Source: Acidimicrobiia bacterium (GTDB taxonomy: Bacteria; Actinomycetota; Acidimicrobiia; Acidimicrobiales; Bin134). Taken from it: 64,000 bases of DNA. A model generated the notes under the pieces. The model saw only the letters and a list, made by a program, of their open reading frames with translations. It did no database searches and had not been told where the DNA came from. The DNA is taken from positions 1 to 64,000 of the forward strand of contig VYEX01000077.1 of the NCBI GenBank assembly GCA_009842675.1. The letters run 5' to 3'. Of this stretch, positions 1 through 64,000 are shown piece after piece. Within the stretch, counting starts at the first letter, position 1. Every line of letters starts with the position of its first letter. The translations under genes were made by a program, and so were the position numbers.

Positions 1-1
1 G

Positions 2-997
2 AGAGGAAAGCCTCCTTCGGGGGAAGATCGCCGGAGAGGAAAGCCTCCTTCGGGGCAGGATCGTCGAAGGGAAAAACCACCTCCGCCCAAGGGGCCGCGC
101 CACATGGGCTCGGTGGCCCGGAAGGGTGCGGCCAAGATCCACGAAGAGCCTCTGCCCGTCCCCGACGAAATCCCGCCCGACCCAGATCTGACACCCGAAG
201 AGGCCGAAGAAGCCCGTCTGAGAGCAGAGCGACGGGCGGCTCGGCAGGCGCGCACCAAGCAGCTTCGGTCAGAGGCCCGAGAGGCGGTCGAGCGGGGCAA
301 TCTCACCGAAGCTCCAGCCGCCAAGCCAGGCAAGCAATCGCGGGGCCGTCGGCGCACGCCGCTGTCGGAGAGCGGCTCGCCCTCTCAGTCCCAGAAGTTG
401 GAGGAGGCAGTAGGCCAACGGATGGCGGTGACGCTCCGACAGCGGCTTGAGCGGGCCGAGGATGCCTATGAGCAAGAGGACTACCGAAGGGCTTGGCGGT
501 CACTGGACGGCATGACCAAAGAAGCTCCCAAGGTTCCCGAGATAAGGGAGCTGGCTGGGTTGACCCTTTACCGGTTGGGCCGGTGGGATCTGGCCGCTCG
601 AGAGCTGGAAGCTAACCGAGAGCTCACAGGGCGAACCGATCTCCATCCGGTGTTGGCCGACTGCTACCGGGCCCAGCGCCGGTGGACCGATGTAGAGCTG
701 ATTTGGGCCGAGCTGCGGGCCTCGGGGGAGAGTTCCGCAGTGCTGGCCGAGGGCCGAATAGTTGCCGCCGGCGCACTGGGCGACCGGGGGGAGCTGATCG
801 AGGCCGTTCGCCTGCTGTCGGCGGATTTCCAGCTACCCCGGCGGGCCAAAGAGCACCACCTCCGTCAGGCCTACGCGCTAGCAGATCTATGCGAGCGGGC
901 CGGCGAAATACCCCGGGCTCGGGAGCTGTTCGGCTGGCTCCGCGACCAAGACGAGCTCTACGTGGACGTGGCCGAGCGTTTGGAAGCTCTTCGTTAG
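2..997 (+). CDS. TPR-like protein, 5' truncated by window edge, with N-terminal 11-aa basic tandem repeats (RGKPPSG[E/Q]DRR)
   Basis: ORF track starts at ATG 104, but the same frame is open back to base 2 and encodes RGKPPSGEDRR-RGKPPSGQDRR-REKPPPPKGPRHM...; helical TPR-like C-terminal half. Confidence 0.6.
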   Translation, partial: RGKPPSGEDRRRGKPPSGQDRRREKPPPPKGPRHMGSVARKGAAKIHEEPLPVPDEIPPDPDLTPEEAEEARLRAERRAARQARTKQLRSEAREAVERGNLTEAPAAKPGKQSRGRRRTPLSESGSPSQSQKLEEAVGQRMAVTLRQRLERAEDAYEQEDYRRAWRSLDGMTKEAPKVPEIRELAGLTLYRLGRWDLAARELEANRELTGRTDLHPVLADCYRAQRRWTDVELIWAELRASGESSAVLAEGRIVAAGALGDRGELIEAVRLLSADFQLPRRAKEHHLRQAYALADLCERAGEIPRARELFGWLRDQDELYVDVAERLEALR

Positions 998-1084
998 CGA
1001 AATACCCCTGGGGATGCCCCTGAGGGATTCTGTCTGCCGGTAAGGTGAGAACAGTCGGCAGTTTGTTCGAAGGAGTAGGCGATC

Positions 1085-2134
1085 GTGGACATCGAAGGAC
1101 TGTTGGGCGACGAGGCTGAATCGCTCTTATCCCATGAATCCAAGACCATTCCCCGCGAGGATTTGAGCCTTCCCGGCCCCGATTTCGTGGACCGGGTTAT
1201 GGCCAGCACCGACCGCTCGCCCCAGGTGCTGCGCAACCTCCAGTCGCTGTTCGACCACGGCCGGCTGGGCGGCACCGGCTATGTATCCATCCTGCCGGTG
1301 GACCAGGGAATCGAGCACTCAGGCGCGGCCTCATTCGCCCCCAATCCCCGGTACTTCGATCCCGCGGGAATCGTGGAGCTGGCCATCGAGGGAGGCTGCA
1401 ACGCGGTGGCTTCCACGTTCGGCGTTCTGGGGGCCACCTCCCGTCGTTTCGCCCACCGCATTCCCTACATCGTCAAGCTCAACCACAACGAGCTGCTGAC
1501 GTACCCCAACAAGTTCGACCAGGTGATGTTCGGGTCGGTGGACCAGGCCTACGACCTGGGCGCGGCCGGCGTGGGGGCCACCATCTATTTCGGCTCAGAG
1601 GAGGCCACCCGCCAGATCCAGGAAGTGGCCGAGGCCTTCCACCGGGCCCACGAGCTCGGGATGTTCACCGTGCTGTGGTGCTATCTGCGGAATTCTGACT
1701 TCATAGTGGACGGCACCGACTACCACGCCGCGGCCGACCTCACTGGCCAGGCCAACCACATCGGGGTGACCATCGAGGCCGACATCATCAAGCAAAAGCT
1801 CCCCGAGAACAACGGGGGCTACACCGCCCTCGGGTTCGGCAAGACCCACAAGCTGGTGTACGACGAGCTCACCACCGACCACCCGATCGACCTCACCCGC
1901 TGGCAGGTGGCCAACTGCTACATGGGCCGGATCGGGCTGATCAACTCCGGCGGCGCCTCGTCGGGGGCGAGCGATCTGGCCGAGGCGGTGCGCACCGCGG
2001 TGATCAACAAGCGAGCCGGCGGCCTGGGCCTCATCAGCGGCCGCAAGGCCTTCCAGCGCCCCGTCGCCGAGGGCGTCGAACTCCTCAACGCCATCCAAGA
2101 CGTCTACCTCTCCGACTCGGTAACCGTCGCCTAA
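1085..2134 (+). CDS. fbaB: Class I fructose-bisphosphate aldolase (DhnA/FbaB-type)
   Basis: [31 protein letters not shown], full-length ORF. Confidence 0.85.
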
Positions 2135-2250
2135 AGCCCCCGGCAACCCGCCGCTTGTCACGAGGATGTGCCACTTGAGGTTCGCCACTGGGTAACCTCG
2201 TATTCCGGCGTCGCTTAAGCGAGGGGCCATCGGGGATCAAGGAGGATTCC

Positions 2251-4128
2251 GTGACTGACACCGTGCCGCGTACCGTCGGGACGCGTGAGTTGAACCGCCT
2301 GGTAGTTCGTTTTGCGGGCGACTCCGGCGATGGAATGCAGCTCACCGGTGACCGGTTCACCAGTGCCAGCGCGCTGTTCGGCAACGACCTGGCCACGCTG
2401 CCGGAATTCCCCGCCGAAATCCGGGCGCCTCAGGGAACGCTGGCCGGGGTGTCGGCGTTCCAGGTGCAGGTTTCCGACCACGACATCAGCACACCGGGCG
2501 ACGCTCCCAGCGTTCTGGTCGCCATGAATCCGGCTGCCCTCCGCAAGGAGATAGCTCATCTGGAGATCGGCGGGACCGTCATTGTCAATCAGGACGCCTT
2601 TGTGGAGCGGAACCTGACCAAGGCTGGCTACGAGACCGATCCGTTGGAAGACGGCAGCCTCGACAACTACACCTTGTTCAAGGTGCCGATGACCACCATC
2701 ACCAAAGAGGTCTGCAAGGACTTGGGGGTGAAGCCCCGTGACGCCGAGCGGTCCAAGAACTTCTTCGCCCTCGGCCTCTTGTCGTGGCTCTACAGCCGTC
2801 CGGCGCAGCCCACCCTGGACTGGATCTCGGCCAAGTTCAAGCGCCAGCAGCTCATAGCCGACGCCAACACGGCCGCATTCAAGGCGGGGATGGCCTTCGG
2901 TGAAACCGCTGAGCTGTTCGACTTCACCTACGAGGTGAAGCCCGCCTCGCTGGCTCCGGGCACCTACACGAACGTGAACGGCAACACCGCATTGTCTTGG
3001 GGTCTGATAGCTGCCAGCCAACGGGCCAAGGTTCCCCTGTTTTTGGGTTCGTACCCCATCACCCCGGCCAGCGATGTGCTCCATGAGCTGAGCCAGCGGA
3101 AGAATTTCGGGGTCCGCACCTTTCAGGCTGAGGACGAGATCGCCGCGGTGTGCGCCGCGCTGGGGGCGTCGTTCGGCGGGCACCTGGGCGTGACCACCAC
3201 CAGCGGGCCGGGTGTCGCCCTCAAAGGCGAGACCATCGGGCTGGCCGTCAGCCTGGAGCTGCCCCTTCTGGTGATCAACATCCAGCGGGGCGGACCGTCC
3301 ACCGGGTTGCCCACCAAGACCGAGAGCGCCGACCTCATGCAGGCCATGTACGGGCGCCACGGCGAGTCGCCGGTGCCGATTGTGGCCGCCTACTCCCCGT
3401 CGCAGTGCTTCTTCGCGGCCATCGAGGCGGCCCGCATTGCCCTCAAGTACCGCACGCCGGTGATTTTGCTGTCCGACGGGTATCTGGCCAACGGGAGCGA
3501 GCCCTGGTGCCTGCCCGACGTGGCGACGCTGCCCGATATGACGGTGGAGTTCGCCACTGGGCCCAACCACACCGAGGACGATGGCACCGAGGTTTTTTGG
3601 CCCTACCTCCGCAACCCCGAGACCATGGCCCGTCCGTGGGCGGTGCCCGGCACTCCTGGTCTCACCCACCGCATCGGCGGCATCGAGAAGGAAGACGGCA
3701 CCGGAAACATCAACTACGAAGCCGACAACCACGGCTACATGGTGAGGCTGCGCGAGGACCGCGTGGCCCACATAGCCAACGACATCCCCCTCACCATGAT
3801 GGACGGCGATGTGGACGACGCCGACCTACTGGTGCTGGGCTGGGGCTCCACTTGGGGAGCCATCACCAGCGCAGTGGGGCGGGCCCGGTCGGAGGGCCGC
3901 AAGGTGGCCCATGCCCACGTGACCCATTTGAACCCGCTACCCAGGGATTTGGGCGAGATCGTCCAGAGGTATCCCAAGGTGCTGGTACCAGAGATGAACC
4001 TGGGCCAGTTCTGCCGCATCATCCGGGCTGAGTTCCTGGTTGATGCCCAGTCGGTTTGCAAGGTGGAGGGCGTTCCCTTCACCGCCGCCGAACTTCACAG
4101 CCACATCAACGGAGCCCTTGATGACTGA
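2251..4128 (+). CDS. korA: 2-oxoglutarate:ferredoxin oxidoreductase, fused gamma/alpha subunit
   Basis: N-terminal gamma domain (RFAGDSGDGMQLTGDRF) fused to alpha domain (GSYPITPASDVLHELS); SD AAGGAGG before GTG. Confidence 0.9.
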   Translation: MTDTVPRTVGTRELNRLVVRFAGDSGDGMQLTGDRFTSASALFGNDLATLPEFPAEIRAPQGTLAGVSAFQVQVSDHDISTPGDAPSVLVAMNPAALRKEIAHLEIGGTVIVNQDAFVERNLTKAGYETDPLEDGSLDNYTLFKVPMTTITKEVCKDLGVKPRDAERSKNFFALGLLSWLYSRPAQPTLDWISAKFKRQQLIADANTAAFKAGMAFGETAELFDFTYEVKPASLAPGTYTNVNGNTALSWGLIAASQRAKVPLFLGSYPITPASDVLHELSQRKNFGVRTFQAEDEIAAVCAALGASFGGHLGVTTTSGPGVALKGETIGLAVSLELPLLVINIQRGGPSTGLPTKTESADLMQAMYGRHGESPVPIVAAYSPSQCFFAAIEAARIALKYRTPVILLSDGYLANGSEPWCLPDVATLPDMTVEFATGPNHTEDDGTEVFWPYLRNPETMARPWAVPGTPGLTHRIGGIEKEDGTGNINYEADNHGYMVRLREDRVAHIANDIPLTMMDGDVDDADLLVLGWGSTWGAITSAVGRARSEGRKVAHAHVTHLNPLPRDLGEIVQRYPKVLVPEMNLGQFCRIIRAEFLVDAQSVCKVEGVPFTAAELHSHINGALDD

Positions 4129-5137
4129 CGTTCCCACCACGACCAAGGCCGATTGGACCAGCGACCAAGAGGTCCGCTGGTGCCCCGGTTGCGGGGACTA
4201 CTCGATATTGACCGCGGTGCAGCTCCTCATGCCTGAGCTCGGCGTGCGCCGGGAGGACACGGTGTTCGTCTCGGGTATCGGCTGCGCCGCCCGATTCCCT
4301 TACTACATGAACACCTACGGGATGCACGGCATCCACGGGCGGGCCCCCGCACTGGCCACCGGCCTGGCTATGGCCCGTCCCGACCTGGATGTGTGGGTTG
4401 TGGGCGGAGATGGCGACATGCTGTCCATCGGCGGCAATCACCTGCTGCACGCCCTGCGCCGCAACGTGAACCTCAACATCCTGCTGTTCAACAACCAGAT
4501 CTATGGCCTGACCAAGGGCCAGTACTCGCCCACCAGCGAGATCGGCAAGGTCACCAAGTCCACCCCGGCGGGCAGCATCGACGAGCCGTTCAATCCCGTC
4601 TCGGTTGCCTTGGGAGCGGAGGCCAGCTTCGTGGCCCGCACGCACGACATGGACCGCCAGCACATGATGGACATGTTCCGGCGAGCCCACGAATTCCCCG
4701 GCGCTTCTTTCGTGGAGGTGTTCCAGAACTGCAACGTGTTCAACGACGGGGCGTTCGGGGCCATCACCAAGAAGGACAAGCGGGCCTCCATGCTCATTCA
4801 CCTCGAGCACGGCCAGCCCATCCGCTTCGGCGAGAACAACGAGAAGGGCGTGGTGATCAACCCTCAGGGGACCGCCGAGGTGGTCGATGTGGCCGACGTC
4901 GGCGAATCAGCCCTGCTGGTGCACGACGAGACCCGTCAAGATCCCAGCCTGGCCTTCGCCTTGTCCCGGCTCTCGGCCGGCCCGTTCGAGCCCACTCCCA
5001 TCGGGGTGTATAGGGCAGTGGAGCGCTCGGAGTACGCCGGCGAGGCCAGCAAGCAGCTGGCCATGGCCCAAGAGCAGTCTGGTCCCGGCGATCTCGAGGC
5101 TCTGCTTCATTCCCGGCCCACCTGGGAAGTCTCCTGA
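4121..5137 (+). CDS. korB: 2-oxoglutarate:ferredoxin oxidoreductase, beta subunit
   Basis: WCPGCGDYSIL, GGDGDMLSIGGNH TPP-binding motif; ATG 4121 overlaps korA stop by 8 nt. Confidence 0.9.
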   Translation: MTDVPTTTKADWTSDQEVRWCPGCGDYSILTAVQLLMPELGVRREDTVFVSGIGCAARFPYYMNTYGMHGIHGRAPALATGLAMARPDLDVWVVGGDGDMLSIGGNHLLHALRRNVNLNILLFNNQIYGLTKGQYSPTSEIGKVTKSTPAGSIDEPFNPVSVALGAEASFVARTHDMDRQHMMDMFRRAHEFPGASFVEVFQNCNVFNDGAFGAITKKDKRASMLIHLEHGQPIRFGENNEKGVVINPQGTAEVVDVADVGESALLVHDETRQDPSLAFALSRLSAGPFEPTPIGVYRAVERSEYAGEASKQLAMAQEQSGPGDLEALLHSRPTWEVS

Positions 5138-5181
5138 GCAACGCCTCTGCATCATCTTCTCGTCCTGCACCCGGCGGCTGG

Positions 5182-5919
5182 GTGCTCGACTTGGACGGAG
5201 TGATCTGGGTAGGCGGAACGGCAATTCCCGGCGCGGCGGAGGCTGTTGAGCGATTGCGCCAGGCCGACGCAAACTTGGTATTCGTCACCAACATGTCAGC
5301 ACTGACGGTGGCCGATCAAGAGGCCAAACTGGCCGCCTGCGGGATCGACGCCACCGGGTTGGTCGTTACGTCGGCCACCGCCGCGGGCCAGCTCATCTCT
5401 CCTGGCGAGCGGGTGCTGGTGGTGGGGGGTCCCGGCATCGACGAGGCGGTGGAGCTGGCCGACGCCGTGGTGTGCTCCTCTGGTCCCGCCGATGCGGTGG
5501 TGGTGGGCATCGACCGCGGCTTCAACTACGACACCCTCGGTCGGGCCATGCGGGCGGTGCGGGGCGGCGCCCGGCTGATCGGCACCAATCACGACCCCAG
5601 CTACCCGACCGAGCGCGGTCTGGAACCGGGAGGCGGGTCTCTTCTGGCCGCGGTGGCTACTGCCGCGGAAGCGGTGCCCATCATGGCGGGCAAGCCCAAC
5701 CAGCCCATTGTCGACTGCGTGCGTAGCAGAATCGGCAACACCGGCGTGGTGGTGGGGGACCGTCCCGACTCCGACGGCCGCTTCGCTCAGGCACTGGAGT
5801 ACGAATTCGCACTGGTGCTGAGCGGGGTCACCGGGGCCGACGACCTGCCGGTGTCGCCGGAGCCCCAGTACTGCGCCCCTGATCTGGCTGCCCTGGTCGA
5901 CCAGATGGGACTTGAATAG
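5182..5919 (+). CDS. HAD-superfamily hydrolase, NagD-like
   Basis: LDLDGVIWVGG, VFVTNMS, VVVGDRPDSDGRFAQ; start may lie slightly upstream. Confidence 0.8.
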   Translation: MLDLDGVIWVGGTAIPGAAEAVERLRQADANLVFVTNMSALTVADQEAKLAACGIDATGLVVTSATAAGQLISPGERVLVVGGPGIDEAVELADAVVCSSGPADAVVVGIDRGFNYDTLGRAMRAVRGGARLIGTNHDPSYPTERGLEPGGGSLLAAVATAAEAVPIMAGKPNQPIVDCVRSRIGNTGVVVGDRPDSDGRFAQALEYEFALVLSGVTGADDLPVSPEPQYCAPDLAALVDQMGLE

Positions 5920-5924
5920 GGGGG

Positions 5925-6728
5925 ATGAGAGGCTCGCGCCGGAGGCTGGACGCGGAGTTGGTTCGCCGCGGGCTGGTCGCAAGTCGGGAGCGGGCCCGAG
6001 AGGCAGTAGCCGCTGGCCAGGTCACCGTGAACGGAGCAGTGGCCCATAAGGCCGCTCGCCTAGTGCTGCCCGGCGACGCCCTTGAATTGCTCGGACCGCC
6101 AGCCCGCTATGTGAGCAGGGGTGGCGAGAAGCTGGAGGGCGCACTGGCGGCCTTTGGCTTGGACGTCGCTGGCTTGTGGTGCTGTGACGTTGGTGCCTCC
6201 ACTGGAGGATTCACGGACTGCCTGTTGCAGCGAGGCGCGGCCGGTGTAGTGGCAGTCGATGTGGGCCGGGCCCAGATGCACGAGCGCCTGGCCGACGACT
6301 CCCGGGTAACCCTCCACGAGCGCACCGATGTTCGCGACATCGACCCTGCTGGCATAGGAGCACCATTCGACCTGGTAACCGCTGATGTGTCCTTCATTTC
6401 GCTGACTTCGGTTATGGGATGCCTGGCCGGGCTGGCCGCGCCGGGCGCACCGGTAGTGGTGTTGGTCAAACCCCAGTTTGAGGTGGGGCGACAAGAGGCC
6501 AGCCGGGGCCGGGGCGTCATCCGCGACCCAGAGTTATGGCAGGCCGCTCTCGACCGGGTGCTGGAAGCGGCGGCCACCGCGGGTCTTGCCCCCCAGGCCG
6601 CCACTCCGTCAGCGCTGAAAGGCGCACAGGGAAACGTGGAGTTTTTCCTCCACCTTGAAAAGGGCGGTGCCCCCGCTTCGGTGGATTCCGCCCTTGTGGT
6701 CTCCCAAGTTGTCACCCAAGAGGAATAG
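5925..6728 (+). CDS. tlyA: TlyA-family rRNA (cytidine-2'-O)-methyltransferase (S4 + FtsJ domains)
   Basis: RLDAELVRRGLVASRERA S4 domain; CDVGASTGGFTDCLLQRGA. Confidence 0.9.
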   Translation: MRGSRRRLDAELVRRGLVASRERAREAVAAGQVTVNGAVAHKAARLVLPGDALELLGPPARYVSRGGEKLEGALAAFGLDVAGLWCCDVGASTGGFTDCLLQRGAAGVVAVDVGRAQMHERLADDSRVTLHERTDVRDIDPAGIGAPFDLVTADVSFISLTSVMGCLAGLAAPGAPVVVLVKPQFEVGRQEASRGRGVIRDPELWQAALDRVLEAAATAGLAPQAATPSALKGAQGNVEFFLHLEKGGAPASVDSALVVSQVVTQEE

Positions 6729-6737
6729 CCTGACTCC

Positions 6738-7580
6738 GTGGCTGCAATCGCCTTTTTTGTTCACGCTGACCGGCCGGAAGCTCTGAAGCTGGCGACCGAG
6801 CTCATCGGCCGCTTGGACGGCGACGGTCATGAAATCCGCCTGCCGTCCGAGTCGGCTGGGGCGGTGGACCGCACCGAATTGGCCCACTTGGACGATCACA
6901 TTGGCGAAAAGCTGGACTTGGCGGTGAGCTTGGGGGGAGACGGCTCCATGCTGCGGGCGGTGACCGCAGTGGCCGATGACGGGGTACCGGTTCTCGGGGT
7001 CAACTACGGCTCGCTGGGCTACCTGACCGGGATCGAGCCGGATTCCGCTTCGGAGGCAGTCGAGAAATTCCTGGCCGGGGACTACAACATCGAAGAGCGC
7101 ATCCGGCTGCGCTGTCGACTAGGAAACGGCACCGAGGTGAGTGCCCTCAATGAGGCCATCGTGGAGAAGGTGGACAGCGGGAGAACTGTCAATCTGGCCG
7201 TTCACATCGATGGGGAGTTCTTCACCAGCTACGCCGCCGATGGGCTGATCGCGGCCACTCCTACCGGTTCAACGGCCTACTCCCTGTCTGCGGGCGGACC
7301 CATCTTGGCCCCGACCATGAACGCAGTGATTCTGACCCCGGTGGCTCCCCACACGCTGTTCGACCGCAGCCTGGTGCTGCTGCCGTCAAGCGAACTGGTG
7401 GTGGAGGTGTTGGGCGACCGTCCGGCCGCAGTAGCGGTGGACGGCCGTTCGCTAGGAGAGTTGGGCGAGGGCGGCTCATTGACGGTGTCTGTTTCCGATC
7501 AGCCTGCACGTCTTGTCACTCTCGGTCAGCGGGGCTTCCACCAAGCGCTCAAGTCGTCGTTCGGCTTGTCCGATCGCTGA
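6738..7580 (+). CDS. nadK: NAD kinase
   Basis: SLGGDGSMLRAV, NYGSLGYLT, TPTGSTAYSLSAGGPI. Confidence 0.93.
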   Translation: MAAIAFFVHADRPEALKLATELIGRLDGDGHEIRLPSESAGAVDRTELAHLDDHIGEKLDLAVSLGGDGSMLRAVTAVADDGVPVLGVNYGSLGYLTGIEPDSASEAVEKFLAGDYNIEERIRLRCRLGNGTEVSALNEAIVEKVDSGRTVNLAVHIDGEFFTSYAADGLIAATPTGSTAYSLSAGGPILAPTMNAVILTPVAPHTLFDRSLVLLPSSELVVEVLGDRPAAVAVDGRSLGELGEGGSLTVSVSDQPARLVTLGQRGFHQALKSSFGLSDR

Positions 7581-7595
7581 CGCTGGCTCAAAACA

Positions 7596-9173
7596 ATGCT
7601 GACTGAGCTGGCGGTTGAGAACCTGGGGGTGATCGAGCGGCTCAATCTGGTGTTGGGACCGGGCATGACCGCGCTGACTGGGGAGACGGGGGCGGGGAAG
7701 ACCTTGGTGGTGACGGCAGTCGATCTGCTCTTGGGCGGCCGGGCTGATACGGCGCTGGTGCGTTTCGGGGCCGACGAGGCCGTCGTCGAAGGCCGATTCG
7801 ACCACCAGGGGGAGGAGGTCGTGCTTCGCAGGGTGGTGCCCGCCGAGGGTCGGGCCCGGGCCTATGTCGACGGCCGGCTGGCGTCGGCCGCCACCCTGGC
7901 CGAACTGGGTGCAGAGCTAGTGGACTTGCACGGCCAACACGAGCACCAGTCGCTATTGCGACGGGTCCATCAACGGGCTGCGCTGGATCGATTTGGCGAC
8001 GTGGACTTGGCGCCGCTCATGGAGGCTCGGGCCGCGTTGGCCGACCTGAATCGCCGACGGGCCGAGTTGGGCGGCGACGAGCGATCTCGGGCACGGGAGA
8101 TCGAGCTGTGCCGATTCCAACTGGCTGAGCTGGACAAAGCTGGACTGGAAGACCCCGATGAGGATGAGTTTCTCAAGGCTGAAGAGGCGGTGTTAGCCGA
8201 CGCCTCGGCCAGTCGAGATGCGGCCCGGCAGGCGGCGATGTCTCTGGGCGCCGATGGCACAGTGGGCGCCGGGCTGGCCCAGATTGCTGCCGCCCTAGAA
8301 AATCGTCCGCCGCTGGAGAGCCAGCATGAGCGGCTGGTCAACCTGGTGGCCGAGGTCGGAGACCTGTCAACCGAGCTGCGCCGCGCCGCCGAGTCCATCG
8401 ACGAGAACCCGGCCCGATTGGCCGAGGTCCGCCAGCGCCGGGAGCTTTTGGTTGATCTGAGCCGCAAGTATGGGGAGACCGTGGCTGAGGTCATGGAGTT
8501 CCATCGCGATCTGTCCGACCGCCTCGCCGAGCTGGAGGACTTCGACCGCCTGGCCAAAGATCTGGACGGGGAACTCGACCGCCGCACCGCCGCGGTGGCC
8601 GAGACCGGTGCCGCAGTTGGCAAGGCCCGGCGCGAGGCGGCGCAGACGCTGGGCAAAGAGGTGACCGTAAACCTGCGGGAGTTGGCGATGCCCCGAGCCG
8701 AGGTTCACGTAGAGGTGGGCGACGATCCCGGCGACGATGTGGACATCCTGCTGTCGGCAAATAGCGGGGCCCCTGGCTTGCCGCTCACCTCGGCCGCATC
8801 TGGGGGAGAGCTGGCCCGGGTCATGCTGGCCCTGCGCCTGGTAGTCAGCGCTGGCCCACCCGTGCTGGTGTTTGACGAGGTGGACGCCGGCATCGGCGGC
8901 CAAGTGGCCCAGACAGTGGGCCGATCGCTTTCCCGTCTTACCGCCGACCACCAGGTCTTAGTGGTCACCCACCTGCCCCAGGTGGCGGCGTGCGCCGACC
9001 ACCAAGTGAGCATCGTCAAGCACGACGACGGAGCATCCGCCACCGTGAACGCCGCACCCTTGGACGGCGAGGACCGGGTGGTCGAGCTCTCCCGGATGCT
9101 CTCCGGCTCGCCCGACAGTCAGAGCGCCCGCCGCCACGCCTCCGAACTTCTAGAGATATCCCAGAGTGGCTGA
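7596..9173 (+). CDS. recN: DNA repair protein RecN
   Basis: LTELAVENLGVIE, GETGAGKTLVVTAVDLLLGGRA, LVDLHGQHEHQSLL, C-terminal ABC motifs. Confidence 0.93.
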   Translation: MLTELAVENLGVIERLNLVLGPGMTALTGETGAGKTLVVTAVDLLLGGRADTALVRFGADEAVVEGRFDHQGEEVVLRRVVPAEGRARAYVDGRLASAATLAELGAELVDLHGQHEHQSLLRRVHQRAALDRFGDVDLAPLMEARAALADLNRRRAELGGDERSRAREIELCRFQLAELDKAGLEDPDEDEFLKAEEAVLADASASRDAARQAAMSLGADGTVGAGLAQIAAALENRPPLESQHERLVNLVAEVGDLSTELRRAAESIDENPARLAEVRQRRELLVDLSRKYGETVAEVMEFHRDLSDRLAELEDFDRLAKDLDGELDRRTAAVAETGAAVGKARREAAQTLGKEVTVNLRELAMPRAEVHVEVGDDPGDDVDILLSANSGAPGLPLTSAASGGELARVMLALRLVVSAGPPVLVFDEVDAGIGGQVAQTVGRSLSRLTADHQVLVVTHLPQVAACADHQVSIVKHDDGASATVNAAPLDGEDRVVELSRMLSGSPDSQSARRHASELLEISQSG

Positions 9174-9215
9174 CGGTCCACCAGTCGTCGCTCCTTCCCG
9201 CTAGGATTGGCAGGC

Positions 9216-10913
9216 GTGACCAAACACATCTTTGTCACAGGCGGGGTGGCGAGTTCGCTGGGCAAAGGACTTACGGCCGCCTCCCTGGGGCGTTTGCTCA
9301 AGCAACGGGGACTCCGGGTGACCATGCAGAAGCTGGACCCGTACATCAATGTGGACCCCGGAACGATGAACCCCTTCGAGCACGGGGAGGTGTTCGTCAC
9401 CGACGACGGAGGCGAGACCGACCTGGATCTCGGACACTACGAGAGGTTCATCGACGAGAACCTCACCAAGCTCTCCAACGCCACCACCGGCTCCATCTAC
9501 TCCTCGGTCATCGCCGCCGAACGCCAAGGCGAATATCTGGGCAAGACCGTGCAGGTGATCCCCCACGTCACCAACGAGATCAAGAACCGCATCTCCAGCC
9601 TGGTGTCCGACGACATCGACGTGGTCATCACCGAGATCGGGGGGACCGTCGGCGACATTGAGATCCTTCCCTTCTTGGAGGCCATCCGCCAGGTTCGCTT
9701 GGATGTGGGGCGGGGAAACGTGTGCTACGTCCACGTCACCCTGGTGCCCTTCATCGGCCCGACCGGCGAGCAGAAGACCAAGCCCACCCAGCACTCGGTG
9801 ACTGAGCTCCGCAGCCGGGGAGTTCAGCCCGACGCCATTGTGTGTCGCAGCGAATCGCCCATCTCCGACGAGCTGAAGCGCAAGATCTCGAGCTTGTGCG
9901 ACGTGGACGTATCCGCAGTGGTCAACGCCGCCGATGCCGAGAGCATCTACGAGATCCCCCTGGTTCTTCATGATGAAGGCCTTGACGGAGTGGTGTGCGA
10001 CATCTTGCGGTTGAATGTCCCTGAGCCCGACCTGTCTGACTGGCAGGGGCTGAACCAGCGAATCGAAATGGCGCAGCGCAGCGTGCGCATCGGTTTGATC
10101 GGGAAGTATGTGACGCTCCAAGACGCCTATCTGTCGGTGGTCGAGGCGCTCAACCACGCCGCCATTCATCAGGGTGCGTCGGTGGAAATCGAATGGATTC
10201 AGGCGGAGAGCGTGGAGGGCCTAATGGTCGACAGCCTGCTGAGCGGGCTGGACGGAATCGTGATCCCCGGCGGATTTGGCGAGCGGGGGATTCAGGGCAA
10301 GATCAACGCCGCCTCTTATGCCCGAGAGAACGACCTGCCCTGCCTGGGCCTGTGCCTCGGCCTCCAGGTGATGACCATCGACTACGCCCGCAACGTGCTG
10401 GGCCTGGCCAACGCCCATTCCAGCGAATTCGATCCCAGCACGCCGTGGCCGGTCATCGACTTGATGGAATCGCAGCGCGGCATCACCGACAAGGGCGGCA
10501 CTATGCGGCTCGGGGCGTGCCTGGCCAAGCTCAAGCCGGGTACCAAGGTGGCCGAGGTCTACGGAGCCGAAGTGGTGTCGGAACGCCACCGCCATCGCTA
10601 CGAGTTCAACCCCAAGCTACGCGGTCGCTTTGAGGGCACCGACTTTGTGCTCGCTGGCGAGTCGCCCGACGGGCTCTTGGTTGAGTTCATCGAACTGGAC
10701 AGTCACCCCTGGTGGGTGGGAACCCAGGCCCATCCCGAATTCAAGAGCCGACCCGATCGGCCTGCACCGCTCTTCTACGGTTTGGTGAAGGCTGCATTGG
10801 ACCGTCGAGAGGGAGGAATGACTGCCGATGACGCTGCTCCTTCCCATTCGGAGGCAGAGGATTCAGAGCAGGCCGAGGCGGTTGCTGAAGCCTCATCCGC
10901 AGTCCATCGTTGA
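9216..10913 (+). CDS. pyrG: CTP synthase
   Basis: [28 protein letters not shown]; GATase domain [12 protein letters not shown] 9216 (track starts at 9207). Confidence 0.96.
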
Positions 10914-11473
10914 GGGGTAGCGCGGCGGTGGGCATCGGGCAGGGCTTCACCCCGGTTGGAGAGCGCCAAGAGTGGCAGGGTCGGGTGGTGTCCCTGAGCG
11001 TTGCCGAGATCAGGGCGCCCGACGGGTCGATCTATGAGCGGGAGATCGTCCGCCATCCCGGCGCCGCGGTCATCGTGCCCCTCGACGGCCAAGAGGTCAT
11101 CATGGTGCGTCAGTACCGTCCTGCGGTGAATCGGGAACTGCTGGAAATACCCGCGGGGAAACTCGACAGTCAGGACGAGCCTCCCGAGATGACGGCCCAG
11201 CGTGAGCTGGAAGAGGAGATCGGCAAGAGGGCAGGGCACCTGGAGCTGCTGGCTGTTTTCCATAACTCTCCGGGGTTTTGCGACGAGATCACCCACTGCT
11301 ACCTGGCCACCGAGCTGGTCGACGCCGACCGCCAGCCCCACGGAATCGAGGAGCAGCACATGGCCATAGAACGCATCAAGCTGGACGAAGTCCTTGATCT
11401 GGTGGCCTCCGGCGAAGTGGCCGACGCCAAGTCGATCGTCGGATTGATGCTGGCCCGCGAGCGACTGGGTTAG
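10910..11473 (+). CDS. NUDIX hydrolase (ADP-ribose pyrophosphatase-like)
   Basis: Nudix box region [14 protein letters not shown]; overlaps pyrG stop. Confidence 0.85.
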
Positions 11474-11480
11474 GCGCTTT

Positions 11481-12413
11481 GTGCCGCCAGCGGTGAGCGC
11501 AGGGAGCGGAGTAGAGGAGTTTCTGGATTGGCTGGTGCTGGAACGGGGCCGCGCACCTCGTACCTGTGAGGCCTATCGCCGAGACTTGACTGGTTACTGC
11601 GAGGTCTTGGATTCCCGGGGGAGCAGCCCTGAAACAGCCGGAGAGGATGACATTCTGGCGTTTTTGCGGCACCTCCAGAGCCGGGGGTTGGCCCCCTCGA
11701 CGGTCAAGCGGGCCATGACCGCGGTACGGACCTTCCACCAGTTCCTCGTCATCGAAGGTCGTCGAACCGACGATCCGGGGTCCCAAGTGGAGCTACCCAC
11801 GGTGCCCAGGGCGTTGCCCAAGGCGCTGAGCGAGGCCGAAGTGGAGGCCATCTTGGACGGAGTGGTAGGCGCCGACCGGGTGGCTCGGCGGGATCGGGCG
11901 CTGCTGGAGATGCTCTATGGCACAGGGATGCGCATAAGCGAGCTGGTTGGGATGTCGCTGGCCGACCTGGACGTGGGAGGGGCCACCGTGCGGGTTTTGG
12001 GAAAGGGCCAAAAGGAGCGGGTCCTGCCGCTGGGCCGGTGCGCCCTCGAGGAGCTGACCGCCTGGCTGGTACCCGCCGGGCGGGGTGAGATGGAGCCGGA
12101 GCGCTGGGAGTCCCAGCACGACCAGGAGGCGGTTTGGCTCAACCAGCGGGGACGCCGCCTGTCGCGTCAGGGGGCCTGGGGTGTGGTGAAGAAGAGGGCC
12201 CAGCAGGTGGGGCTGGGCGCCAAGGTGTCCCCCCACGTGTTCCGCCACTCCTGTGCCACCCACATGCTGGATCACGGCGCCGACATCAGGGCTGTGCAGG
12301 AGCTGTTGGGCCATGCCTCTATCAGCACCACGCAGGTCTACACCATGGTGTCCAAGGAGAAACTGTGGGAGGCCTATCGCGCCGCTCACCCGCGGGCGGT
12401 GTTGAAGCGTTGA
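11481..12413 (+). CDS. xerD: Tyrosine recombinase XerD
   Basis: GTGMRISELVGM, HVFRHSCATHMLDHGADIRAVQELLGHASISTTQVYT. Confidence 0.88.
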   Translation: MPPAVSAGSGVEEFLDWLVLERGRAPRTCEAYRRDLTGYCEVLDSRGSSPETAGEDDILAFLRHLQSRGLAPSTVKRAMTAVRTFHQFLVIEGRRTDDPGSQVELPTVPRALPKALSEAEVEAILDGVVGADRVARRDRALLEMLYGTGMRISELVGMSLADLDVGGATVRVLGKGQKERVLPLGRCALEELTAWLVPAGRGEMEPERWESQHDQEAVWLNQRGRRLSRQGAWGVVKKRAQQVGLGAKVSPHVFRHSCATHMLDHGADIRAVQELLGHASISTTQVYTMVSKEKLWEAYRAAHPRAVLKR

Positions 12414-12868
12414 TTCACTTGGCTCGGCGCTTCTTTCAGTCGATTCTCGACCAAGGTCCCGATGCCGCCGAAGAGGACTGGCTGATGGGCCTGCTCAGCG
12501 AGCGCGAGGCCACCCTCTACGCCCAGATGAGCCCAGTCGACCGCAGCCACGCCCTGCGGTCGGCCCGATGTCCTGCGTTGGCCGACGATGCCCAGCGGGT
12601 GGCCGCTGCCCTACACGACGTGGGGAAGATCCAGGCTGGTCTGGGGACTTGGGCCCGGGTGGGCGCTACCGTGGCAGGGGTCGTCTTACCTGGCGTTTTG
12701 AGAGGCCGGTGGGCCGATTATCGGGATCACCCCCGTCTTGGTGCGGCGATGCTGCGGGACGCCGGAAGCGCCGAACTGGCCGTGACTTGGGCCGCAGAAC
12801 ACCACCTTTCCACCCGCAAATCCTCCCTTCCCCCCGATGTGGCCGCCGCCCTGGCTGCTGCTGACTAA
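12410..12868 (+). CDS. HD-domain protein (predicted phosphohydrolase)
   Basis: VAAALHDVGKIQ HD motif; likely TTG start overlapping xerD stop; track ORF start at 12134 is inside xerD. Confidence 0.65.
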   Translation: MIHLARRFFQSILDQGPDAAEEDWLMGLLSEREATLYAQMSPVDRSHALRSARCPALADDAQRVAAALHDVGKIQAGLGTWARVGATVAGVVLPGVLRGRWADYRDHPRLGAAMLRDAGSAELAVTWAAEHHLSTRKSSLPPDVAAALAAAD

Positions 12869-12893
12869 TCGGGCAGCCGGTAGGCTTCCGGGC

Positions 12894-14096
12894 GTGCGCA
12901 CCGAGATTCCCAAGATCATCAGCGTGGACGACCACCTTGTAGAGCCCGCCCACCTGTGGCAGAGCTGGCTGCCTGAGCGCTTCAAGGAGCGAGGGCCGCG
13001 GGTGGAGCGCCGCCGAGTCGGGCCGATCACCTTTATCGGCGGGGACAAGATGTACACCTACGAGCTGGACGTAGAAGACGGCCCGTGGGGCGACGTCTGG
13101 TTCTACGAGGACCTCGTCTATCCCAACAAGCGCCATGTGGCCGCAGTGGGCTTCGACCGGGACGACATGGAGGCCGTGCCCATCACCTTCGACGAGATGC
13201 GCCCGGGGTGCTACGAGCCCAAAGCCCGGATAGAGGACATGGAGATGAACCACGTCGAGGCGTCGCTCTCGTTCCCCACGTTTCCCCGGTTCTGCGGCCA
13301 GACATTCCTGGAGGCCGAGGACAAGGAGCTGGCCCTGGCCTGCGTGCAGGCCTACAACGATTTCATGATCGAGGAATGGTGCGGCGACTCTGACGGGGCG
13401 CTCATCCCCCTGGCCATCATCCCGCTCTGGGATGTGGAGCTGGCCAAGGCCGAGGTGGAGCGCAACGCTGCCCGGGGCTGCCATGCGGTTTGCTTCTCTG
13501 AGATTGCCCCCAATCTGGGCCTGCCCAGCATTCACACCGACTACTGGGACCCGTTCTTCGCCGCCTGCCAGGACACCGCCACCGCGGTGTGCATGCACAT
13601 TGGGTCGTCGTCGAAGATGCCCGCCGCCTCCCCTGACGCCCCGCCTGCCGTGGCGGCCTCGCTCAGCTTCAACAACGCCATTGCGTCGATGAGCGATTTC
13701 CTGTTCTCCGGTGTGCTGGTGCGGTTTCCCGAACTGAAGCTGGCCTATTCCGAGGGCCAGATCGGGTGGATCCCCTACATCTTGGAGCGCTGCGACGACG
13801 TCTGGAGTGAGCACCGGGCCTGGGGAGGGGTAAAAGACATCGTCCCCGAACCGCCGTCCACCTACTACTACCGGCAGATTTACGGCTGCTTCTTCCGGGA
13901 CAACCACGGATTGAAGTCATTGGACGAGGTGGGGGTGGACAACGTGACGTTTGAAACCGACTATCCCCACACTGACACCACGTGGCCCCACACCAAGAAG
14001 GTGGCCGAGGACATGATGGGCCATCTGCCCCCCGACGTGGTGCACAAGCTGGTGCGGGGCAACGCCGCCCGCCTCCTCAATCTTGACATTGACTGA
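12894..14096 (+). CDS. Amidohydrolase-2 family metal-dependent hydrolase
   Basis: ISVDDHLVEP, ...FETDYPHTDTTWP, PDVVHKLVRGNAARLL; GTG 12894. Confidence 0.8.
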   Translation: MRTEIPKIISVDDHLVEPAHLWQSWLPERFKERGPRVERRRVGPITFIGGDKMYTYELDVEDGPWGDVWFYEDLVYPNKRHVAAVGFDRDDMEAVPITFDEMRPGCYEPKARIEDMEMNHVEASLSFPTFPRFCGQTFLEAEDKELALACVQAYNDFMIEEWCGDSDGALIPLAIIPLWDVELAKAEVERNAARGCHAVCFSEIAPNLGLPSIHTDYWDPFFAACQDTATAVCMHIGSSSKMPAASPDAPPAVAASLSFNNAIASMSDFLFSGVLVRFPELKLAYSEGQIGWIPYILERCDDVWSEHRAWGGVKDIVPEPPSTYYYRQIYGCFFRDNHGLKSLDEVGVDNVTFETDYPHTDTTWPHTKKVAEDMMGHLPPDVVHKLVRGNAARLLNLDID

Positions 14097-14138
14097 AATG
14101 ACCTAAGCTCTCGGCACGGCTGCAATGGCCTAGGTGCT

Positions 14139-15761
14139 ATGAGCTACAACCTGCACGATTTTCGTGAGGATGCCTTCGGGGGCATTACTGCGGCAGTTGT
14201 AGGACTGCCCACCGCACTGGCGTTCGGAGTGGCCTCCGGCTTGGGGGCGGTGGCCGGCATGTACGGGGCGATCGCCCTGGGCCTGTTCGCCGCGATTTTC
14301 GGCGGCACCCGAGCCCAGATCTCCGGGCCCACCGGCCCGATGGCGCTGGCCATGGCGGTGGTGGTCACCAGCCACGCCGAGAGCCTGGAAGAGGCATTCA
14401 CCATCGTCGTCATGGCGGGGCTGTTGCAGATCTGCCTGGGATTGCTGCGAATCGGACGCTTCGTGGTGTACACGCCGTATTCGGTGGTGTCGGGGTTCAT
14501 GTCCGGCATCGGGGTGATCATCATCTTGGTGCAGACCCTTCCGTTTTTGGGAACGGAAGTGGAGTTGGGCGGGCCCATCGACGCGGTCCGCTCCTGGCCC
14601 GACGCTTTCGGCGACGTCAACTTCAACTCGTTGGCCATCGCCGCGGTCTCGCTGGCCGTCTGCGTATTCTGGCCCCCTCGCCTCCGGGCCTTCGTCCCCT
14701 CAATGCTGATGGCGCTGGTCGTCGGGACGCTGCTCAGCCTGCTGTGGCTGGACAACACCCCGGTCATCGGCGACGTGCCCACCGGGTTGCCGGACTTCGA
14801 GCTGCCCGAGCTGTCCGGTGATGTGCTGGCCCGGGCCGTGCAGCCGGCACTGACCATCGCGCTGCTGGGTTCCATCGACAGCCTGCTCACCTCGCTGGTG
14901 GCCGATTCGATGACCCGCACCAGCCATAAGCCCAACCGCGAGCTGATCGGCCAGGGCATCGGCAACATGATGGTCGGATTCATCGGCGGGACGCCGGGAG
15001 CGGGGGCCACCATGGGCACGGTGGTCAACATCCGGGCCGGCGGTCACAGCCGGGTATCCGGCGTGCTGCGGGCCCTGATCTTGCTGGCCCTGGTTCTGGG
15101 TCTGGGACAGTACGTGGAAGAAATCCCCCATGCCGCGCTGGCCGGCATCTTGATGAAGGTGGGCTGGGACATCATGGATTGGCGGTTCTTGACCAGGGTC
15201 ACCCGCCTGCACCGAGAGCACCTGTTCATCATGTTCGCCACGTTCGGCCTGACCGTGTTTGTGGACTTGATCACCGCAGTGGCCATCGGGCTGATCATCG
15301 CCGGCATGACCCGCTCTCGGCAGTTCGAGCGCCTGGAGATGGACAACGTGGTCTCTGTCCCGATATTGGACCAGGTGTTCTTTGAAGGAGGGGTGACGTC
15401 CTCCGAAGTAGGGGTGGATCCCCATGCCGCCCGAGTGGGCATGGTCGCATTTCGGGGGAGCTTCTCGGTGGCGTCGTCCAACAAGATCATCAATACCGTC
15501 ACCGTGGACATCCGGGACCACGAGGTGGTGATCTTCGATTTCTCCGAGACCATCTACATCGACGACAGCGCGGCATTGGTGCTTGAGCAGCTCATCGACG
15601 CGGCCATCGACCAGGACACCGAGTGCATCGTGATGGCCCTCTCCGGGTTGCCCGCCCGCACCTTGTGGTCTCTCGACGCCCTTCAGCGGGTTCCCGAGGA
15701 TCGGATCGTCGACACCTTGGACGAGGCCCGAGAGGTGGCCAGACGACTACTCGACGCTTAG
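14139..15761 (+). CDS. SulP-family anion permease with C-terminal STAS domain
   Basis: GGITAAVVGLPTALAFGVASGLGAVAGMYGAI; multiple TM segments; STAS-like tail. Confidence 0.88.
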   Translation: MSYNLHDFREDAFGGITAAVVGLPTALAFGVASGLGAVAGMYGAIALGLFAAIFGGTRAQISGPTGPMALAMAVVVTSHAESLEEAFTIVVMAGLLQICLGLLRIGRFVVYTPYSVVSGFMSGIGVIIILVQTLPFLGTEVELGGPIDAVRSWPDAFGDVNFNSLAIAAVSLAVCVFWPPRLRAFVPSMLMALVVGTLLSLLWLDNTPVIGDVPTGLPDFELPELSGDVLARAVQPALTIALLGSIDSLLTSLVADSMTRTSHKPNRELIGQGIGNMMVGFIGGTPGAGATMGTVVNIRAGGHSRVSGVLRALILLALVLGLGQYVEEIPHAALAGILMKVGWDIMDWRFLTRVTRLHREHLFIMFATFGLTVFVDLITAVAIGLIIAGMTRSRQFERLEMDNVVSVPILDQVFFEGGVTSSEVGVDPHAARVGMVAFRGSFSVASSNKIINTVTVDIRDHEVVIFDFSETIYIDDSAALVLEQLIDAAIDQDTECIVMALSGLPARTLWSLDALQRVPEDRIVDTLDEAREVARRLLDA

Positions 15762-18700
15762 AAGCGCAAAAGTTCGGGCAATGAGCTCGGACTGCTCTTG
15801 AGCGTGCACGGCGGCGCTGCCGGTGGCGGGGCTGGATGACTCGTTGCGACTTGCTCTGAGAATCTCGCAGCGGTCTCCGAATGCGTCGTGAAGGTGTCCC
15901 TTCACATAGTTCCACGGCCCCATGTTCTGGGGCTCCTCTTGGAGCCAGACGATCTTGTTGAGCTTGGGGTAGTGGGCGAGGGCCTCGGCCAGAGCGCTGG
16001 CCGGCCAGGGATAGAGCTGCTCCACCCGCAGCACGGCGGCGTGGGCGCCTTCCCGATCTCGCTGGGCGATGGCCTCATGGCAGATCTTGCCGCTGGCCAG
16101 CACAACCCCGGTGGTTTGCCCCGACTCAGGACCGTTCGTATCGCCCAGCACCGGCGAGAACCAGCCGCTGGTTAGCTCAGCCACCGGCGACCTTGCGTCG
16201 CGATGGCGCAGCAGCGACTTTGGAGTGAACAGCACCAGCGGCTTGCGGGTGGCGCGCTTGGCTTGGTCTCGTAGCAGGTGGAAGTACTGGGCCGCAGTCG
16301 ACAGGTTGGCCACCCGGATGTTGTTCTCAGCCACCGACTGCAAGAACCGCTCGATCCGGCCGGAGGAGTGCTCTGGACCCTGGCCCTCGAATCCGTGGGG
16401 CAGCAGCATCACCAGTCCTGATTGCTGGTTCCACTTGTCCTCAGCCGACACGACGAATTGGTCGATGATGATCTGGGCACCGTTGACGAAATCCCCGAAT
16501 TGGGCCTCCCAAAGGACAAGCGCATCGGTGTCGCCCACCGAATAGCCGTACTCGAAGCCCAATGCGGCGTACTCCGAAAGCAGCGAGTCGTAGGCCCACA
16601 GCTTGGCCCCGTGGCGGGCCATTCCGGCCAGCGGGCAATGCTCCCGGGCTGTTTCGTTGCACACCAGGGTGCTGTGGCGATGGGAGAACGTTCCCCGGCG
16701 AGAGTCCTGGCCCGCCAGGCGAATCGACGTCCCCTCGTCGAGCAATGTGCCAAAGGCCATCGCCTCGGCCAGCCCCCAGTCCACCATGCCCTGAGCCATC
16801 ATGGCGTCGCGGGCCTCAAACTGGCGGGCCAGCTTGGGGTGCAGCACGAACCCGTCGGGCACCGATGTCAGCGCTTTGAACACTTGCTTGATCTGCTTTT
16901 CCGACACACCGGTATCCACCGGCGGCGAGACATGAGGAGTGGGGTCGGACAGCCCCGCCGAAATCGACAGTTGGAGTTCTCGCTTGCCGGCGGCCTCGAC
17001 TCCAACGGTCTCGCCCAGGCCTTCGTCCGCCGCCTGATCCCGGGTTTCCTCCAATGCCTTTTGGAGCTTGGCCCGGAATTCGTCCATGGCCTGCTCAGCC
17101 TCATCCAGAGTGATGTCGCCCCGCTTGACCAGCGATTCCACGTACCGCTTGCGCACGGAGCGATGGCCCTCGATTCGCCGGTACATCTCCGGCTGGGTGT
17201 AGCTGGGGTCGTCGGCCTCGTTGTGCCCCTGGCGGCGGTAGCACCACATGTCGATCACCACGTCTTTGTGGAAGTGATTGCGGTAGGCCAGCGCCAAGTG
17301 CGCCACCCGGGCACAGGCCTCGGGGTCGTCGCCGTTGACGTGGAAGATGGGGGCCTGGATCATCTTCGCCACATCGGTGCAGTAGTAGCTGGAGCGAGCC
17401 GACTCCGCGGTGGTGGTGAACCCCACCTGGTTGTTGATCACAAGGTGTACGGTGCCCCCGGTGCGGTAGCCCTGGATCAGCGACAGATTCAACGTCTCGC
17501 TCACCACCCCTTGACCGGCGAAGGCGGCGTCGCCGTGCACCAGCACGGGCAGCACCGGGTAGAGGTCGTCCTCGCTGGCCACCTGACCCCGAACCAGCCC
17601 GCTCACTGGGCTGTGCTCACCCTGATCGTGGCTGAGGTGGTCCAGGCGGGCCCGGACCATGCCCTCGACCACCGGGTTGACCGCCTCCAAGTGAGAAGGA
17701 TTGGCGGCCAGCTCCACCGGGATCCGGTTGCCGGCCATGCTCACGAACTCCGAGGTCATCCCCAGGTGGTACTTCACGTCACCCGAACCCTGGGTAGACG
17801 ACTCGTCCAAGTTTCCCTCGAATTCGCCGAATAGCTGTCCGTAGTCCTTGCCCACGATGTTCACCAGCACGTTGAGCCGTCCCCGGTGGGCCATGCCCAT
17901 GATGGCCGAGGCCATGCCCAAGTCGGCAGCCCGGCCCAGCACCGCGTCCAGCACCACGATGGCGCTCTCGGCTCCCTCGATCCCGAACCGCTTCTGGCCC
18001 ACGTACTTGGTGTCTAAGAATCGCTCCAGCGCCTCGGCCGCATTCAGCCGATCCAGAATGTGCAGCTTCTCGTTGAGCCCCACGGGGGTGCCCAGCCCCT
18101 CAACCTGCTCCTGGATCCACTGCTTCTCGTCGGGTTCCTGGATGTGCATGTACTCCACGCCCACCGTGCGGCAGTAGGCGTTGCGGAGCACGTGCAAGAT
18201 ATCGCCCAGCGGCATCTTGCCGTCGGGCTGGCCCAAATCGATGCCGCCCAGTCCGGTGGTGAGGAACTCCCGGTCGAGGTCCCAGATGGTGAGGCCGTAG
18301 GTGGCCGGATCGAGTTCGGCATGCATGGCGGGCTCGTTGGCCGAAAGAGGGTCGAGGTCGGCGATGAGGTGGCCCCGCACGCGGTGCATGTTGATGAGCG
18401 CGTTCACCTGCACCTGCTTGGTGATCACGGCCTGCTCTCGGTCGAGGGGAAGGATGTCGGGGCGCCAGCGCACCGCCTCGTAGGGCACGCCCACCGCTCG
18501 GAAAATGTTCTCGTAGAATTCGTGCTTGCCCAGCAGCAGTTCGTGGACCGCGCCCAGGAACATGCCCGACTCGGCGCCCTGGATGATGCGATGGTCGTAG
18601 GTGGACGACAGGGTGATCACCTTCGAGACGCCCAGGTCGGCCAGCGTGCGTGAATCGGCGGCCTGGTAGGCGGTGGGGTAGTCGATGGTGCCCACACCCA

Positions 18701-19445
18701 CGATGACCCCTTGGCCGGGCATGAGCCGGGGCACCGACTGCACCGTGCCAATGGTGCCGGGATTGGTGATGCTGACGGTGACGCCGGCAAAGTCGTCGGG
18801 GCTCAGTTCGTTGTTCCGCACCTTGCGGATCATGGTGTCGTAGCGCTCGACGAAATTGGGAAAGTCCAGCGTGTCGGCCTCTTGAATGCAGGGCACCAGA
18901 AGCGAGCGGGATCCGTCGGCTTTCTCCACGTCCACAGCGATCCCCAGTCCGATGTGGGAGTGGCGGATGACTCGTGGACCGCTTTCGGTGTCGATGAAGG
19001 AGGAGTTCATCACTGGCCGGTGGTGGGCAATGGCCTGCACGACGGCATAGGCGATCAAGTGGGTGTACGACACCTTGCGCCCGTCGGTGCGCCCCAAATA
19101 GCCGTTGATGATCCGGCGGTTGACGTCGAGCAGCTTGGCGGGAACCTCACGGAAGCTGGTCGCGGTGGGAATGGCCAGGCTGGCTTCCATGTTCTGGGCG
19201 ATGCGGGCCGCCGCCCCCCGCAGCGGATCTCCCGGTAGAGGCTCAGCAGTCTCGGCCGGGTCTGGCACCGCCTGAAGCCGGGCCACGGGGGCGGCCGACT
19301 CGGTAAGGACTCGGTCGGGGCGGTAGTCGGAGAAGAAGTCCCGCCAGCTCTCGCTCACCGACTTGGGGTCGTCCAGGTACTGGCGGTGCATCTCGTCCAC
19401 CAGCCAGGCGTTCTGGCCGACCATCGACTCGGCGTCTGGGGCCAT
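15747..19445 (-). CDS. kgd: Multifunctional 2-oxoglutarate dehydrogenase/decarboxylase (fused E2 acyltransferase + E1)
   Basis: N-terminal QNAWLVDEMHRQYLDDPKSV, E2-like STYDHRIIQGAESG, E1 GMAHRGRLNVLVNI, GDAAFAGQGVV. Confidence 0.93.
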   Translation of the reverse strand: MAPDAESMVGQNAWLVDEMHRQYLDDPKSVSESWRDFFSDYRPDRVLTESAAPVARLQAVPDPAETAEPLPGDPLRGAAARIAQNMEASLAIPTATSFREVPAKLLDVNRRIINGYLGRTDGRKVSYTHLIAYAVVQAIAHHRPVMNSSFIDTESGPRVIRHSHIGLGIAVDVEKADGSRSLLVPCIQEADTLDFPNFVERYDTMIRKVRNNELSPDDFAGVTVSITNPGTIGTVQSVPRLMPGQGVIVGVGTIDYPTAYQAADSRTLADLGVSKVITLSSTYDHRIIQGAESGMFLGAVHELLLGKHEFYENIFRAVGVPYEAVRWRPDILPLDREQAVITKQVQVNALINMHRVRGHLIADLDPLSANEPAMHAELDPATYGLTIWDLDREFLTTGLGGIDLGQPDGKMPLGDILHVLRNAYCRTVGVEYMHIQEPDEKQWIQEQVEGLGTPVGLNEKLHILDRLNAAEALERFLDTKYVGQKRFGIEGAESAIVVLDAVLGRAADLGMASAIMGMAHRGRLNVLVNIVGKDYGQLFGEFEGNLDESSTQGSGDVKYHLGMTSEFVSMAGNRIPVELAANPSHLEAVNPVVEGMVRARLDHLSHDQGEHSPVSGLVRGQVASEDDLYPVLPVLVHGDAAFAGQGVVSETLNLSLIQGYRTGGTVHLVINNQVGFTTTAESARSSYYCTDVAKMIQAPIFHVNGDDPEACARVAHLALAYRNHFHKDVVIDMWCYRRQGHNEADDPSYTQPEMYRRIEGHRSVRKRYVESLVKRGDITLDEAEQAMDEFRAKLQKALEETRDQAADEGLGETVGVEAAGKRELQLSISAGLSDPTPHVSPPVDTGVSEKQIKQVFKALTSVPDGFVLHPKLARQFEARDAMMAQGMVDWGLAEAMAFGTLLDEGTSIRLAGQDSRRGTFSHRHSTLVCNETAREHCPLAGMARHGAKLWAYDSLLSEYAALGFEYGYSVGDTDALVLWEAQFGDFVNGAQIIIDQFVVSAEDKWNQQSGLVMLLPHGFEGQGPEHSSGRIERFLQSVAENNIRVANLSTAAQYFHLLRDQAKRATRKPLVLFTPKSLLRHRDARSPVAELTSGWFSPVLGDTNGPESGQTTGVVLASGKICHEAIAQRDREGAHAAVLRVEQLYPWPASALAEALAHYPKLNKIVWLQEEPQNMGPWNYVKGHLHDAFGDRCEILRASRNESSSPATGSAAVHAQEQSELIARTFALLSVE

Positions 19446-19486
19446 AGGGAGAGTCTATGAAGATATTTGCCACTAGGGTTTTTCTG

Positions 19487-20281
19487 ATGCGGTTGGCCAC
19501 TTGGAATGTGAACTCCCTGAACGCCCGCATGCCCCGAGTCCAAGAGTGGCTGGAGCTGGCCGAACCCGATGTGCTGTGCATGCAAGAGACCAAGATGGCC
19601 GACGACGCCTTTCCTGGCCTGGCCTTCGAGTCGATGGGATATGAGTGGGTCCACCACGGTGAGGGAAGGTGGAATGGGGTGGCCGTCTTGAGCCGGGTGG
19701 GTTTGGCCGACTCCGGCAATGGTTTCGCCGATGGCCGTGACGCCGATCCCGATGCCCGAATCGTGTGGGCCACCTGCGCTGGGGTGCGGGTGGCCAGCGC
19801 CTACATCCCCAACGGGCGGGAGCTGGGCCACGACCACTACCACTACAAGCTGGACTGGCTGGGCCGGCTCCGTTCGCATCTGGAGGCCAACGCCGATGCC
19901 GGTGCGCCGGTGGTGGTGGCCGGTGACTTCAACGTGGCCCCGGCCGACAACGACGTGTGGGATATCGCCGCCTTCGAGGGGCTCACCCACGTGAGCCAGC
20001 CCGAGAGGGAGGCCTTCGCCGCGGTGGAGGAATGGGGACTGGTGGACGTATTCCGCCGCCGGTGGTCCGACGACGGCCTCTATACCTTCTGGGATTATCA
20101 GGCCGGCCGGTTCCACAAGCGCCAGGGCATGCGCATCGACATGGTGATGGCCACCGAGACGCTGGCCCAGCGGGTTAGCACCGTGCTCATGGACCGCAAC
20201 GCCCGCAAGGGAGAGAAGCCGTCGGACCACGCCCCGGTGGTGGTGGATTTCGATTGGGACGAAGCCGCCGGAGGCGGCTGA
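19487..20281 (+). CDS. xthA: Exodeoxyribonuclease III
   Basis: MRLATWNVNSLNARMPRVQEWL, CMQETK, VAGDFNVAP, DHAPVVVDF. Confidence 0.88.
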   Translation: MRLATWNVNSLNARMPRVQEWLELAEPDVLCMQETKMADDAFPGLAFESMGYEWVHHGEGRWNGVAVLSRVGLADSGNGFADGRDADPDARIVWATCAGVRVASAYIPNGRELGHDHYHYKLDWLGRLRSHLEANADAGAPVVVAGDFNVAPADNDVWDIAAFEGLTHVSQPEREAFAAVEEWGLVDVFRRRWSDDGLYTFWDYQAGRFHKRQGMRIDMVMATETLAQRVSTVLMDRNARKGEKPSDHAPVVVDFDWDEAAGGG

Positions 20282-20288
20282 GTCGGCG

Positions 20289-22439
20289 ATGGTCTTTGCC
20301 GCTGAAACGGGAGGGTTCGACCTCCTGGTCTTTTGGGTGAACATCCTGGTACTGGTGGCCGTCTCCCATCTCTTCGGTCTGGTGATGAGAAGGGTGGGGA
20401 TGCCCTCGGTGGTGGGAGCGCTGCTGGCCGGGCTCGTGCTGGGGCCGTCGGTGTTCGGGGTGGTTTGGGAGTCGGGTTTCGAGTGGTTCTTGCCGGAGAT
20501 CGGCCAAGGCCCGCAGTGGACGTTGCTGGCCGCGGTCAGCTGGATGGGGGTTGCCCTGCTGTTGGTGGTGACTGGGTTCGAGACCGACTTGGGGCTCATC
20601 ACCAAGCTGGGGCGGCCGGCTCTGTTGGTGACCACGGGCAGCCTGGTGGTCCCGCTGATCGGCGGCATCGTGGTCGGCCTGTTGCTGCCCTCTTTGTTCT
20701 TGGCCGAGGGTGCCGAACGGCTCACGTTCACGTTGTTCGTGGCGTTGGCTGTCGCCGTGTCGTCTCTGGCAGTAGTGGCGAAGATCCTCAGCGAACTGGG
20801 GCTGATGCGCCGCGACTTCGGCCAGATCACTGTGGCTGCGGGCATGGCCAACGATGTGATCGGCTGGATCTTGCTGGGCGTGTTCACCGGCTTGGCCACC
20901 TCAGGCGAGGTGTCGGCCGGGCAGGTGTTGGCCACGCTGGGGGGGATTGCGGCCTTCGGGGTTTTGGCGCTGACAGTGGGCCAGCGCGTCGTGGACATGC
21001 TGTTGCGACAAGTGCGGCGCACCGGGGGCAGCCTGGCCGCGGCGCTGGGCGTGGCCATGGTGACCATGCTGGGATTCGGGGTGGCCACTGAGTGGCTGAA
21101 AGTGGAAGCGGTTTTGGGGGCATTCGTGGCCGGGGTGGTGCTGCATCGGTCCCGCTTCCAGCACGACGACGTTCTCCACCATCTAGAGGGACTGACCAAT
21201 GCCCTGTTTGCGCCGGTGTTCTTCGCCACTGCTGGCTTGCAGGTAGATCTCCGCCTGTTGGACAACGCCGAGGCCCTGTGGTGGGCCTTGATCGTGCTCG
21301 GAGTGGCCATCGTCTTCAAGTTTGCCGGGGCCTACGGAGGTGCCCGCCTTGCCGGCCGTACCCACCGGGCGGGACTGGCCTTGGGTGCCGGATTGAATGC
21401 CCGAGGAACCCTGGAGATCGTCATCGCCACCGTGGGGTTGAGCGTCGGGGTGTTCAGCCCCACCGCCTTCACGGTGATCGTGCTGGTACCGGTGCTCACC
21501 TCGCTTTTCGCGTCGGCCACGCTGCGAGGGGTGGTGAACAACTGGCAGGGAACCCCCGACGAGCAAGAACGCCTCGGTCGAGAGCAGGCGCTGAGTCGAA
21601 ACCTCGTCGTGCGAACTTCCCGGCTCCTGTTACCCAGCCGGGGCGGCCCAGAGTCCATCGCCGCGGCCCAGATCCTGCATTTCGCCTGGCCTATCGAGGC
21701 TGGGGCCACCGTTCTCACAGTGGGCGATCGAAATGCTGAGGTGGATATCACCCCACTGCGCAATGTTCTGCACGACCGGGCTTTGGAGCACCGACGGGTG
21801 CGCGGAGACGATCCAGTGCGGGCCATAATCGACGAAAGCCGGCTGGGGTTCGGTGTCATCGGGCTGGGTGCTCTGGACTACGCCGACACCATGCAGGTGA
21901 TCTCGCCCCTGGTAGACGGGGTTTTGTCAGAGAGCCCCATTCCGGTGGTGGTGGTGCGCCGGGCGAGAAACATGGACCGGCCGCTCCCGGGGGCCTATAG
22001 CCGGGCGGTGGTTCCGGTTACCGGCAGCCCGGTGTCGCGGGCCGCTCAGGAGGTGGCCTTCAACCTCAGCGCGCAGCTCGGCACCGAACTGCACCTAACC
22101 CACGTCAACACCATTAGGAGCGATCCCGCAGGGCTGCCGTCGCTGTTCAGCCGACGGATGATTGCCCGCAGCGGCAGCATCGTCGGCGTGCAGGTGGTAG
22201 CCCAAGCCGAGACGCTCGCCCTAGAACTGGGGGCAACCACCCAGACAGTGGTCATGGACGGCACCTCGCCGGCCGATGAGATTTTGAAGCTGCAACGAGA
22301 CATTGAGGCCGACCTGGTGGTCATGGGGGCCAACCTCCGCCGGGTTGGAGATCGACCGTTCCTAGGCCACCGTGTAGAGCAGGTGCTCCGAGACTGCGAT
22401 GCCACCGTGGTGGTGGTGCTCATCCCGTTCGACCTCTAA
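20289..22439 (+). CDS. CPA2-type cation:proton antiporter with C-terminal USP-like domains
   Basis: Kef-like TM core (LLAGLVLGPSVFG...) plus C-terminal universal-stress-like region. Confidence 0.85.
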   Translation: MVFAAETGGFDLLVFWVNILVLVAVSHLFGLVMRRVGMPSVVGALLAGLVLGPSVFGVVWESGFEWFLPEIGQGPQWTLLAAVSWMGVALLLVVTGFETDLGLITKLGRPALLVTTGSLVVPLIGGIVVGLLLPSLFLAEGAERLTFTLFVALAVAVSSLAVVAKILSELGLMRRDFGQITVAAGMANDVIGWILLGVFTGLATSGEVSAGQVLATLGGIAAFGVLALTVGQRVVDMLLRQVRRTGGSLAAALGVAMVTMLGFGVATEWLKVEAVLGAFVAGVVLHRSRFQHDDVLHHLEGLTNALFAPVFFATAGLQVDLRLLDNAEALWWALIVLGVAIVFKFAGAYGGARLAGRTHRAGLALGAGLNARGTLEIVIATVGLSVGVFSPTAFTVIVLVPVLTSLFASATLRGVVNNWQGTPDEQERLGREQALSRNLVVRTSRLLLPSRGGPESIAAAQILHFAWPIEAGATVLTVGDRNAEVDITPLRNVLHDRALEHRRVRGDDPVRAIIDESRLGFGVIGLGALDYADTMQVISPLVDGVLSESPIPVVVVRRARNMDRPLPGAYSRAVVPVTGSPVSRAAQEVAFNLSAQLGTELHLTHVNTIRSDPAGLPSLFSRRMIARSGSIVGVQVVAQAETLALELGATTQTVVMDGTSPADEILKLQRDIEADLVVMGANLRRVGDRPFLGHRVEQVLRDCDATVVVVLIPFDL

Positions 22440-23884
22440 GCGGCACTGAGGATGGCGTTCAGATAGGGAGAGGGGGAGCGGGCTGACGTCCGGTCTCCGA
22501 AAGCCCGCTCCGCGGCCCAGTGGCAGTGCAGCTCTCTCTCGGCCCTAGTGATGGCTACGTAGAGCAGCCGCCGCTCCTCAGCAATCTCGGCCGGCGTCTG
22601 AGCCCGGCTGATGGGCACCAGTCCCTGCTCCAGGCCGGCCAAATGCACGATGGGCCACTCCAAACCCTTGGCCGCATGGAACGTGGCCACATCCACTGCG
22701 TCGGAGCCATTGGGTGGGGCTGCTCCTGCGCCGTCATCGGTTCGGTGGGAGTCGATGCGAACTCGACAGGGGATCTGCGCCTTTTCCAGTGTGGCTGCCA
22801 GCTTGGCAGTCTGGGCATTGGTGCGGGCCAGCACGGCCATCGACGACCACGCCATCTCGGGGCCCTTGGCGTCGCGCAGGGCGCGAGCGATGGTTGCCGC
22901 CTCGTCGAAATCGTCGACATGGGTGCTCACCGTCGGCCGGGGACCGTCCAGGCTGTGGGACGCCAATTTGGCCGCCCCCGCAGGCAAAACCGCCCGTCCC
23001 GCAGCCAAGATCTGAGGAGTGGAGCGGTAATTGTCCAACAGGTCGAGCACCTCAGCACCGGGGAACCAGCTGGCGAACCGCTCGATGTAGTCGGAGTCCG
23101 CCCCGTTCCAGCTGTAGATCGCTTGGTTGGGGTCGCCTACCGCGCACAGGTCGTTGCGGTCCCCCAGCCAGGCTCGGAGCAACTCGAACTGGAGCCGGTT
23201 CACGTCTTGGAATTCGTCGACGAAAAGGTGCTGGTAACTCCAGCGGCGGGCCTCGGCGTAGTCGGGGTCGTCGGTCAAGTCCCTCAGTGCCAGGATCAAC
23301 AGGTCGTCGAAGTCCACCACTCGTCGCTTGACCTTCTCGCTCTCGTAGCGCAGAAAGAGGTCGGCGACGACGCTGTGGTCCAGTGCCGGCCAGCGGCGGA
23401 GGCCGGCAGCCCTTTCGCAATAGTCACTGGGGGAGATGCGGTGGGCCTTGGCCCACTCAATTTCGGCCACCGCATCTTGCACCTCGGCCTTGGCCAGGCG
23501 CAGTCCTGCTTGTCTTGCCGCCCGAGCGACCAGGCCCCGCTTGTCCTGCGCCAATTCCGGTGGCTTGATCCCCCTCTCGGCCCAGCGAGTGCGCAACTGG
23601 GAATAGGCGGTGCTGTGAAAGGTACCCGCGCTCACCGAGTCCCGCAGACCCAGCCCAGCCAGGCGCTCGCGAAGCTCAACGGCCGCCTTACGGGTGAACG
23701 TGATGGCCATGGTGCGCTTGGGGTCGATAGCGCCGATGCCGGCTTGGTGGGCAATTCGGCGGGTGAGCACCCTGGTCTTGCCGGTGCCCGCCCCGGCGCG
23801 GATGCACAATGGCGTCCCCGGGGATTCCACCGCGGCCCGCTGCCGCTTGTTCAGCCCCTCCAAGAGCCCTTCAAACACGCTCAC
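22436..23884 (-). CDS. UvrD/PcrA-like superfamily 1 DNA helicase
   Basis: LNKRQRAAVESPGTPLCIRAGAGTGKTRVLTRRIAH, FVDEFQDVNRLQ, VGDPNQAIYSWNGA; GTG at 23884 (track extends upstream to 24349). Confidence 0.9.
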   Translation of the reverse strand: MSVFEGLLEGLNKRQRAAVESPGTPLCIRAGAGTGKTRVLTRRIAHQAGIGAIDPKRTMAITFTRKAAVELRERLAGLGLRDSVSAGTFHSTAYSQLRTRWAERGIKPPELAQDKRGLVARAARQAGLRLAKAEVQDAVAEIEWAKAHRISPSDYCERAAGLRRWPALDHSVVADLFLRYESEKVKRRVVDFDDLLILALRDLTDDPDYAEARRWSYQHLFVDEFQDVNRLQFELLRAWLGDRNDLCAVGDPNQAIYSWNGADSDYIERFASWFPGAEVLDLLDNYRSTPQILAAGRAVLPAGAAKLASHSLDGPRPTVSTHVDDFDEAATIARALRDAKGPEMAWSSMAVLARTNAQTAKLAATLEKAQIPCRVRIDSHRTDDGAGAAPPNGSDAVDVATFHAAKGLEWPIVHLAGLEQGLVPISRAQTPAEIAEERRLLYVAITRAERELHCHWAAERAFGDRTSARSPSPYLNAILSAA

Positions 23885-23977
23885 CCCACCACGGTACCGA
23901 CGCCGGTGACAGTTCGGATCAGCGGTCTTCCAGAGTGTCGAAGAGGGCCACAGTGGGCGGTGATGATTCATGGGAAT

Positions 23978-24337
23978 ATGGCAGGGATGGTTGTGGTGTC
24001 GCGGGAGCGGTTTGAGGCGTTGGTGGCTCAGGCGTTGGATGAGATTCCCGATGACCTGGCCGAGTTGATGGACAACGTGGCGGTGCTGGTGGAAGACGAG
24101 GGCGAGGATCCGGACATCTGGGGGCTGTACGACGGTGTGCCCCTCACTGATCGGGTCGACTACGGCGGGGGTGAGATGGTTATGCCCGACCGCATCTACA
24201 TCTACCGGCTGCCGATCTGCGAGGGGTGTGAAACCGAGTCCGAGGTAGTCGAGCAAGTGTGCATCACCGTCATCCACGAGATAGCCCACCACTTCGGCAT
24301 CGAAGACGATCGCCTCGACGAGTTGGGCTGGGGCTAA
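23978..24337 (+). CDS. Metallopeptidase family protein (zincin-like)
   Basis: VIHEIAHHFGIEDDRL HExxH motif; real start inside the long track ORF. Confidence 0.82.
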   Translation: MAGMVVVSRERFEALVAQALDEIPDDLAELMDNVAVLVEDEGEDPDIWGLYDGVPLTDRVDYGGGEMVMPDRIYIYRLPICEGCETESEVVEQVCITVIHEIAHHFGIEDDRLDELGWG

Positions 24338-24403
24338 GCAGTCGAACAAGGACCGGCATCTTGGGCTGCCTCGTTCGACGGGATTACGGGTACTGTCCCA
24401 GCG

Positions 24404-25561
24404 GTGAAGACCTCAGGAGGCAGCATGGGACCGCTGAAGGGCATTCGCGTGGTGGAGATTGCCGGAATCGGGCCGGGGCCGTTCGCGGCCATGATGCTGG
24501 CCGATCTGGGGGCCGACGTGGTGCGGATCGACCGGGCCGACAGGGTCCGAGACGAGGTCCCCGACACCCCTCATCCCGACCTGTTGAACCGGGGTCGCCG
24601 CAGCGTGGGCATCGATCTCAAGCACCCCGAGGGCGCCGATGCCGTGCTCAAGCTGGTGGAGGGCGCCGACGGGCTTATCGAGGGATTCCGTCCTGGCGTG
24701 GCCGAGCGCCTGGGCATCGGCCCCGACGCCTGCCTGGCCCGCAACCCCAAGCTGGTGTATGGGCGCATGACCGGATGGGGCCAGGACGGCCCCTACTCGT
24801 CCATGGCCGGCCACGACATCAACTACATAGCGCTTTCAGGCGTGCTGGGGGCCATCGGTCGGGAGGGTGAGGCTCCGGTGCCTCCCGTGAACCTGGCCGG
24901 CGACTTCGGTGGGGGAGGGATGCTGCTCGCCCTCGGGATGCTGGCCGGGATGTTGGAGGCCCGCACCTCGGGCCAGGGCCAAGTGGTGGATGCATCCATG
25001 GTGGAGGGCTCCGCCCTGCTGATCACCATGATCTATGGCATGCAGGCCATGGGGGCATGGGGGCCGCGGGGGACCAACATGCTGGACACCGGCGCCTGGT
25101 TCTACGACGTCTACGAGTGCGCCGATGGCGAGTACATCTCGCTGGGCTCGCTGGAACCCCAGTTCTTCGCCGAGATGACAGAGAAGACAGGCATCGACGC
25201 CGATGGAATCAGCCAGAATGACCGCGCCACCTGGCCGGAGATGCGCGACCGACTGGCCGCCGCAGTCAAGACCAAGACCCGGGACGAGTGGTGCGAGATC
25301 CTCGATGGCTCCGACGTCTGCTTCGCACCGGTGCTCAGCCTGGCCGAGGCACCGGAGCATCCCCACAACATCGCCCGGGGCACGTTTGTGGAAGTGGGCG
25401 GCGCTCTCCAGCCCGGACCGGCCCCTCGCTTCAGCCGCACCCCGGCGGAGATCGCCCGTCCTTCCCCCAACCCCGGCCAGCACACCGCTGAGGCGCTGTC
25501 CGACTGGGGCTTCGATACCGATGAGGTGGCCCACCTGAGAGCATCGGGGGCGGTCAGGTAA
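24404..25561 (+). CDS. CaiB/BaiF family III CoA-transferase (alpha-methylacyl-CoA racemase-like)
   Basis: PLKGIRVVEIAGIGPGPFAAMMLADLGADVVRIDR, LNRGRRSVGIDLKHPEG. Confidence 0.9.
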   Translation: MKTSGGSMGPLKGIRVVEIAGIGPGPFAAMMLADLGADVVRIDRADRVRDEVPDTPHPDLLNRGRRSVGIDLKHPEGADAVLKLVEGADGLIEGFRPGVAERLGIGPDACLARNPKLVYGRMTGWGQDGPYSSMAGHDINYIALSGVLGAIGREGEAPVPPVNLAGDFGGGGMLLALGMLAGMLEARTSGQGQVVDASMVEGSALLITMIYGMQAMGAWGPRGTNMLDTGAWFYDVYECADGEYISLGSLEPQFFAEMTEKTGIDADGISQNDRATWPEMRDRLAAAVKTKTRDEWCEILDGSDVCFAPVLSLAEAPEHPHNIARGTFVEVGGALQPGPAPRFSRTPAEIARPSPNPGQHTAEALSDWGFDTDEVAHLRASGAVR

Positions 25562-26362
25562 ATGGCCACCATGGTGAACTTCCACGCCCATCCCGATGAC
25601 GAGGCCATTGCCACTTCCGGCACGATGATGAAGGCGGTCGCCGACGGGCACCGAGTTGTGTTGGTGGTGGCCACCAAAGGGGAGCAGGGTGAACCGGCAC
25701 CCGGAGCGCTACGCCCGGGCGAGACGCTGGGCGAGCGCCGAGCGGCAGAGACCCTGGAGGCGGCGAAGATCATCGGTGCCCACCGGGTGGAGTTCTTGGG
25801 CTATGAGGACTCGGGTATGGCTGGCGAGGAGTCCAACAACAATCCGGCCAGCTTCTGGCAGGCCGACTTTGATGAGGCGGTGGCGCGGTTGGCCGGGATC
25901 CTGGTCGAAGAGTCCGCCGAGGTGCTCACCGTGTACGACGATCACGGCGGCTACGGCCACCCCGACCACATCCAGGTTCACCGGGTAGGGGTGGACGCAG
26001 CCCGCCGGGCCGGAGTGGAGAGAGTGTTCTACGCCACCATGAATCGCACCCAGATCTTGCGGCAAATGGCCGAGGTGGAGTCATTTGCCGAGGCGATGGA
26101 GGAAATGGACCTTGAGCGGGCGGAGCGGTTCAGGGAGGAGGAGTTCGGGACTGAGGAGGCGGAAATCACCCACGCGGTGGATGTGAGCCCCTACCTGGAG
26201 CGCAAGCGGGCCGCCATGCTGGCCCACACCAGTCAGATCACCGCCGACTCTTTCTTCGGCTCCATGACCGACGAGCAATTCGCCGACGCATTCGCTACCG
26301 AGTGGTACGTGGCCCCCGGACCACCGCGCACCGGCGAATTTGCCGCCGACTTGTTCAGGTGA
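25562..26362 (+). CDS. PIG-L/LmbE-family deacetylase
   Basis: FHAHPDDEAIATSGTM, HGGYGHPDHIQVHR. Confidence 0.88.
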   Translation: MATMVNFHAHPDDEAIATSGTMMKAVADGHRVVLVVATKGEQGEPAPGALRPGETLGERRAAETLEAAKIIGAHRVEFLGYEDSGMAGEESNNNPASFWQADFDEAVARLAGILVEESAEVLTVYDDHGGYGHPDHIQVHRVGVDAARRAGVERVFYATMNRTQILRQMAEVESFAEAMEEMDLERAERFREEEFGTEEAEITHAVDVSPYLERKRAAMLAHTSQITADSFFGSMTDEQFADAFATEWYVAPGPPRTGEFAADLFR

Positions 26363-26745
26363 GCTCGGGTTCGGGCGTGTTGGCCGCGTCGCTGGCCGGC
26401 TTCCACGACTGGTTCTCCTGGGTGGTGATGCTGGCCAACGCCGCCGCGGGGGGATGGGCTCTGGGCGCCCATTATCGATCGGAGTTGCGCGGCTGGCCGT
26501 TGTGGGCGTTCATCGCCGTGGCCCAGGGCACAATCTTCGCTCAGGTGATCGTGGGCGTCGTGTACGAAAACCGTTCGGGGGCCGATCCGGGAGACTTGCA
26601 CCGCCTCTACGGCTTCGCGGCCATCGCCGCGGTGGCCATCGTCTACGCCTATCGGATGCAGCTCGCCCACCGTCGTGAGCTGCTTTATGCCGGCGGCAGC
26701 TTCTTTTTGGCCGGGTTGGCCATCCGGGCCATGATCCTCAGCTGA
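26359..26745 (+). CDS. Small multi-pass membrane protein, unknown function
   Basis: Hydrophobic segments; GTG 26359 overlaps upstream stop. Confidence 0.65.
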   Translation: MSSGSGVLAASLAGFHDWFSWVVMLANAAAGGWALGAHYRSELRGWPLWAFIAVAQGTIFAQVIVGVVYENRSGADPGDLHRLYGFAAIAAVAIVYAYRMQLAHRRELLYAGGSFFLAGLAIRAMILS

Positions 26746-26763
26746 TTGAAGGCCAAGCCTTGG

Positions 26764-27000
26764 TTAAAGGTTTACAACGGGGCAGGTGAGGGTCCTGGTG
26801 ATGCCATCCACCATTTGAATCTGGCTCACCACCAGGCGGCCGAGTTGGTCCATGGATTCAGCCTCGGCTTTGGCGATCACATCGTACGGGCCGGTCATGA
26901 TCTCAGAGATCACCACGCCATCGATCTCGCGTATGGCCTCGGCCACCTGGCGGGCCTTGTCCATTTCGGTCTGGATCAGAACATAAGAGCTGACACCCAC
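26764..27000 (-). CDS. Stand-alone Lrp/AsnC ligand-binding (RAM) domain protein
   Basis: 78 aa, YVLIQTEMDKARQVAEAIREIDGVVISEIMTGPYDVIAKAEAESMDQLG; no HTH. Confidence 0.8.
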   Translation of the reverse strand: MGVSSYVLIQTEMDKARQVAEAIREIDGVVISEIMTGPYDVIAKAEAESMDQLGRLVVSQIQMVDGITRTLTCPVVNL

Positions 27001-27075
27001 GTGACTACACCTCCGGTCGGTTATCCCGCATCGTACTCAAAGCGGCACTACTGGGGGACAGCGGGCTGGGCGCGG

Positions 27076-27104
27076 CCCGGCCCCCTGGCAATCAGGGGGC
27101 CGGG
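27076..27104. repeat. Perfect 12-bp inverted repeat (hairpin) in divergent intergenic region
   Basis: CCCGGCCCCCTG-gcaat-CAGGGGGCCGGG. Confidence 0.8.
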
Positions 27105-27228
27105 TTGGAGGGGGATCTGTTGGTTCAGTCAGTGGCCTCGATGGCCACTTTCCTGGGTTTGACTGCTTCAGCCACCGGAAGGGTTACAGATGAGACTTTG
27201 TCCGTTGGGTGGGCAAAGATGTCGGCCC

Positions 27229-28800
27229 ATGAACGGTGCTCCCGCCAATCCGTATCTCGCCGATTCTTCCTACGGCATTGCCCATGGCCGGTGCGACCAG
27301 CAGGACAACGTGCCCTGGCGTGGGCCAGAGGGCCCCACCGAGACGCTCAACGAGACGACCGACCTCCAGTACGCCTGGCTCGGTCCGTGCCATTTCGGCC
27401 ATTTGATTTCGGGGCTGTATCCCGACGGCCGACGGGTGGTGTGGAGCAACGGCCGCCAGAACATCGCCAAGCTCGACTACGAGACCCTTGAGATGCTGGC
27501 CGATCACGAGATTGTCGGCGGGGAAGGTCGCACTCCCATCGAAGATCTGGAGGTCAATTTGCTCGGCCTCGACAAGAAGGACGGCTGGGAGGCCGTCGAA
27601 CACGCCATCGAGCTCTCGCTGAAGTTCATGACCGGCATTGACGGGGTCTATGCGCTGTTGGATTGCGACCACACCCTGTTTCTCGGTCGCAAAGACCACG
27701 CGGTGGCCTACGTGGAGACCGATCCCTCCGATCCGGCGTCGCCCATTGTGGAGCGAGACCGATGGAACAAGCCCGACCACATCGAGGGCTTCTTCGTGGG
27801 GATGAACATGACCTTCGACGGCAAGCTGGTGATGACCACCGATCACGGCTGGGTCATAGTTCTAGAGCGTGACTTCAGCGCCTATCACGCCCTTCAGATA
27901 GCCGGCGGGGCCGAGACCGCCGCTGAGTACTGCGCTCGGCGGGCTGCGGAGCGGGGCAATACCGGCTACGGCTGGGTTCGCACCAGCATCTGCGTGGACA
28001 GCGACAACGGCATCTACGTGTCGTCCAACGACCACCACCACAAGCTGCGCTGGACGGGCACTGAGATCACCGACGATCCTGCTGAAGGCTGCTGGATGGT
28101 TCCCTATCGCAACGGCGGCGGTCACGGCTCGGGCACCACGCCATCGCTCATGGGTTTCGGCCCCGACGAGGACAAGTTCGTGGTTATCGGCGACGGCGAC
28201 GAGGTGGTCAACATCACCCTGTTGTGGCGAGACGAGATCCCCGACTACTGGGAGCAGCTGCCCAACGCCCCGGACCGCCGCATCGCCGGCATCGGGCCGG
28301 CCAACATGGGCAACCCCGACCTGGCTGAGATCAAGACCGAGCAGTCGATCACCGTGTCGGGATACGGCGCCATGACGGTGAACAACGAGCCGGCCTCGAT
28401 CCCTGATGGCTATCCCGCGCGGGCGGCCCGGATGCTGTGCTTCATGCTGGGCCACAAGCCGGAGTACCAGCCCCACGGCCTCCACAAATATGAATGGGAT
28501 CCGGCGTCCCGAGAGCTGAAGGAGGCATGGGTCAACCTCGATATCTCCTCGCCCAACTCGGTCCCATTCGTGGCCGAGGAGAGCGGGCTGGTCTACACCT
28601 GCGGGGTTCGCGACGAGCGCTGGACGATCGAGGCCGCCGACTGGGCTACTGGAGTGTCGCGGTTCCACTACGTACTGGGTGGTTCGAAGTTCAACACCAT
28701 CGGCGCGGGGGTGACCGTGGACGACGACGGCCGGCTGCTGTTCGGGTCGATGTACGGCAAGACCCGCATCCTGAGGGGTCCAGGGAAGACCCCGAGCTGA
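27229..28800 (+). CDS. Uncharacterised protein, possible beta-propeller fold
   Basis: Long ORF (~523 aa) with repeated beta-rich segments; no family motif recognised; ATG 27229. Confidence 0.7.
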   Translation: MNGAPANPYLADSSYGIAHGRCDQQDNVPWRGPEGPTETLNETTDLQYAWLGPCHFGHLISGLYPDGRRVVWSNGRQNIAKLDYETLEMLADHEIVGGEGRTPIEDLEVNLLGLDKKDGWEAVEHAIELSLKFMTGIDGVYALLDCDHTLFLGRKDHAVAYVETDPSDPASPIVERDRWNKPDHIEGFFVGMNMTFDGKLVMTTDHGWVIVLERDFSAYHALQIAGGAETAAEYCARRAAERGNTGYGWVRTSICVDSDNGIYVSSNDHHHKLRWTGTEITDDPAEGCWMVPYRNGGGHGSGTTPSLMGFGPDEDKFVVIGDGDEVVNITLLWRDEIPDYWEQLPNAPDRRIAGIGPANMGNPDLAEIKTEQSITVSGYGAMTVNNEPASIPDGYPARAARMLCFMLGHKPEYQPHGLHKYEWDPASRELKEAWVNLDISSPNSVPFVAEESGLVYTCGVRDERWTIEAADWATGVSRFHYVLGGSKFNTIGAGVTVDDDGRLLFGSMYGKTRILRGPGKTPS

Positions 28801-28824
28801 GAGCGCTCCGCTAGCGTCCACGTC

Positions 28825-29841
28825 ATGGCGTCGGTGCTGGTGACCGGGGGAGCGGGCTATATCGGGAGCCACACTTGTGTCGCACTCATGGAGGCTGGCT
28901 GGGAAATTGCCGTACTGGACAGCTTGGAGAATTCTTCGAGTGCCGCGGTAGACGCGGTGGCGGAGATCACCGGCCACCGGCCGCGCCTCGAAGTGGCCGA
29001 CTGCCGAGACGAGGCCGCGTTGGAAAAATTGATCACCGAGATGCGTCCCGATGCAGTGTTGCACTTCGCGGGCCTCAAGTCGGTGCCCGATTCGGTGGCT
29101 GATCCGCTGCGCTACTACCGACACAACCTGGAATCGACCGCCGTGCTCATGGAGGTGATGCAGCGCGGCGGCATCCGCCGGATGGTGTTCTCATCTTCGG
29201 CCACGGTCTATGGGCCTCCCGATGAGTTGCCGGTGTCAGAAGCGGCGACAACCCGCCCGGTCAACCCCTACGGATGGACCAAGCTCCTCATCGAGCAGAT
29301 GATCGCCGACGTGGTTCGGTCTGATCCCCGCTGGTCGGCGTCGCTGCTTCGCTATTTCAATCCGGTAGGAGCTCATCCCAGCGGATTGATCGGAGAAGAC
29401 CCCGAAGGGGTGCCCGGGAATCTGATGCCCTATCTGCTCCAAGTGGCGGTGGGCCGCCGCGACGCGCTGCCCCTGTATGGGACCGACTATCCGACCCCGG
29501 ACGGGACCGCGGTGCGGGACTACATCCACGTGATGGATTTGGCCGAGGGCCACCTGGCTGCCTTGCAAGCCCTGGAGTCGTCGGCCGGGCAGGTTCACAC
29601 CTACAACCTGGGCACCGGCCGGGGTGCGTCGGTGCTAGAGGTGATCGCGGCCATGCGGGAGGCTACCGGTCATCCCTTGCCGTACGAGGAACTCGGCCGT
29701 CGCCCTGGCGATGTCCCCGAGCTGTGGGCCGATCCCGCCAAGGCTCGCTCGGAGTTGGGCTGGTCGGCTACCCGCTCGCTGGCCGAGATGTGTCGAGACG
29801 GCTGGGCCTGGCAGTCGAAGAATCCGCAGGGCTATAGCTAG
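28825..29841 (+). CDS. galE: UDP-glucose 4-epimerase
   Basis: VLVTGGAGYIGSHTCVALMEAG, FSSSATVYG, NPYGWTKLLIEQ. Confidence 0.93.
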   Translation: MASVLVTGGAGYIGSHTCVALMEAGWEIAVLDSLENSSSAAVDAVAEITGHRPRLEVADCRDEAALEKLITEMRPDAVLHFAGLKSVPDSVADPLRYYRHNLESTAVLMEVMQRGGIRRMVFSSSATVYGPPDELPVSEAATTRPVNPYGWTKLLIEQMIADVVRSDPRWSASLLRYFNPVGAHPSGLIGEDPEGVPGNLMPYLLQVAVGRRDALPLYGTDYPTPDGTAVRDYIHVMDLAEGHLAALQALESSAGQVHTYNLGTGRGASVLEVIAAMREATGHPLPYEELGRRPGDVPELWADPAKARSELGWSATRSLAEMCRDGWAWQSKNPQGYS

Positions 29842-29876
29842 AGCATCTTCTGGATGCCCAACTTGCGGATTGACAG

Positions 29877-31535
29877 CTAGAGCATCGCCTTTATGCCCAG
29901 CGAGGCGTAATCCTGTTCCTCGTAGTTCTGGCGGAATAGGTCGCGCAGTCGAACGGCGGCTTCGTCGTAGGCCTCGGGATCGCTCCAGGTATTGCGGGGA
30001 TTGAGCACCTTGTCGGGAACTCCGGGGCAAGAAACGGGGATTTGCAGCCCCAGAATGGGAAGCCTGACGGTGTCCACCGTGTCGAGATCGCCGTTGAGCG
30101 CCGCGTTGAGCAGTGCCCGGGTGTGGGCGATGGACATGCGGTCTCCCACCCCGCAAGGCCCTCCCGACCAACCGGTGTTCAAGAGGATGCATCGGGCCGA
30201 GTGGGTGTCCATGCGATGGGCCAATAGTTCGGCGTACACCGATGGCTTGTGCGACATGAACGGTGCTCCGAAGCAGGCGCTGAATGTGGCCTGCGGCTCC
30301 ACCACCCCCACCTCGGTGCCGGCCAGCTTGGCGGTGAACCCCATCACGAAGTGGTACATCACCTCGTCCCGGTCGAGGATCGAAACAGGGGGCAGCACGC
30401 CGAAGGCGTCGGCGGTCAATAGCACGATGGTGCGGGGGTGGGGCCCCTTGGCGCCGGGGGCCACGTGGGGATTGCAAGAGAGTGGATAGGCGAAACGGGT
30501 GTTCTCGGTGATGGAGTCGTCGGTGAGGTCGAGCTCCTGGGGGTCGGTGTCGGCCAGATCCCGGTCGGGCAGAGCGGGGACGTTCTCGATGAGGGTCCCC
30601 TCCATCGACAGGGCGGCGGCGATGATGGGCTCGGCGTCTTTGTCCAAGTCGATGAGCTTGGCGTAGCAGCCGTCCTCGAAATTGGCGATGCCGGACTCGG
30701 TCCACACGTGCTCGTCGTCGCCGATCAGGCTGCGGTCGGGGTCGGCCGACAGGGTTGTCTTCCCGGTGCCGGACAGGCCGAACAAGATGGCGCTGTTGCC
30801 GTTGTCGTCCACGTTGGCCGAGCAGTGCATGGTGAGCTGTTTGGCGTCGGGCAGAACGAAGTTCATCACCGTGAACATGGTCTTCTTGACCACGCCGCAA
30901 TAGTCGGACCGCCCGAGCACCAGCCCCAGCCGATTGCGCAGATCCATGATGACGGCCCGGTCGGTGCGGGTGCCGTCGCGGTCGGGATCGCACCGGAAGC
31001 TGGGGACGTTGATCATGGTCCAGCCGACGGCATCGCGGTCGGCGTCGTCACGCACCCCCTTGGGGAACATGATGTTGGCGAAGTAGGCGTGGGTGGCGTA
31101 TTCGCTGACCAGCCGATAGGGGATGGCGAACTCGGGATCCCAACCGCAGAACACATCGGCGGTGTACAACGTGGCTCTTTGCTCGTTCAGATGGGCTAGG
31201 ACCCGCTCCAGCAGACCGGTGTAGTGGTCGCCGTCCAACTGGCTGAAGTCCGACTTCCACCACACTTCGTCCACTACCTCAGGCCAGGCCACTGCGAAGG
31301 TGTCCTGCACTGGACGCCCGGTGCAGGACGGATCGGAGTAGAAGATCAGCGGTCCGTCGGTCCCCAGCGCGGTGGCGAACGCCTTCTGGTCGTGCTCGTC
31401 CCCATCGATCCGGGTGCGGCCTCTGTCACCTTCGATGGCCGCGGCGAACAGCTCGCCTTGGGTCAGCCCGGCCCGGACTTCCACTGAGTCCAGGCCGAAG
31501 CGAACGCGAAGATGATCGGCGACCTCGCCGGTCAC
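29877..31535 (-). CDS. pckA: Phosphoenolpyruvate carboxykinase (ATP-type)
   Basis: FGLSGTGKTTLSADPDRSLIGDDEHVW, HYTGLLERVLAHLNEQ; GTG start overlapping upstream stop. Confidence 0.94.
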   Translation of the reverse strand: MTGEVADHLRVRFGLDSVEVRAGLTQGELFAAAIEGDRGRTRIDGDEHDQKAFATALGTDGPLIFYSDPSCTGRPVQDTFAVAWPEVVDEVWWKSDFSQLDGDHYTGLLERVLAHLNEQRATLYTADVFCGWDPEFAIPYRLVSEYATHAYFANIMFPKGVRDDADRDAVGWTMINVPSFRCDPDRDGTRTDRAVIMDLRNRLGLVLGRSDYCGVVKKTMFTVMNFVLPDAKQLTMHCSANVDDNGNSAILFGLSGTGKTTLSADPDRSLIGDDEHVWTESGIANFEDGCYAKLIDLDKDAEPIIAAALSMEGTLIENVPALPDRDLADTDPQELDLTDDSITENTRFAYPLSCNPHVAPGAKGPHPRTIVLLTADAFGVLPPVSILDRDEVMYHFVMGFTAKLAGTEVGVVEPQATFSACFGAPFMSHKPSVYAELLAHRMDTHSARCILLNTGWSGGPCGVGDRMSIAHTRALLNAALNGDLDTVDTVRLPILGLQIPVSCPGVPDKVLNPRNTWSDPEAYDEAAVRLRDLFRQNYEEQDYASLGIKAML

Positions 31536-31780
31536 GCGGTCTCCGAATCACCAGCGGCCGTGAGGAACGAAGGAGTGCCCATGTCCACCTCCGAGCCCAA
31601 ACGCAGCCGGGTGGCCTGCCCTTCCGCCAGATCGAACAGCACCCGCTGGCCTTGGCGCAGCATCCGGAAAACCGATCCCTCCAGCGCATCGGGGGCCAGG
31701 TCGAACTCGGCCAAATCGGTGTCGCGCACAACCACACCGAGGCCGGTTGCGGGATCGTAAGCCTTGATCACTCCCTGCAC
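31532..31780 (-). CDS. Cold-shock-domain-like small protein (divergent)
   Basis: GVIKAYDPATGLGVVVRDTDLAEFDLAPDALEG...LRQGQRVLFDLAEGQATRLRLG. Confidence 0.6.
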   Translation of the reverse strand: MQGVIKAYDPATGLGVVVRDTDLAEFDLAPDALEGSVFRMLRQGQRVLFDLAEGQATRLRLGSEVDMGTPSFLTAAGDSETA

Positions 31781-31885
31781 AGGGACTCTTTCTGCCGGTG
31801 ACCGGGGAAGGGGATACGGGCAGGTTAATGGCTGGTCCAGACGGTTCGCGAGTCGGGAAGCGCGGAGTAACTACCATCGCAGGGC

Positions 31886-33544
31886 ATGACGGCAGATCGT
31901 CTGGGGGCTGATGGGTTGCGGGCCACTATGGAGTGGTTCCGCGACGCCTTGGCTATGCACCGAGATGTCATCAACCAGCTCAACGTGTATCCGGTGCCCG
32001 ACGGCGACACCGGCACCAACATGGCGTTGACCCTTGAAACGGTGGTGACCGAGGTGTCGGCCGCCGGGGATCAGATGAGCGAGGTTTGCCACGCCATCAG
32101 CCATGGTTCGCTGATGGGCGCCCGGGGCAATTCCGGCGTGATCTTGTCGCAGATCCTCCGGGGCTTGGCCGAGACGGTGGCTACCGCTGGACACGTCGAT
32201 CCACTGGTCCTGGCCGGTGCGCTGAAAAAAGCGTCGGTTGCGGCCGATGAAGCGGTGTCTACCCCGGTGGAGGGGACCATCCTCACCGTGGTGCGAGATG
32301 TGGCCAACGCAGCTGCCGAAGCGGTCGAGGAGGGCGTCGACGGCCTCCTCCAAATGGTGGAGGGATGCCAGCAGGCGGGACGGGCGTCGCTGGATCGCAC
32401 CCCGGAGCTGCTGCCCCAGTTGGCCCGGGCCAACGTGGTGGACGCCGGGGGCGCGGGTTTTCTGCTGTTCCTGGATGCGATGGCCACCGCGATGGACGGA
32501 CGGCCGCTGCCCGATCCGCCGCCGGTGGACCCCACGGCGGGAGTGGGTGCGGCAGTGGCCGGGGCCGACGATCCCCACGGAGTCGATGACGACGCTGATG
32601 GCACCCGCTATGAGGTGATGTTCTTCTTGGAGGCCGACGACGACCGTATCGGCGACTTCCGCTCCGCGTGGGAGGCCCTGGGCGACTCCATCGTGGTGGT
32701 GGGCGGCGACGGCCTGTGGAACTGCCACATCCACAGCAACGACATCGGTGCCAGCATCGAGGCGGGCATCGGCGTCGGTCGTCCGTACGACATTCGGGTG
32801 ACCGACTTGTTCGAACAGGTCGAACACGTGGAGTCGCTTACCGCCGCCGAGATCGGCGGGACCGTCACCACCATTGCCGGCGAGCCGGTTCACACCGCAG
32901 TGGTGGCCGTGTCGGTGGGAGCGGGGGTGCGCCGCATTTTCGAGTCGCTCGGGGTTCGAGCCGTCATCGCCGGGGGCCAGACCATGAATCCCTCCACCGA
33001 GCACTTCGTGCAGGCGGTGGAGCAGCTCGACGCCGCCGAGATTGTGCTTCTCCCCAACAACAAGAACATCGTGCCGGTGGCCGAGCGGGTGGACGACTGC
33101 ACCGATGCGGTGGTGCGGGTCGTGCCCACCAAGGGGATCGCTGAGGGCTTGGCCGCCTTGATGGCCTATGACCCGTCGGCCACCGCCGACCAGAACCAGG
33201 AGGCCATGGCCGACGCCGCCTCCGAGGTGGTGACCGGGGAGGTCACCCAAGCAGTGCGTGACACCGAGAGCGAATTGGGACCCATCGCCGCGGGTCAGTG
33301 GCTGGGCCTGGATCGCGGTGGGTTGCGGGTGGTGGCCCAGGGCGCGGCACAGGCGGCCACCGGGCTGCTGGCCGAGATCATCGACGACGGCCATGAGCTT
33401 GTGACGGTGATCGCCGGGGCCGACGCCGCATCGGCCGATGTCGGAGAAGTGTCCTCCTGGCTGGCGGAGCATCATCCTGCGATCGAAGTGGAGATCCACG
33501 AGGGCAACCAGCCGCTCTATCCGTTCTATTTCGGAGTGGAGTGA
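31886..33544 (+). CDS. DAK2-domain/FakA-like kinase
   Basis: INQLNVYPVPDGDTGTNMALTLE, GARGNSGVILSQILRG. Confidence 0.88.
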   Translation: MTADRLGADGLRATMEWFRDALAMHRDVINQLNVYPVPDGDTGTNMALTLETVVTEVSAAGDQMSEVCHAISHGSLMGARGNSGVILSQILRGLAETVATAGHVDPLVLAGALKKASVAADEAVSTPVEGTILTVVRDVANAAAEAVEEGVDGLLQMVEGCQQAGRASLDRTPELLPQLARANVVDAGGAGFLLFLDAMATAMDGRPLPDPPPVDPTAGVGAAVAGADDPHGVDDDADGTRYEVMFFLEADDDRIGDFRSAWEALGDSIVVVGGDGLWNCHIHSNDIGASIEAGIGVGRPYDIRVTDLFEQVEHVESLTAAEIGGTVTTIAGEPVHTAVVAVSVGAGVRRIFESLGVRAVIAGGQTMNPSTEHFVQAVEQLDAAEIVLLPNNKNIVPVAERVDDCTDAVVRVVPTKGIAEGLAALMAYDPSATADQNQEAMADAASEVVTGEVTQAVRDTESELGPIAAGQWLGLDRGGLRVVAQGAAQAATGLLAEIIDDGHELVTVIAGADAASADVGEVSSWLAEHHPAIEVEIHEGNQPLYPFYFGVE

Positions 33545-35712
33545 CCACGCCGCCCTCGGACAGCTCTGAACAGGGAGTGGCCAGTCGGTCTCCGCTCACG
33601 ATGGCCGACTTCGAGGCTATGAATGTCGAGGTGCTGAGCGGGGTGGGGCGGGCCAAGGCCAAGGCACTGGCTTCAGTCGAGGTGGAGTCGGTGCTGGATC
33701 TGTTGACCTACTACCCCCGTCGATACATCGATCGGACGAACCGAGCCTCCATTTCAGATTTGGAAGACGGCGTGGAGGCCATGGTGATGGCCCAAGTCGA
33801 CAGCGTGTTCTCCAAGAGGCTCCGAGGGAGCCGGACGCTGGTCAGGGTGACAGTCAGCGATGACACCGGCCGCCTGGGCCTGATCTTCTTCAATCAGCCC
33901 TGGCGGGACCGGCAGCTGTCCGAGGGCCAGGAGGTGGTGGTATTTGGAAAGCTGGACCGATATCGGGGTCAGAGCCAGATGACCAACCCCATCGTGGATC
34001 TGGTGGGCGATGAGACCGGTCGCATCGTGCCGGTGTACCCCCAGTCGGGCAAGGCCGGACTCCAAACCCGGGAAATCAGGCGGTGGGTGGACGAGGCCTT
34101 GCGGCGATCCGAGCAGCGGGGGATCAGCGATCCGGTTCCCGAGTCGCTACGGCAGCGCCACGGCTTGATCGGCCGCCATCAGGCTATAGAGGGCATCCAT
34201 CGACCCGACTCCATGGACGCCCAGTACACCGCCCGCGATCGGCTGGTGTTCGACGAACTGCTTCGCCTCCAGCTCAAGCTCATCATGCGCAAGCGGGCGG
34301 TGGAGCGGGCAGCAGTCGGCATCTGCCATGACACCGGCGGCGAGCTCGTCGACCGATTCACCGCCTCGCTGGGGTTTCCCCTCACTGGTGCCCAGCGCCG
34401 GGTGATCGCCGAAGTGGTGGCCGACATGGCCCGTCCGGTGCCGATGCACCGCCTCTTGCAGGGCGATGTGGGAGCGGGCAAGACCGTGGTGGCGGTGGCC
34501 GCGATGCTCACCGCAGTTCAGGGCGAGCACCAGGGGGCGCTCATGGCCCCCACCGAGGTGCTGGCCACCCAGCACTTCTTGGGGATTCGCTCCCTGCTGA
34601 AGGACTTGGCCGTACCCGCATCTGAAACGCTGCTGGCCGAGCGGCCCCTACAGGTGGCCTTGCTCACCAACCAGACGCCGGGAGCCGAGCGGACTCATAT
34701 CCAGGAGTCCCTGGCCTCAGGGACCATCGACATTGTGATCGGCACCCACGCCCTCATTCAGGAGGGGGTGGACTTCTCCTCGCTGGGAGCGGTGGTGGTG
34801 GACGAGCAGCACCGCTTCGGGGTGGAGCAGCGGGCCGCGCTGCGGGCCAAGGGGTCGCAGGCTGCATCCCCCGATGTGCTGGTCATGACGGCCACCCCCA
34901 TACCCCGAACCGCGGCCATGACCGTGTACGGCGATCTGGACGTGTCCACGCTCGATGAGATGCCCCCGGGACGAACGCCGATCGCCACCCGTTGGGCTCG
35001 ATCTGCCGACGAGGAATCCGAGGTGTGGGAGCAGGTCAGAGCCGAAGTGGGCAAAGGCCGCCAGGCGTATGTGGTGTGCCCGCTGATCGACGAGTCAGAC
35101 AGCATCGAGGCCCGCTCGGTCACCGAGACCTACGAGCGCCTGCAAGGAGACGAGCTGGCCGGGCTGAAAGTCGGCTTGCTCCACGGCCGGCTCACCCCAG
35201 CCGAAAAGGAGTCGGTGATGGACCTGTTTCGAAGCGGGACCATTGATGTGCTGGTGGCCACGACCGTGATCGAAGTAGGGGTGGATGTGCCCAACGCCAC
35301 CATCATGGTGATCGTGGACGCCGATCGGTTCGGGATAGCGCAGCTTCACCAGCTCAGAGGCCGAGTGGGCCGGGGCGAGCAGGAGTCTTCCTGCTGCCTG
35401 CTGGCCGCCGATGCGGTGGGAGTGGCCGCGGAGCGGCTCCGGGCCTTGGTGGACACCACCGATGGGTTCGAATTGGCGGAGGCCGACTTGGAATTGCGGG
35501 GCGAGGGCACCATCTTGGGGGAGCGCCAAAAGGGCCGGAACGATTTGCAGCTGGCCTCCCTGCGCCGGGACAAGGACTGGGTGGTGTGGGCCCGCCAAGC
35601 CGCCGGGGAGATGCTGGACGATGATCCAGACCTTCAACAAAAAGCAGAGCTGCGGGCCGAAGTAGAACTGCTATTGGTAGACGACGACGCCGACTACCTG
35701 CTGAAGAGCTGA
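33541..35712 (+). CDS. recG: ATP-dependent DNA helicase RecG
   Basis: MHRLLQGDVGAGKTVVAVAAML, VVDEQHRFGVEQRAAL, HQLRGRVGRGEQES. Confidence 0.94.
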   Translation: MTTPPSDSSEQGVASRSPLTMADFEAMNVEVLSGVGRAKAKALASVEVESVLDLLTYYPRRYIDRTNRASISDLEDGVEAMVMAQVDSVFSKRLRGSRTLVRVTVSDDTGRLGLIFFNQPWRDRQLSEGQEVVVFGKLDRYRGQSQMTNPIVDLVGDETGRIVPVYPQSGKAGLQTREIRRWVDEALRRSEQRGISDPVPESLRQRHGLIGRHQAIEGIHRPDSMDAQYTARDRLVFDELLRLQLKLIMRKRAVERAAVGICHDTGGELVDRFTASLGFPLTGAQRRVIAEVVADMARPVPMHRLLQGDVGAGKTVVAVAAMLTAVQGEHQGALMAPTEVLATQHFLGIRSLLKDLAVPASETLLAERPLQVALLTNQTPGAERTHIQESLASGTIDIVIGTHALIQEGVDFSSLGAVVVDEQHRFGVEQRAALRAKGSQAASPDVLVMTATPIPRTAAMTVYGDLDVSTLDEMPPGRTPIATRWARSADEESEVWEQVRAEVGKGRQAYVVCPLIDESDSIEARSVTETYERLQGDELAGLKVGLLHGRLTPAEKESVMDLFRSGTIDVLVATTVIEVGVDVPNATIMVIVDADRFGIAQLHQLRGRVGRGEQESSCCLLAADAVGVAAERLRALVDTTDGFELAEADLELRGEGTILGERQKGRNDLQLASLRRDKDWVVWARQAAGEMLDDDPDLQQKAELRAEVELLLVDDDADYLLKS

Positions 35713-35728
35713 GGTTTGAGGAGGAACC

Positions 35729-36358
35729 GTGTTGGAGATCGTGCGAATGGGTATGGAGCGACGGGACCGAATCGCGGAAATCTGGGCCGACGCCTTTGAG
35801 CAAGATCCGCTGATGAAGTGGGTGTTTCCCGACGATGCCGCCCGGCTGGAGTGCTTGACCCGCTGGTGGGGCTTCTGTCTCGATCATCTGCCCCCCGGCT
35901 CTGAGATGCACGGAACCCGGGCCGACGGTTGCGTGGCCTACTGGCAGCCCCCTAAGAGCCAGAACGGCCAGCCAACGGGAAACGACGAGGCTGATCGAGG
36001 CGAGTCTGAGGGCCAAAAGGCCTTCGTCTCCATGATGACCGAGCTGGTGGGGGATCTGGCCCCGTCTCGAATGGAGGCCTTGGGCAAGATGCAACAGGCC
36101 CGGTTGGACGAACCCCATTGGTACTTGGCGGTATTGGGCACGTCATCGCAACAGCAGAGCAAGGGTTTGGGAAGCAGGGTGCTGGCCCCGATGCTTGATC
36201 GCTGCGACCGGATCGGTGCCTTGGCCTATCTGGAGTCGAGCAACCCGGCCAACGTGGGCTTCTATCGACGCCACGGTTTCGAGCCATACGGCGAGTTCAC
36301 GCTGGGTGACGGGGTGCTGATCACCCCGATGTCTCGAGAACCCCGCCCCCCCGAATAG
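35729..36358 (+). CDS. GNAT-family N-acetyltransferase
   Basis: WYLAVLGTSSQQQSKGLGSRVLAPML, NPANVGFYRRHGFEPYGE. Confidence 0.85.
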   Translation: MLEIVRMGMERRDRIAEIWADAFEQDPLMKWVFPDDAARLECLTRWWGFCLDHLPPGSEMHGTRADGCVAYWQPPKSQNGQPTGNDEADRGESEGQKAFVSMMTELVGDLAPSRMEALGKMQQARLDEPHWYLAVLGTSSQQQSKGLGSRVLAPMLDRCDRIGALAYLESSNPANVGFYRRHGFEPYGEFTLGDGVLITPMSREPRPPE

Positions 36359-36360
36359 CG

Positions 36361-36885
36361 ATGACGCTTCGGATCATCGCGGGGGAGGCCCGGGGGCGGC
36401 GGTTGAGCACCCCCGAGGGTATCGAGGTGCGGCCCACCACCAGCAGGGTTCGGGAGGCGGTCTTCAACTCGCTACACAGCCAGGGCTGTCTGGAAGGCGC
36501 CGACGTGCTGGACCTGTTTGCCGGCTCCGGGGCGCTGGGACTGGAGGCCGTGTCCCGAGGAGCAGCCTCGGCCACGTTCGTGGAGTCGGCTCCGGCTGCG
36601 TTGGCCGCGCTGAAGGCCAACATCGACGTCACCGGGTTCAACGACCGTTGCCGGATGGTGCCCGGCGATGTCATGAAGGAGCTGCCCCAGTTGGGCGGTG
36701 GCTTCGATGTGGCTTTGTGCGATCCTCCCTATGGGTTCGATGCTTGGTCTGAACTGCTGTCTCAACTCCCCTCGGACACGGTGGTGGCCGAGTCCGATCA
36801 GGCAGTGGAGCTCGGACCCGACTGGGATGTCGTAAAACAGCGACGCTACGCGGGTACCGTTGTGGTGATTGCCACCCGGCGATAG
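36361..36885 (+). CDS. rsmD: 16S rRNA (guanine966-N2)-methyltransferase RsmD
   Basis: LRIIAGEARGRRLSTP, RPTTSRVREAVFNSL, DLFAGSGALGLEAVSRGA, DPPYGF. Confidence 0.92.
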   Translation: MTLRIIAGEARGRRLSTPEGIEVRPTTSRVREAVFNSLHSQGCLEGADVLDLFAGSGALGLEAVSRGAASATFVESAPAALAALKANIDVTGFNDRCRMVPGDVMKELPQLGGGFDVALCDPPYGFDAWSELLSQLPSDTVVAESDQAVELGPDWDVVKQRRYAGTVVVIATRR

Positions 36886-36912
36886 CAACCGAAGACCCCA
36901 GGAGACCACTTC

Positions 36913-37392
36913 GTGACGCGCGTCCTGTTCCCCGGATCGTTTGATCCCATACACAACGGGCATATGGAGATCGTGGAGACCGCGGCGCGCCTGTTCGAAG
37001 AGGTGATCGTGGCTGCGGTGTACAACCCCCAGAAAACCCCCTTGTTCGAGCTGGACGAGCGTCAGGCCATGCTGGAAGAGTGCTTCGCCCACCTCCCCAA
37101 TGTGCGGACGACAATGTTTGCCAGCCTGGTGGTGGACTTGGCCACGAGGGAGGGCGTGGACTTCATCGTCAAGGGGCTCAGAGCGGTATCCGATTTCGAG
37201 AACGAGCTCCAGATGGCCCAGATGAACCAGGCCGTCTCCGGAGTCCACACGCTGTTCATCCCCTCAGCCAGCAAGCACTCGTTTCTGGCGTCCAAGCTGA
37301 TTCGCGAGCTCGCCCGCTTCGGCCAGCAGATTGACTCCATGGTCCCCCCGCCGGTGGCCAAACGACTGATCGAGAGGTACCCAGATGACTGA
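36913..37392 (+). CDS. coaD: Phosphopantetheine adenylyltransferase
   Basis: LFPGSFDPIHNGHMEIVETAARLF; SD AGGAG upstream. Confidence 0.95.
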   Translation: MTRVLFPGSFDPIHNGHMEIVETAARLFEEVIVAAVYNPQKTPLFELDERQAMLEECFAHLPNVRTTMFASLVVDLATREGVDFIVKGLRAVSDFENELQMAQMNQAVSGVHTLFIPSASKHSFLASKLIRELARFGQQIDSMVPPPVAKRLIERYPDD

Positions 37393-37975
37393 CATCGACC
37401 CCAGCACTACGGCAACGCAACCAGCAGCCGCCGGGACGTTTGTGGATCCCGAGTTCGATCTGCTGCTGCGGAGGGCTATCGAGTTGATCGACGCCGCCCG
37501 ACCGATGCCGCTGTCGGCATCCTCCATGATCAACAAGGAAGAAGTCCTAGAGCTGCTTCAGAATTGCCTGAACCGCCTTCCCGAGGAGATGCGGGCGGCC
37601 CGCTGGCTCCTGAAAGAACGTGAGGATTTCTTGAAGAGGGTCCATCGAGAGGGAGACGAAATCTTGGTGGCCGCCCGATCCCAGGCAGAGGCCATGGTGC
37701 AGCGTACCGAGGTGGTCAAGGCGGCCGAGCAGCGGGCCCGGCGAATGGTGGAAGAGGCCGAAGCCACCGCTCGGCGACTGCGCCTGGAAACCGAGGACTA
37801 TTGCGACACCAAACTGGGCAGCTTCGAAAACGCCCTGGAGCGAATTCTAAACACCGTCAAGGAAGCCCGGACCCGACTCCAGGGAGACCCGCTGGCCGAT
37901 TTGGTTCGAGCCTATGGCCCCGAGCCGGAACCGGAGCCTGACGACGGTTTCTTTGATCAGGACACCTTGGGCTGA
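37385..37975 (+). CDS. DivIVA-like coiled-coil protein, SepIVA-like by context
   Basis: Coiled-coil protein between coaD and DUF177/rnc/smc, as for the mycobacterial sepIVA neighbourhood. Confidence 0.6.
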   Translation: MTDIDPSTTATQPAAAGTFVDPEFDLLLRRAIELIDAARPMPLSASSMINKEEVLELLQNCLNRLPEEMRAARWLLKEREDFLKRVHREGDEILVAARSQAEAMVQRTEVVKAAEQRARRMVEEAEATARRLRLETEDYCDTKLGSFENALERILNTVKEARTRLQGDPLADLVRAYGPEPEPEPDDGFFDQDTLG

Positions 37976-38010
37976 TCTTCGGAAGGAGAGGCCATGGCGA
38001 GCCAGCTGCC

Positions 38011-38508
38011 ATGACGAGCCAGCTGAGAGTACCGGTTGCGGAACTGCTGCGCCGTCCCGGTTCGCACCGCGAGCTCTCGATCCACGTAGACGTCGACGGC
38101 TGGGCAACCTCGGATGCCGCGGTTCGCGGTCCGGTTGACATCCAACTCCAACTGGAGTCGGTCGTCAGCGGACTGGAGGTGACCGGCTCACTGGAAGCGG
38201 GATGGCAAGGGTCGTGCCGGCGGTGTTTGGAGCCCATTGAGCAGACGGTGCAGCAGGAATTGCGGGAAATGTTCAGCACCGCCCCGGCTGATGAGGAGAC
38301 TTATCCGATTCAAGACGGCGAAGTAGACCTGACCCCCATGGTTCGCGACTGCCTTGTTCTCGCGCTGCCCATCGCTCCGCTCTGCTCCGAGGATTGTGTC
38401 GGGCCGGCTCCCGATGACTACCCCATGAACCAACCTGAGCCCTCACCCGAAGACCGTCCCAAAGACCCTCGCTGGGCTGCGTTAGACGCGCTGCGCACCG
38501 GCAAGTAG
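38011..38508 (+). CDS. YceD/DUF177 family protein
   Basis: CRRCLEPIEQTVQQELREMF, position before rpmF. Confidence 0.85.
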   Translation: MTSQLRVPVAELLRRPGSHRELSIHVDVDGWATSDAAVRGPVDIQLQLESVVSGLEVTGSLEAGWQGSCRRCLEPIEQTVQQELREMFSTAPADEETYPIQDGEVDLTPMVRDCLVLALPIAPLCSEDCVGPAPDDYPMNQPEPSPEDRPKDPRWAALDALRTGK

Positions 38509-38578
38509 ATTTGTCCGTTGCGTTCGCGCCGATTCCGATCAGGGCGCGGCATTTCCCTTCCCCATGTAGGACCGTTCG

Positions 38579-38758
38579 ATGGCTGTACCCAAGAAGAAGA
38601 CATCCAAAGCCAAGGGCCGCAGCCGCCGGGCCGCGGCCTGGCGAGTGTCCGCGCCAGCTCAGAGCACATGCCCCCGCTGCGGAGCGGTCAAACGGCCGCA
38701 CCGAGTGTGCAAGGTGTGCGGCTGGTACGCCGGGCGTGAAGCGGTTGAAGTGGCCTGA
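38579..38758 (+). CDS. rpmF: 50S ribosomal protein L32, zinc-ribbon form
   Basis: Not in ORF track (59 aa): MAVPKKKTSKAKGRSRRAAAWRVSAPAQSTCPRCGAVKRPHRVCKVCGWYAGREAVEVA. Confidence 0.95.
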   Translation: MAVPKKKTSKAKGRSRRAAAWRVSAPAQSTCPRCGAVKRPHRVCKVCGWYAGREAVEVA

Positions 38759-38790
38759 GCCACTCTCCGCAGTCACATAAGGGGCGTCAA

Positions 38791-39786
38791 TTGACTTCGC
38801 TTCCCGTTGCCGTGGACGCAATGGGGGGCGACGATGCCCCTCAGTCGGTGTTGGCTGGTGTCCAAATCGCCGCTGAGCGGGGCATTCCCATACTGCTGGT
38901 GGGGCAACCCGAGCAGCTTTTGGAGTCTGGAAACTTCGAGGTAATTCCCGCATCCCAGGTGATCGACATGGGGGCCGAGGGGGCCTCCAGCGTCCGCAAG
39001 ATGAAGGACGCTTCGGTCGTTCGGGCCGCAGAGGCGGTGCGCGACGGGCGGGCCACGGCCATGGTCAGCGCCGGAAACACCGGAGCGGCAATGGCCGCAT
39101 CTCTGCTGAGAATGGGCCGGATCCGGGGGGTGTCCCGGCCGGCTATTGCCACTCCGATTCTCGTTCCGGGACGGGCCTGGCCCAATGTGCTGCTGGACTC
39201 AGGGGCCAACACCGAGTGCACCGCCGGGTGGTTGGTGCAGTTTGCCCAGATGGGGGCGGTTTACTGCCGCGACCGGTGGGGGGTCGAAGTGCCCAGGATC
39301 GGTCTCTTGTCCAATGGCGAGGAGGCCGGCAAGGGATCGCCCTTGGTTAAGGAGGCCTTCGAGCTGTTGGAGGACCGGGACTGGCAGGATCGGACAGGAG
39401 CGGTGTTCGCCGGCAATGTCGAGGGGCGAGACCTGCTGGAAGATCTCGTGGACGTGATTGTGACCGACGGCTTTACCGGGAATGTGGCCCTCAAGACCGC
39501 CGAGGGGGTGGCCAAGCAGCTGATCGGGGCACTGCTGGGCGCCTTCGACTCCTCTGATGAGGCCCGTCAGGGGGCCGAGCTGCTGGCCCCGGCGCTTGCA
39601 CCGCTTTATGAGGAGTTCAGCCCCGACTCGGTGGGCGGCGCCATCCTGCTCGGTGTGAGCGGCGTCAGCATCATCAGCCACGGGGCCTCGTCACCCACCG
39701 CGCTGGCCAACGCCATACAGGTGGCCCATGAACTGGCCGAGCGCGACACCGTGGGGTCATTGCGCCGAGTTCTGTCCTCCGAATAG
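38791..39786 (+). CDS. plsX: Phosphate acyltransferase PlsX
   Basis: PVAVDAMGGDDAPQSVLAG, SAGNTGAAMAASLLRMGRI; TTG start. Confidence 0.93.
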   Translation: MTSLPVAVDAMGGDDAPQSVLAGVQIAAERGIPILLVGQPEQLLESGNFEVIPASQVIDMGAEGASSVRKMKDASVVRAAEAVRDGRATAMVSAGNTGAAMAASLLRMGRIRGVSRPAIATPILVPGRAWPNVLLDSGANTECTAGWLVQFAQMGAVYCRDRWGVEVPRIGLLSNGEEAGKGSPLVKEAFELLEDRDWQDRTGAVFAGNVEGRDLLEDLVDVIVTDGFTGNVALKTAEGVAKQLIGALLGAFDSSDEARQGAELLAPALAPLYEEFSPDSVGGAILLGVSGVSIISHGASSPTALANAIQVAHELAERDTVGSLRRVLSSE

Positions 39787-39874
39787 GGATTCCATCTGCT
39801 TTCGGTGGGTGGGAACAGCGACTGGCTGGCGTATACTTTCGGCGCGCCGTGTTGCTGAACCGCCCGGAGATGAC

Positions 39875-40174
39875 GTGCCATCCGAAACCCATGTCGAACA
39901 GAGTCCGCTGGATCGCGACGGGGTCTTGAGCCTCGTCACCGAATGTTTGGCCGACATCCTGGAGATCTCTCCCGACCGGATCAGCGAGGGCCAGGCCTTT
40001 GCCGACGATCTTGATGCCGATTCACTCGCCCTCATCGAGTTGGTCGAAACTCTGGAAGAGGAGTTGAGCGAGAGGACCGTGGGATTCAGCATCGACGACG
40101 AAGACCTGGAGGATCTCAAGACGGTGCGAGACGCCGTCGACTATGTCCACGGCCGTTTGAGCCGAAGCTCCTGA
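39875..40174 (+). CDS. acpP: Acyl carrier protein
   Basis: FADDLDADSLALIELVETLEEEL (DSL phosphopantetheine site); true start inside track ORF. Confidence 0.88.
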   Translation: MPSETHVEQSPLDRDGVLSLVTECLADILEISPDRISEGQAFADDLDADSLALIELVETLEEELSERTVGFSIDDEDLEDLKTVRDAVDYVHGRLSRSS

Positions 40175-40893
40175 ATTCTGACCCTGATCTCGCCGCTCTA
40201 GCCGAACGCCTCGGCTATCGCTTCAACCAGCCCAGCTTGCTGGAAGAGGCGCTGACCCATAGATCTTGGTGCGCCGACCACGCCGGGGCTTCCTCCAACG
40301 AGCGACTGGAGTTCCTAGGCGATGCCGTGTTGGCCCTGGTGGTGACCGACCACATCTACACCGCCTACCCCGCCATGGCCGAGGGACAATTGGCTCCCCT
40401 GCGAGCTGAGGTGGTCCGAGCTGAGACGCTGGCCGATCTGGCTGTTGAGCTTCAGCTGGGCAAGTCCCTTCGCCTCGGCCGGGGGGAAGAGGCGTCTGGG
40501 GGAAGGGAAAAGCAGTCGATCCTCTCCGATGCCATGGAGGCGGTGATCGGGGCGGTCTATCTGGATGCTCCTTGGGAAGTCTTGATCGACCTGCTTAGAG
40601 GGTGGTTGGCCGATCGGATTGCCGCGGCCGCTGAGGGCCCGGGCATCCGAGACTTCAAGACCAGATTGCAGGAATACTGCGCCCGGAGCGGCTTCGATGC
40701 GCCGGAGTATCGCCTGTCGGAAAAGGGTCCCGACCACGCCAAGCAGTTCCTTGCCGTTGTGCACATGAACGGCGTGGAGTGGGGTCGTGGTGAGGGCCGG
40801 TCCAAAAAGCAGGCCGAACAGGCCGCGGCGGCCTCAACCTGGAAAACGCTGGACTCTGGGGCTGTCGCCGCGGCGACCGGAGCAACCTCGTGA
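40171..40893 (+). CDS. rnc: Ribonuclease III
   Basis: LTHRSWCADH, NERLEFLGDAVLALVV, dsRBD C-terminus; start uncertain (track begins 40237; homologous LAERLGYRFNQPS lies upstream). Confidence 0.9.
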   Translation: MNSDPDLAALAERLGYRFNQPSLLEEALTHRSWCADHAGASSNERLEFLGDAVLALVVTDHIYTAYPAMAEGQLAPLRAEVVRAETLADLAVELQLGKSLRLGRGEEASGGREKQSILSDAMEAVIGAVYLDAPWEVLIDLLRGWLADRIAAAAEGPGIRDFKTRLQEYCARSGFDAPEYRLSEKGPDHAKQFLAVVHMNGVEWGRGEGRSKKQAEQAAAASTWKTLDSGAVAAATGATS

Positions 40894-40921
40894 TCTCATC
40901 AGTACGAGTAGGAGTGATCCG

Positions 40922-41767
40922 ATGATCGCATTGCCGGAAATCGAGACCATCCGACGAGATCTGGACAGGGAGCTGTCCGGTCTTCGCATCAAGTCGGTGG
41001 AGGTCGTGGAATCGGGGTATGCCAAGCGGTCGGGAGGCCCGAAGAAGTTCGTCAGCCGGTTGGAGAAGATGAAGATCACTGGCGTGCGCCGTCGAGGGCT
41101 GTTCTTGATCATGAGCCTCGACAGCGAAGATGTGGTGGTGGCCCATTTGGGCACCGGCGGCCAACTGCGACGCCATGCCAACCGGGACGAAGTCGACCCC
41201 AAGACCGCCCTGTCGATCACATTCACGAAGAGCGGGCAGCTCCGGCTGGTGGATGAGCCGGGAGATGCCGAACTCTTTTTGGCCAACGCCGACAAACTGG
41301 TCGAGGAAGTCCCCGAGTTGGACGGGCTGGGTATCGATCCCCTCGATCAGCCAGTGCCTTGGCGTATGTTCGGCCAGATCCTCTTGGCCCAGGAAGCCAA
41401 GTTGAAGGCCGTGCTGACCGATGATCGCGTTGTGGTCGGTTTGGGCGAGATGTACTCCGACGAGATTCTGTTCGCGGCCGGATTGCGATTCGACCGCCTG
41501 CCCAACTCGTTGGGGCCCCAAGAGGTGCGGCGGCTTCACCGGGCGATGGTGGAAACCCTGCACGATGCGGCCAAGCACCGGGGGGCATCGTTGGAGGATG
41601 GCCACTACTTGGATGTTCACGGCCAGCCGGGCGGCTACGAGGAATACCTCAACGTGTTCAAGCAGGCGGGCCAGAAGGGCCGGCCCTGTCCCCGCTGCCA
41701 CCGCACCATCCAGAAATATCGCTTCCGTCGTCGGTGGACGTACTACTGCGAGCAGTGCCAGATCTGA
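40922..41767 (+). CDS. Fpg/MutM-family protein with degenerate active site
   Basis: MIALPEIETIRRDL...AHLGTGGQLRRH...VVVGLGEMYSDEILFAAGLR...CPRCHRTIQKYRFRRRWTYYCEQCQI; SD AGGAG 7 nt before ATG 40922. Confidence 0.88.
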   Translation: MIALPEIETIRRDLDRELSGLRIKSVEVVESGYAKRSGGPKKFVSRLEKMKITGVRRRGLFLIMSLDSEDVVVAHLGTGGQLRRHANRDEVDPKTALSITFTKSGQLRLVDEPGDAELFLANADKLVEEVPELDGLGIDPLDQPVPWRMFGQILLAQEAKLKAVLTDDRVVVGLGEMYSDEILFAAGLRFDRLPNSLGPQEVRRLHRAMVETLHDAAKHRGASLEDGHYLDVHGQPGGYEEYLNVFKQAGQKGRPCPRCHRTIQKYRFRRRWTYYCEQCQI

Positions 41768-41842
41768 CTCGACCCATCCATTCAGCCATCTCAGACCACT
41801 AGTTCCACTAATCGCGGCCCCCCGCTGGGTAGGGTCGCATAG

Positions 41843-44800
41843 GTGTTCTTGAAGGCGTTGACGCTTAAGGGGTTCAAATCCTTCGCCGATTCCACCACGC
41901 TGGTTTTCGAACCCGGTGTGACGGTGATCGTGGGTCCGAACGGCAGCGGCAAATCCAATGTGGTCGACGCAGTGGCCTGGGCTCTGGGCGCTCAAGCTCC
42001 GACATCGGTGCGCTCGGCCAAGATGGACGACGTCATCTTCGCCGGGACCGCCTCTCGAGCGGGCTTGGGTCGAGCAGAGGTGTCGCTGAGCATCGACAAC
42101 ACCTCCCGTCTCCTGCCCATCGAATTCGAGGAGGTGACCATTACCCGCACGCTGTTTCGCAGCGGAGACAGCACTTACGCCATCAACGGCGTGCCCTGCC
42201 GACTGCTTGACATCCAAGAGCTGCTGAGCGACTCCGGCGTAGGTCGCCAACAGCATGTGATCGTCTCCCAGCGCCAGATTGAGGGCGTCCTGAGCGCCCG
42301 GCCCGAAGACCGGCGGGCGGTTATCGAAGAGGCCGCCGGAGTCTTGAAGTATCGCCGCCGCAAGGAGAAGTCAGAGCGGAGGCTGGCCGCATCCGAGGCC
42401 AACCTCACTCGTTTGTCCGACGTGGTTCGGGAGATCCGGCGCCAGCTCCGGCCGCTGGAGCGACAAGCCGAGGCCGCTCGGCGCCATGGCGACCTGCTGG
42501 CGGAACTGAGCGGTCTTCGCCGCTATCTCGCTGGTCAGGAGATCGATCAGCTGCGCCGGCGGGTTCGCCAGCTGACGCAGGACCAGGCCGCGGACCGCCG
42601 CGAGATGCAGCAGATCGCCGTGCAGGCTGAAGCCTGGGATCGAGATCTGGCCGCAGCCGAGGCCCAGCTCTCGGCTGCCGATGGACAGGACATCAGCGAT
42701 GCGCTGATGCGCTTCGAGGGGATCACCGAGCGTTTGCGGGGATTGGAGGCCCTGTTGTCGGAGCGCCGTCTCCGCTTGCAGCGCGATCGCAACGCCGGAA
42801 TGGACGAGGATGTGGTGGCCACGCTGGAGGCCGAATCGAATCGCCTCGAAAGAGAACTGCTAGAGGTAGAGGATTCGGCGGCAGCTTTGGAGCCTGCGGC
42901 AGTGGCCGTGGCCGGTGCTGAAGAGGAACTGGAGCAGCTCCGCCTGTCGTTCGACGAGCAATGGGGTGATCAAGACGTTCCGGATCCGGAATCGGATGCT
43001 CCCCGGATCAAGGGCGAGATAAGGATCTTGGAGGCGTCGATCCACCGGGATCAGGACGAGTCGGATCGCCTGGGCCAGAATCTGAAGGCCTTGGAGGAGC
43101 GTCGGCAAGAACTAGTCGAAGAGTTGGACCGATGCTGGGCTGAGGCCAAGGACGCCGAGATCGCTCGACAGACGGGGGAGCAGGAGCGTGAGCGGGCAGA
43201 GCGGGCCGCCAGGGAGGCCCGCTCGGCACGCGACCAGCAGAAATCTGTTCTCGGGGAGGCGGTTGGAGAACTTCAAGCCTGGGAAGCCCGTCGAGAGGCC
43301 CTATCCCTGGCCCTGGATGAAGCGCGCGATCAATCCGGAGCCCAGCGTCTGGTTGGCATCGAGGGCGTGCTGGGCACCCTGGTGGAAGTGGTCGAAGTCG
43401 ACCGGGGATGGGAGGCCGCATTTGAAGCCGCGGCAGGTGAGGCAATTGCCGCGGTTATTGCCACCGACACTGAAGTCGCAATGAGGGCAATCGCCACCCT
43501 GGAGGCCGACAGCGTGAGTGGTGCGGTCTTGGCCCTAGGCGGATCAGTCCCGCAGGCAGGGACTCCAGTCGTAGGCGATCCCTTGCGCCCCCATGTGCGT
43601 TCGTCTGTGTCCGGGGTGGACCAGTTGCTGGACGCATTGATCGGATCAGTCGGGGTGGTCGAAAGCAGCGACCAGGCGGCCGAGGCGGCGATCGCCGATC
43701 CCGCCGCGGTGGTTGTCACCCGCCGGGGCGACCGCTTCTCCTCCTCCGGATGGCGAGTAGGTGTTCGTCGTTCTGGGGCTACCAGAGGATTGCTCGAAGA
43801 GGCCATTGAGGCTTCGGCAGGGGCACAGGATGCGGTCAACGCCGCTGAACAGCAGTTGGCTGTGGCCGATAAACGGTTGGAGGAGGCAGGGCAAGAAGAA
43901 GCCCGGACCCGGGAGGAGGCGCGCGACCATCTCGAAGCCCGAGATGCGGTTTGGGCTCGAGCGAATGCGGTAGAGCGAGAGCTTCGCGACGCGGAAGTGG
44001 GGATTGGGGCTCTCGGCCCCCGGCGCTCGGAGTTTGATGCCAGGATTGACGAGGATCGCCGTCGGCTGGGCGATCTACACCAAGAGTTGCCCCAATATCA
44101 GGCCAAAGAGGTCGAGCGGAAAGCGCGTGTCGAGAGCTTGAACCGAGACCGCGATGAGCTGGCCCAAAAATCCCACGCGGTTGGCAGCCTCCGCGCCGAC
44201 TATCAGGTGAGGGCGGCTGGGATAGACGAGCGACGCCGGCTGCTGTCTGCGCGGCGTGACGAAGTCGAGCGACGGTTGAGCCAGATGGCTCAAGCCCGGT
44301 CCGAGGCCGCCTCCCGTCGAGAGGCGGTCGACCAGCGACTCGCCATCGTCGACCAATTGATGGGCTTGGTACTCGAGCGTTCTCAGGAGGCGGGCCGTCA
44401 GCTTGAGGAGCTGCGCCAACGGCGGGCCGAGGAGTCAGAGGCGGCTCGGATGGCTGCCCAGCGGCTTGAGGGCTTGCGCAGCCAGAGGGCACAGGCCGAA
44501 GCGCGGTTGGGCCAGTTCAGGGAAAGAGACCGCAGCGCGGAGATCGAGTTGGCCGAAGCAGGAATCAGGCTGGAAGCAGCCACAGATCGGTGTCGCCGCG
44601 AGCTGGACTGCGAGCCTGCTGAGGCAGTGGCCACCGAATGCCCTCCTTTGGAAACGGGTGTCGCCCCCGCCGACCGGGTCAGGGCTTTGGAGCAAGAACT
44701 GCGAATTATGGGTCCGGTCAACCCGCTGGCGTTGGAGGAGTATGAGGCGCTCTCGGAGCGATATGAGTTCACCCAGGCCCAGATCGACGACATCCGTCAG

Positions 44801-45337
44801 AGCCGCCGGGAACTCCGCAAGGTGATCCGCAAGATCGACGAGGAGATCGTCAGTGTGTTCTCGTCGGCCTATGCCGACGTGGCCCGCAATTTCGCCGATC
44901 TGTTCCAGACGCTCTTTCCCGGCGGCGAGGGCAAGTTGCGGCTCACCCAGCCCGACGCGCTGCTGGACACCGGGGTGGAGATTGAAGCCCGCCCATCAGG
45001 CAAGAACATCAGGCGTTTGAGCCTGCTCTCGGGCGGTGAGCGCTCGCTTACCGCGCTGGCCTTCTTGTTTGCCGTGTTCCGCAGTCGTCCTTCGCCGTTC
45101 TATGTCATGGACGAGGTGGAAGCAGCCCTTGACGATGTAAACCTGCACCGCTTCCTCCAGCTGGTTGACGAATTCCGGGCGGACGCCCAGCTACTCATCG
45201 TGAGCCACCAGAAGCACACCATGGAGGCGGCCGACTGCCTCTACGGAGTGTCAATGAAACCGGGAGGAAGCTCGAAAGTGCTTTCTGAAAGAGTGGTGGT
45301 AGCCTCAGAACCGAAGGTTTTGGTCGAGCAAGGCTGA
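41843..45337 (+). CDS. smc: Chromosome partition protein SMC
   Basis: [65 protein letters not shown]. Confidence 0.96.
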
Positions 45338-45339
45338 GG

Positions 45340-46755
45340 ATGAGCAACGGGCCCGAAGATCCCCGGTCGGAGTGGGATCCCCTGGGGTGGGAACTGGAAG
45401 ACTCAAGCGAGCAACCCAGGTATGTGCCTGCGCCGCGCGAGGTAGAAGTGGTGGAGTGGGTGCCCCAAACCAGTCCACCGCCTCAACCCCGCAATCCCGC
45501 AGTGATCATGCTGGTGGCGTCGGTGCTGTTGGCTGTCCTGGGCCTGGTCGGCATAGGTATCGGTGTGGGCAGCATCTTCTTCAACCGGGACGCTCCGCCT
45601 CCCGAGATTGTGGTGGTGTCGGGACCGCAGGTGGTGAGCGCCCCAGCCGAAGCCCCCGCCTTGCAAACTCCGCTGGTGGTGGCGCCCTCCGACCAGACAC
45701 CGTCAGGCGAATCCCCTGGAGCCGACCAACTACCTAGCCCACTGGTGCCTGATGACCCGGTGGTGGCGGTAGCCCGAGCGGTCATTCCCTCGGTGGTGCT
45801 CATTCAGGTGGACGGACCCGATTTCGAAGATCCCGAGATTGCTCCCGAATTTCCCCCTGAGGACTGGGAGCCTGGGGACGAACTTCCTGAAGAATTCGAA
45901 TTTCCCGATCCGGAGCAAAGGGGTGGACAGGGTTCTGGGATCATCTACGACTCGTCCGGTCATATTCTGACCAATGCCCACGTTCTGGGCGATGCTGAGA
46001 CGGTGAGGGTGCAGTTTGCCGACGGCACCCGAGCTGAGGGCGTCGTCGTAGGAACCGCTCCGGCGATCGACGTCGGCCTGATACGGGTTGACACGGACAT
46101 GGCACTGACGCCGGCAGTCTTTGCCGATCGCTCCACCGTCGAAGTCGGACAATTGGCGGTGGCGGTGGGCAGCCCGTTCGGGTTGCAGCAGTCGGTGACC
46201 TCGGGGATTGTCAGCGCGGTGGGCCGAGCCATCAGAGAGGGGACCGGTGGCAGTGCCTTCGTCGAGATGATCCAGACCGATGCCCCGATCAACCCCGGAA
46301 ATTCCGGCGGCGCCCTGGCTAATCGCTTCGGCCAGGTAATCGGAATGAACACCCTCATTCAGACCGATGGTTCAATTGGCAACATCGGATTGGGGTTCGC
46401 CATCCCCTCCGACATCGCCCTAAATATCGTCCAGCGCATCCTGAACGGTGAGAGCACCGAACTGGGATATCTGGGCGTCTACGGGACTGATCCCGAGATA
46501 GGACACCCTGGAGCCCTTGTGGTGGAAGTGGAGCCGGATACTCCCGCCGAGCGAGCCGGGCTGATGGAGGGGGATTTGATCATCCTGATCGACAATGAGG
46601 TGGTTTCGACGTTCACTGAGCTTGCCGCCAAAGTTCAATTCCGCGTTCCGGGAACGGAAGTGGAATTGGAGGTGGTCCGCGACGACGAGAACATCACGCT
46701 CACCGTGGTCATCGGCTCTCGGCCATCTGTCGAAGAGCCCGAAGACGAAGAATAG
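45340..46755 (+). CDS. HtrA/DegP-like membrane-anchored serine protease with PDZ domain
   Basis: TM segment; ILTNAHVLGDA, DVGLIRV, NPGNSGGALAN triad motifs; C-terminal PDZ. Confidence 0.9.
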   Translation: MSNGPEDPRSEWDPLGWELEDSSEQPRYVPAPREVEVVEWVPQTSPPPQPRNPAVIMLVASVLLAVLGLVGIGIGVGSIFFNRDAPPPEIVVVSGPQVVSAPAEAPALQTPLVVAPSDQTPSGESPGADQLPSPLVPDDPVVAVARAVIPSVVLIQVDGPDFEDPEIAPEFPPEDWEPGDELPEEFEFPDPEQRGGQGSGIIYDSSGHILTNAHVLGDAETVRVQFADGTRAEGVVVGTAPAIDVGLIRVDTDMALTPAVFADRSTVEVGQLAVAVGSPFGLQQSVTSGIVSAVGRAIREGTGGSAFVEMIQTDAPINPGNSGGALANRFGQVIGMNTLIQTDGSIGNIGLGFAIPSDIALNIVQRILNGESTELGYLGVYGTDPEIGHPGALVVEVEPDTPAERAGLMEGDLIILIDNEVVSTFTELAAKVQFRVPGTEVELEVVRDDENITLTVVIGSRPSVEEPEDEE

Positions 46756-46761
46756 GGTCTT

Positions 46762-47649
46762 GTGGTGCCTCGCCGACGTTGGCCCACCGCTCGGGGGACG
46801 TTCTCGGGCTTCTTGGCCTCGGTGGATTCTCGGGGAGTGGACGACGCCACCTGGGAGGAGCTGGAGGACGCGCTGATCCTGGCCGACGCCGGTGTGGGCA
46901 CCACCACCGCGTTGCTGGATCGGCTCAAAGAGCAGGCCAAAGCGAAGAAGGTCAACGATCCCGAGCAGTTGGTGGCCCTGCTGAAATCCCAGATGGCCGA
47001 AGATCTGGGGGGCCGAGACCTTGAACTGGGGACCGAGGGCAACCCTGCGGTGTGGCTGTTCGTGGGTGTGAATGGGGTGGGCAAAACCACCACCATCGGA
47101 AAGCTGGCCGACCGAGAGGTTCGAAGCGGACGCAAGGTGGTGCTGGCCGCGGGGGATACGTTTCGAGCGGCGGCCGCTGAGCAGCTTGGTCAGTGGGCGG
47201 ATCGATCAGGGGCCGAGCTGGTGCGGGGCGCAGAAGGCGCTGATCCGAGCTCGGTCATATACGACGCCGTCGAGCACGCGGCCGCCTCAGGGGTTCCGCT
47301 GGTCATGGCCGATACCGCTGGCCGTCTGCACACCCGAGCCAACTTGATGGAAGAGCTGGCCAAGATCCACCGAGTGGCCGGCAAGGGGCCGGGAACGGTC
47401 ACCGAGGTGCTGTTGGTGATCGACGCCAGCACCGGCCAAAACGGGCTGGCCCAAGCCCGACAGTTCACCGAGTCGGCCGAGCTGACCGGGGTGGTCCTCA
47501 CCAAGCTCGACGGGTCGGCCAAGGGCGGCATCGTCATGGCCGTGCAAGATGAATTGGACATTCCGGTGAAGTTGGTGGGTCTGGGGGAGGGCATAGCCGA
47601 CTTGGTGGAATTCGATGCCGACGATTACGTCGAGGCCCTGTTCTCCTAA
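46762..47649 (+). CDS. ftsY: Signal recognition particle receptor FtsY (short form)
   Basis: VNGVGKTTTIGKLA, AAGDTFRAAAAEQL, MADTAGRLHTRANLMEEL. Confidence 0.93.
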   Translation: MVPRRRWPTARGTFSGFLASVDSRGVDDATWEELEDALILADAGVGTTTALLDRLKEQAKAKKVNDPEQLVALLKSQMAEDLGGRDLELGTEGNPAVWLFVGVNGVGKTTTIGKLADREVRSGRKVVLAAGDTFRAAAAEQLGQWADRSGAELVRGAEGADPSSVIYDAVEHAAASGVPLVMADTAGRLHTRANLMEELAKIHRVAGKGPGTVTEVLLVIDASTGQNGLAQARQFTESAELTGVVLTKLDGSAKGGIVMAVQDELDIPVKLVGLGEGIADLVEFDADDYVEALFS

Positions 47650-47707
47650 CCCTTCCCTTGGTGTCGGATATCCAATCTGTTTCGCAAGGGCGTAGTCTGG
47701 GCCGCCC

Positions 47708-49138
47708 ATGTTCGACACGCTGAGCAACCGGTTCGAAGGCATTTTCAAGCGCATGCGGGGTCTGGGGATCCTGCGGGAGAGCGATGTCGACGAGGTGCTG
47801 CGGGAGATCCGCCTTGCCCTTTTGGAGGCCGACGTCAACCTCCATGTGGTCCGGGGCTTTCAAGACAGGGTTCGCCAGCGATGTGTGGGAGCTGAGGTTC
47901 ACAAGGCACTGAACCCGGTACAGCAGGTGATCAAGTTCGTCCATGAGGAGCTGATTGCCACCCTGGGCGGCGAAACCCTGGAAATCTCCCATCCGGCCAA
48001 AGCCCCTACGGTGGTGCTGTTGGCCGGGCTTCAAGGCTCGGGCAAGACCACCAACGCGGCCAAGCTTGCCTCCTGGTTCAAGCAGCAGGGTCGCAACCCG
48101 ATGCTGGTGGGCGCCGATTTGCAGCGTCCGGCTGCGGTAGAGCAGCTCCGCACTCTGGGGGCCTCCATTGAGGTACCGGTGTTCAGCGAGCCCTCCGACC
48201 CCGTAGCAGTAGCCCGACAAGGGGTTGCCGAGGCGGTGGCAGCCAACCGCGACGTGGTGATCTGCGACACCGCCGGTCGGCTGGCCATCGACCAGGAGAT
48301 GATGGACCAGGTCGGACGGATATCCGACGCCATCGAGCCCCACTACACCTTCTTGGTGGTCGACGCCATGACCGGTCAGGACGCGGTCACCACGGCGGAG
48401 TCGTTCCATGAAATTCTGGAGCTCGACGGGGTGATCCTCACCAAAGTGGACGGCGATGCCCGCGGCGGCGCCGCGCTGTCGGTCAAGGAGGTGGTGGGAC
48501 GGCCCATCGCCTTCTCCTCCACCGGTGAGAAGATCGACGAGTTCGAGCTGTTCCACCCCGACCGGGTTGCCAGCCGGATACTCGGCATGGGCGATGTCTT
48601 GACCCTGGTGGAGAAGGCCGAGCAGGTTTACGAGGAGGCCGAGGCCGAGGCGACCGCGGCCAAGCTGCTGGAAGGGGAGTTCACGCTGGAGGACTTCTTG
48701 GAGCAGATGCGCCAGCTCAAGAAGATGGGCTCGCTCCAGAATCTGGTGGGAATGCTCCCCGGCGTATCCCCCGAATTGCGCAATGCCGAGATCGAGGATG
48801 ATCAGATCGCCCAGGTCGAGGCCATCATCTGCTCTATGACCCCGCAGGAGCGGGCCACACCCCGGATCGTCGACGGCTCTCGCCGACAAAGAATTGCCGC
48901 TGGCTCCGGTACTCGGCCCTCAGAGGTCTCCCAGCTCCTGCGTCAGTTCAGCGAGGTGCAGCGGATGATGAAACGAATGGGGGGCAAAGGGCCGGGTTCG
49001 GGTCGCAAGAAGCCCAAGAAAGGCCGAAAGGGCAGTCGGGTGACCCCGCCAGGCGGCCAGCAGAGGAAGCCGGGAAAGCCCAAGTTGACCCTGCCGGGCT
49101 TGGAGGACGGGGAATTCGATCTCTCATCCCTGAGGTAG
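47708..49138 (+). CDS. ffh: Signal recognition particle protein Ffh
   Basis: LAGLQGSGKTTNAAKLA, VGADLQRPAAVEQL, ICDTAGRLAIDQEMM, methionine-rich C-terminus. Confidence 0.96.
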   Translation: MFDTLSNRFEGIFKRMRGLGILRESDVDEVLREIRLALLEADVNLHVVRGFQDRVRQRCVGAEVHKALNPVQQVIKFVHEELIATLGGETLEISHPAKAPTVVLLAGLQGSGKTTNAAKLASWFKQQGRNPMLVGADLQRPAAVEQLRTLGASIEVPVFSEPSDPVAVARQGVAEAVAANRDVVICDTAGRLAIDQEMMDQVGRISDAIEPHYTFLVVDAMTGQDAVTTAESFHEILELDGVILTKVDGDARGGAALSVKEVVGRPIAFSSTGEKIDEFELFHPDRVASRILGMGDVLTLVEKAEQVYEEAEAEATAAKLLEGEFTLEDFLEQMRQLKKMGSLQNLVGMLPGVSPELRNAEIEDDQIAQVEAIICSMTPQERATPRIVDGSRRQRIAAGSGTRPSEVSQLLRQFSEVQRMMKRMGGKGPGSGRKKPKKGRKGSRVTPPGGQQRKPGKPKLTLPGLEDGEFDLSSLR

Positions 49139-49276
49139 CCCACAGGGATTTTGGGCGGGTAGAGTTTGCCCATTCCGGCGGTCGGCGCCGGTTCGTGCCT
49201 GCACCGGCACTGACGACAGGCCAATTGGGCTCAGGACGTCCAATGGACCCAAGTAGACAGAAGGGCTGACCGGCTA

Positions 49277-49795
49277 GTGGCAGTAAAACTCCGGCTGATG
49301 CGGATGGGCAAGAAAAAGCAGCCCACGTACCGCGTGGTGGCCGCTGATTCCCGCAAGGCCCGAAATGGGCGCTTCATCGAGATTGTGGGCACCTACAACC
49401 CCCGCCAGGAGCCGTCACTGATCGAGATCGACAACGAACGGGCCCTGCACTGGCTTCGCCATGGCGCCCAACCCAGCGAGCGGGTGCAGAAGCTGCTGGT
49501 CATCTCGGGTGCGTGGGAAGAGTTCACCGGAGAAGCCGCCCCCGCGATCAATGCACCGGCGAAGGTGACCAAGGCCGCATCAGCGGAGGCGGTGGATGCC
49601 CCAGCAGAAGATGCCTCGGCCGAAGATGTGTCGGCCGAAGATGCCTCGGCGGAGGCGCCCGATGCAGGGTCCGAGCCTGGTGAAGATTCCGAAGCCGCAT
49701 CGGCAGAGGAAGAGGCAGACTCAAACGCTGAAACAGCTGAGGCTGAGGAGGCGGCAGAGGAAGACGCTGAGAAGGCCGAGGGCGGGGAATCGTGA
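49277..49795 (+). CDS. rpsP: 30S ribosomal protein S16 with acidic C-terminal extension
   Basis: VKLRLMRMGKKKQPTYRVVAADSRKARNGRFIE; ~80-aa Ala/Glu/Asp tail. Confidence 0.94.
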   Translation: MAVKLRLMRMGKKKQPTYRVVAADSRKARNGRFIEIVGTYNPRQEPSLIEIDNERALHWLRHGAQPSERVQKLLVISGAWEEFTGEAAPAINAPAKVTKAASAEAVDAPAEDASAEDVSAEDASAEAPDAGSEPGEDSEAASAEEEADSNAETAEAEEAAEEDAEKAEGGES

Positions 49796-50232
49796 GCGAC
49801 ACCGACTTTGACGCCGAAGGCGACGACGCTGAGCACGACGACCCTGAAATCGACGACGCTGTGAACGACGACCCTGAGAACGAGGACCCTGTGAACGACG
49901 ATGTCGGGAACGACGACTTCGAGGATGACGACTACCGCGATGACTTCGAGGAAGACGATTTCGACGAGGATGACGACATCAACACCATCGAAGTCCCGAC
50001 CGCACGAAATGTCTTGGAATTCCTCGTCAAGTCGGTGGTGGAGAACCCCGACGACGTGGAAGTGGAAATAGTCGAGCGTCAGGGTTCGGTCACGCTGGAG
50101 GTCACGGTGGCCGAAGGGGACATGGGCCGGGTTATCGGCCGCCGGGGCCGGGTTGCCAACTCCATTCGCACGCTGGTGCGGGCTGCGGCCAGCAAAGACG
50201 GCAGTTCCATCGACGTTGAATTCGTTGACTGA
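49792..50232 (+). CDS. khpA: KH-domain RNA-binding protein with acidic N-terminal extension
   Basis: MGRVIGRRGRVANSIRTLVRAAASKDG KH core; ~60-aa Asp/Glu/Asn-rich N-terminus. Confidence 0.88.
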   Translation: MSDTDFDAEGDDAEHDDPEIDDAVNDDPENEDPVNDDVGNDDFEDDDYRDDFEEDDFDEDDDINTIEVPTARNVLEFLVKSVVENPDDVEVEIVERQGSVTLEVTVAEGDMGRVIGRRGRVANSIRTLVRAAASKDGSSIDVEFVD

Positions 50233-50261
50233 CCGCCGGGCGTGACCCCTCGGCTAGTGGT

Positions 50262-50726
50262 GTGTCTCAACTTGAGGTAGGCCGCATCGACCGGGCCCAC
50301 GGGGTCCGGGGGGAGACGGTGGTCACGCTCTGGACCAACCGCACCGAACGCCTTGAAGCCGGATCGGTGCTGACGGCTGATTTCGGCCCGCTCACGGTGG
50401 TGGAGGCCCGAGCCTTCCAGCAACGATGGATAGTGCAATTTGCCGAGGTTTTGGACCGGGACGCTGCCGACGGCCTGCGAGGCCAGGTGCTTCGCGCCTC
50501 CCCAATTTTCGATCCCGACGAGCTTTGGGTTCACGAGTTGATCGGCAAGATGATCTGTGAGACCGACGGCACAGAGCGGGGGAGGGTAGAGGCAGTTCAG
50601 CAGAACCCGGCCAGCGATCTGCTGGTTTCGGAGTCCGGCGCTTTGATTCCTCTCACCTTTCTCGTCGAGCAGTCCGGGGATCGGCTGATCGTGGATGTGC
50701 CGAGCGGCCTGTTCGACGAGACTTGA
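50262..50726 (+). CDS. rimM: 16S rRNA processing protein RimM
   Basis: VGRIDRAHGVRGETVV; between khpA and trmD. Confidence 0.92.
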   Translation: MSQLEVGRIDRAHGVRGETVVTLWTNRTERLEAGSVLTADFGPLTVVEARAFQQRWIVQFAEVLDRDAADGLRGQVLRASPIFDPDELWVHELIGKMICETDGTERGRVEAVQQNPASDLLVSESGALIPLTFLVEQSGDRLIVDVPSGLFDET

Positions 50727-50740
50727 GGGTTCAACGAGCC

Positions 50741-51463
50741 ATGAGAGTCGACGTATTCACCATCTTCCCCTCGATGTTCGATGAGTTCTTGGACTTCGGG
50801 GTGATTGGCAGGGGGGTGAAGCAGGGCCGCTTTGTTGTTCGGGTTCACGATCTGCGGGCCGGAGCGGGCGATCCCCATCGCTCGGTGGACGATGCCCCTT
50901 TCGGGGGCGGTGCGGGAATGGTGATGATGCCGGAGCCCCTGTTCAATTCGGTAGAGCAGGCCGATCCCCCCCGTCCCCTGTTTCTCCTCGGTCCCGCTGG
51001 CCGCCGATTCGATCAGGCCATTGCCCTCGAGCTGGCCTCCGGTGAGGGCTTCTCGCTGCTGTGCGGTCGCTATGAAGGGGTAGACCAGCGAGTTCGGGAT
51101 CATCTTGTGGACGATGAGCTGTCACTGGGCGACTTCGTGTTGGCCGGAGGGGAAGTCGGGGCCATGGCGGTAATCGAGGCTGTCGGACGGCTTGTCCCCG
51201 GCGTTTTGGGCAACGAGCTCTCGGCCGCCGAGGACTCCTTTAGCGACGGGTTGTTGGAGTATCCCCACTACACCCGGCCTGCGGAATTTAGGGACTGGCC
51301 GGTGCCCGACGTGCTGTTGTCGGGAGACCACGGCCGGGTAGAGCGCTGGCGGAAGGCCCAGTCACTTGCCCGGACGGTGGCCTTGCGGCCCGACCTCGTC
51401 GACGCCCGGGGCGGCCTGAGCGACGAGGAGCGATCGCTCTTAGATGAGTTCGGCCTTTCATAA
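50741..51463 (+). CDS. trmD: tRNA (guanine37-N1)-methyltransferase
   Basis: MRVDVFTIFPSMFDEFLDFGVIGR, GGGAGMVMMPEP, LLCGRYEGVDQRV. Confidence 0.95.
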   Translation: MRVDVFTIFPSMFDEFLDFGVIGRGVKQGRFVVRVHDLRAGAGDPHRSVDDAPFGGGAGMVMMPEPLFNSVEQADPPRPLFLLGPAGRRFDQAIALELASGEGFSLLCGRYEGVDQRVRDHLVDDELSLGDFVLAGGEVGAMAVIEAVGRLVPGVLGNELSAAEDSFSDGLLEYPHYTRPAEFRDWPVPDVLLSGDHGRVERWRKAQSLARTVALRPDLVDARGGLSDEERSLLDEFGLS

Positions 51464-51473
51464 ACGGGCCGGA

Positions 51474-51479
51474 TATAAT
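51474..51479 (+). promoter_or_regulatory. Candidate -10 box (TATAAT) upstream of rplS
   Basis: TATAAT 58 nt before rplS ATG; no clear -35; GCGCCC...GGGCGC stem (51488-51512) in leader. Confidence 0.4.
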
Positions 51480-51536
51480 TTCTCGTCGCGCCCCGATGCC
51501 AGAGTTGGGCGCTGAAGTACTCACAAGAGGCGTGCC

Positions 51537-51881
51537 ATGAATCCCACCGACATCGTTGATCGCGATACCAGACGCTCAGACATTCCCGAGTTCAGCCCCG
51601 GCGACGCGGTAAAGGTCCACGTCCGCGTGGTGGAGGGCAGCCGCGAGCGGGTCCAGATCTTCGAGGGAGTGGTCATCCGCCGACAGGGCAGCGGAATACG
51701 CGAGACATTCACCGTCCGAAAGGTCAGCTTTGGCGTGGGAGTGGAGCGCACTTTTCCGGTTCACTCGCCCATCATTGCCAAAGTCGAGGTAGGAGCCCGC
51801 GGCGATGTGCGCCGAGCCAAGCTCTACTACCTGCGAGACCGAATTGGTCGGGCCGCCCGGGTCAAGGAGAAGCGCTTCTAG
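51537..51881 (+). CDS. rplS: 50S ribosomal protein L19
   Basis: [60 protein letters not shown]. Confidence 0.95.
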
Positions 51882-51927
51882 CCAAGCCCTTGGCCAAATT
51901 GTCACCCACCGTGCTTACGGTGCAGGC

Positions 51928-52272
51928 ATGGCATACAGACAGGCGCTGGGCCGTTGGGGCGAAGACCGAGTAGTGCGGTGGTATCGCCGCCAGGGGTTTC
52001 AGGTTCTCGACCGCAACTGGCGGTGCAGCAGGGGCGAATTGGATGTGATCGTGCAACGGGGGTCGATCGTTGCCGTGTGCGAGGTGAAGACCCGGACATC
52101 GCTGGCATTCGGCGCTCCCGCCGAGGCCGTCGGATGGCAGAAGCAGCGTCGGATACGCCGATTGGCCGCCCAGTGGTTGGCCGAGCAGGAGCGGTCAGGT
52201 CCGGTGCAGCTTCGATTCGACGTTGCCGAGGTGATGGGACGCGAGCTGCGGGTGATCGAAGCGGCGTTTTAG
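51928..52272 (+). CDS. yraN: YraN/UPF0102 family putative endonuclease
   Basis: LGRWGEDRVVRWYRRQGFQVLDRNWRCSRGELDVIV, VCEVKTRTS. Confidence 0.9.
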   Translation: MAYRQALGRWGEDRVVRWYRRQGFQVLDRNWRCSRGELDVIVQRGSIVAVCEVKTRTSLAFGAPAEAVGWQKQRRIRRLAAQWLAEQERSGPVQLRFDVAEVMGRELRVIEAAF

Positions 52273-52435
52273 TGGTGTGTCTTGGGTTTAGCGCCGTGGA
52301 TTGCGACGGCAGCGGGGTTCCTCGCAAGGCGCACCGACGCAGCCATACCCGGAGCGTACGGCAAGGAGGAGCAACGCCGCGAGGGGCGTTGATGCCTAGC
52401 AGGACACGCGCGAATAAACCCAAGACACACCGCTA
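52270..52435. mobile_element. MITE-like non-coding element with ~20-bp terminal inverted repeats flanked by TA
   Basis: Left TA-GTGGTGTGTCTTGGGTTTA; right TAAACCCAAGACACACCGC-TA (one mismatch). Confidence 0.65.
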
Positions 52436-52573
52436 GCCCAGCACGGCCCACAGAATCAGCCCGACGCAAACCAGCACACCCGCGGCCACATACCAGTAGT
52501 CGAATCGAGTCCGCCGCTGCTTTCGTGTGGGATCGAAGCCGATATCCCAGTATGTTCCCACTGGTGGCTGCAA
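52433..52573 (-). CDS. 46-aa single-pass membrane protein (unlisted small ORF)
   Basis: MQPPVGTYWDIGFDPTRKQRRTRFDYWYVAAGVLVCVGLILWAVLG*: basic/aromatic N-terminus then one TM helix; start TTG 52573 or GTG 52561. Confidence 0.6.
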   Translation of the reverse strand: MQPPVGTYWDIGFDPTRKQRRTRFDYWYVAAGVLVCVGLILWAVLG

Positions 52574-52929
52574 GGAAAGCCGTTGTCGCTTGGGTTGTGT
52601 TTTTGGCCTTGTCCGCGGCGGTGGGCGCCGGATGCGGGTCGGGTTCCTCCCCCGAGGTGGAGGCCGGTCCCGATGGGACCCCTGATCCCGTGCTGGTGGC
52701 CGGACGAGGAGTATTCGTTGACCGGTGCGCGTCTTGCCACGACGCCGATGGAAGCGGAACCGGAGACGGTCCCCGCCTGAACCGTGGTCGGCTGTTGCTG
52801 GAATACCCCGACCCCAGCGGAGCTGTCGCCGTGGTTTCAGAGGGGAAGAACCGCATGCCGGGCTTCGGCGGTCTATTGACCTCGGACGAGATCGACGCGG
52901 TCCTCCGCTATATCAACGAGGTGCTCTGA
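52552..52929 (+). CDS. Lipoprotein-like class I cytochrome c
   Basis: Signal/lipobox-like LSAAVGAGCGSG; CASCH heme motif; distal Met in NRMPGFGG. Confidence 0.85.
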   Translation: MFPLVAARKAVVAWVVFLALSAAVGAGCGSGSSPEVEAGPDGTPDPVLVAGRGVFVDRCASCHDADGSGTGDGPRLNRGRLLLEYPDPSGAVAVVSEGKNRMPGFGGLLTSDEIDAVLRYINEVL

Positions 52930-53062
52930 GGGGATCTCCCCCTCTGGACGGCCGAAGACGGTGAAGTTGTCACCGGCTGTGGCTATGGTCGGGGAACGCT
53001 CGTGACCAGCGAAACGGGTCTCTCTTCAGGCACGAGGAATCATCCTCGAGAAAGCACTCGCC

Positions 53063-54598
53063 GTGCTTGCAACTATTCCCGCCTCTGTTCTCGCCGGCAT
53101 CACCGGATATCCGGTTTCCGTGGAGGTCCACGTGTCATCGGGCCTGCCCACCTTCACCGTGGTGGGTCTGCCTGATGCCGCTTGCCGGGAGGCCCGTGAC
53201 CGGGTTCGCGCCGCGCTCCTCTCCAGCGGCGTCGATTGGCCCCCGGGCCGCATCACCGTCAACCTGGCCCCCTCGGGCATCCGCAAGGAAGGCTCTGGCC
53301 TCGACCTGGCCATCGCTATGGGAGTTCTGGTTGCCGATGAGCAACTGCCTGCTGAAGCCGTGGGGGATATGGCCTTTCTGGCCGAACTGGGGCTCGACGG
53401 TCGGCTCCGGTCGGTTCCCGGCGTTCTGCCCCAGGTGCGCTCTCTAGAGTCTGCCGCCATTGTCGTAGCCCCGGAGAGCGCCGCGGAGGCTGCGCTGGCC
53501 AACGGTCCTGTGGTAAGGGCGCCGTCCACGCTGGCGGAGCTTGTTTCCGCTCTCCGAGGCGAGGACTCGTGGCCGGAACCGCCCCTGCTGGGGTCGGCTG
53601 ACTTGCGGGAGGACGTCGCGGACTTGGCTGATGTGAGAGGACAGCACATGGCCCGTCTGGGCTTGGAGGTGGCTGCTGCCGGTGGGCACCACCTGCTGCT
53701 GATCGGTCCTCCAGGAGCGGGCAAGACCATGCTGGCTCGCCGTCTCCCCGGCCTGCTTCCCCCGTTAGATGAGAACACTGCCATCGAGGCCACCATGGTG
53801 CACTCCGCCGCCGGCTTGGACTTGCCGTCCTCTGGCTTGATTCGCCGAGCTCCTTGGCAGGCGCCCCACCATTCGGCCTCGATGATCGCCTTGGTCGGCG
53901 GGGGGAGCCATACGCTGCGTCCAGGGGCGATCAGCTGTGCCCATGGAGGAGTGCTGTTCTTGGACGAGATGGGGGAGTTCGGCCCTCAAGCCCTGGATGC
54001 GCTGCGCCAGCCCCTTGAGGAAGGGTCGATACGGGTCAACCGGGCCGCGGCTATGGCTACGTTTCCCGCCCGGTTCCTATTGGTAGGGGCGATGAACCCG
54101 TGTCCCTGCGGAGAGCTTGGACAACCTGGCATGTGCCGGTGCACACCAGTGGCCCGCTTGCGCTACGCCCGGCGGCTGAGCGGACCGCTCCTGGATCGAT
54201 TCGACCTGAGGATTCATGTAGGCCGGCCGGAGGTGAGTGACCTCTTTGACGCCCCACCGGGTGAATCCTCGGCGCAGGTTCGCGACAGGGTGGATCAGGC
54301 ACGAGCTGTCGCCCGCGACCGCGGCGTGGCCTCCAACAGCGAGCTGCCCGATAGTGCGCTGGATCAATTCGCTCCCCTGGACCCAGATGCCAAGAACCTG
54401 TTCAGTCACTCCATTGCCGAGGGCCGTCTTACTGCCCGAGGATTCCAGCGGGTGCGAAGGGTCGCCCTCACCCTGGGCGACTTGGCCGGTCAGGGGCCGC
54501 CGCTTACCGGCGGCATCGTCGCCCAGGCGCTGTTCATGCGGACTGAGCCGGTCACAGTGGTTCACGATCCATGGAGCTGCTCCAGTGCCCGCCGATGA
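53063..54598 (+). CDS. comM: YifB/ComM family Mg-chelatase-like AAA ATPase
   Basis: GLPTFTVVGLPDAACREARDRVRAAL, LLIGPPGAGKTMLARRLPGLLPPL, MNPCPCG. Confidence 0.93.
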   Translation: MLATIPASVLAGITGYPVSVEVHVSSGLPTFTVVGLPDAACREARDRVRAALLSSGVDWPPGRITVNLAPSGIRKEGSGLDLAIAMGVLVADEQLPAEAVGDMAFLAELGLDGRLRSVPGVLPQVRSLESAAIVVAPESAAEAALANGPVVRAPSTLAELVSALRGEDSWPEPPLLGSADLREDVADLADVRGQHMARLGLEVAAAGGHHLLLIGPPGAGKTMLARRLPGLLPPLDENTAIEATMVHSAAGLDLPSSGLIRRAPWQAPHHSASMIALVGGGSHTLRPGAISCAHGGVLFLDEMGEFGPQALDALRQPLEEGSIRVNRAAAMATFPARFLLVGAMNPCPCGELGQPGMCRCTPVARLRYARRLSGPLLDRFDLRIHVGRPEVSDLFDAPPGESSAQVRDRVDQARAVARDRGVASNSELPDSALDQFAPLDPDAKNLFSHSIAEGRLTARGFQRVRRVALTLGDLAGQGPPLTGGIVAQALFMRTEPVTVVHDPWSCSSARR

Positions 54599-55736
54599 GT
54601 TCTCCGTAGCCGGGCCCCATGGCGAAGACGGAGGCGAGCTGCCAGTGGAGGCCTGGCTTGTGGCGCTGGCATCGCTGCCCGCGGTGGGGCCGGCCCGATT
54701 GCGGGCGCTGCTTGAGATCGGGAGCCCGCCCGTGGTGTGGGCCCGCTTGCAGGTGCCGGCATCACCTGAATTGGCCCAGATAGCCGGCAAGCAAGACCTG
54801 TACGGCCAGTGGCAGCGCGCCGCGGCTGGTTTGGATGTGGCGGCATTGTGGGCACGGCACCGCGAATACCGGGTGGGGGTGGCTGCACTGGGCACCCCCG
54901 GATACCCATCCGCTCTGTCCTACGACGTGGATCCGCCCGCGGTCGTGTTTCACAAGGGAGACCCCCAGGTGGTCGGCGGTCCCCGCGTGGCCATAGTCGG
55001 GACCCGCCGATGCACCCGCTACGGCAGTGATGTGGCCTTCGAATTGGGCCGAGACTTGGCCTCGGCCGGCGTGGGCGTCGTCTCCGGACTAGCGCTGGGC
55101 ATAGACGCCGCCGCTCATGCCGGGGCACTGCAAGCCAGAGCAGCCCCACCGATAGCGGTGGTGGGCAACGGCATGGACCGGGTCTATCCCGAGCGCAACC
55201 GAGCCCTGTGGCAAGCGGTGGCCGAACAAGGAGTGCTGTTGGGAGAGGCCCCTTTGGGAGCCCCGCCCGAGCGGTGGCGGTTTCCGGCTCGAAACCGGAT
55301 CATCGCCGCGCTGGCCGATGTGGTGGTCGTGGTGGAGTCCCACGCCTCGGGCGGCGCCATGCACACCGTGGCCGAGGCTGCGGCCAGGGATCGAGCGGTG
55401 CTGGCGGTACCCGGTCCGGTCCGCAGCTCGGCATCCGATGGATGCCTCGAATTGCTGGCCGACGGCTGCGCCCCTTGCCGCGACGCCGATGACGTGCTCT
55501 TAGTTTTGGGCCTGTCCGGAGCCGAGACCGCCCCATTGGAAACCCGCCCCGACCCCGGCGATGCCGGGCAGCGAGTGCTGGAGGCACTGGGCTGGCAGCC
55601 CGCCGATGCCGAGCAGATCAAAGGGCGTACTGGCTTGACCATGTCAGAAGTGGCCGGTGCAGTGGAGGAATTGCGGGTTGCGGGCTGGGTGGCAGTATCG
55701 GGCCGCTGGATAGAGCGGGTGGGCATTCCCCGGTGA
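54585..55736 (+). CDS. dprA: DNA processing protein DprA
   Basis: VAIVGTRRCTRYGSDVAFELGRDLASAGVGVVSGLALGIDAAAH; GTG 54585 overlapping comM 3' end (track start 54237 is spurious). Confidence 0.92.
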   Translation: MPADEFSVAGPHGEDGGELPVEAWLVALASLPAVGPARLRALLEIGSPPVVWARLQVPASPELAQIAGKQDLYGQWQRAAAGLDVAALWARHREYRVGVAALGTPGYPSALSYDVDPPAVVFHKGDPQVVGGPRVAIVGTRRCTRYGSDVAFELGRDLASAGVGVVSGLALGIDAAAHAGALQARAAPPIAVVGNGMDRVYPERNRALWQAVAEQGVLLGEAPLGAPPERWRFPARNRIIAALADVVVVVESHASGGAMHTVAEAAARDRAVLAVPGPVRSSASDGCLELLADGCAPCRDADDVLLVLGLSGAETAPLETRPDPGDAGQRVLEALGWQPADAEQIKGRTGLTMSEVAGAVEELRVAGWVAVSGRWIERVGIPR

Positions 55737-55767
55737 GTTGGACCACAACCCGTAGTCTGGAGGGTTG

Positions 55768-56676
55768 ATGGGGTGGGATCTGGACGCGTTTGCTGCGTCG
55801 ACCGCTTCGGTCAGTGACGAAACCGCGGCAATGTACTGCCGCGAAGTAGCCGCGTTCTCCGAATGGCTTGCCGACAGCCGACATGGGTCCGGGACAGCTG
55901 ATTCCTGGGATCCCGCTCCCGCAGAGGTCGATCTGCGCATGGTTCGCAGGTATCTGGCCCACCTGAGCAACAGGGGCTATGCCCGCAAGACGGTGGCCCG
56001 CAAGGCCACCTCCCTGCGACGCTATTTCGGTTGGGCGGAGCGCACCGGCCGGGTCGCCGCAGACCCCACCGTAGGGGCGATGACACCGACACGAGAGCGG
56101 CGGTTGCCCCGCGTGCTGCGCGCTGAGGAGCTGGGGACCCTGCTAGATGAGCCGCGTGCCGCAGTGGCCGACGACAGCAGCGCTCGGCAGGCTCGCGACA
56201 TCGCGGTGCTGGAGCTGCTCTACGGCAGCGGTCTACGGGTCAGCGAAGTGTGCGCCATGCGGATTGGGGACATTGATCTGTCCCGTCGGCGCCTGATCGT
56301 GCACGGAAAGGGTTCGAAGCAGCGGGTCGTGCCGCTGAGCGAGCCGGCAGCTGTCGCCCTGGAGGAGTGGTTGGACCATGGGCGGCCGGAGATGGCTGAT
56401 CCATCCACAGCCGGTGATGCCGTGTTCGTGAACCTGTACGGGCGACCGCTGAACACCCAGGCCGTGCGGCGGCTCGTCAACCGTCGAGCGAGCACTCAGA
56501 CCAACCCCCACGCCCTGCGGCACACGTTCGCCACCCATCTGCTCGACGGTGGGGCCGACCTGAGGCAGGTGCAGGAGCTGTTGGGCCACGCCGATCTGGG
56601 GTCCACGCAGATATACACCCACGTCAGCCGTGACCGGCTCCGACGGGTGGTGGAGAAGAGCCACCCTCGGGCCTGA
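55768..56676 (+). CDS. xerC: Tyrosine recombinase XerC
   Basis: LLYGSGLRVSEVCAMRIGDIDL, HALRHTFATHLLDGGADLRQVQELLGHADLGSTQIYTHVS. Confidence 0.9.
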   Translation: MGWDLDAFAASTASVSDETAAMYCREVAAFSEWLADSRHGSGTADSWDPAPAEVDLRMVRRYLAHLSNRGYARKTVARKATSLRRYFGWAERTGRVAADPTVGAMTPTRERRLPRVLRAEELGTLLDEPRAAVADDSSARQARDIAVLELLYGSGLRVSEVCAMRIGDIDLSRRRLIVHGKGSKQRVVPLSEPAAVALEEWLDHGRPEMADPSTAGDAVFVNLYGRPLNTQAVRRLVNRRASTQTNPHALRHTFATHLLDGGADLRQVQELLGHADLGSTQIYTHVSRDRLRRVVEKSHPRA

Positions 56677-56742
56677 CAACCGCGGTTTGCCGGTAGTCTG
56701 AGAGCCGGCTTCCCCCCGGCTTTACAAGACTGAGGACAAGCC

Positions 56743-57282
56743 ATGGTGCTGGGAATGCGCATCGGCGGGCTGGCTGCTGTGGCGGTGTCGGCCTGGCTGG
56801 CACTCAGCCCCGCTCAGCCCGCGCCGGAGACGTTCCCACCGCCTGCTCTGAGTGAGGCGGCGCCGTCCCTTGTGGTGTACCGGCCTCCGGTGGACGCCGA
56901 GGTTGTCGATTCCTTTCGACCCCCGGCCCATGTGGGCGCACCGGGCAATCGGGGCTTGGAGTACGACCCCGAGCCGGGCCAGCCGGTATGGGCTTCAGCC
57001 GGAGGCGAAGTGGTGTTCGCCGGTCAAGTGGCCCGCAACCGGTTTGTGACCGTGCTCCACCGCGACGGGCTGCGCACCTCATATGGATACCTGGGCTGGA
57101 TGGCAGTTGACGAGGGCGACATGGTGACTCCTGGTCAGTTGCTGGGCACCACATCAGGGCGGTTCTTCTTCAGTGTTCGCATTGGAGACCAATACCTTGA
57201 TCCTGCCTTGGTTCTGTCATCGGGGCGCGTGCGGCTGGTACCCCATGGTGAGGCCGTTGGCCGCGGTCGGCTTCCTGCGTAG
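56743..57282 (+). CDS. M23/LytM-like domain protein, predicted catalytically inactive
   Basis: LytM fold pattern DSFRPP...NRGLEYDPEPGQPVWASAGGEVVFAG...GLRTSYGYLG...FFSVRIGDQYLDPALVL, upstream of rpsB; metal ligands absent. Confidence 0.82.
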   Translation: MVLGMRIGGLAAVAVSAWLALSPAQPAPETFPPPALSEAAPSLVVYRPPVDAEVVDSFRPPAHVGAPGNRGLEYDPEPGQPVWASAGGEVVFAGQVARNRFVTVLHRDGLRTSYGYLGWMAVDEGDMVTPGQLLGTTSGRFFFSVRIGDQYLDPALVLSSGRVRLVPHGEAVGRGRLPA

Positions 57283-57461
57283 TAAGACGCCCAGACCAAT
57301 TTGCGGCCGGACCACTAGGGTTCGAGGCCGTCGTCCGGCTATCGTTGTTCCCGGCCTGAAAGCAGTTTCCGGCCGTAGACAAATTCCGCCCGGGGCATCC
57401 CACGGTCGCCAATTGGTGCTGACCCCGGGTCTCGATGAACCGCTGGGAGAGGAGAAACACC

Positions 57462-58478
57462 ATGGCGCCAGTCGTGACGATGCGTCAGCTGCTCGATGCT
57501 GGAGTCCACTTCGGACACCAGACCCGCCGTTGGAATCCGAAAATGCAGAGGTTCATTTTCGGTGAGCGCAACGGCATCTACATCATCGATCTGACCCAGA
57601 CGCTCGCCCATATCGAGGCGGCCTACACCTTTGTTCGCGATCTGGTGGCCAAAGGCGGCCAAGTGCTGTTTGTGGGAACCAAGAAGCAAGCCCAAGACAG
57701 CGTGCAGAGTTACGCCGAGCGTGTGGGCATGCCCTATGTGAATGAGCGTTGGCTGGGTGGTCTCCTGACCAACTTCGAGACAATCTCCAAGCGCATGGGC
57801 AAGATGAAGGAATTCCAGCGGATGCGCAGTTCGGGCGAGCTTGACGTGATGCCCAAGAAGGAGGCGTTGCTCATTTCCCGGGAGTTGGCGAAGCTTGAGC
57901 GCAACTTAAACGGCATTCGCGACCTGACTCGACCTCCCGATGCGGTTTTCGTGCTCGACACGAAAAAGGAACACATCGCGGTAGCCGAGGCCAACAAGCT
58001 GAAGCTGCCGGTAATAGCCGTAGTGGACACCAATTGCGATCCCGATGTCATTCAATTCGTCATCCCTGGAAATGACGATGCGATCCGGTCAGGAGAGCTG
58101 ATGTGCCGAATCATCAGCGATGCGGTGCTCGAAGGCCGCTTCATCGCACAGGGAAATGCCTCCGCCAAGTCTCAGCCGACGGAAGAGGCTCCGACGGAAG
58201 ACGACACATCGGCCGCTCCCGCAGACGAAGCTCCGGCGGCTTCGGAGGCCGCTGCCGCAGAAGATTCCTCCGAGGTGGCGGAATCGCAGCCTGATGGGGA
58301 CGCCCCGGCGGCTGCTGAGGCCGCTCCCGCAGACGAAGCTCCGGCGGCTTCGGAGGCCGCTGCCGCAGAAGATTCCTCCGAGGTGGCGGAATCGCAGCCT
58401 GATGGGGACGCCCCGGCGGCTGCGTCTGCCGAGCTAGCTGTTGATGCCGAATCGACCGAGCCCCAGGAGCAAGTGTGA
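57462..58478 (+). CDS. rpsB: 30S ribosomal protein S2 with repetitive acidic C-terminal extension
   Basis: [55 protein letters not shown] before ATG 57462. Confidence 0.95.
58212..58423 (+). repeat. Tandem direct repeat, 108-bp period, 104 bp identical, inside rpsB
   Basis: 58212-58315 identical to 58320-58423; encodes [33 protein letters not shown](A). Confidence 0.95.
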
Positions 58479-59266
58479 GTTCGTTTACCGCCCAAGACGT
58501 CAAGGCCCTTCGCGATGCCACTGGCGCCGGAATGATGGACTGCAAGCGCGCCCTCACTGAGAATGAGGGCGACATGGAGGCCGCCACCCAATGGCTCCGC
58601 GAGAAGGGCATGGCCAAGGCTGCGGCCCGAGCAGATAGGGCCAGCGACCAGGGAACAGTGGCCCTTGCCGCCGACGGTGAGGCTGCCGCCATCGTCGAGC
58701 TTCGCTGCGAGACAGATTTTTCCGCGAAGGCTGATGACTTCACCTCTATGGCTGAAGAGCTGGCCCAGCTGGTGCTGGCCGAGGGGGAAGACTCGGTGGA
58801 GTCTCGCAAGGCCGAGATCGAGGATCTCAGTCTGGCCAAGAAGGAGAATGTCCGGGTGGGCAAGGTGGTCAAGGTTCAGGCCGCTGATGGGAACATTCTG
58901 GACACCTACCTCCACACCCAGGACGGCCGGGGCACCAGTGCGGTTGTGGTGGAGGCCCGTGGCGTGAGTCAGGAGCTGGCCCATGAGATCGCCCTTCACA
59001 TTGCCTTCGCCAAACCCTCGGTCTTGCACCGAGACGATGTCGACCCGGAAGAGGTGGAGAGGGAGCGCGTTGCGCTGACCGAGATGACCAAGGCCGAGGG
59101 CAAGCCTGAACAGGCCTGGGACAAGATCGTCACCGGCCGACTCAGGGCGTGGTACGCAGAGCGGGTGTTGCTGGAACAGGGCATGTTCGGGGAGAAGGAG
59201 ACTGTGCAGTCCCGGTTGGGGGACGGCGAGATTGTCCGGTTCGAGCTGGCGGCTATCGGCAGTTAG
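58475..59266 (+). CDS. tsf: Elongation factor Ts
   Basis: [42 protein letters not shown]. Confidence 0.95.
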
Positions 59267-59275
59267 CACAGACCC

Positions 59276-60016
59276 ATGACCAGCGAGCGCACCAAGAGGT
59301 CGGGCCGATGGGACCGAATCGTCTTGAAGCTCTCCGGCGAGGCCTTTGCCGGAGAGGCTGGATACGGCATTGACGGGGAAATCGCCGCGCAGATCGCCAG
59401 CGAGATCGTCAAGGTCAGGGCCGAGTTCGATGTAGATGTGGCCGTGGTGGTGGGCGGCGGGAACATCTGGCGGGGCATGACCGGAGCGGGCGCGGGAATG
59501 GACCGGGCCCAGGCCGACTACATGGGGATGCTGGCCACTGTCATCAACGCGCTTGCGCTGCAAGACACCCTCGAAAGGCTCAATCAGCCCACTCGGGTGC
59601 AGACGGCCATCGGCATGGCCCAGGTTGCCGAGCCATACATCCGCCGCCGGGCAATTCGACACTTGGAAAAGGGTCGCGTGGTCATTTTCGCCGCTGGCAC
59701 CGGCAATCCGTTCTTCACCACCGATACCGCAGCGGCGCTGCGAGCTGTGGAAATCGAGGCCGGAGTCCTCCTGAAGGGCACCCACAGCGGAACAGACGGG
59801 ATTTATACCGCCGATCCTCGAACCGATCCCAATGCCGAGAAGCTCGATGAAGTGCAGTACTTGGATGTGCTGTCCCAGGGCCTGAGGGCCATGGACAGCA
59901 CCGCGGTCTCTTTGTGCATGGACAACAAGTTGCCCATCGTCGTGTTCGACCTCATGAAGCCGGGAAACGTAAGCGCCATACTCGACGGGCAGTTGATCGG
60001 TACTCTGGTGTCATGA
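59276..60016 (+). CDS. pyrH: UMP kinase
   Basis: [47 protein letters not shown]. Confidence 0.95.
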
Positions 60017-60040
60017 GGGATGCCCCAAGGCATCGAAATA

Positions 60041-60616
60041 ATGACAACCGGCGATGAGTTGACCGATTTAGTGTTGGACGAAGCCGGTGGGCGCATGGAC
60101 TCCGCCGTCCATCACACACGCCAGCAGTTCGCCTCCGTCAGAACCGGGCGGGCCTCTCCGGCGCTGTTCGAACGGTTTCTCGTGGAGTACTACGGCACCG
60201 AAGTCCCCTTGCAACAGCTGGCCAGCTTCAGCGTCCCCGAAGCGCAGTTGCTCGTCATCTCCCCGTTCGACAAGAGCTCCATATCGGCCATCGAAAGGGC
60301 CATCATTCAAGCCGACCTCGGGCTCAATCCCAGCAACGACGGCAATGTTGTGAGGCTCACGTTCCCACCTCTGACCGAAGAGCGCCGCCGCGAGCTCGTC
60401 AGATTGGTCAAGCAGATGGCTGAAGAGGGGCGAGTGGCGATTCGAAACACCCGCCGCAGCAGCCGCCACGACATCGACCAGCTCAGCAAAGACGGGGATG
60501 TCTCTGAGGACATCGCCGCCCGGACCGAGAAGGAGCTCGACCGGCTAACCCACGACCATGAGCAGCTAATAAATGATGCCTTGAGTGTCAAAGAACAAGA
60601 GCTGCTCGAGATCTAG
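60041..60616 (+). CDS. frr: Ribosome recycling factor
   Basis: MDSAVHHTRQQFASVRTGRASPALFERFLVEYYGTEVPLQQLASFSVPEAQLLVISPFD; start may be 60020. Confidence 0.94.
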   Translation: MTTGDELTDLVLDEAGGRMDSAVHHTRQQFASVRTGRASPALFERFLVEYYGTEVPLQQLASFSVPEAQLLVISPFDKSSISAIERAIIQADLGLNPSNDGNVVRLTFPPLTEERRRELVRLVKQMAEEGRVAIRNTRRSSRHDIDQLSKDGDVSEDIAARTEKELDRLTHDHEQLINDALSVKEQELLEI

Positions 60617-60628
60617 CCTGGAGGGGCA

Positions 60629-61912
60629 GTGGACGACGACAATCCTTTCCAACGACCAAATGACCAGTTCGAAGAGGCGCCTGAAGACGATCAGGCCACC
60701 TTCTTGGACGATCTGACTTCCCTGTTCGACGAAGAAGAGGATGAGTCCGAACTTGCCGTTTGGGATGAACCTGCCGACACCGGCTCAGACGCCGACGAGG
60801 GCTGGGACAGCCTCACCGAGGCCGCGCCCCGGTGGCGCGAAGACTCGGACGAGCACACATTCGCCGACCTAGCTGATCCCGTTGGAGGCAGCCCAATTGA
60901 TGTCGGCGGAGCAACCGAAGGGGCAAGCGTCTTCGAAGACCCTGAGCCCACTGAGGCGGTGGAGTTTCCCTCGGTGGACCGGGTGGATGAGGTGCTGTCT
61001 TTGGACGTAGCCGATTCTCCGTCCGTTGCAGAAATGCCGTCGCCCCTATCGGCACCGCATTCGACGGGTACCCACCCGAGGGCTACTGGCGCCAACGGCA
61101 ACCTGATGAGGGCCGTTGTGGTCGGATTGCTGCTGGGCGGCATCGTGCTAGGCGCGATCGCTCTGGGAGAGCGAGTCACTCTTGCGGTGTTGGTCATCGC
61201 ACTGCTCATCGCCGCGGCGGAGTGGTTCACCACGCTGCGCCATGCTGGCTATCAGCCCCCAACGCTGGTGGGATTCGCCGCGGTGGTTGCCCTGCCGATA
61301 GCCGCCTTTTGGCGGGGCGCCGACGGGATGGTGATGGTGTTGGTCTTCGCGCTGTTCGGAGCCGGGCTGTGGTATTTGGGCGGCATTGGCCGCGACCGTC
61401 CGCTGGCCAATCTCGGGGTCACCCTGCTGGGCATCACCTATATCGGAGTCACCGGGGCGTTCGGCGGGCTCCTGCTGGACAACCCGGATGGAGCGGAACT
61501 AGTGCTGAGCGCGGTGATCTTGACCGTGGCCCACGACGTGGGGGCTTTCGCCGTCGGGCGGGCCGCAGGCCGCACGCCGTTGTCGAAGTCCAGTCCGAAC
61601 AAGACGGTCGAGGGTTTGATCGGCGGCACGATTCTCACCATCGCAGTCGCATTGGTGTTCATCTCCATTCTGGAGATCGGCCCCTTTGGGGAAGAGCCTG
61701 GGTCGCGCTCCGATGGCGTCATCCTGGGCATCGTGATTGCCGCAGTTGCCCCGCTTTCCGATCTTCTGGAGTCGGCTCTCAAACGTGACCTCGGCGTCAA
61801 GGACATGGGATCTTTGCTGCCCGGCCATGGAGGCATGCTGGATCGGATTGACGCCCTGCTCTTCGTTCTGCCGGCCACCTACTTCACCGCTCTCATGCTT
61901 GGGGTGATCTGA
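60629..61912 (+). CDS. cdsA: Phosphatidate cytidylyltransferase with long acidic N-terminal extension
   Basis: Multi-TM C-terminal half with DLLESALKRDLGVKDMGSLLPGHGGMLDRIDALLF CdsA signature. Confidence 0.92.
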   Translation: MDDDNPFQRPNDQFEEAPEDDQATFLDDLTSLFDEEEDESELAVWDEPADTGSDADEGWDSLTEAAPRWREDSDEHTFADLADPVGGSPIDVGGATEGASVFEDPEPTEAVEFPSVDRVDEVLSLDVADSPSVAEMPSPLSAPHSTGTHPRATGANGNLMRAVVVGLLLGGIVLGAIALGERVTLAVLVIALLIAAAEWFTTLRHAGYQPPTLVGFAAVVALPIAAFWRGADGMVMVLVFALFGAGLWYLGGIGRDRPLANLGVTLLGITYIGVTGAFGGLLLDNPDGAELVLSAVILTVAHDVGAFAVGRAAGRTPLSKSSPNKTVEGLIGGTILTIAVALVFISILEIGPFGEEPGSRSDGVILGIVIAAVAPLSDLLESALKRDLGVKDMGSLLPGHGGMLDRIDALLFVLPATYFTALMLGVI

Positions 61913-61942
61913 GCTTCCGGTCTATACCGACGTGATTCGCTC

Positions 61943-63118
61943 ATGACCTCCCTGTCTTTGCTTGGTTCCACTGGCTCAATCGGCGTTCAGACGCTGGACG
62001 TGATTCGGGCCGAATCCGAGGCCTGGGACGTGGTGGCTCTGGGTGCGGGACGCTCAATCGAGCAATTGGTGGTCCAAGCCCGAGAATTTCGCCCCCGCAT
62101 TGTGGTGGTCGGCGATGACGGTCTGGTTCCCGAAGTACAGGAGGCACTGCCAGGGGTGACCGTGGCCAGTGGCTCAAAAGCACTAGCCGAGGCAGCCGCC
62201 ATGGGGGAGGTGGTGGTCAACGGTGTTGTCGGTTTCGCCGGTCTGCCGGTGACGCTTGCCGCCCTGGAGAATGGTCGACGCCTGGCACTGGCCAACAAGG
62301 AGTCGCTGATCGCCGCTGGCCCGGTAGTCCAGCGGGCCCGGCAGACCTCCGGCGCCGAGCTGTTGCCAGTGGACAGCGAGCACTGCGCGGTCCACCAGTG
62401 CCTGCGGGCCAACGATGTGTTCACCACCGAAGCGGGAATGGAGCGCGTTCATCGCATAGTGCTCACCGCCAGCGGCGGGCCGTTCCGGGGCCGAACGAGG
62501 AGCGAGTTGGCCGATGTGACCGTGGAGCACGCGTTGGCCCACCCCACCTGGAGCATGGGCCCCAAGATCACGGTGGACTCCTCCACGCTGATGAACAAGG
62601 GCTTGGAAGTGATCGAGGCCAACGAGCTGTTCGGAATGGGGTATGACCGCATCGAGGTGGTGATCCATCCCCAGTCGGTGGTCCATTCCATGGTGGAGTA
62701 CACCGATGGCGCCACTATCGCCCAGCTCTCCCTGCCCGACATGCGGCTGTGCATTGGTTACGCCATGGCCTATCCCGACCGCATTGCCACGCCATTTGGC
62801 CGCATCGACTGGGCGGAGCTGCGCCGCTTGGATTTCGAGCCCCCCGACACCGAGGCGTTTCCCTGTCTGGAGTTGGCCTACACCGCCGGGCGCATGGGCG
62901 AGACTGCACCCGCTTTGCTGAATGCGGCCAACGAGGTGGCCGTGCAGGCTTTTCTCGATGAGCGGATACGATGGACAGCAATTCCCGAGATTCTGGAGAC
63001 GGTCTTAGGCGACCACGACGGCACCGAGGCCGACTCCCTGGAGGCGGTCATGGAGATCGACGGCAAAGCCCGAGCCGCGGCCGAGCGAGTCGTCGTTAGC
63101 CAATCCGACCGCACTTAG
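61943..63118 (+). CDS. dxr: 1-deoxy-D-xylulose 5-phosphate reductoisomerase
   Basis: SLLGSTGSIGVQTLDVIRA, LANKESLIAAG, PVDSEHCAVHQCL, HPTWSMGPKITVDSSTLMNKGLEVIEA. Confidence 0.95.
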   Translation: MTSLSLLGSTGSIGVQTLDVIRAESEAWDVVALGAGRSIEQLVVQAREFRPRIVVVGDDGLVPEVQEALPGVTVASGSKALAEAAAMGEVVVNGVVGFAGLPVTLAALENGRRLALANKESLIAAGPVVQRARQTSGAELLPVDSEHCAVHQCLRANDVFTTEAGMERVHRIVLTASGGPFRGRTRSELADVTVEHALAHPTWSMGPKITVDSSTLMNKGLEVIEANELFGMGYDRIEVVIHPQSVVHSMVEYTDGATIAQLSLPDMRLCIGYAMAYPDRIATPFGRIDWAELRRLDFEPPDTEAFPCLELAYTAGRMGETAPALLNAANEVAVQAFLDERIRWTAIPEILETVLGDHDGTEADSLEAVMEIDGKARAAAERVVVSQSDRT

Positions 63119-63121
63119 TCG

Positions 63122-64000
63122 ATGACCTTCCATCAAGTCGGCTCCTCGGGGAGCGGTCAGCCTCCGGCGACCCCGCTCGGCAATTTGAGGGCATCGCGCG
63201 AGGGTTGGGGAGGTTTGATGCTGGTGGTCGGCCTGCTTGCCCTAGTGCAGGTGTTCTGGGGACTTCCGATGCTCATCGTCGTGCTGGCCGTTATTGGCAT
63301 GATCTTCCTGCACGAGATGGGCCACTTTGTCGCCGCCCGGGCGGCGGGCATGAGTGTCACCGAGTTCTTCTTGGGATTTGGACCCCGCCTGTGGTCTGTC
63401 CGCCGGGGCGAGACCGTCTACGGCATCAAGGCAATACCGGCCGGGGCCTATGTGCGGATCATCGGGATGAACAATCTGGAGGAAGTTCCCCCGGCCGACG
63501 AACACCGCACCTATCGCAGCAAGCCTTACTGGAGGCGGATGTCGGTGGCCGTGGCCGGTTCGACCGTGCATTTTCTACTGGCGCTGGTTCTGATCTTCTC
63601 CTTCCTGGTTATTGGTGGCAAGCACGAAGACGTACCCTCTCCGGATTGGACGGTGAACTTCGTGGCTCCAGGTTCACCGGCCGAGGGGGCGGGGCTGCTG
63701 CCGGGCGACCGCATTGTGTCGGTCGACGACAGTCCGGTCGCCACCATGAGCGAGATGGTGGTGGTATTGCCCGAACCGGGTACCCCGGTGAGCTTGGGGG
63801 TAGACAGGGGAGGCGAAGAACTCGTCCGCACGCTGACACTTAGCACTCATCCTGATGACTCCAATAAGGGATTCATCGGCATCTCGTCTGCTTCAGCCTG
63901 GTCGCGTCATCAGGTAGAAGTCGGATACTTTGAGGCCGTTCCTGAGACACTGGATGAATTCGGTTTCCTGGTCAAGGAATCAGTCTTCGGCATCGGCAGA
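63122..64000 (+). CDS. RseP-like M50 site-2 protease with PDZ domain (3' truncated by window)
   Basis: Not in ORF track (no stop in window); FLHEMGHFVAARAAGMSVTEFFLGFGPRLWS; PDZ FVAPGSPAEGAGLLPGDRIVSVDD. Confidence 0.93.
   Translation, partial: MTFHQVGSSGSGQPPATPLGNLRASREGWGGLMLVVGLLALVQVFWGLPMLIVVLAVIGMIFLHEMGHFVAARAAGMSVTEFFLGFGPRLWSVRRGETVYGIKAIPAGAYVRIIGMNNLEEVPPADEHRTYRSKPYWRRMSVAVAGSTVHFLLALVLIFSFLVIGGKHEDVPSPDWTVNFVAPGSPAEGAGLLPGDRIVSVDDSPVATMSEMVVVLPEPGTPVSLGVDRGGEELVRTLTLSTHPDDSNKGFIGISSASAWSRHQVEVGYFEAVPETLDEFGFLVKESVFGIGR

Follow-up and report, generated by a model that had tools for sequence, protein, structure and literature searches.

In an Acidimicrobiia bacterium, the gene in the mutM position between rnc and smc encodes a protein that has kept the Fpg fold and lost the catalytic and lesion-recognition residues of this enzyme. 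The gene lies in the window, by which we mean the whole stretch of 64,000 nucleotides that was analysed. Orthologues in the same degenerate state are present at this locus in many related genomes, most of which have a canonical Fpg elsewhere. MutM is a textbook repair enzyme with a single function. We think it probable that the resident MutM already had another function besides that of a glycosylase, that another Fpg took over the repair of 8-oxoG, and that the second function alone remains. No paper on a degenerate MutM or on the mutM gene of Acidimicrobiia was found in the open-licence literature.

Domain structure and residue losses of the window protein

Pfam matches to the window protein were above cut-off for both Fpg domains (Fapy_DNA_glyco, 73.6 bits; H2TH, 59.5 bits). 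An AlphaFold model (89 orthologues) was compared with Bst MutM (1r2y) using Foldseek, which gave an rmsd of 2.2; the remaining scores are listed in Table 1. The Fpg N-terminal domain, the H2TH domain, and the zinc finger fold are present. The protein resembles Bst MutM (1R2Y) and E. coli Fpg (1K82) in the whole fold, the zinc finger, and the H2TH domain. In contrast to these enzymes, it is without the catalytic and lesion-recognition residues and falls below the curated NCBIfam cut-offs for Fpg equivalogs (197.1 versus 212, and 184.1 versus 203.3). The Nei / endonuclease VIII equivalog was not matched either (58.6 versus 252 bits).

The substitutions in the original prediction had been noted by eye, and every one of them was recovered in the alignment with Bst MutM and 110 orthologues. 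Relative to Bst MutM, the catalytic pair is absent (Pro2 is Ile and Glu3 is Ala); Lys60 is replaced by Leu, Met77 by Thr, and Asn174 by Glu; and the DPRRFG loop is replaced, with Pro for Arg112 and Asp for Phe114. Glu6 and Lys162 are kept, as is a four-cysteine zinc finger with Arg264 (Bst numbering). Retention of the zinc finger with its Arg is correct for the window genus; however, about half of the order's degenerate sequences are without the zinc cysteines, and the Arg position is R in 34%. The H2TH domain also remains, but it has lost the Asn that contacts the DNA phosphate; the presence of the domain therefore does not imply DNA binding.

The start at ATG 40922 had been favoured on the spacing of the Shine-Dalgarno sequence. 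It agrees with the AGGAG motif 7-8 nt upstream, and an ATG followed by MIALPE or MLALPE is kept in all congeneric sequences read. If the start had been mis-called, translation from TTG 40931, which precedes CCG GAA in the window, would give MPEIETIRR and restore an N-terminal Pro-Glu. This alternative was rejected and has next to no probability, because the ATG is conserved in the congeneric relatives, whereas the codon equivalent to TTG 40931 is CTA, CTG, or CTT. Moreover, the Pro-Glu in question belongs to the conserved LPE(V/I)E motif and is not the catalytic pair, and the remaining residue losses would persist with either start.

Table 1. Location of the degenerate mutM gene, its features, and its neighbours in the window
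Feature	Coordinates	Strand	Evidence
Degenerate MutM/Fpg orthologue (Fpg1), 281 aa	40922..41767	+	Pfam PF01149 and PF06831; AlphaFold pLDDT 93.3, pTM 0.89; TM 0.89/0.91 to 1r2y
Start codon, and Ile2-Ala3 replacing the catalytic Pro2-Glu3	40922..40930	+	ATG kept in genus; SD AGGAG 7-8 nt 5'
Lys24, member of the Fpg1 signature	40991..40993	+	
Lys51, invariant in 50/50 degenerate sequences versus 61% of near-canonical ones	41072..41074	+	
Leu60 replacing Lys60 (Bst numbering)	41099..41101	+	Alignment
Thr78 replacing void-filling Met77	41153..41155	+	Alignment
DEPGDAE replacing the DPRxFG intercalation loop; Arg112 and Phe114 gone	41252..41272	+	Alignment
Glu176 replacing H2TH Asn174	41447..41449	+	Alignment
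Helix 199-221 (PQEVRRLHRAMVETLHDAAKHRG); its face R203/R207/H214/K218 is conserved, and the degenerate form shows no relaxation here	41516..41584	+	
Zinc finger C256-x2-C259 ... C276-x2-C279, with R258, H260, R271	41687..41758	+	
rnc (RNase III), conserved 5' neighbour of mutM	40237..40893	+	Synteny
smc, conserved 3' neighbour of mutM	41843..45337	+	Synteny

Between smc and ftsY, the window contains an ORF (45340-46755) for an HtrA/trypsin-like protease with a PDZ-like end, as judged by sequence alone.

Distribution of the degenerate form

We searched 296 genomes of the class and read 110 rnc-linked mutM orthologues. Sixty of these are intact and 50 are degenerate, in a near all-or-none residue pattern; the orthologues were drawn from the higher-scoring matches, and the 60:50 ratio is not the class-wide frequency. 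The intact sequences have Pro2, Glu3, Glu6, Lys60, Met77, Arg112, Phe114, Asn174, and Arg264, with Ser in place of Asn in one; two of the 60 have no N-terminus in the open frame and were scored only from Lys60 on. The degenerate sequences, which come from 12 family codes, are without Lys60, Met77, Arg112, and Phe114, and mostly without Asn174, which has turned into Glu, Asp, or Pro in most of them. Pro2 is absent in a subset only: families f9, f10, f32, and part of f39 are degenerate yet still have Pro2-Glu3. Glu3 is absent from every sequence of the window genus; among further relatives, a few (L214, L252, and L271) have also lost it. Because the window genus has lost both Pro2 and Glu3, it is the most advanced degenerate state. 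The replacements of Glu3 in the further relatives are Gln in MIQLPEIE and Ser in VNSLPELE; L252 and L271 retain Lys60.

All 110 orthologues are adjoined by rnc and/or smc, one of the two being missing in a few cases (short stretch or smc unmatched); the predicted retention at a conserved rnc-mutM-smc position thus holds across the sample. The named relatives are Acidimicrobiia MAGs, which include Candidatus Poriferisocius and Sva0996 (the closest group) and Candidatus Microthrix bins.

Two further observations concern sequences with lesion-recognition or catalytic residues in place. One orthologue from family f53 (L068) has complete catalytic residues and an altered zinc finger (CPRTKK...YYSVSQ); zinc-ligand loss therefore occurs in the canonical form too. 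In families f64 and f98, from another class of the phylum (L277-L281, L283, L287-L289, L291, L292, and L294-L296), the rnc-linked Fpg starts ATG/GTG-GAG-CTG-CCG (M-E-L-P-E-V-E). None of them has the catalytic N-terminal proline; the lesion-recognition residues are intact, and the rnc-linked Fpg is the only one above the cut-off in these genomes. Possibly, another N-terminal amine acts as the nucleophile.

A second, canonical Fpg in genomes with the degenerate form

With the NF002211 cut-off as threshold, 50 of the 54 genomes that have the degenerate form contain another canonical Fpg, versus 0 of the 60 that have the intact form. The window's own genome, which the original prediction had proposed to search for a canonical Fpg, has one, L002 on contig C39, in which no catalytic residue has been lost. 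Fpgs of the L002 type occur in 51 of the 296 class genomes, and in all 51 the degenerate form occupies the rnc-smc position. The raw Fisher value for the co-occurrence (4.8e-28) overstates the evidence, since starred branches of the rnc+smc tree yield no more than four pairs that are phylogenetically independent (sign test, p 0.125).

No canonical Fpg above the cut-off was found in four genomes with the degenerate form (G145, G171, G179, and G251); these exceptions may be losses or assembly gaps. G145 and G171 (L040 and L052) belong to family f13, in the window's genus, and are 95-96% complete. The second Fpg copies of f39 group with those from the window's order in one Fpg2 family, as expected from horizontal transfer. 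The window's own genome also contains a further Fpg/Nei paralogue (L004, C60:115713-116495) with no ATG or GTG at the expected place in the conserved frame; a TTG ahead of CCG GAG would yield MPEIIEVEYYRR.

Phylogeny and origins

The rnc-linked mutM is vertically inherited, as judged by its gene tree and synteny. In the mutM gene tree calculated with the trait columns removed, the degenerate form has three origins: a clade of 44 sequences in the window's order (support 98), family f32, and part of f39, the last nested among intact f39 relatives. The rnc+smc tree requires at least 7 changes, 4 of them forced by starred branches. The replacement Fpg of f32 is of a different type, which independently supports the f32 origin. 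A phylogeny constrained to group all degenerate sequences into one clade could not be rejected (AU test, p=0.255), and the three origins are therefore those of the best tree only. Repeated origin of the degenerate form is favoured but not proven.

Selection, relaxed sites, and the Fpg1 signature

The dN/dS values are 0.04-0.14 for degenerate pairs (0.06-0.11 within the window genus) versus 0.04-0.22 for intact pairs. The degenerate mutM is under strong purifying selection; its state reflects neither chance nor decay. From intact sequences to the degenerate clade of the order, column entropy rises from 1.42 to 1.98 in region 31-90, from 1.10 to 1.85 in region 91-130, and from 1.11 to 1.54 in the zinc finger. 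Helix 199-221 goes from 0.87 to 0.86, whereas every other region is looser. The most relaxed sites in the degenerate set include the equivalents of R112, M77, R264, H74, P2, F114, N174, and K60; relaxation is largest at the catalytic and DNA-contact residues. Pro1 (numbered without Met) is needed for Fpg catalysis (PMC4737139). From the residues lost we infer that 8-oxoG/FapyG excision is gone in the degenerate form.

Twelve mostly charged, lineage-specific residues (K24, K51, D139, W147, R192, E201, R203, R204, R207, K218, R258, and R260) make up an Fpg1 signature, which the window protein has, with His at position 260, and Bst MutM does not. The mean score out of 12 is 11.72 for degenerate, 11.18 for near-canonical, and 5.59 for far-canonical sequences, 2.05 for the second Fpg, and 4 for Bst MutM; the positions were picked post hoc by conservation, so this contrast is biased, and the comparison of degenerate with intact sequences is its informative part. 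The signature is also present in sequences outside the sample, both from this class and from another one. On a helical wheel of helix 199-221, R203, R207, H214, and K218 lie within 60 degrees, with V210 adjacent. Near-canonical genomes have the signature without Fpg2; the signature thus predates the replacement, and it is mainly for this reason that we propose a second function older than the catalytic loss. The signature residues may, however, be structural for the lineage.

Alternative explanations

The protein could still be an enzyme with changed chemistry, either an AP-lyase or a glycosylase with a different specificity, and act through its N-terminal amine or some other residue. Glu6 occurs in every sequence of all forms and Lys162 in nearly every one, and the degenerate families with Pro2-Glu3 would fit this reading. 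We regard it as rather unlikely, given that the window genus has neither residue of the pair and that the lesion-recognition and phosphate-contact residues are absent in all three origins; in E. coli Fpg (again numbered without Met), mutation of Arg108, Asn168, or Arg258 impairs action on oxoG and has less effect on AP-site activity (PMC4737139). The original prediction was a DNA-binding Fpg fold without glycosylase/lyase chemistry. The fold, the predicted lack of chemistry, and some non-repair role stand, whereas continued DNA binding is doubtful because the usual DNA contacts are gone. An architectural protein that binds DNA through the old Fpg cleft, perhaps with SMC, is accordingly unlikely: relaxation is strongest at the DNA-contact residues, among them Asn174 with its acidic or Pro replacements; zinc cysteines are gone from half of the order's degenerate sequences; and net charge drops on average from +6.6 to +1.1. 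These points outweigh the conserved rnc-mutM-smc position and, in the window genus, a basic protein (pI about 8.95) that still has its zinc finger and R271. On the basis of gene position, the protein may yet act at the chromosome or with SMC.

If the protein were a regulator or subunit of Fpg2, it would be expected to occur almost always alongside a second canonical Fpg, as it does. This reading has little probability, as the signature is already present in intact orthologues from genomes with no second Fpg, the congeneric G145 and G171 have the degenerate form even though no canonical Fpg was detected in them, and f32 employs a different Fpg type. A location inside a conserved gene string could also mean a decaying relic kept merely for operon structure or translational coupling; the low dN/dS of the degenerate pairs and the full-length open frames in 12 families led us to reject this very improbable reading.

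A proposed second function of MutM

We prefer the explanation that a second function outlived the takeover of repair. The ancestral MutM in this part of the Actinomycetota would have had two jobs, 8-oxoG excision and a non-catalytic one, the latter through K24/K51, R258/R260, and the face of helix 199-221. Excision would have passed to another Fpg, probably Fpg2; the active site of the resident protein would then have decayed while the second function held it in place, and the vertically inherited mutM of rnc-mutM-smc would have become a pseudo-glycosylase. Our guess is that the second function is most likely partner binding in genome maintenance, the partner being either a protein or a nucleic acid bound away from the former DNA cleft; the falling mean charge argues against a generic nucleic-acid role. 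A wider proposal, which we put forward tentatively, is that MutM of this Actinomycetota branch has a second, non-catalytic genome-maintenance role through the helix face and the charged residues, and that other Fpgs, by repeatedly replacing its repair activity, have separated the two functions in nature.

The mutM gene of the window adjoins rnc, as does fpg1 in M. tuberculosis, and with Fpg2 (Rv0944) mycobacteria likewise provide an actinobacterial genome that has two genes of the Fpg family (PMC2734929). In mycobacteria, however, the rnc-linked Fpg1 is the active enzyme, whereas in the window's genome the rnc-linked copy is degenerate and the unlinked copy canonical. AlkD2 is a less conserved DNA glycosylase orthologue in genomes that also have an active one; it lacks a recognition element and excision activity, and binds DNA weakly (PMC4433238). 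AlkD2 has a HEAT-repeat fold, in contrast to the Fpg/H2TH fold of the window protein, and the degenerate MutM differs further in being tied to the replacement of a resident gene and in its retained signature. The effect of mycobacterial TAG on growth and ParA is independent of its glycosylase activity (PMC3366916). TAG and ParA provide a model for a possible second function; however, the TAG fold is unrelated and TAG is still an enzyme.

A MutM that has lost its repair residues, probably more than once, and is yet kept suggests a hidden second role in this protein. As natural separation-of-function mutants, the degenerate forms indicate where this role should be sought. For annotation, they call for caution: a gene called mutM at the classic locus may not repair 8-oxoG, and the repair gene may be elsewhere in the genome.
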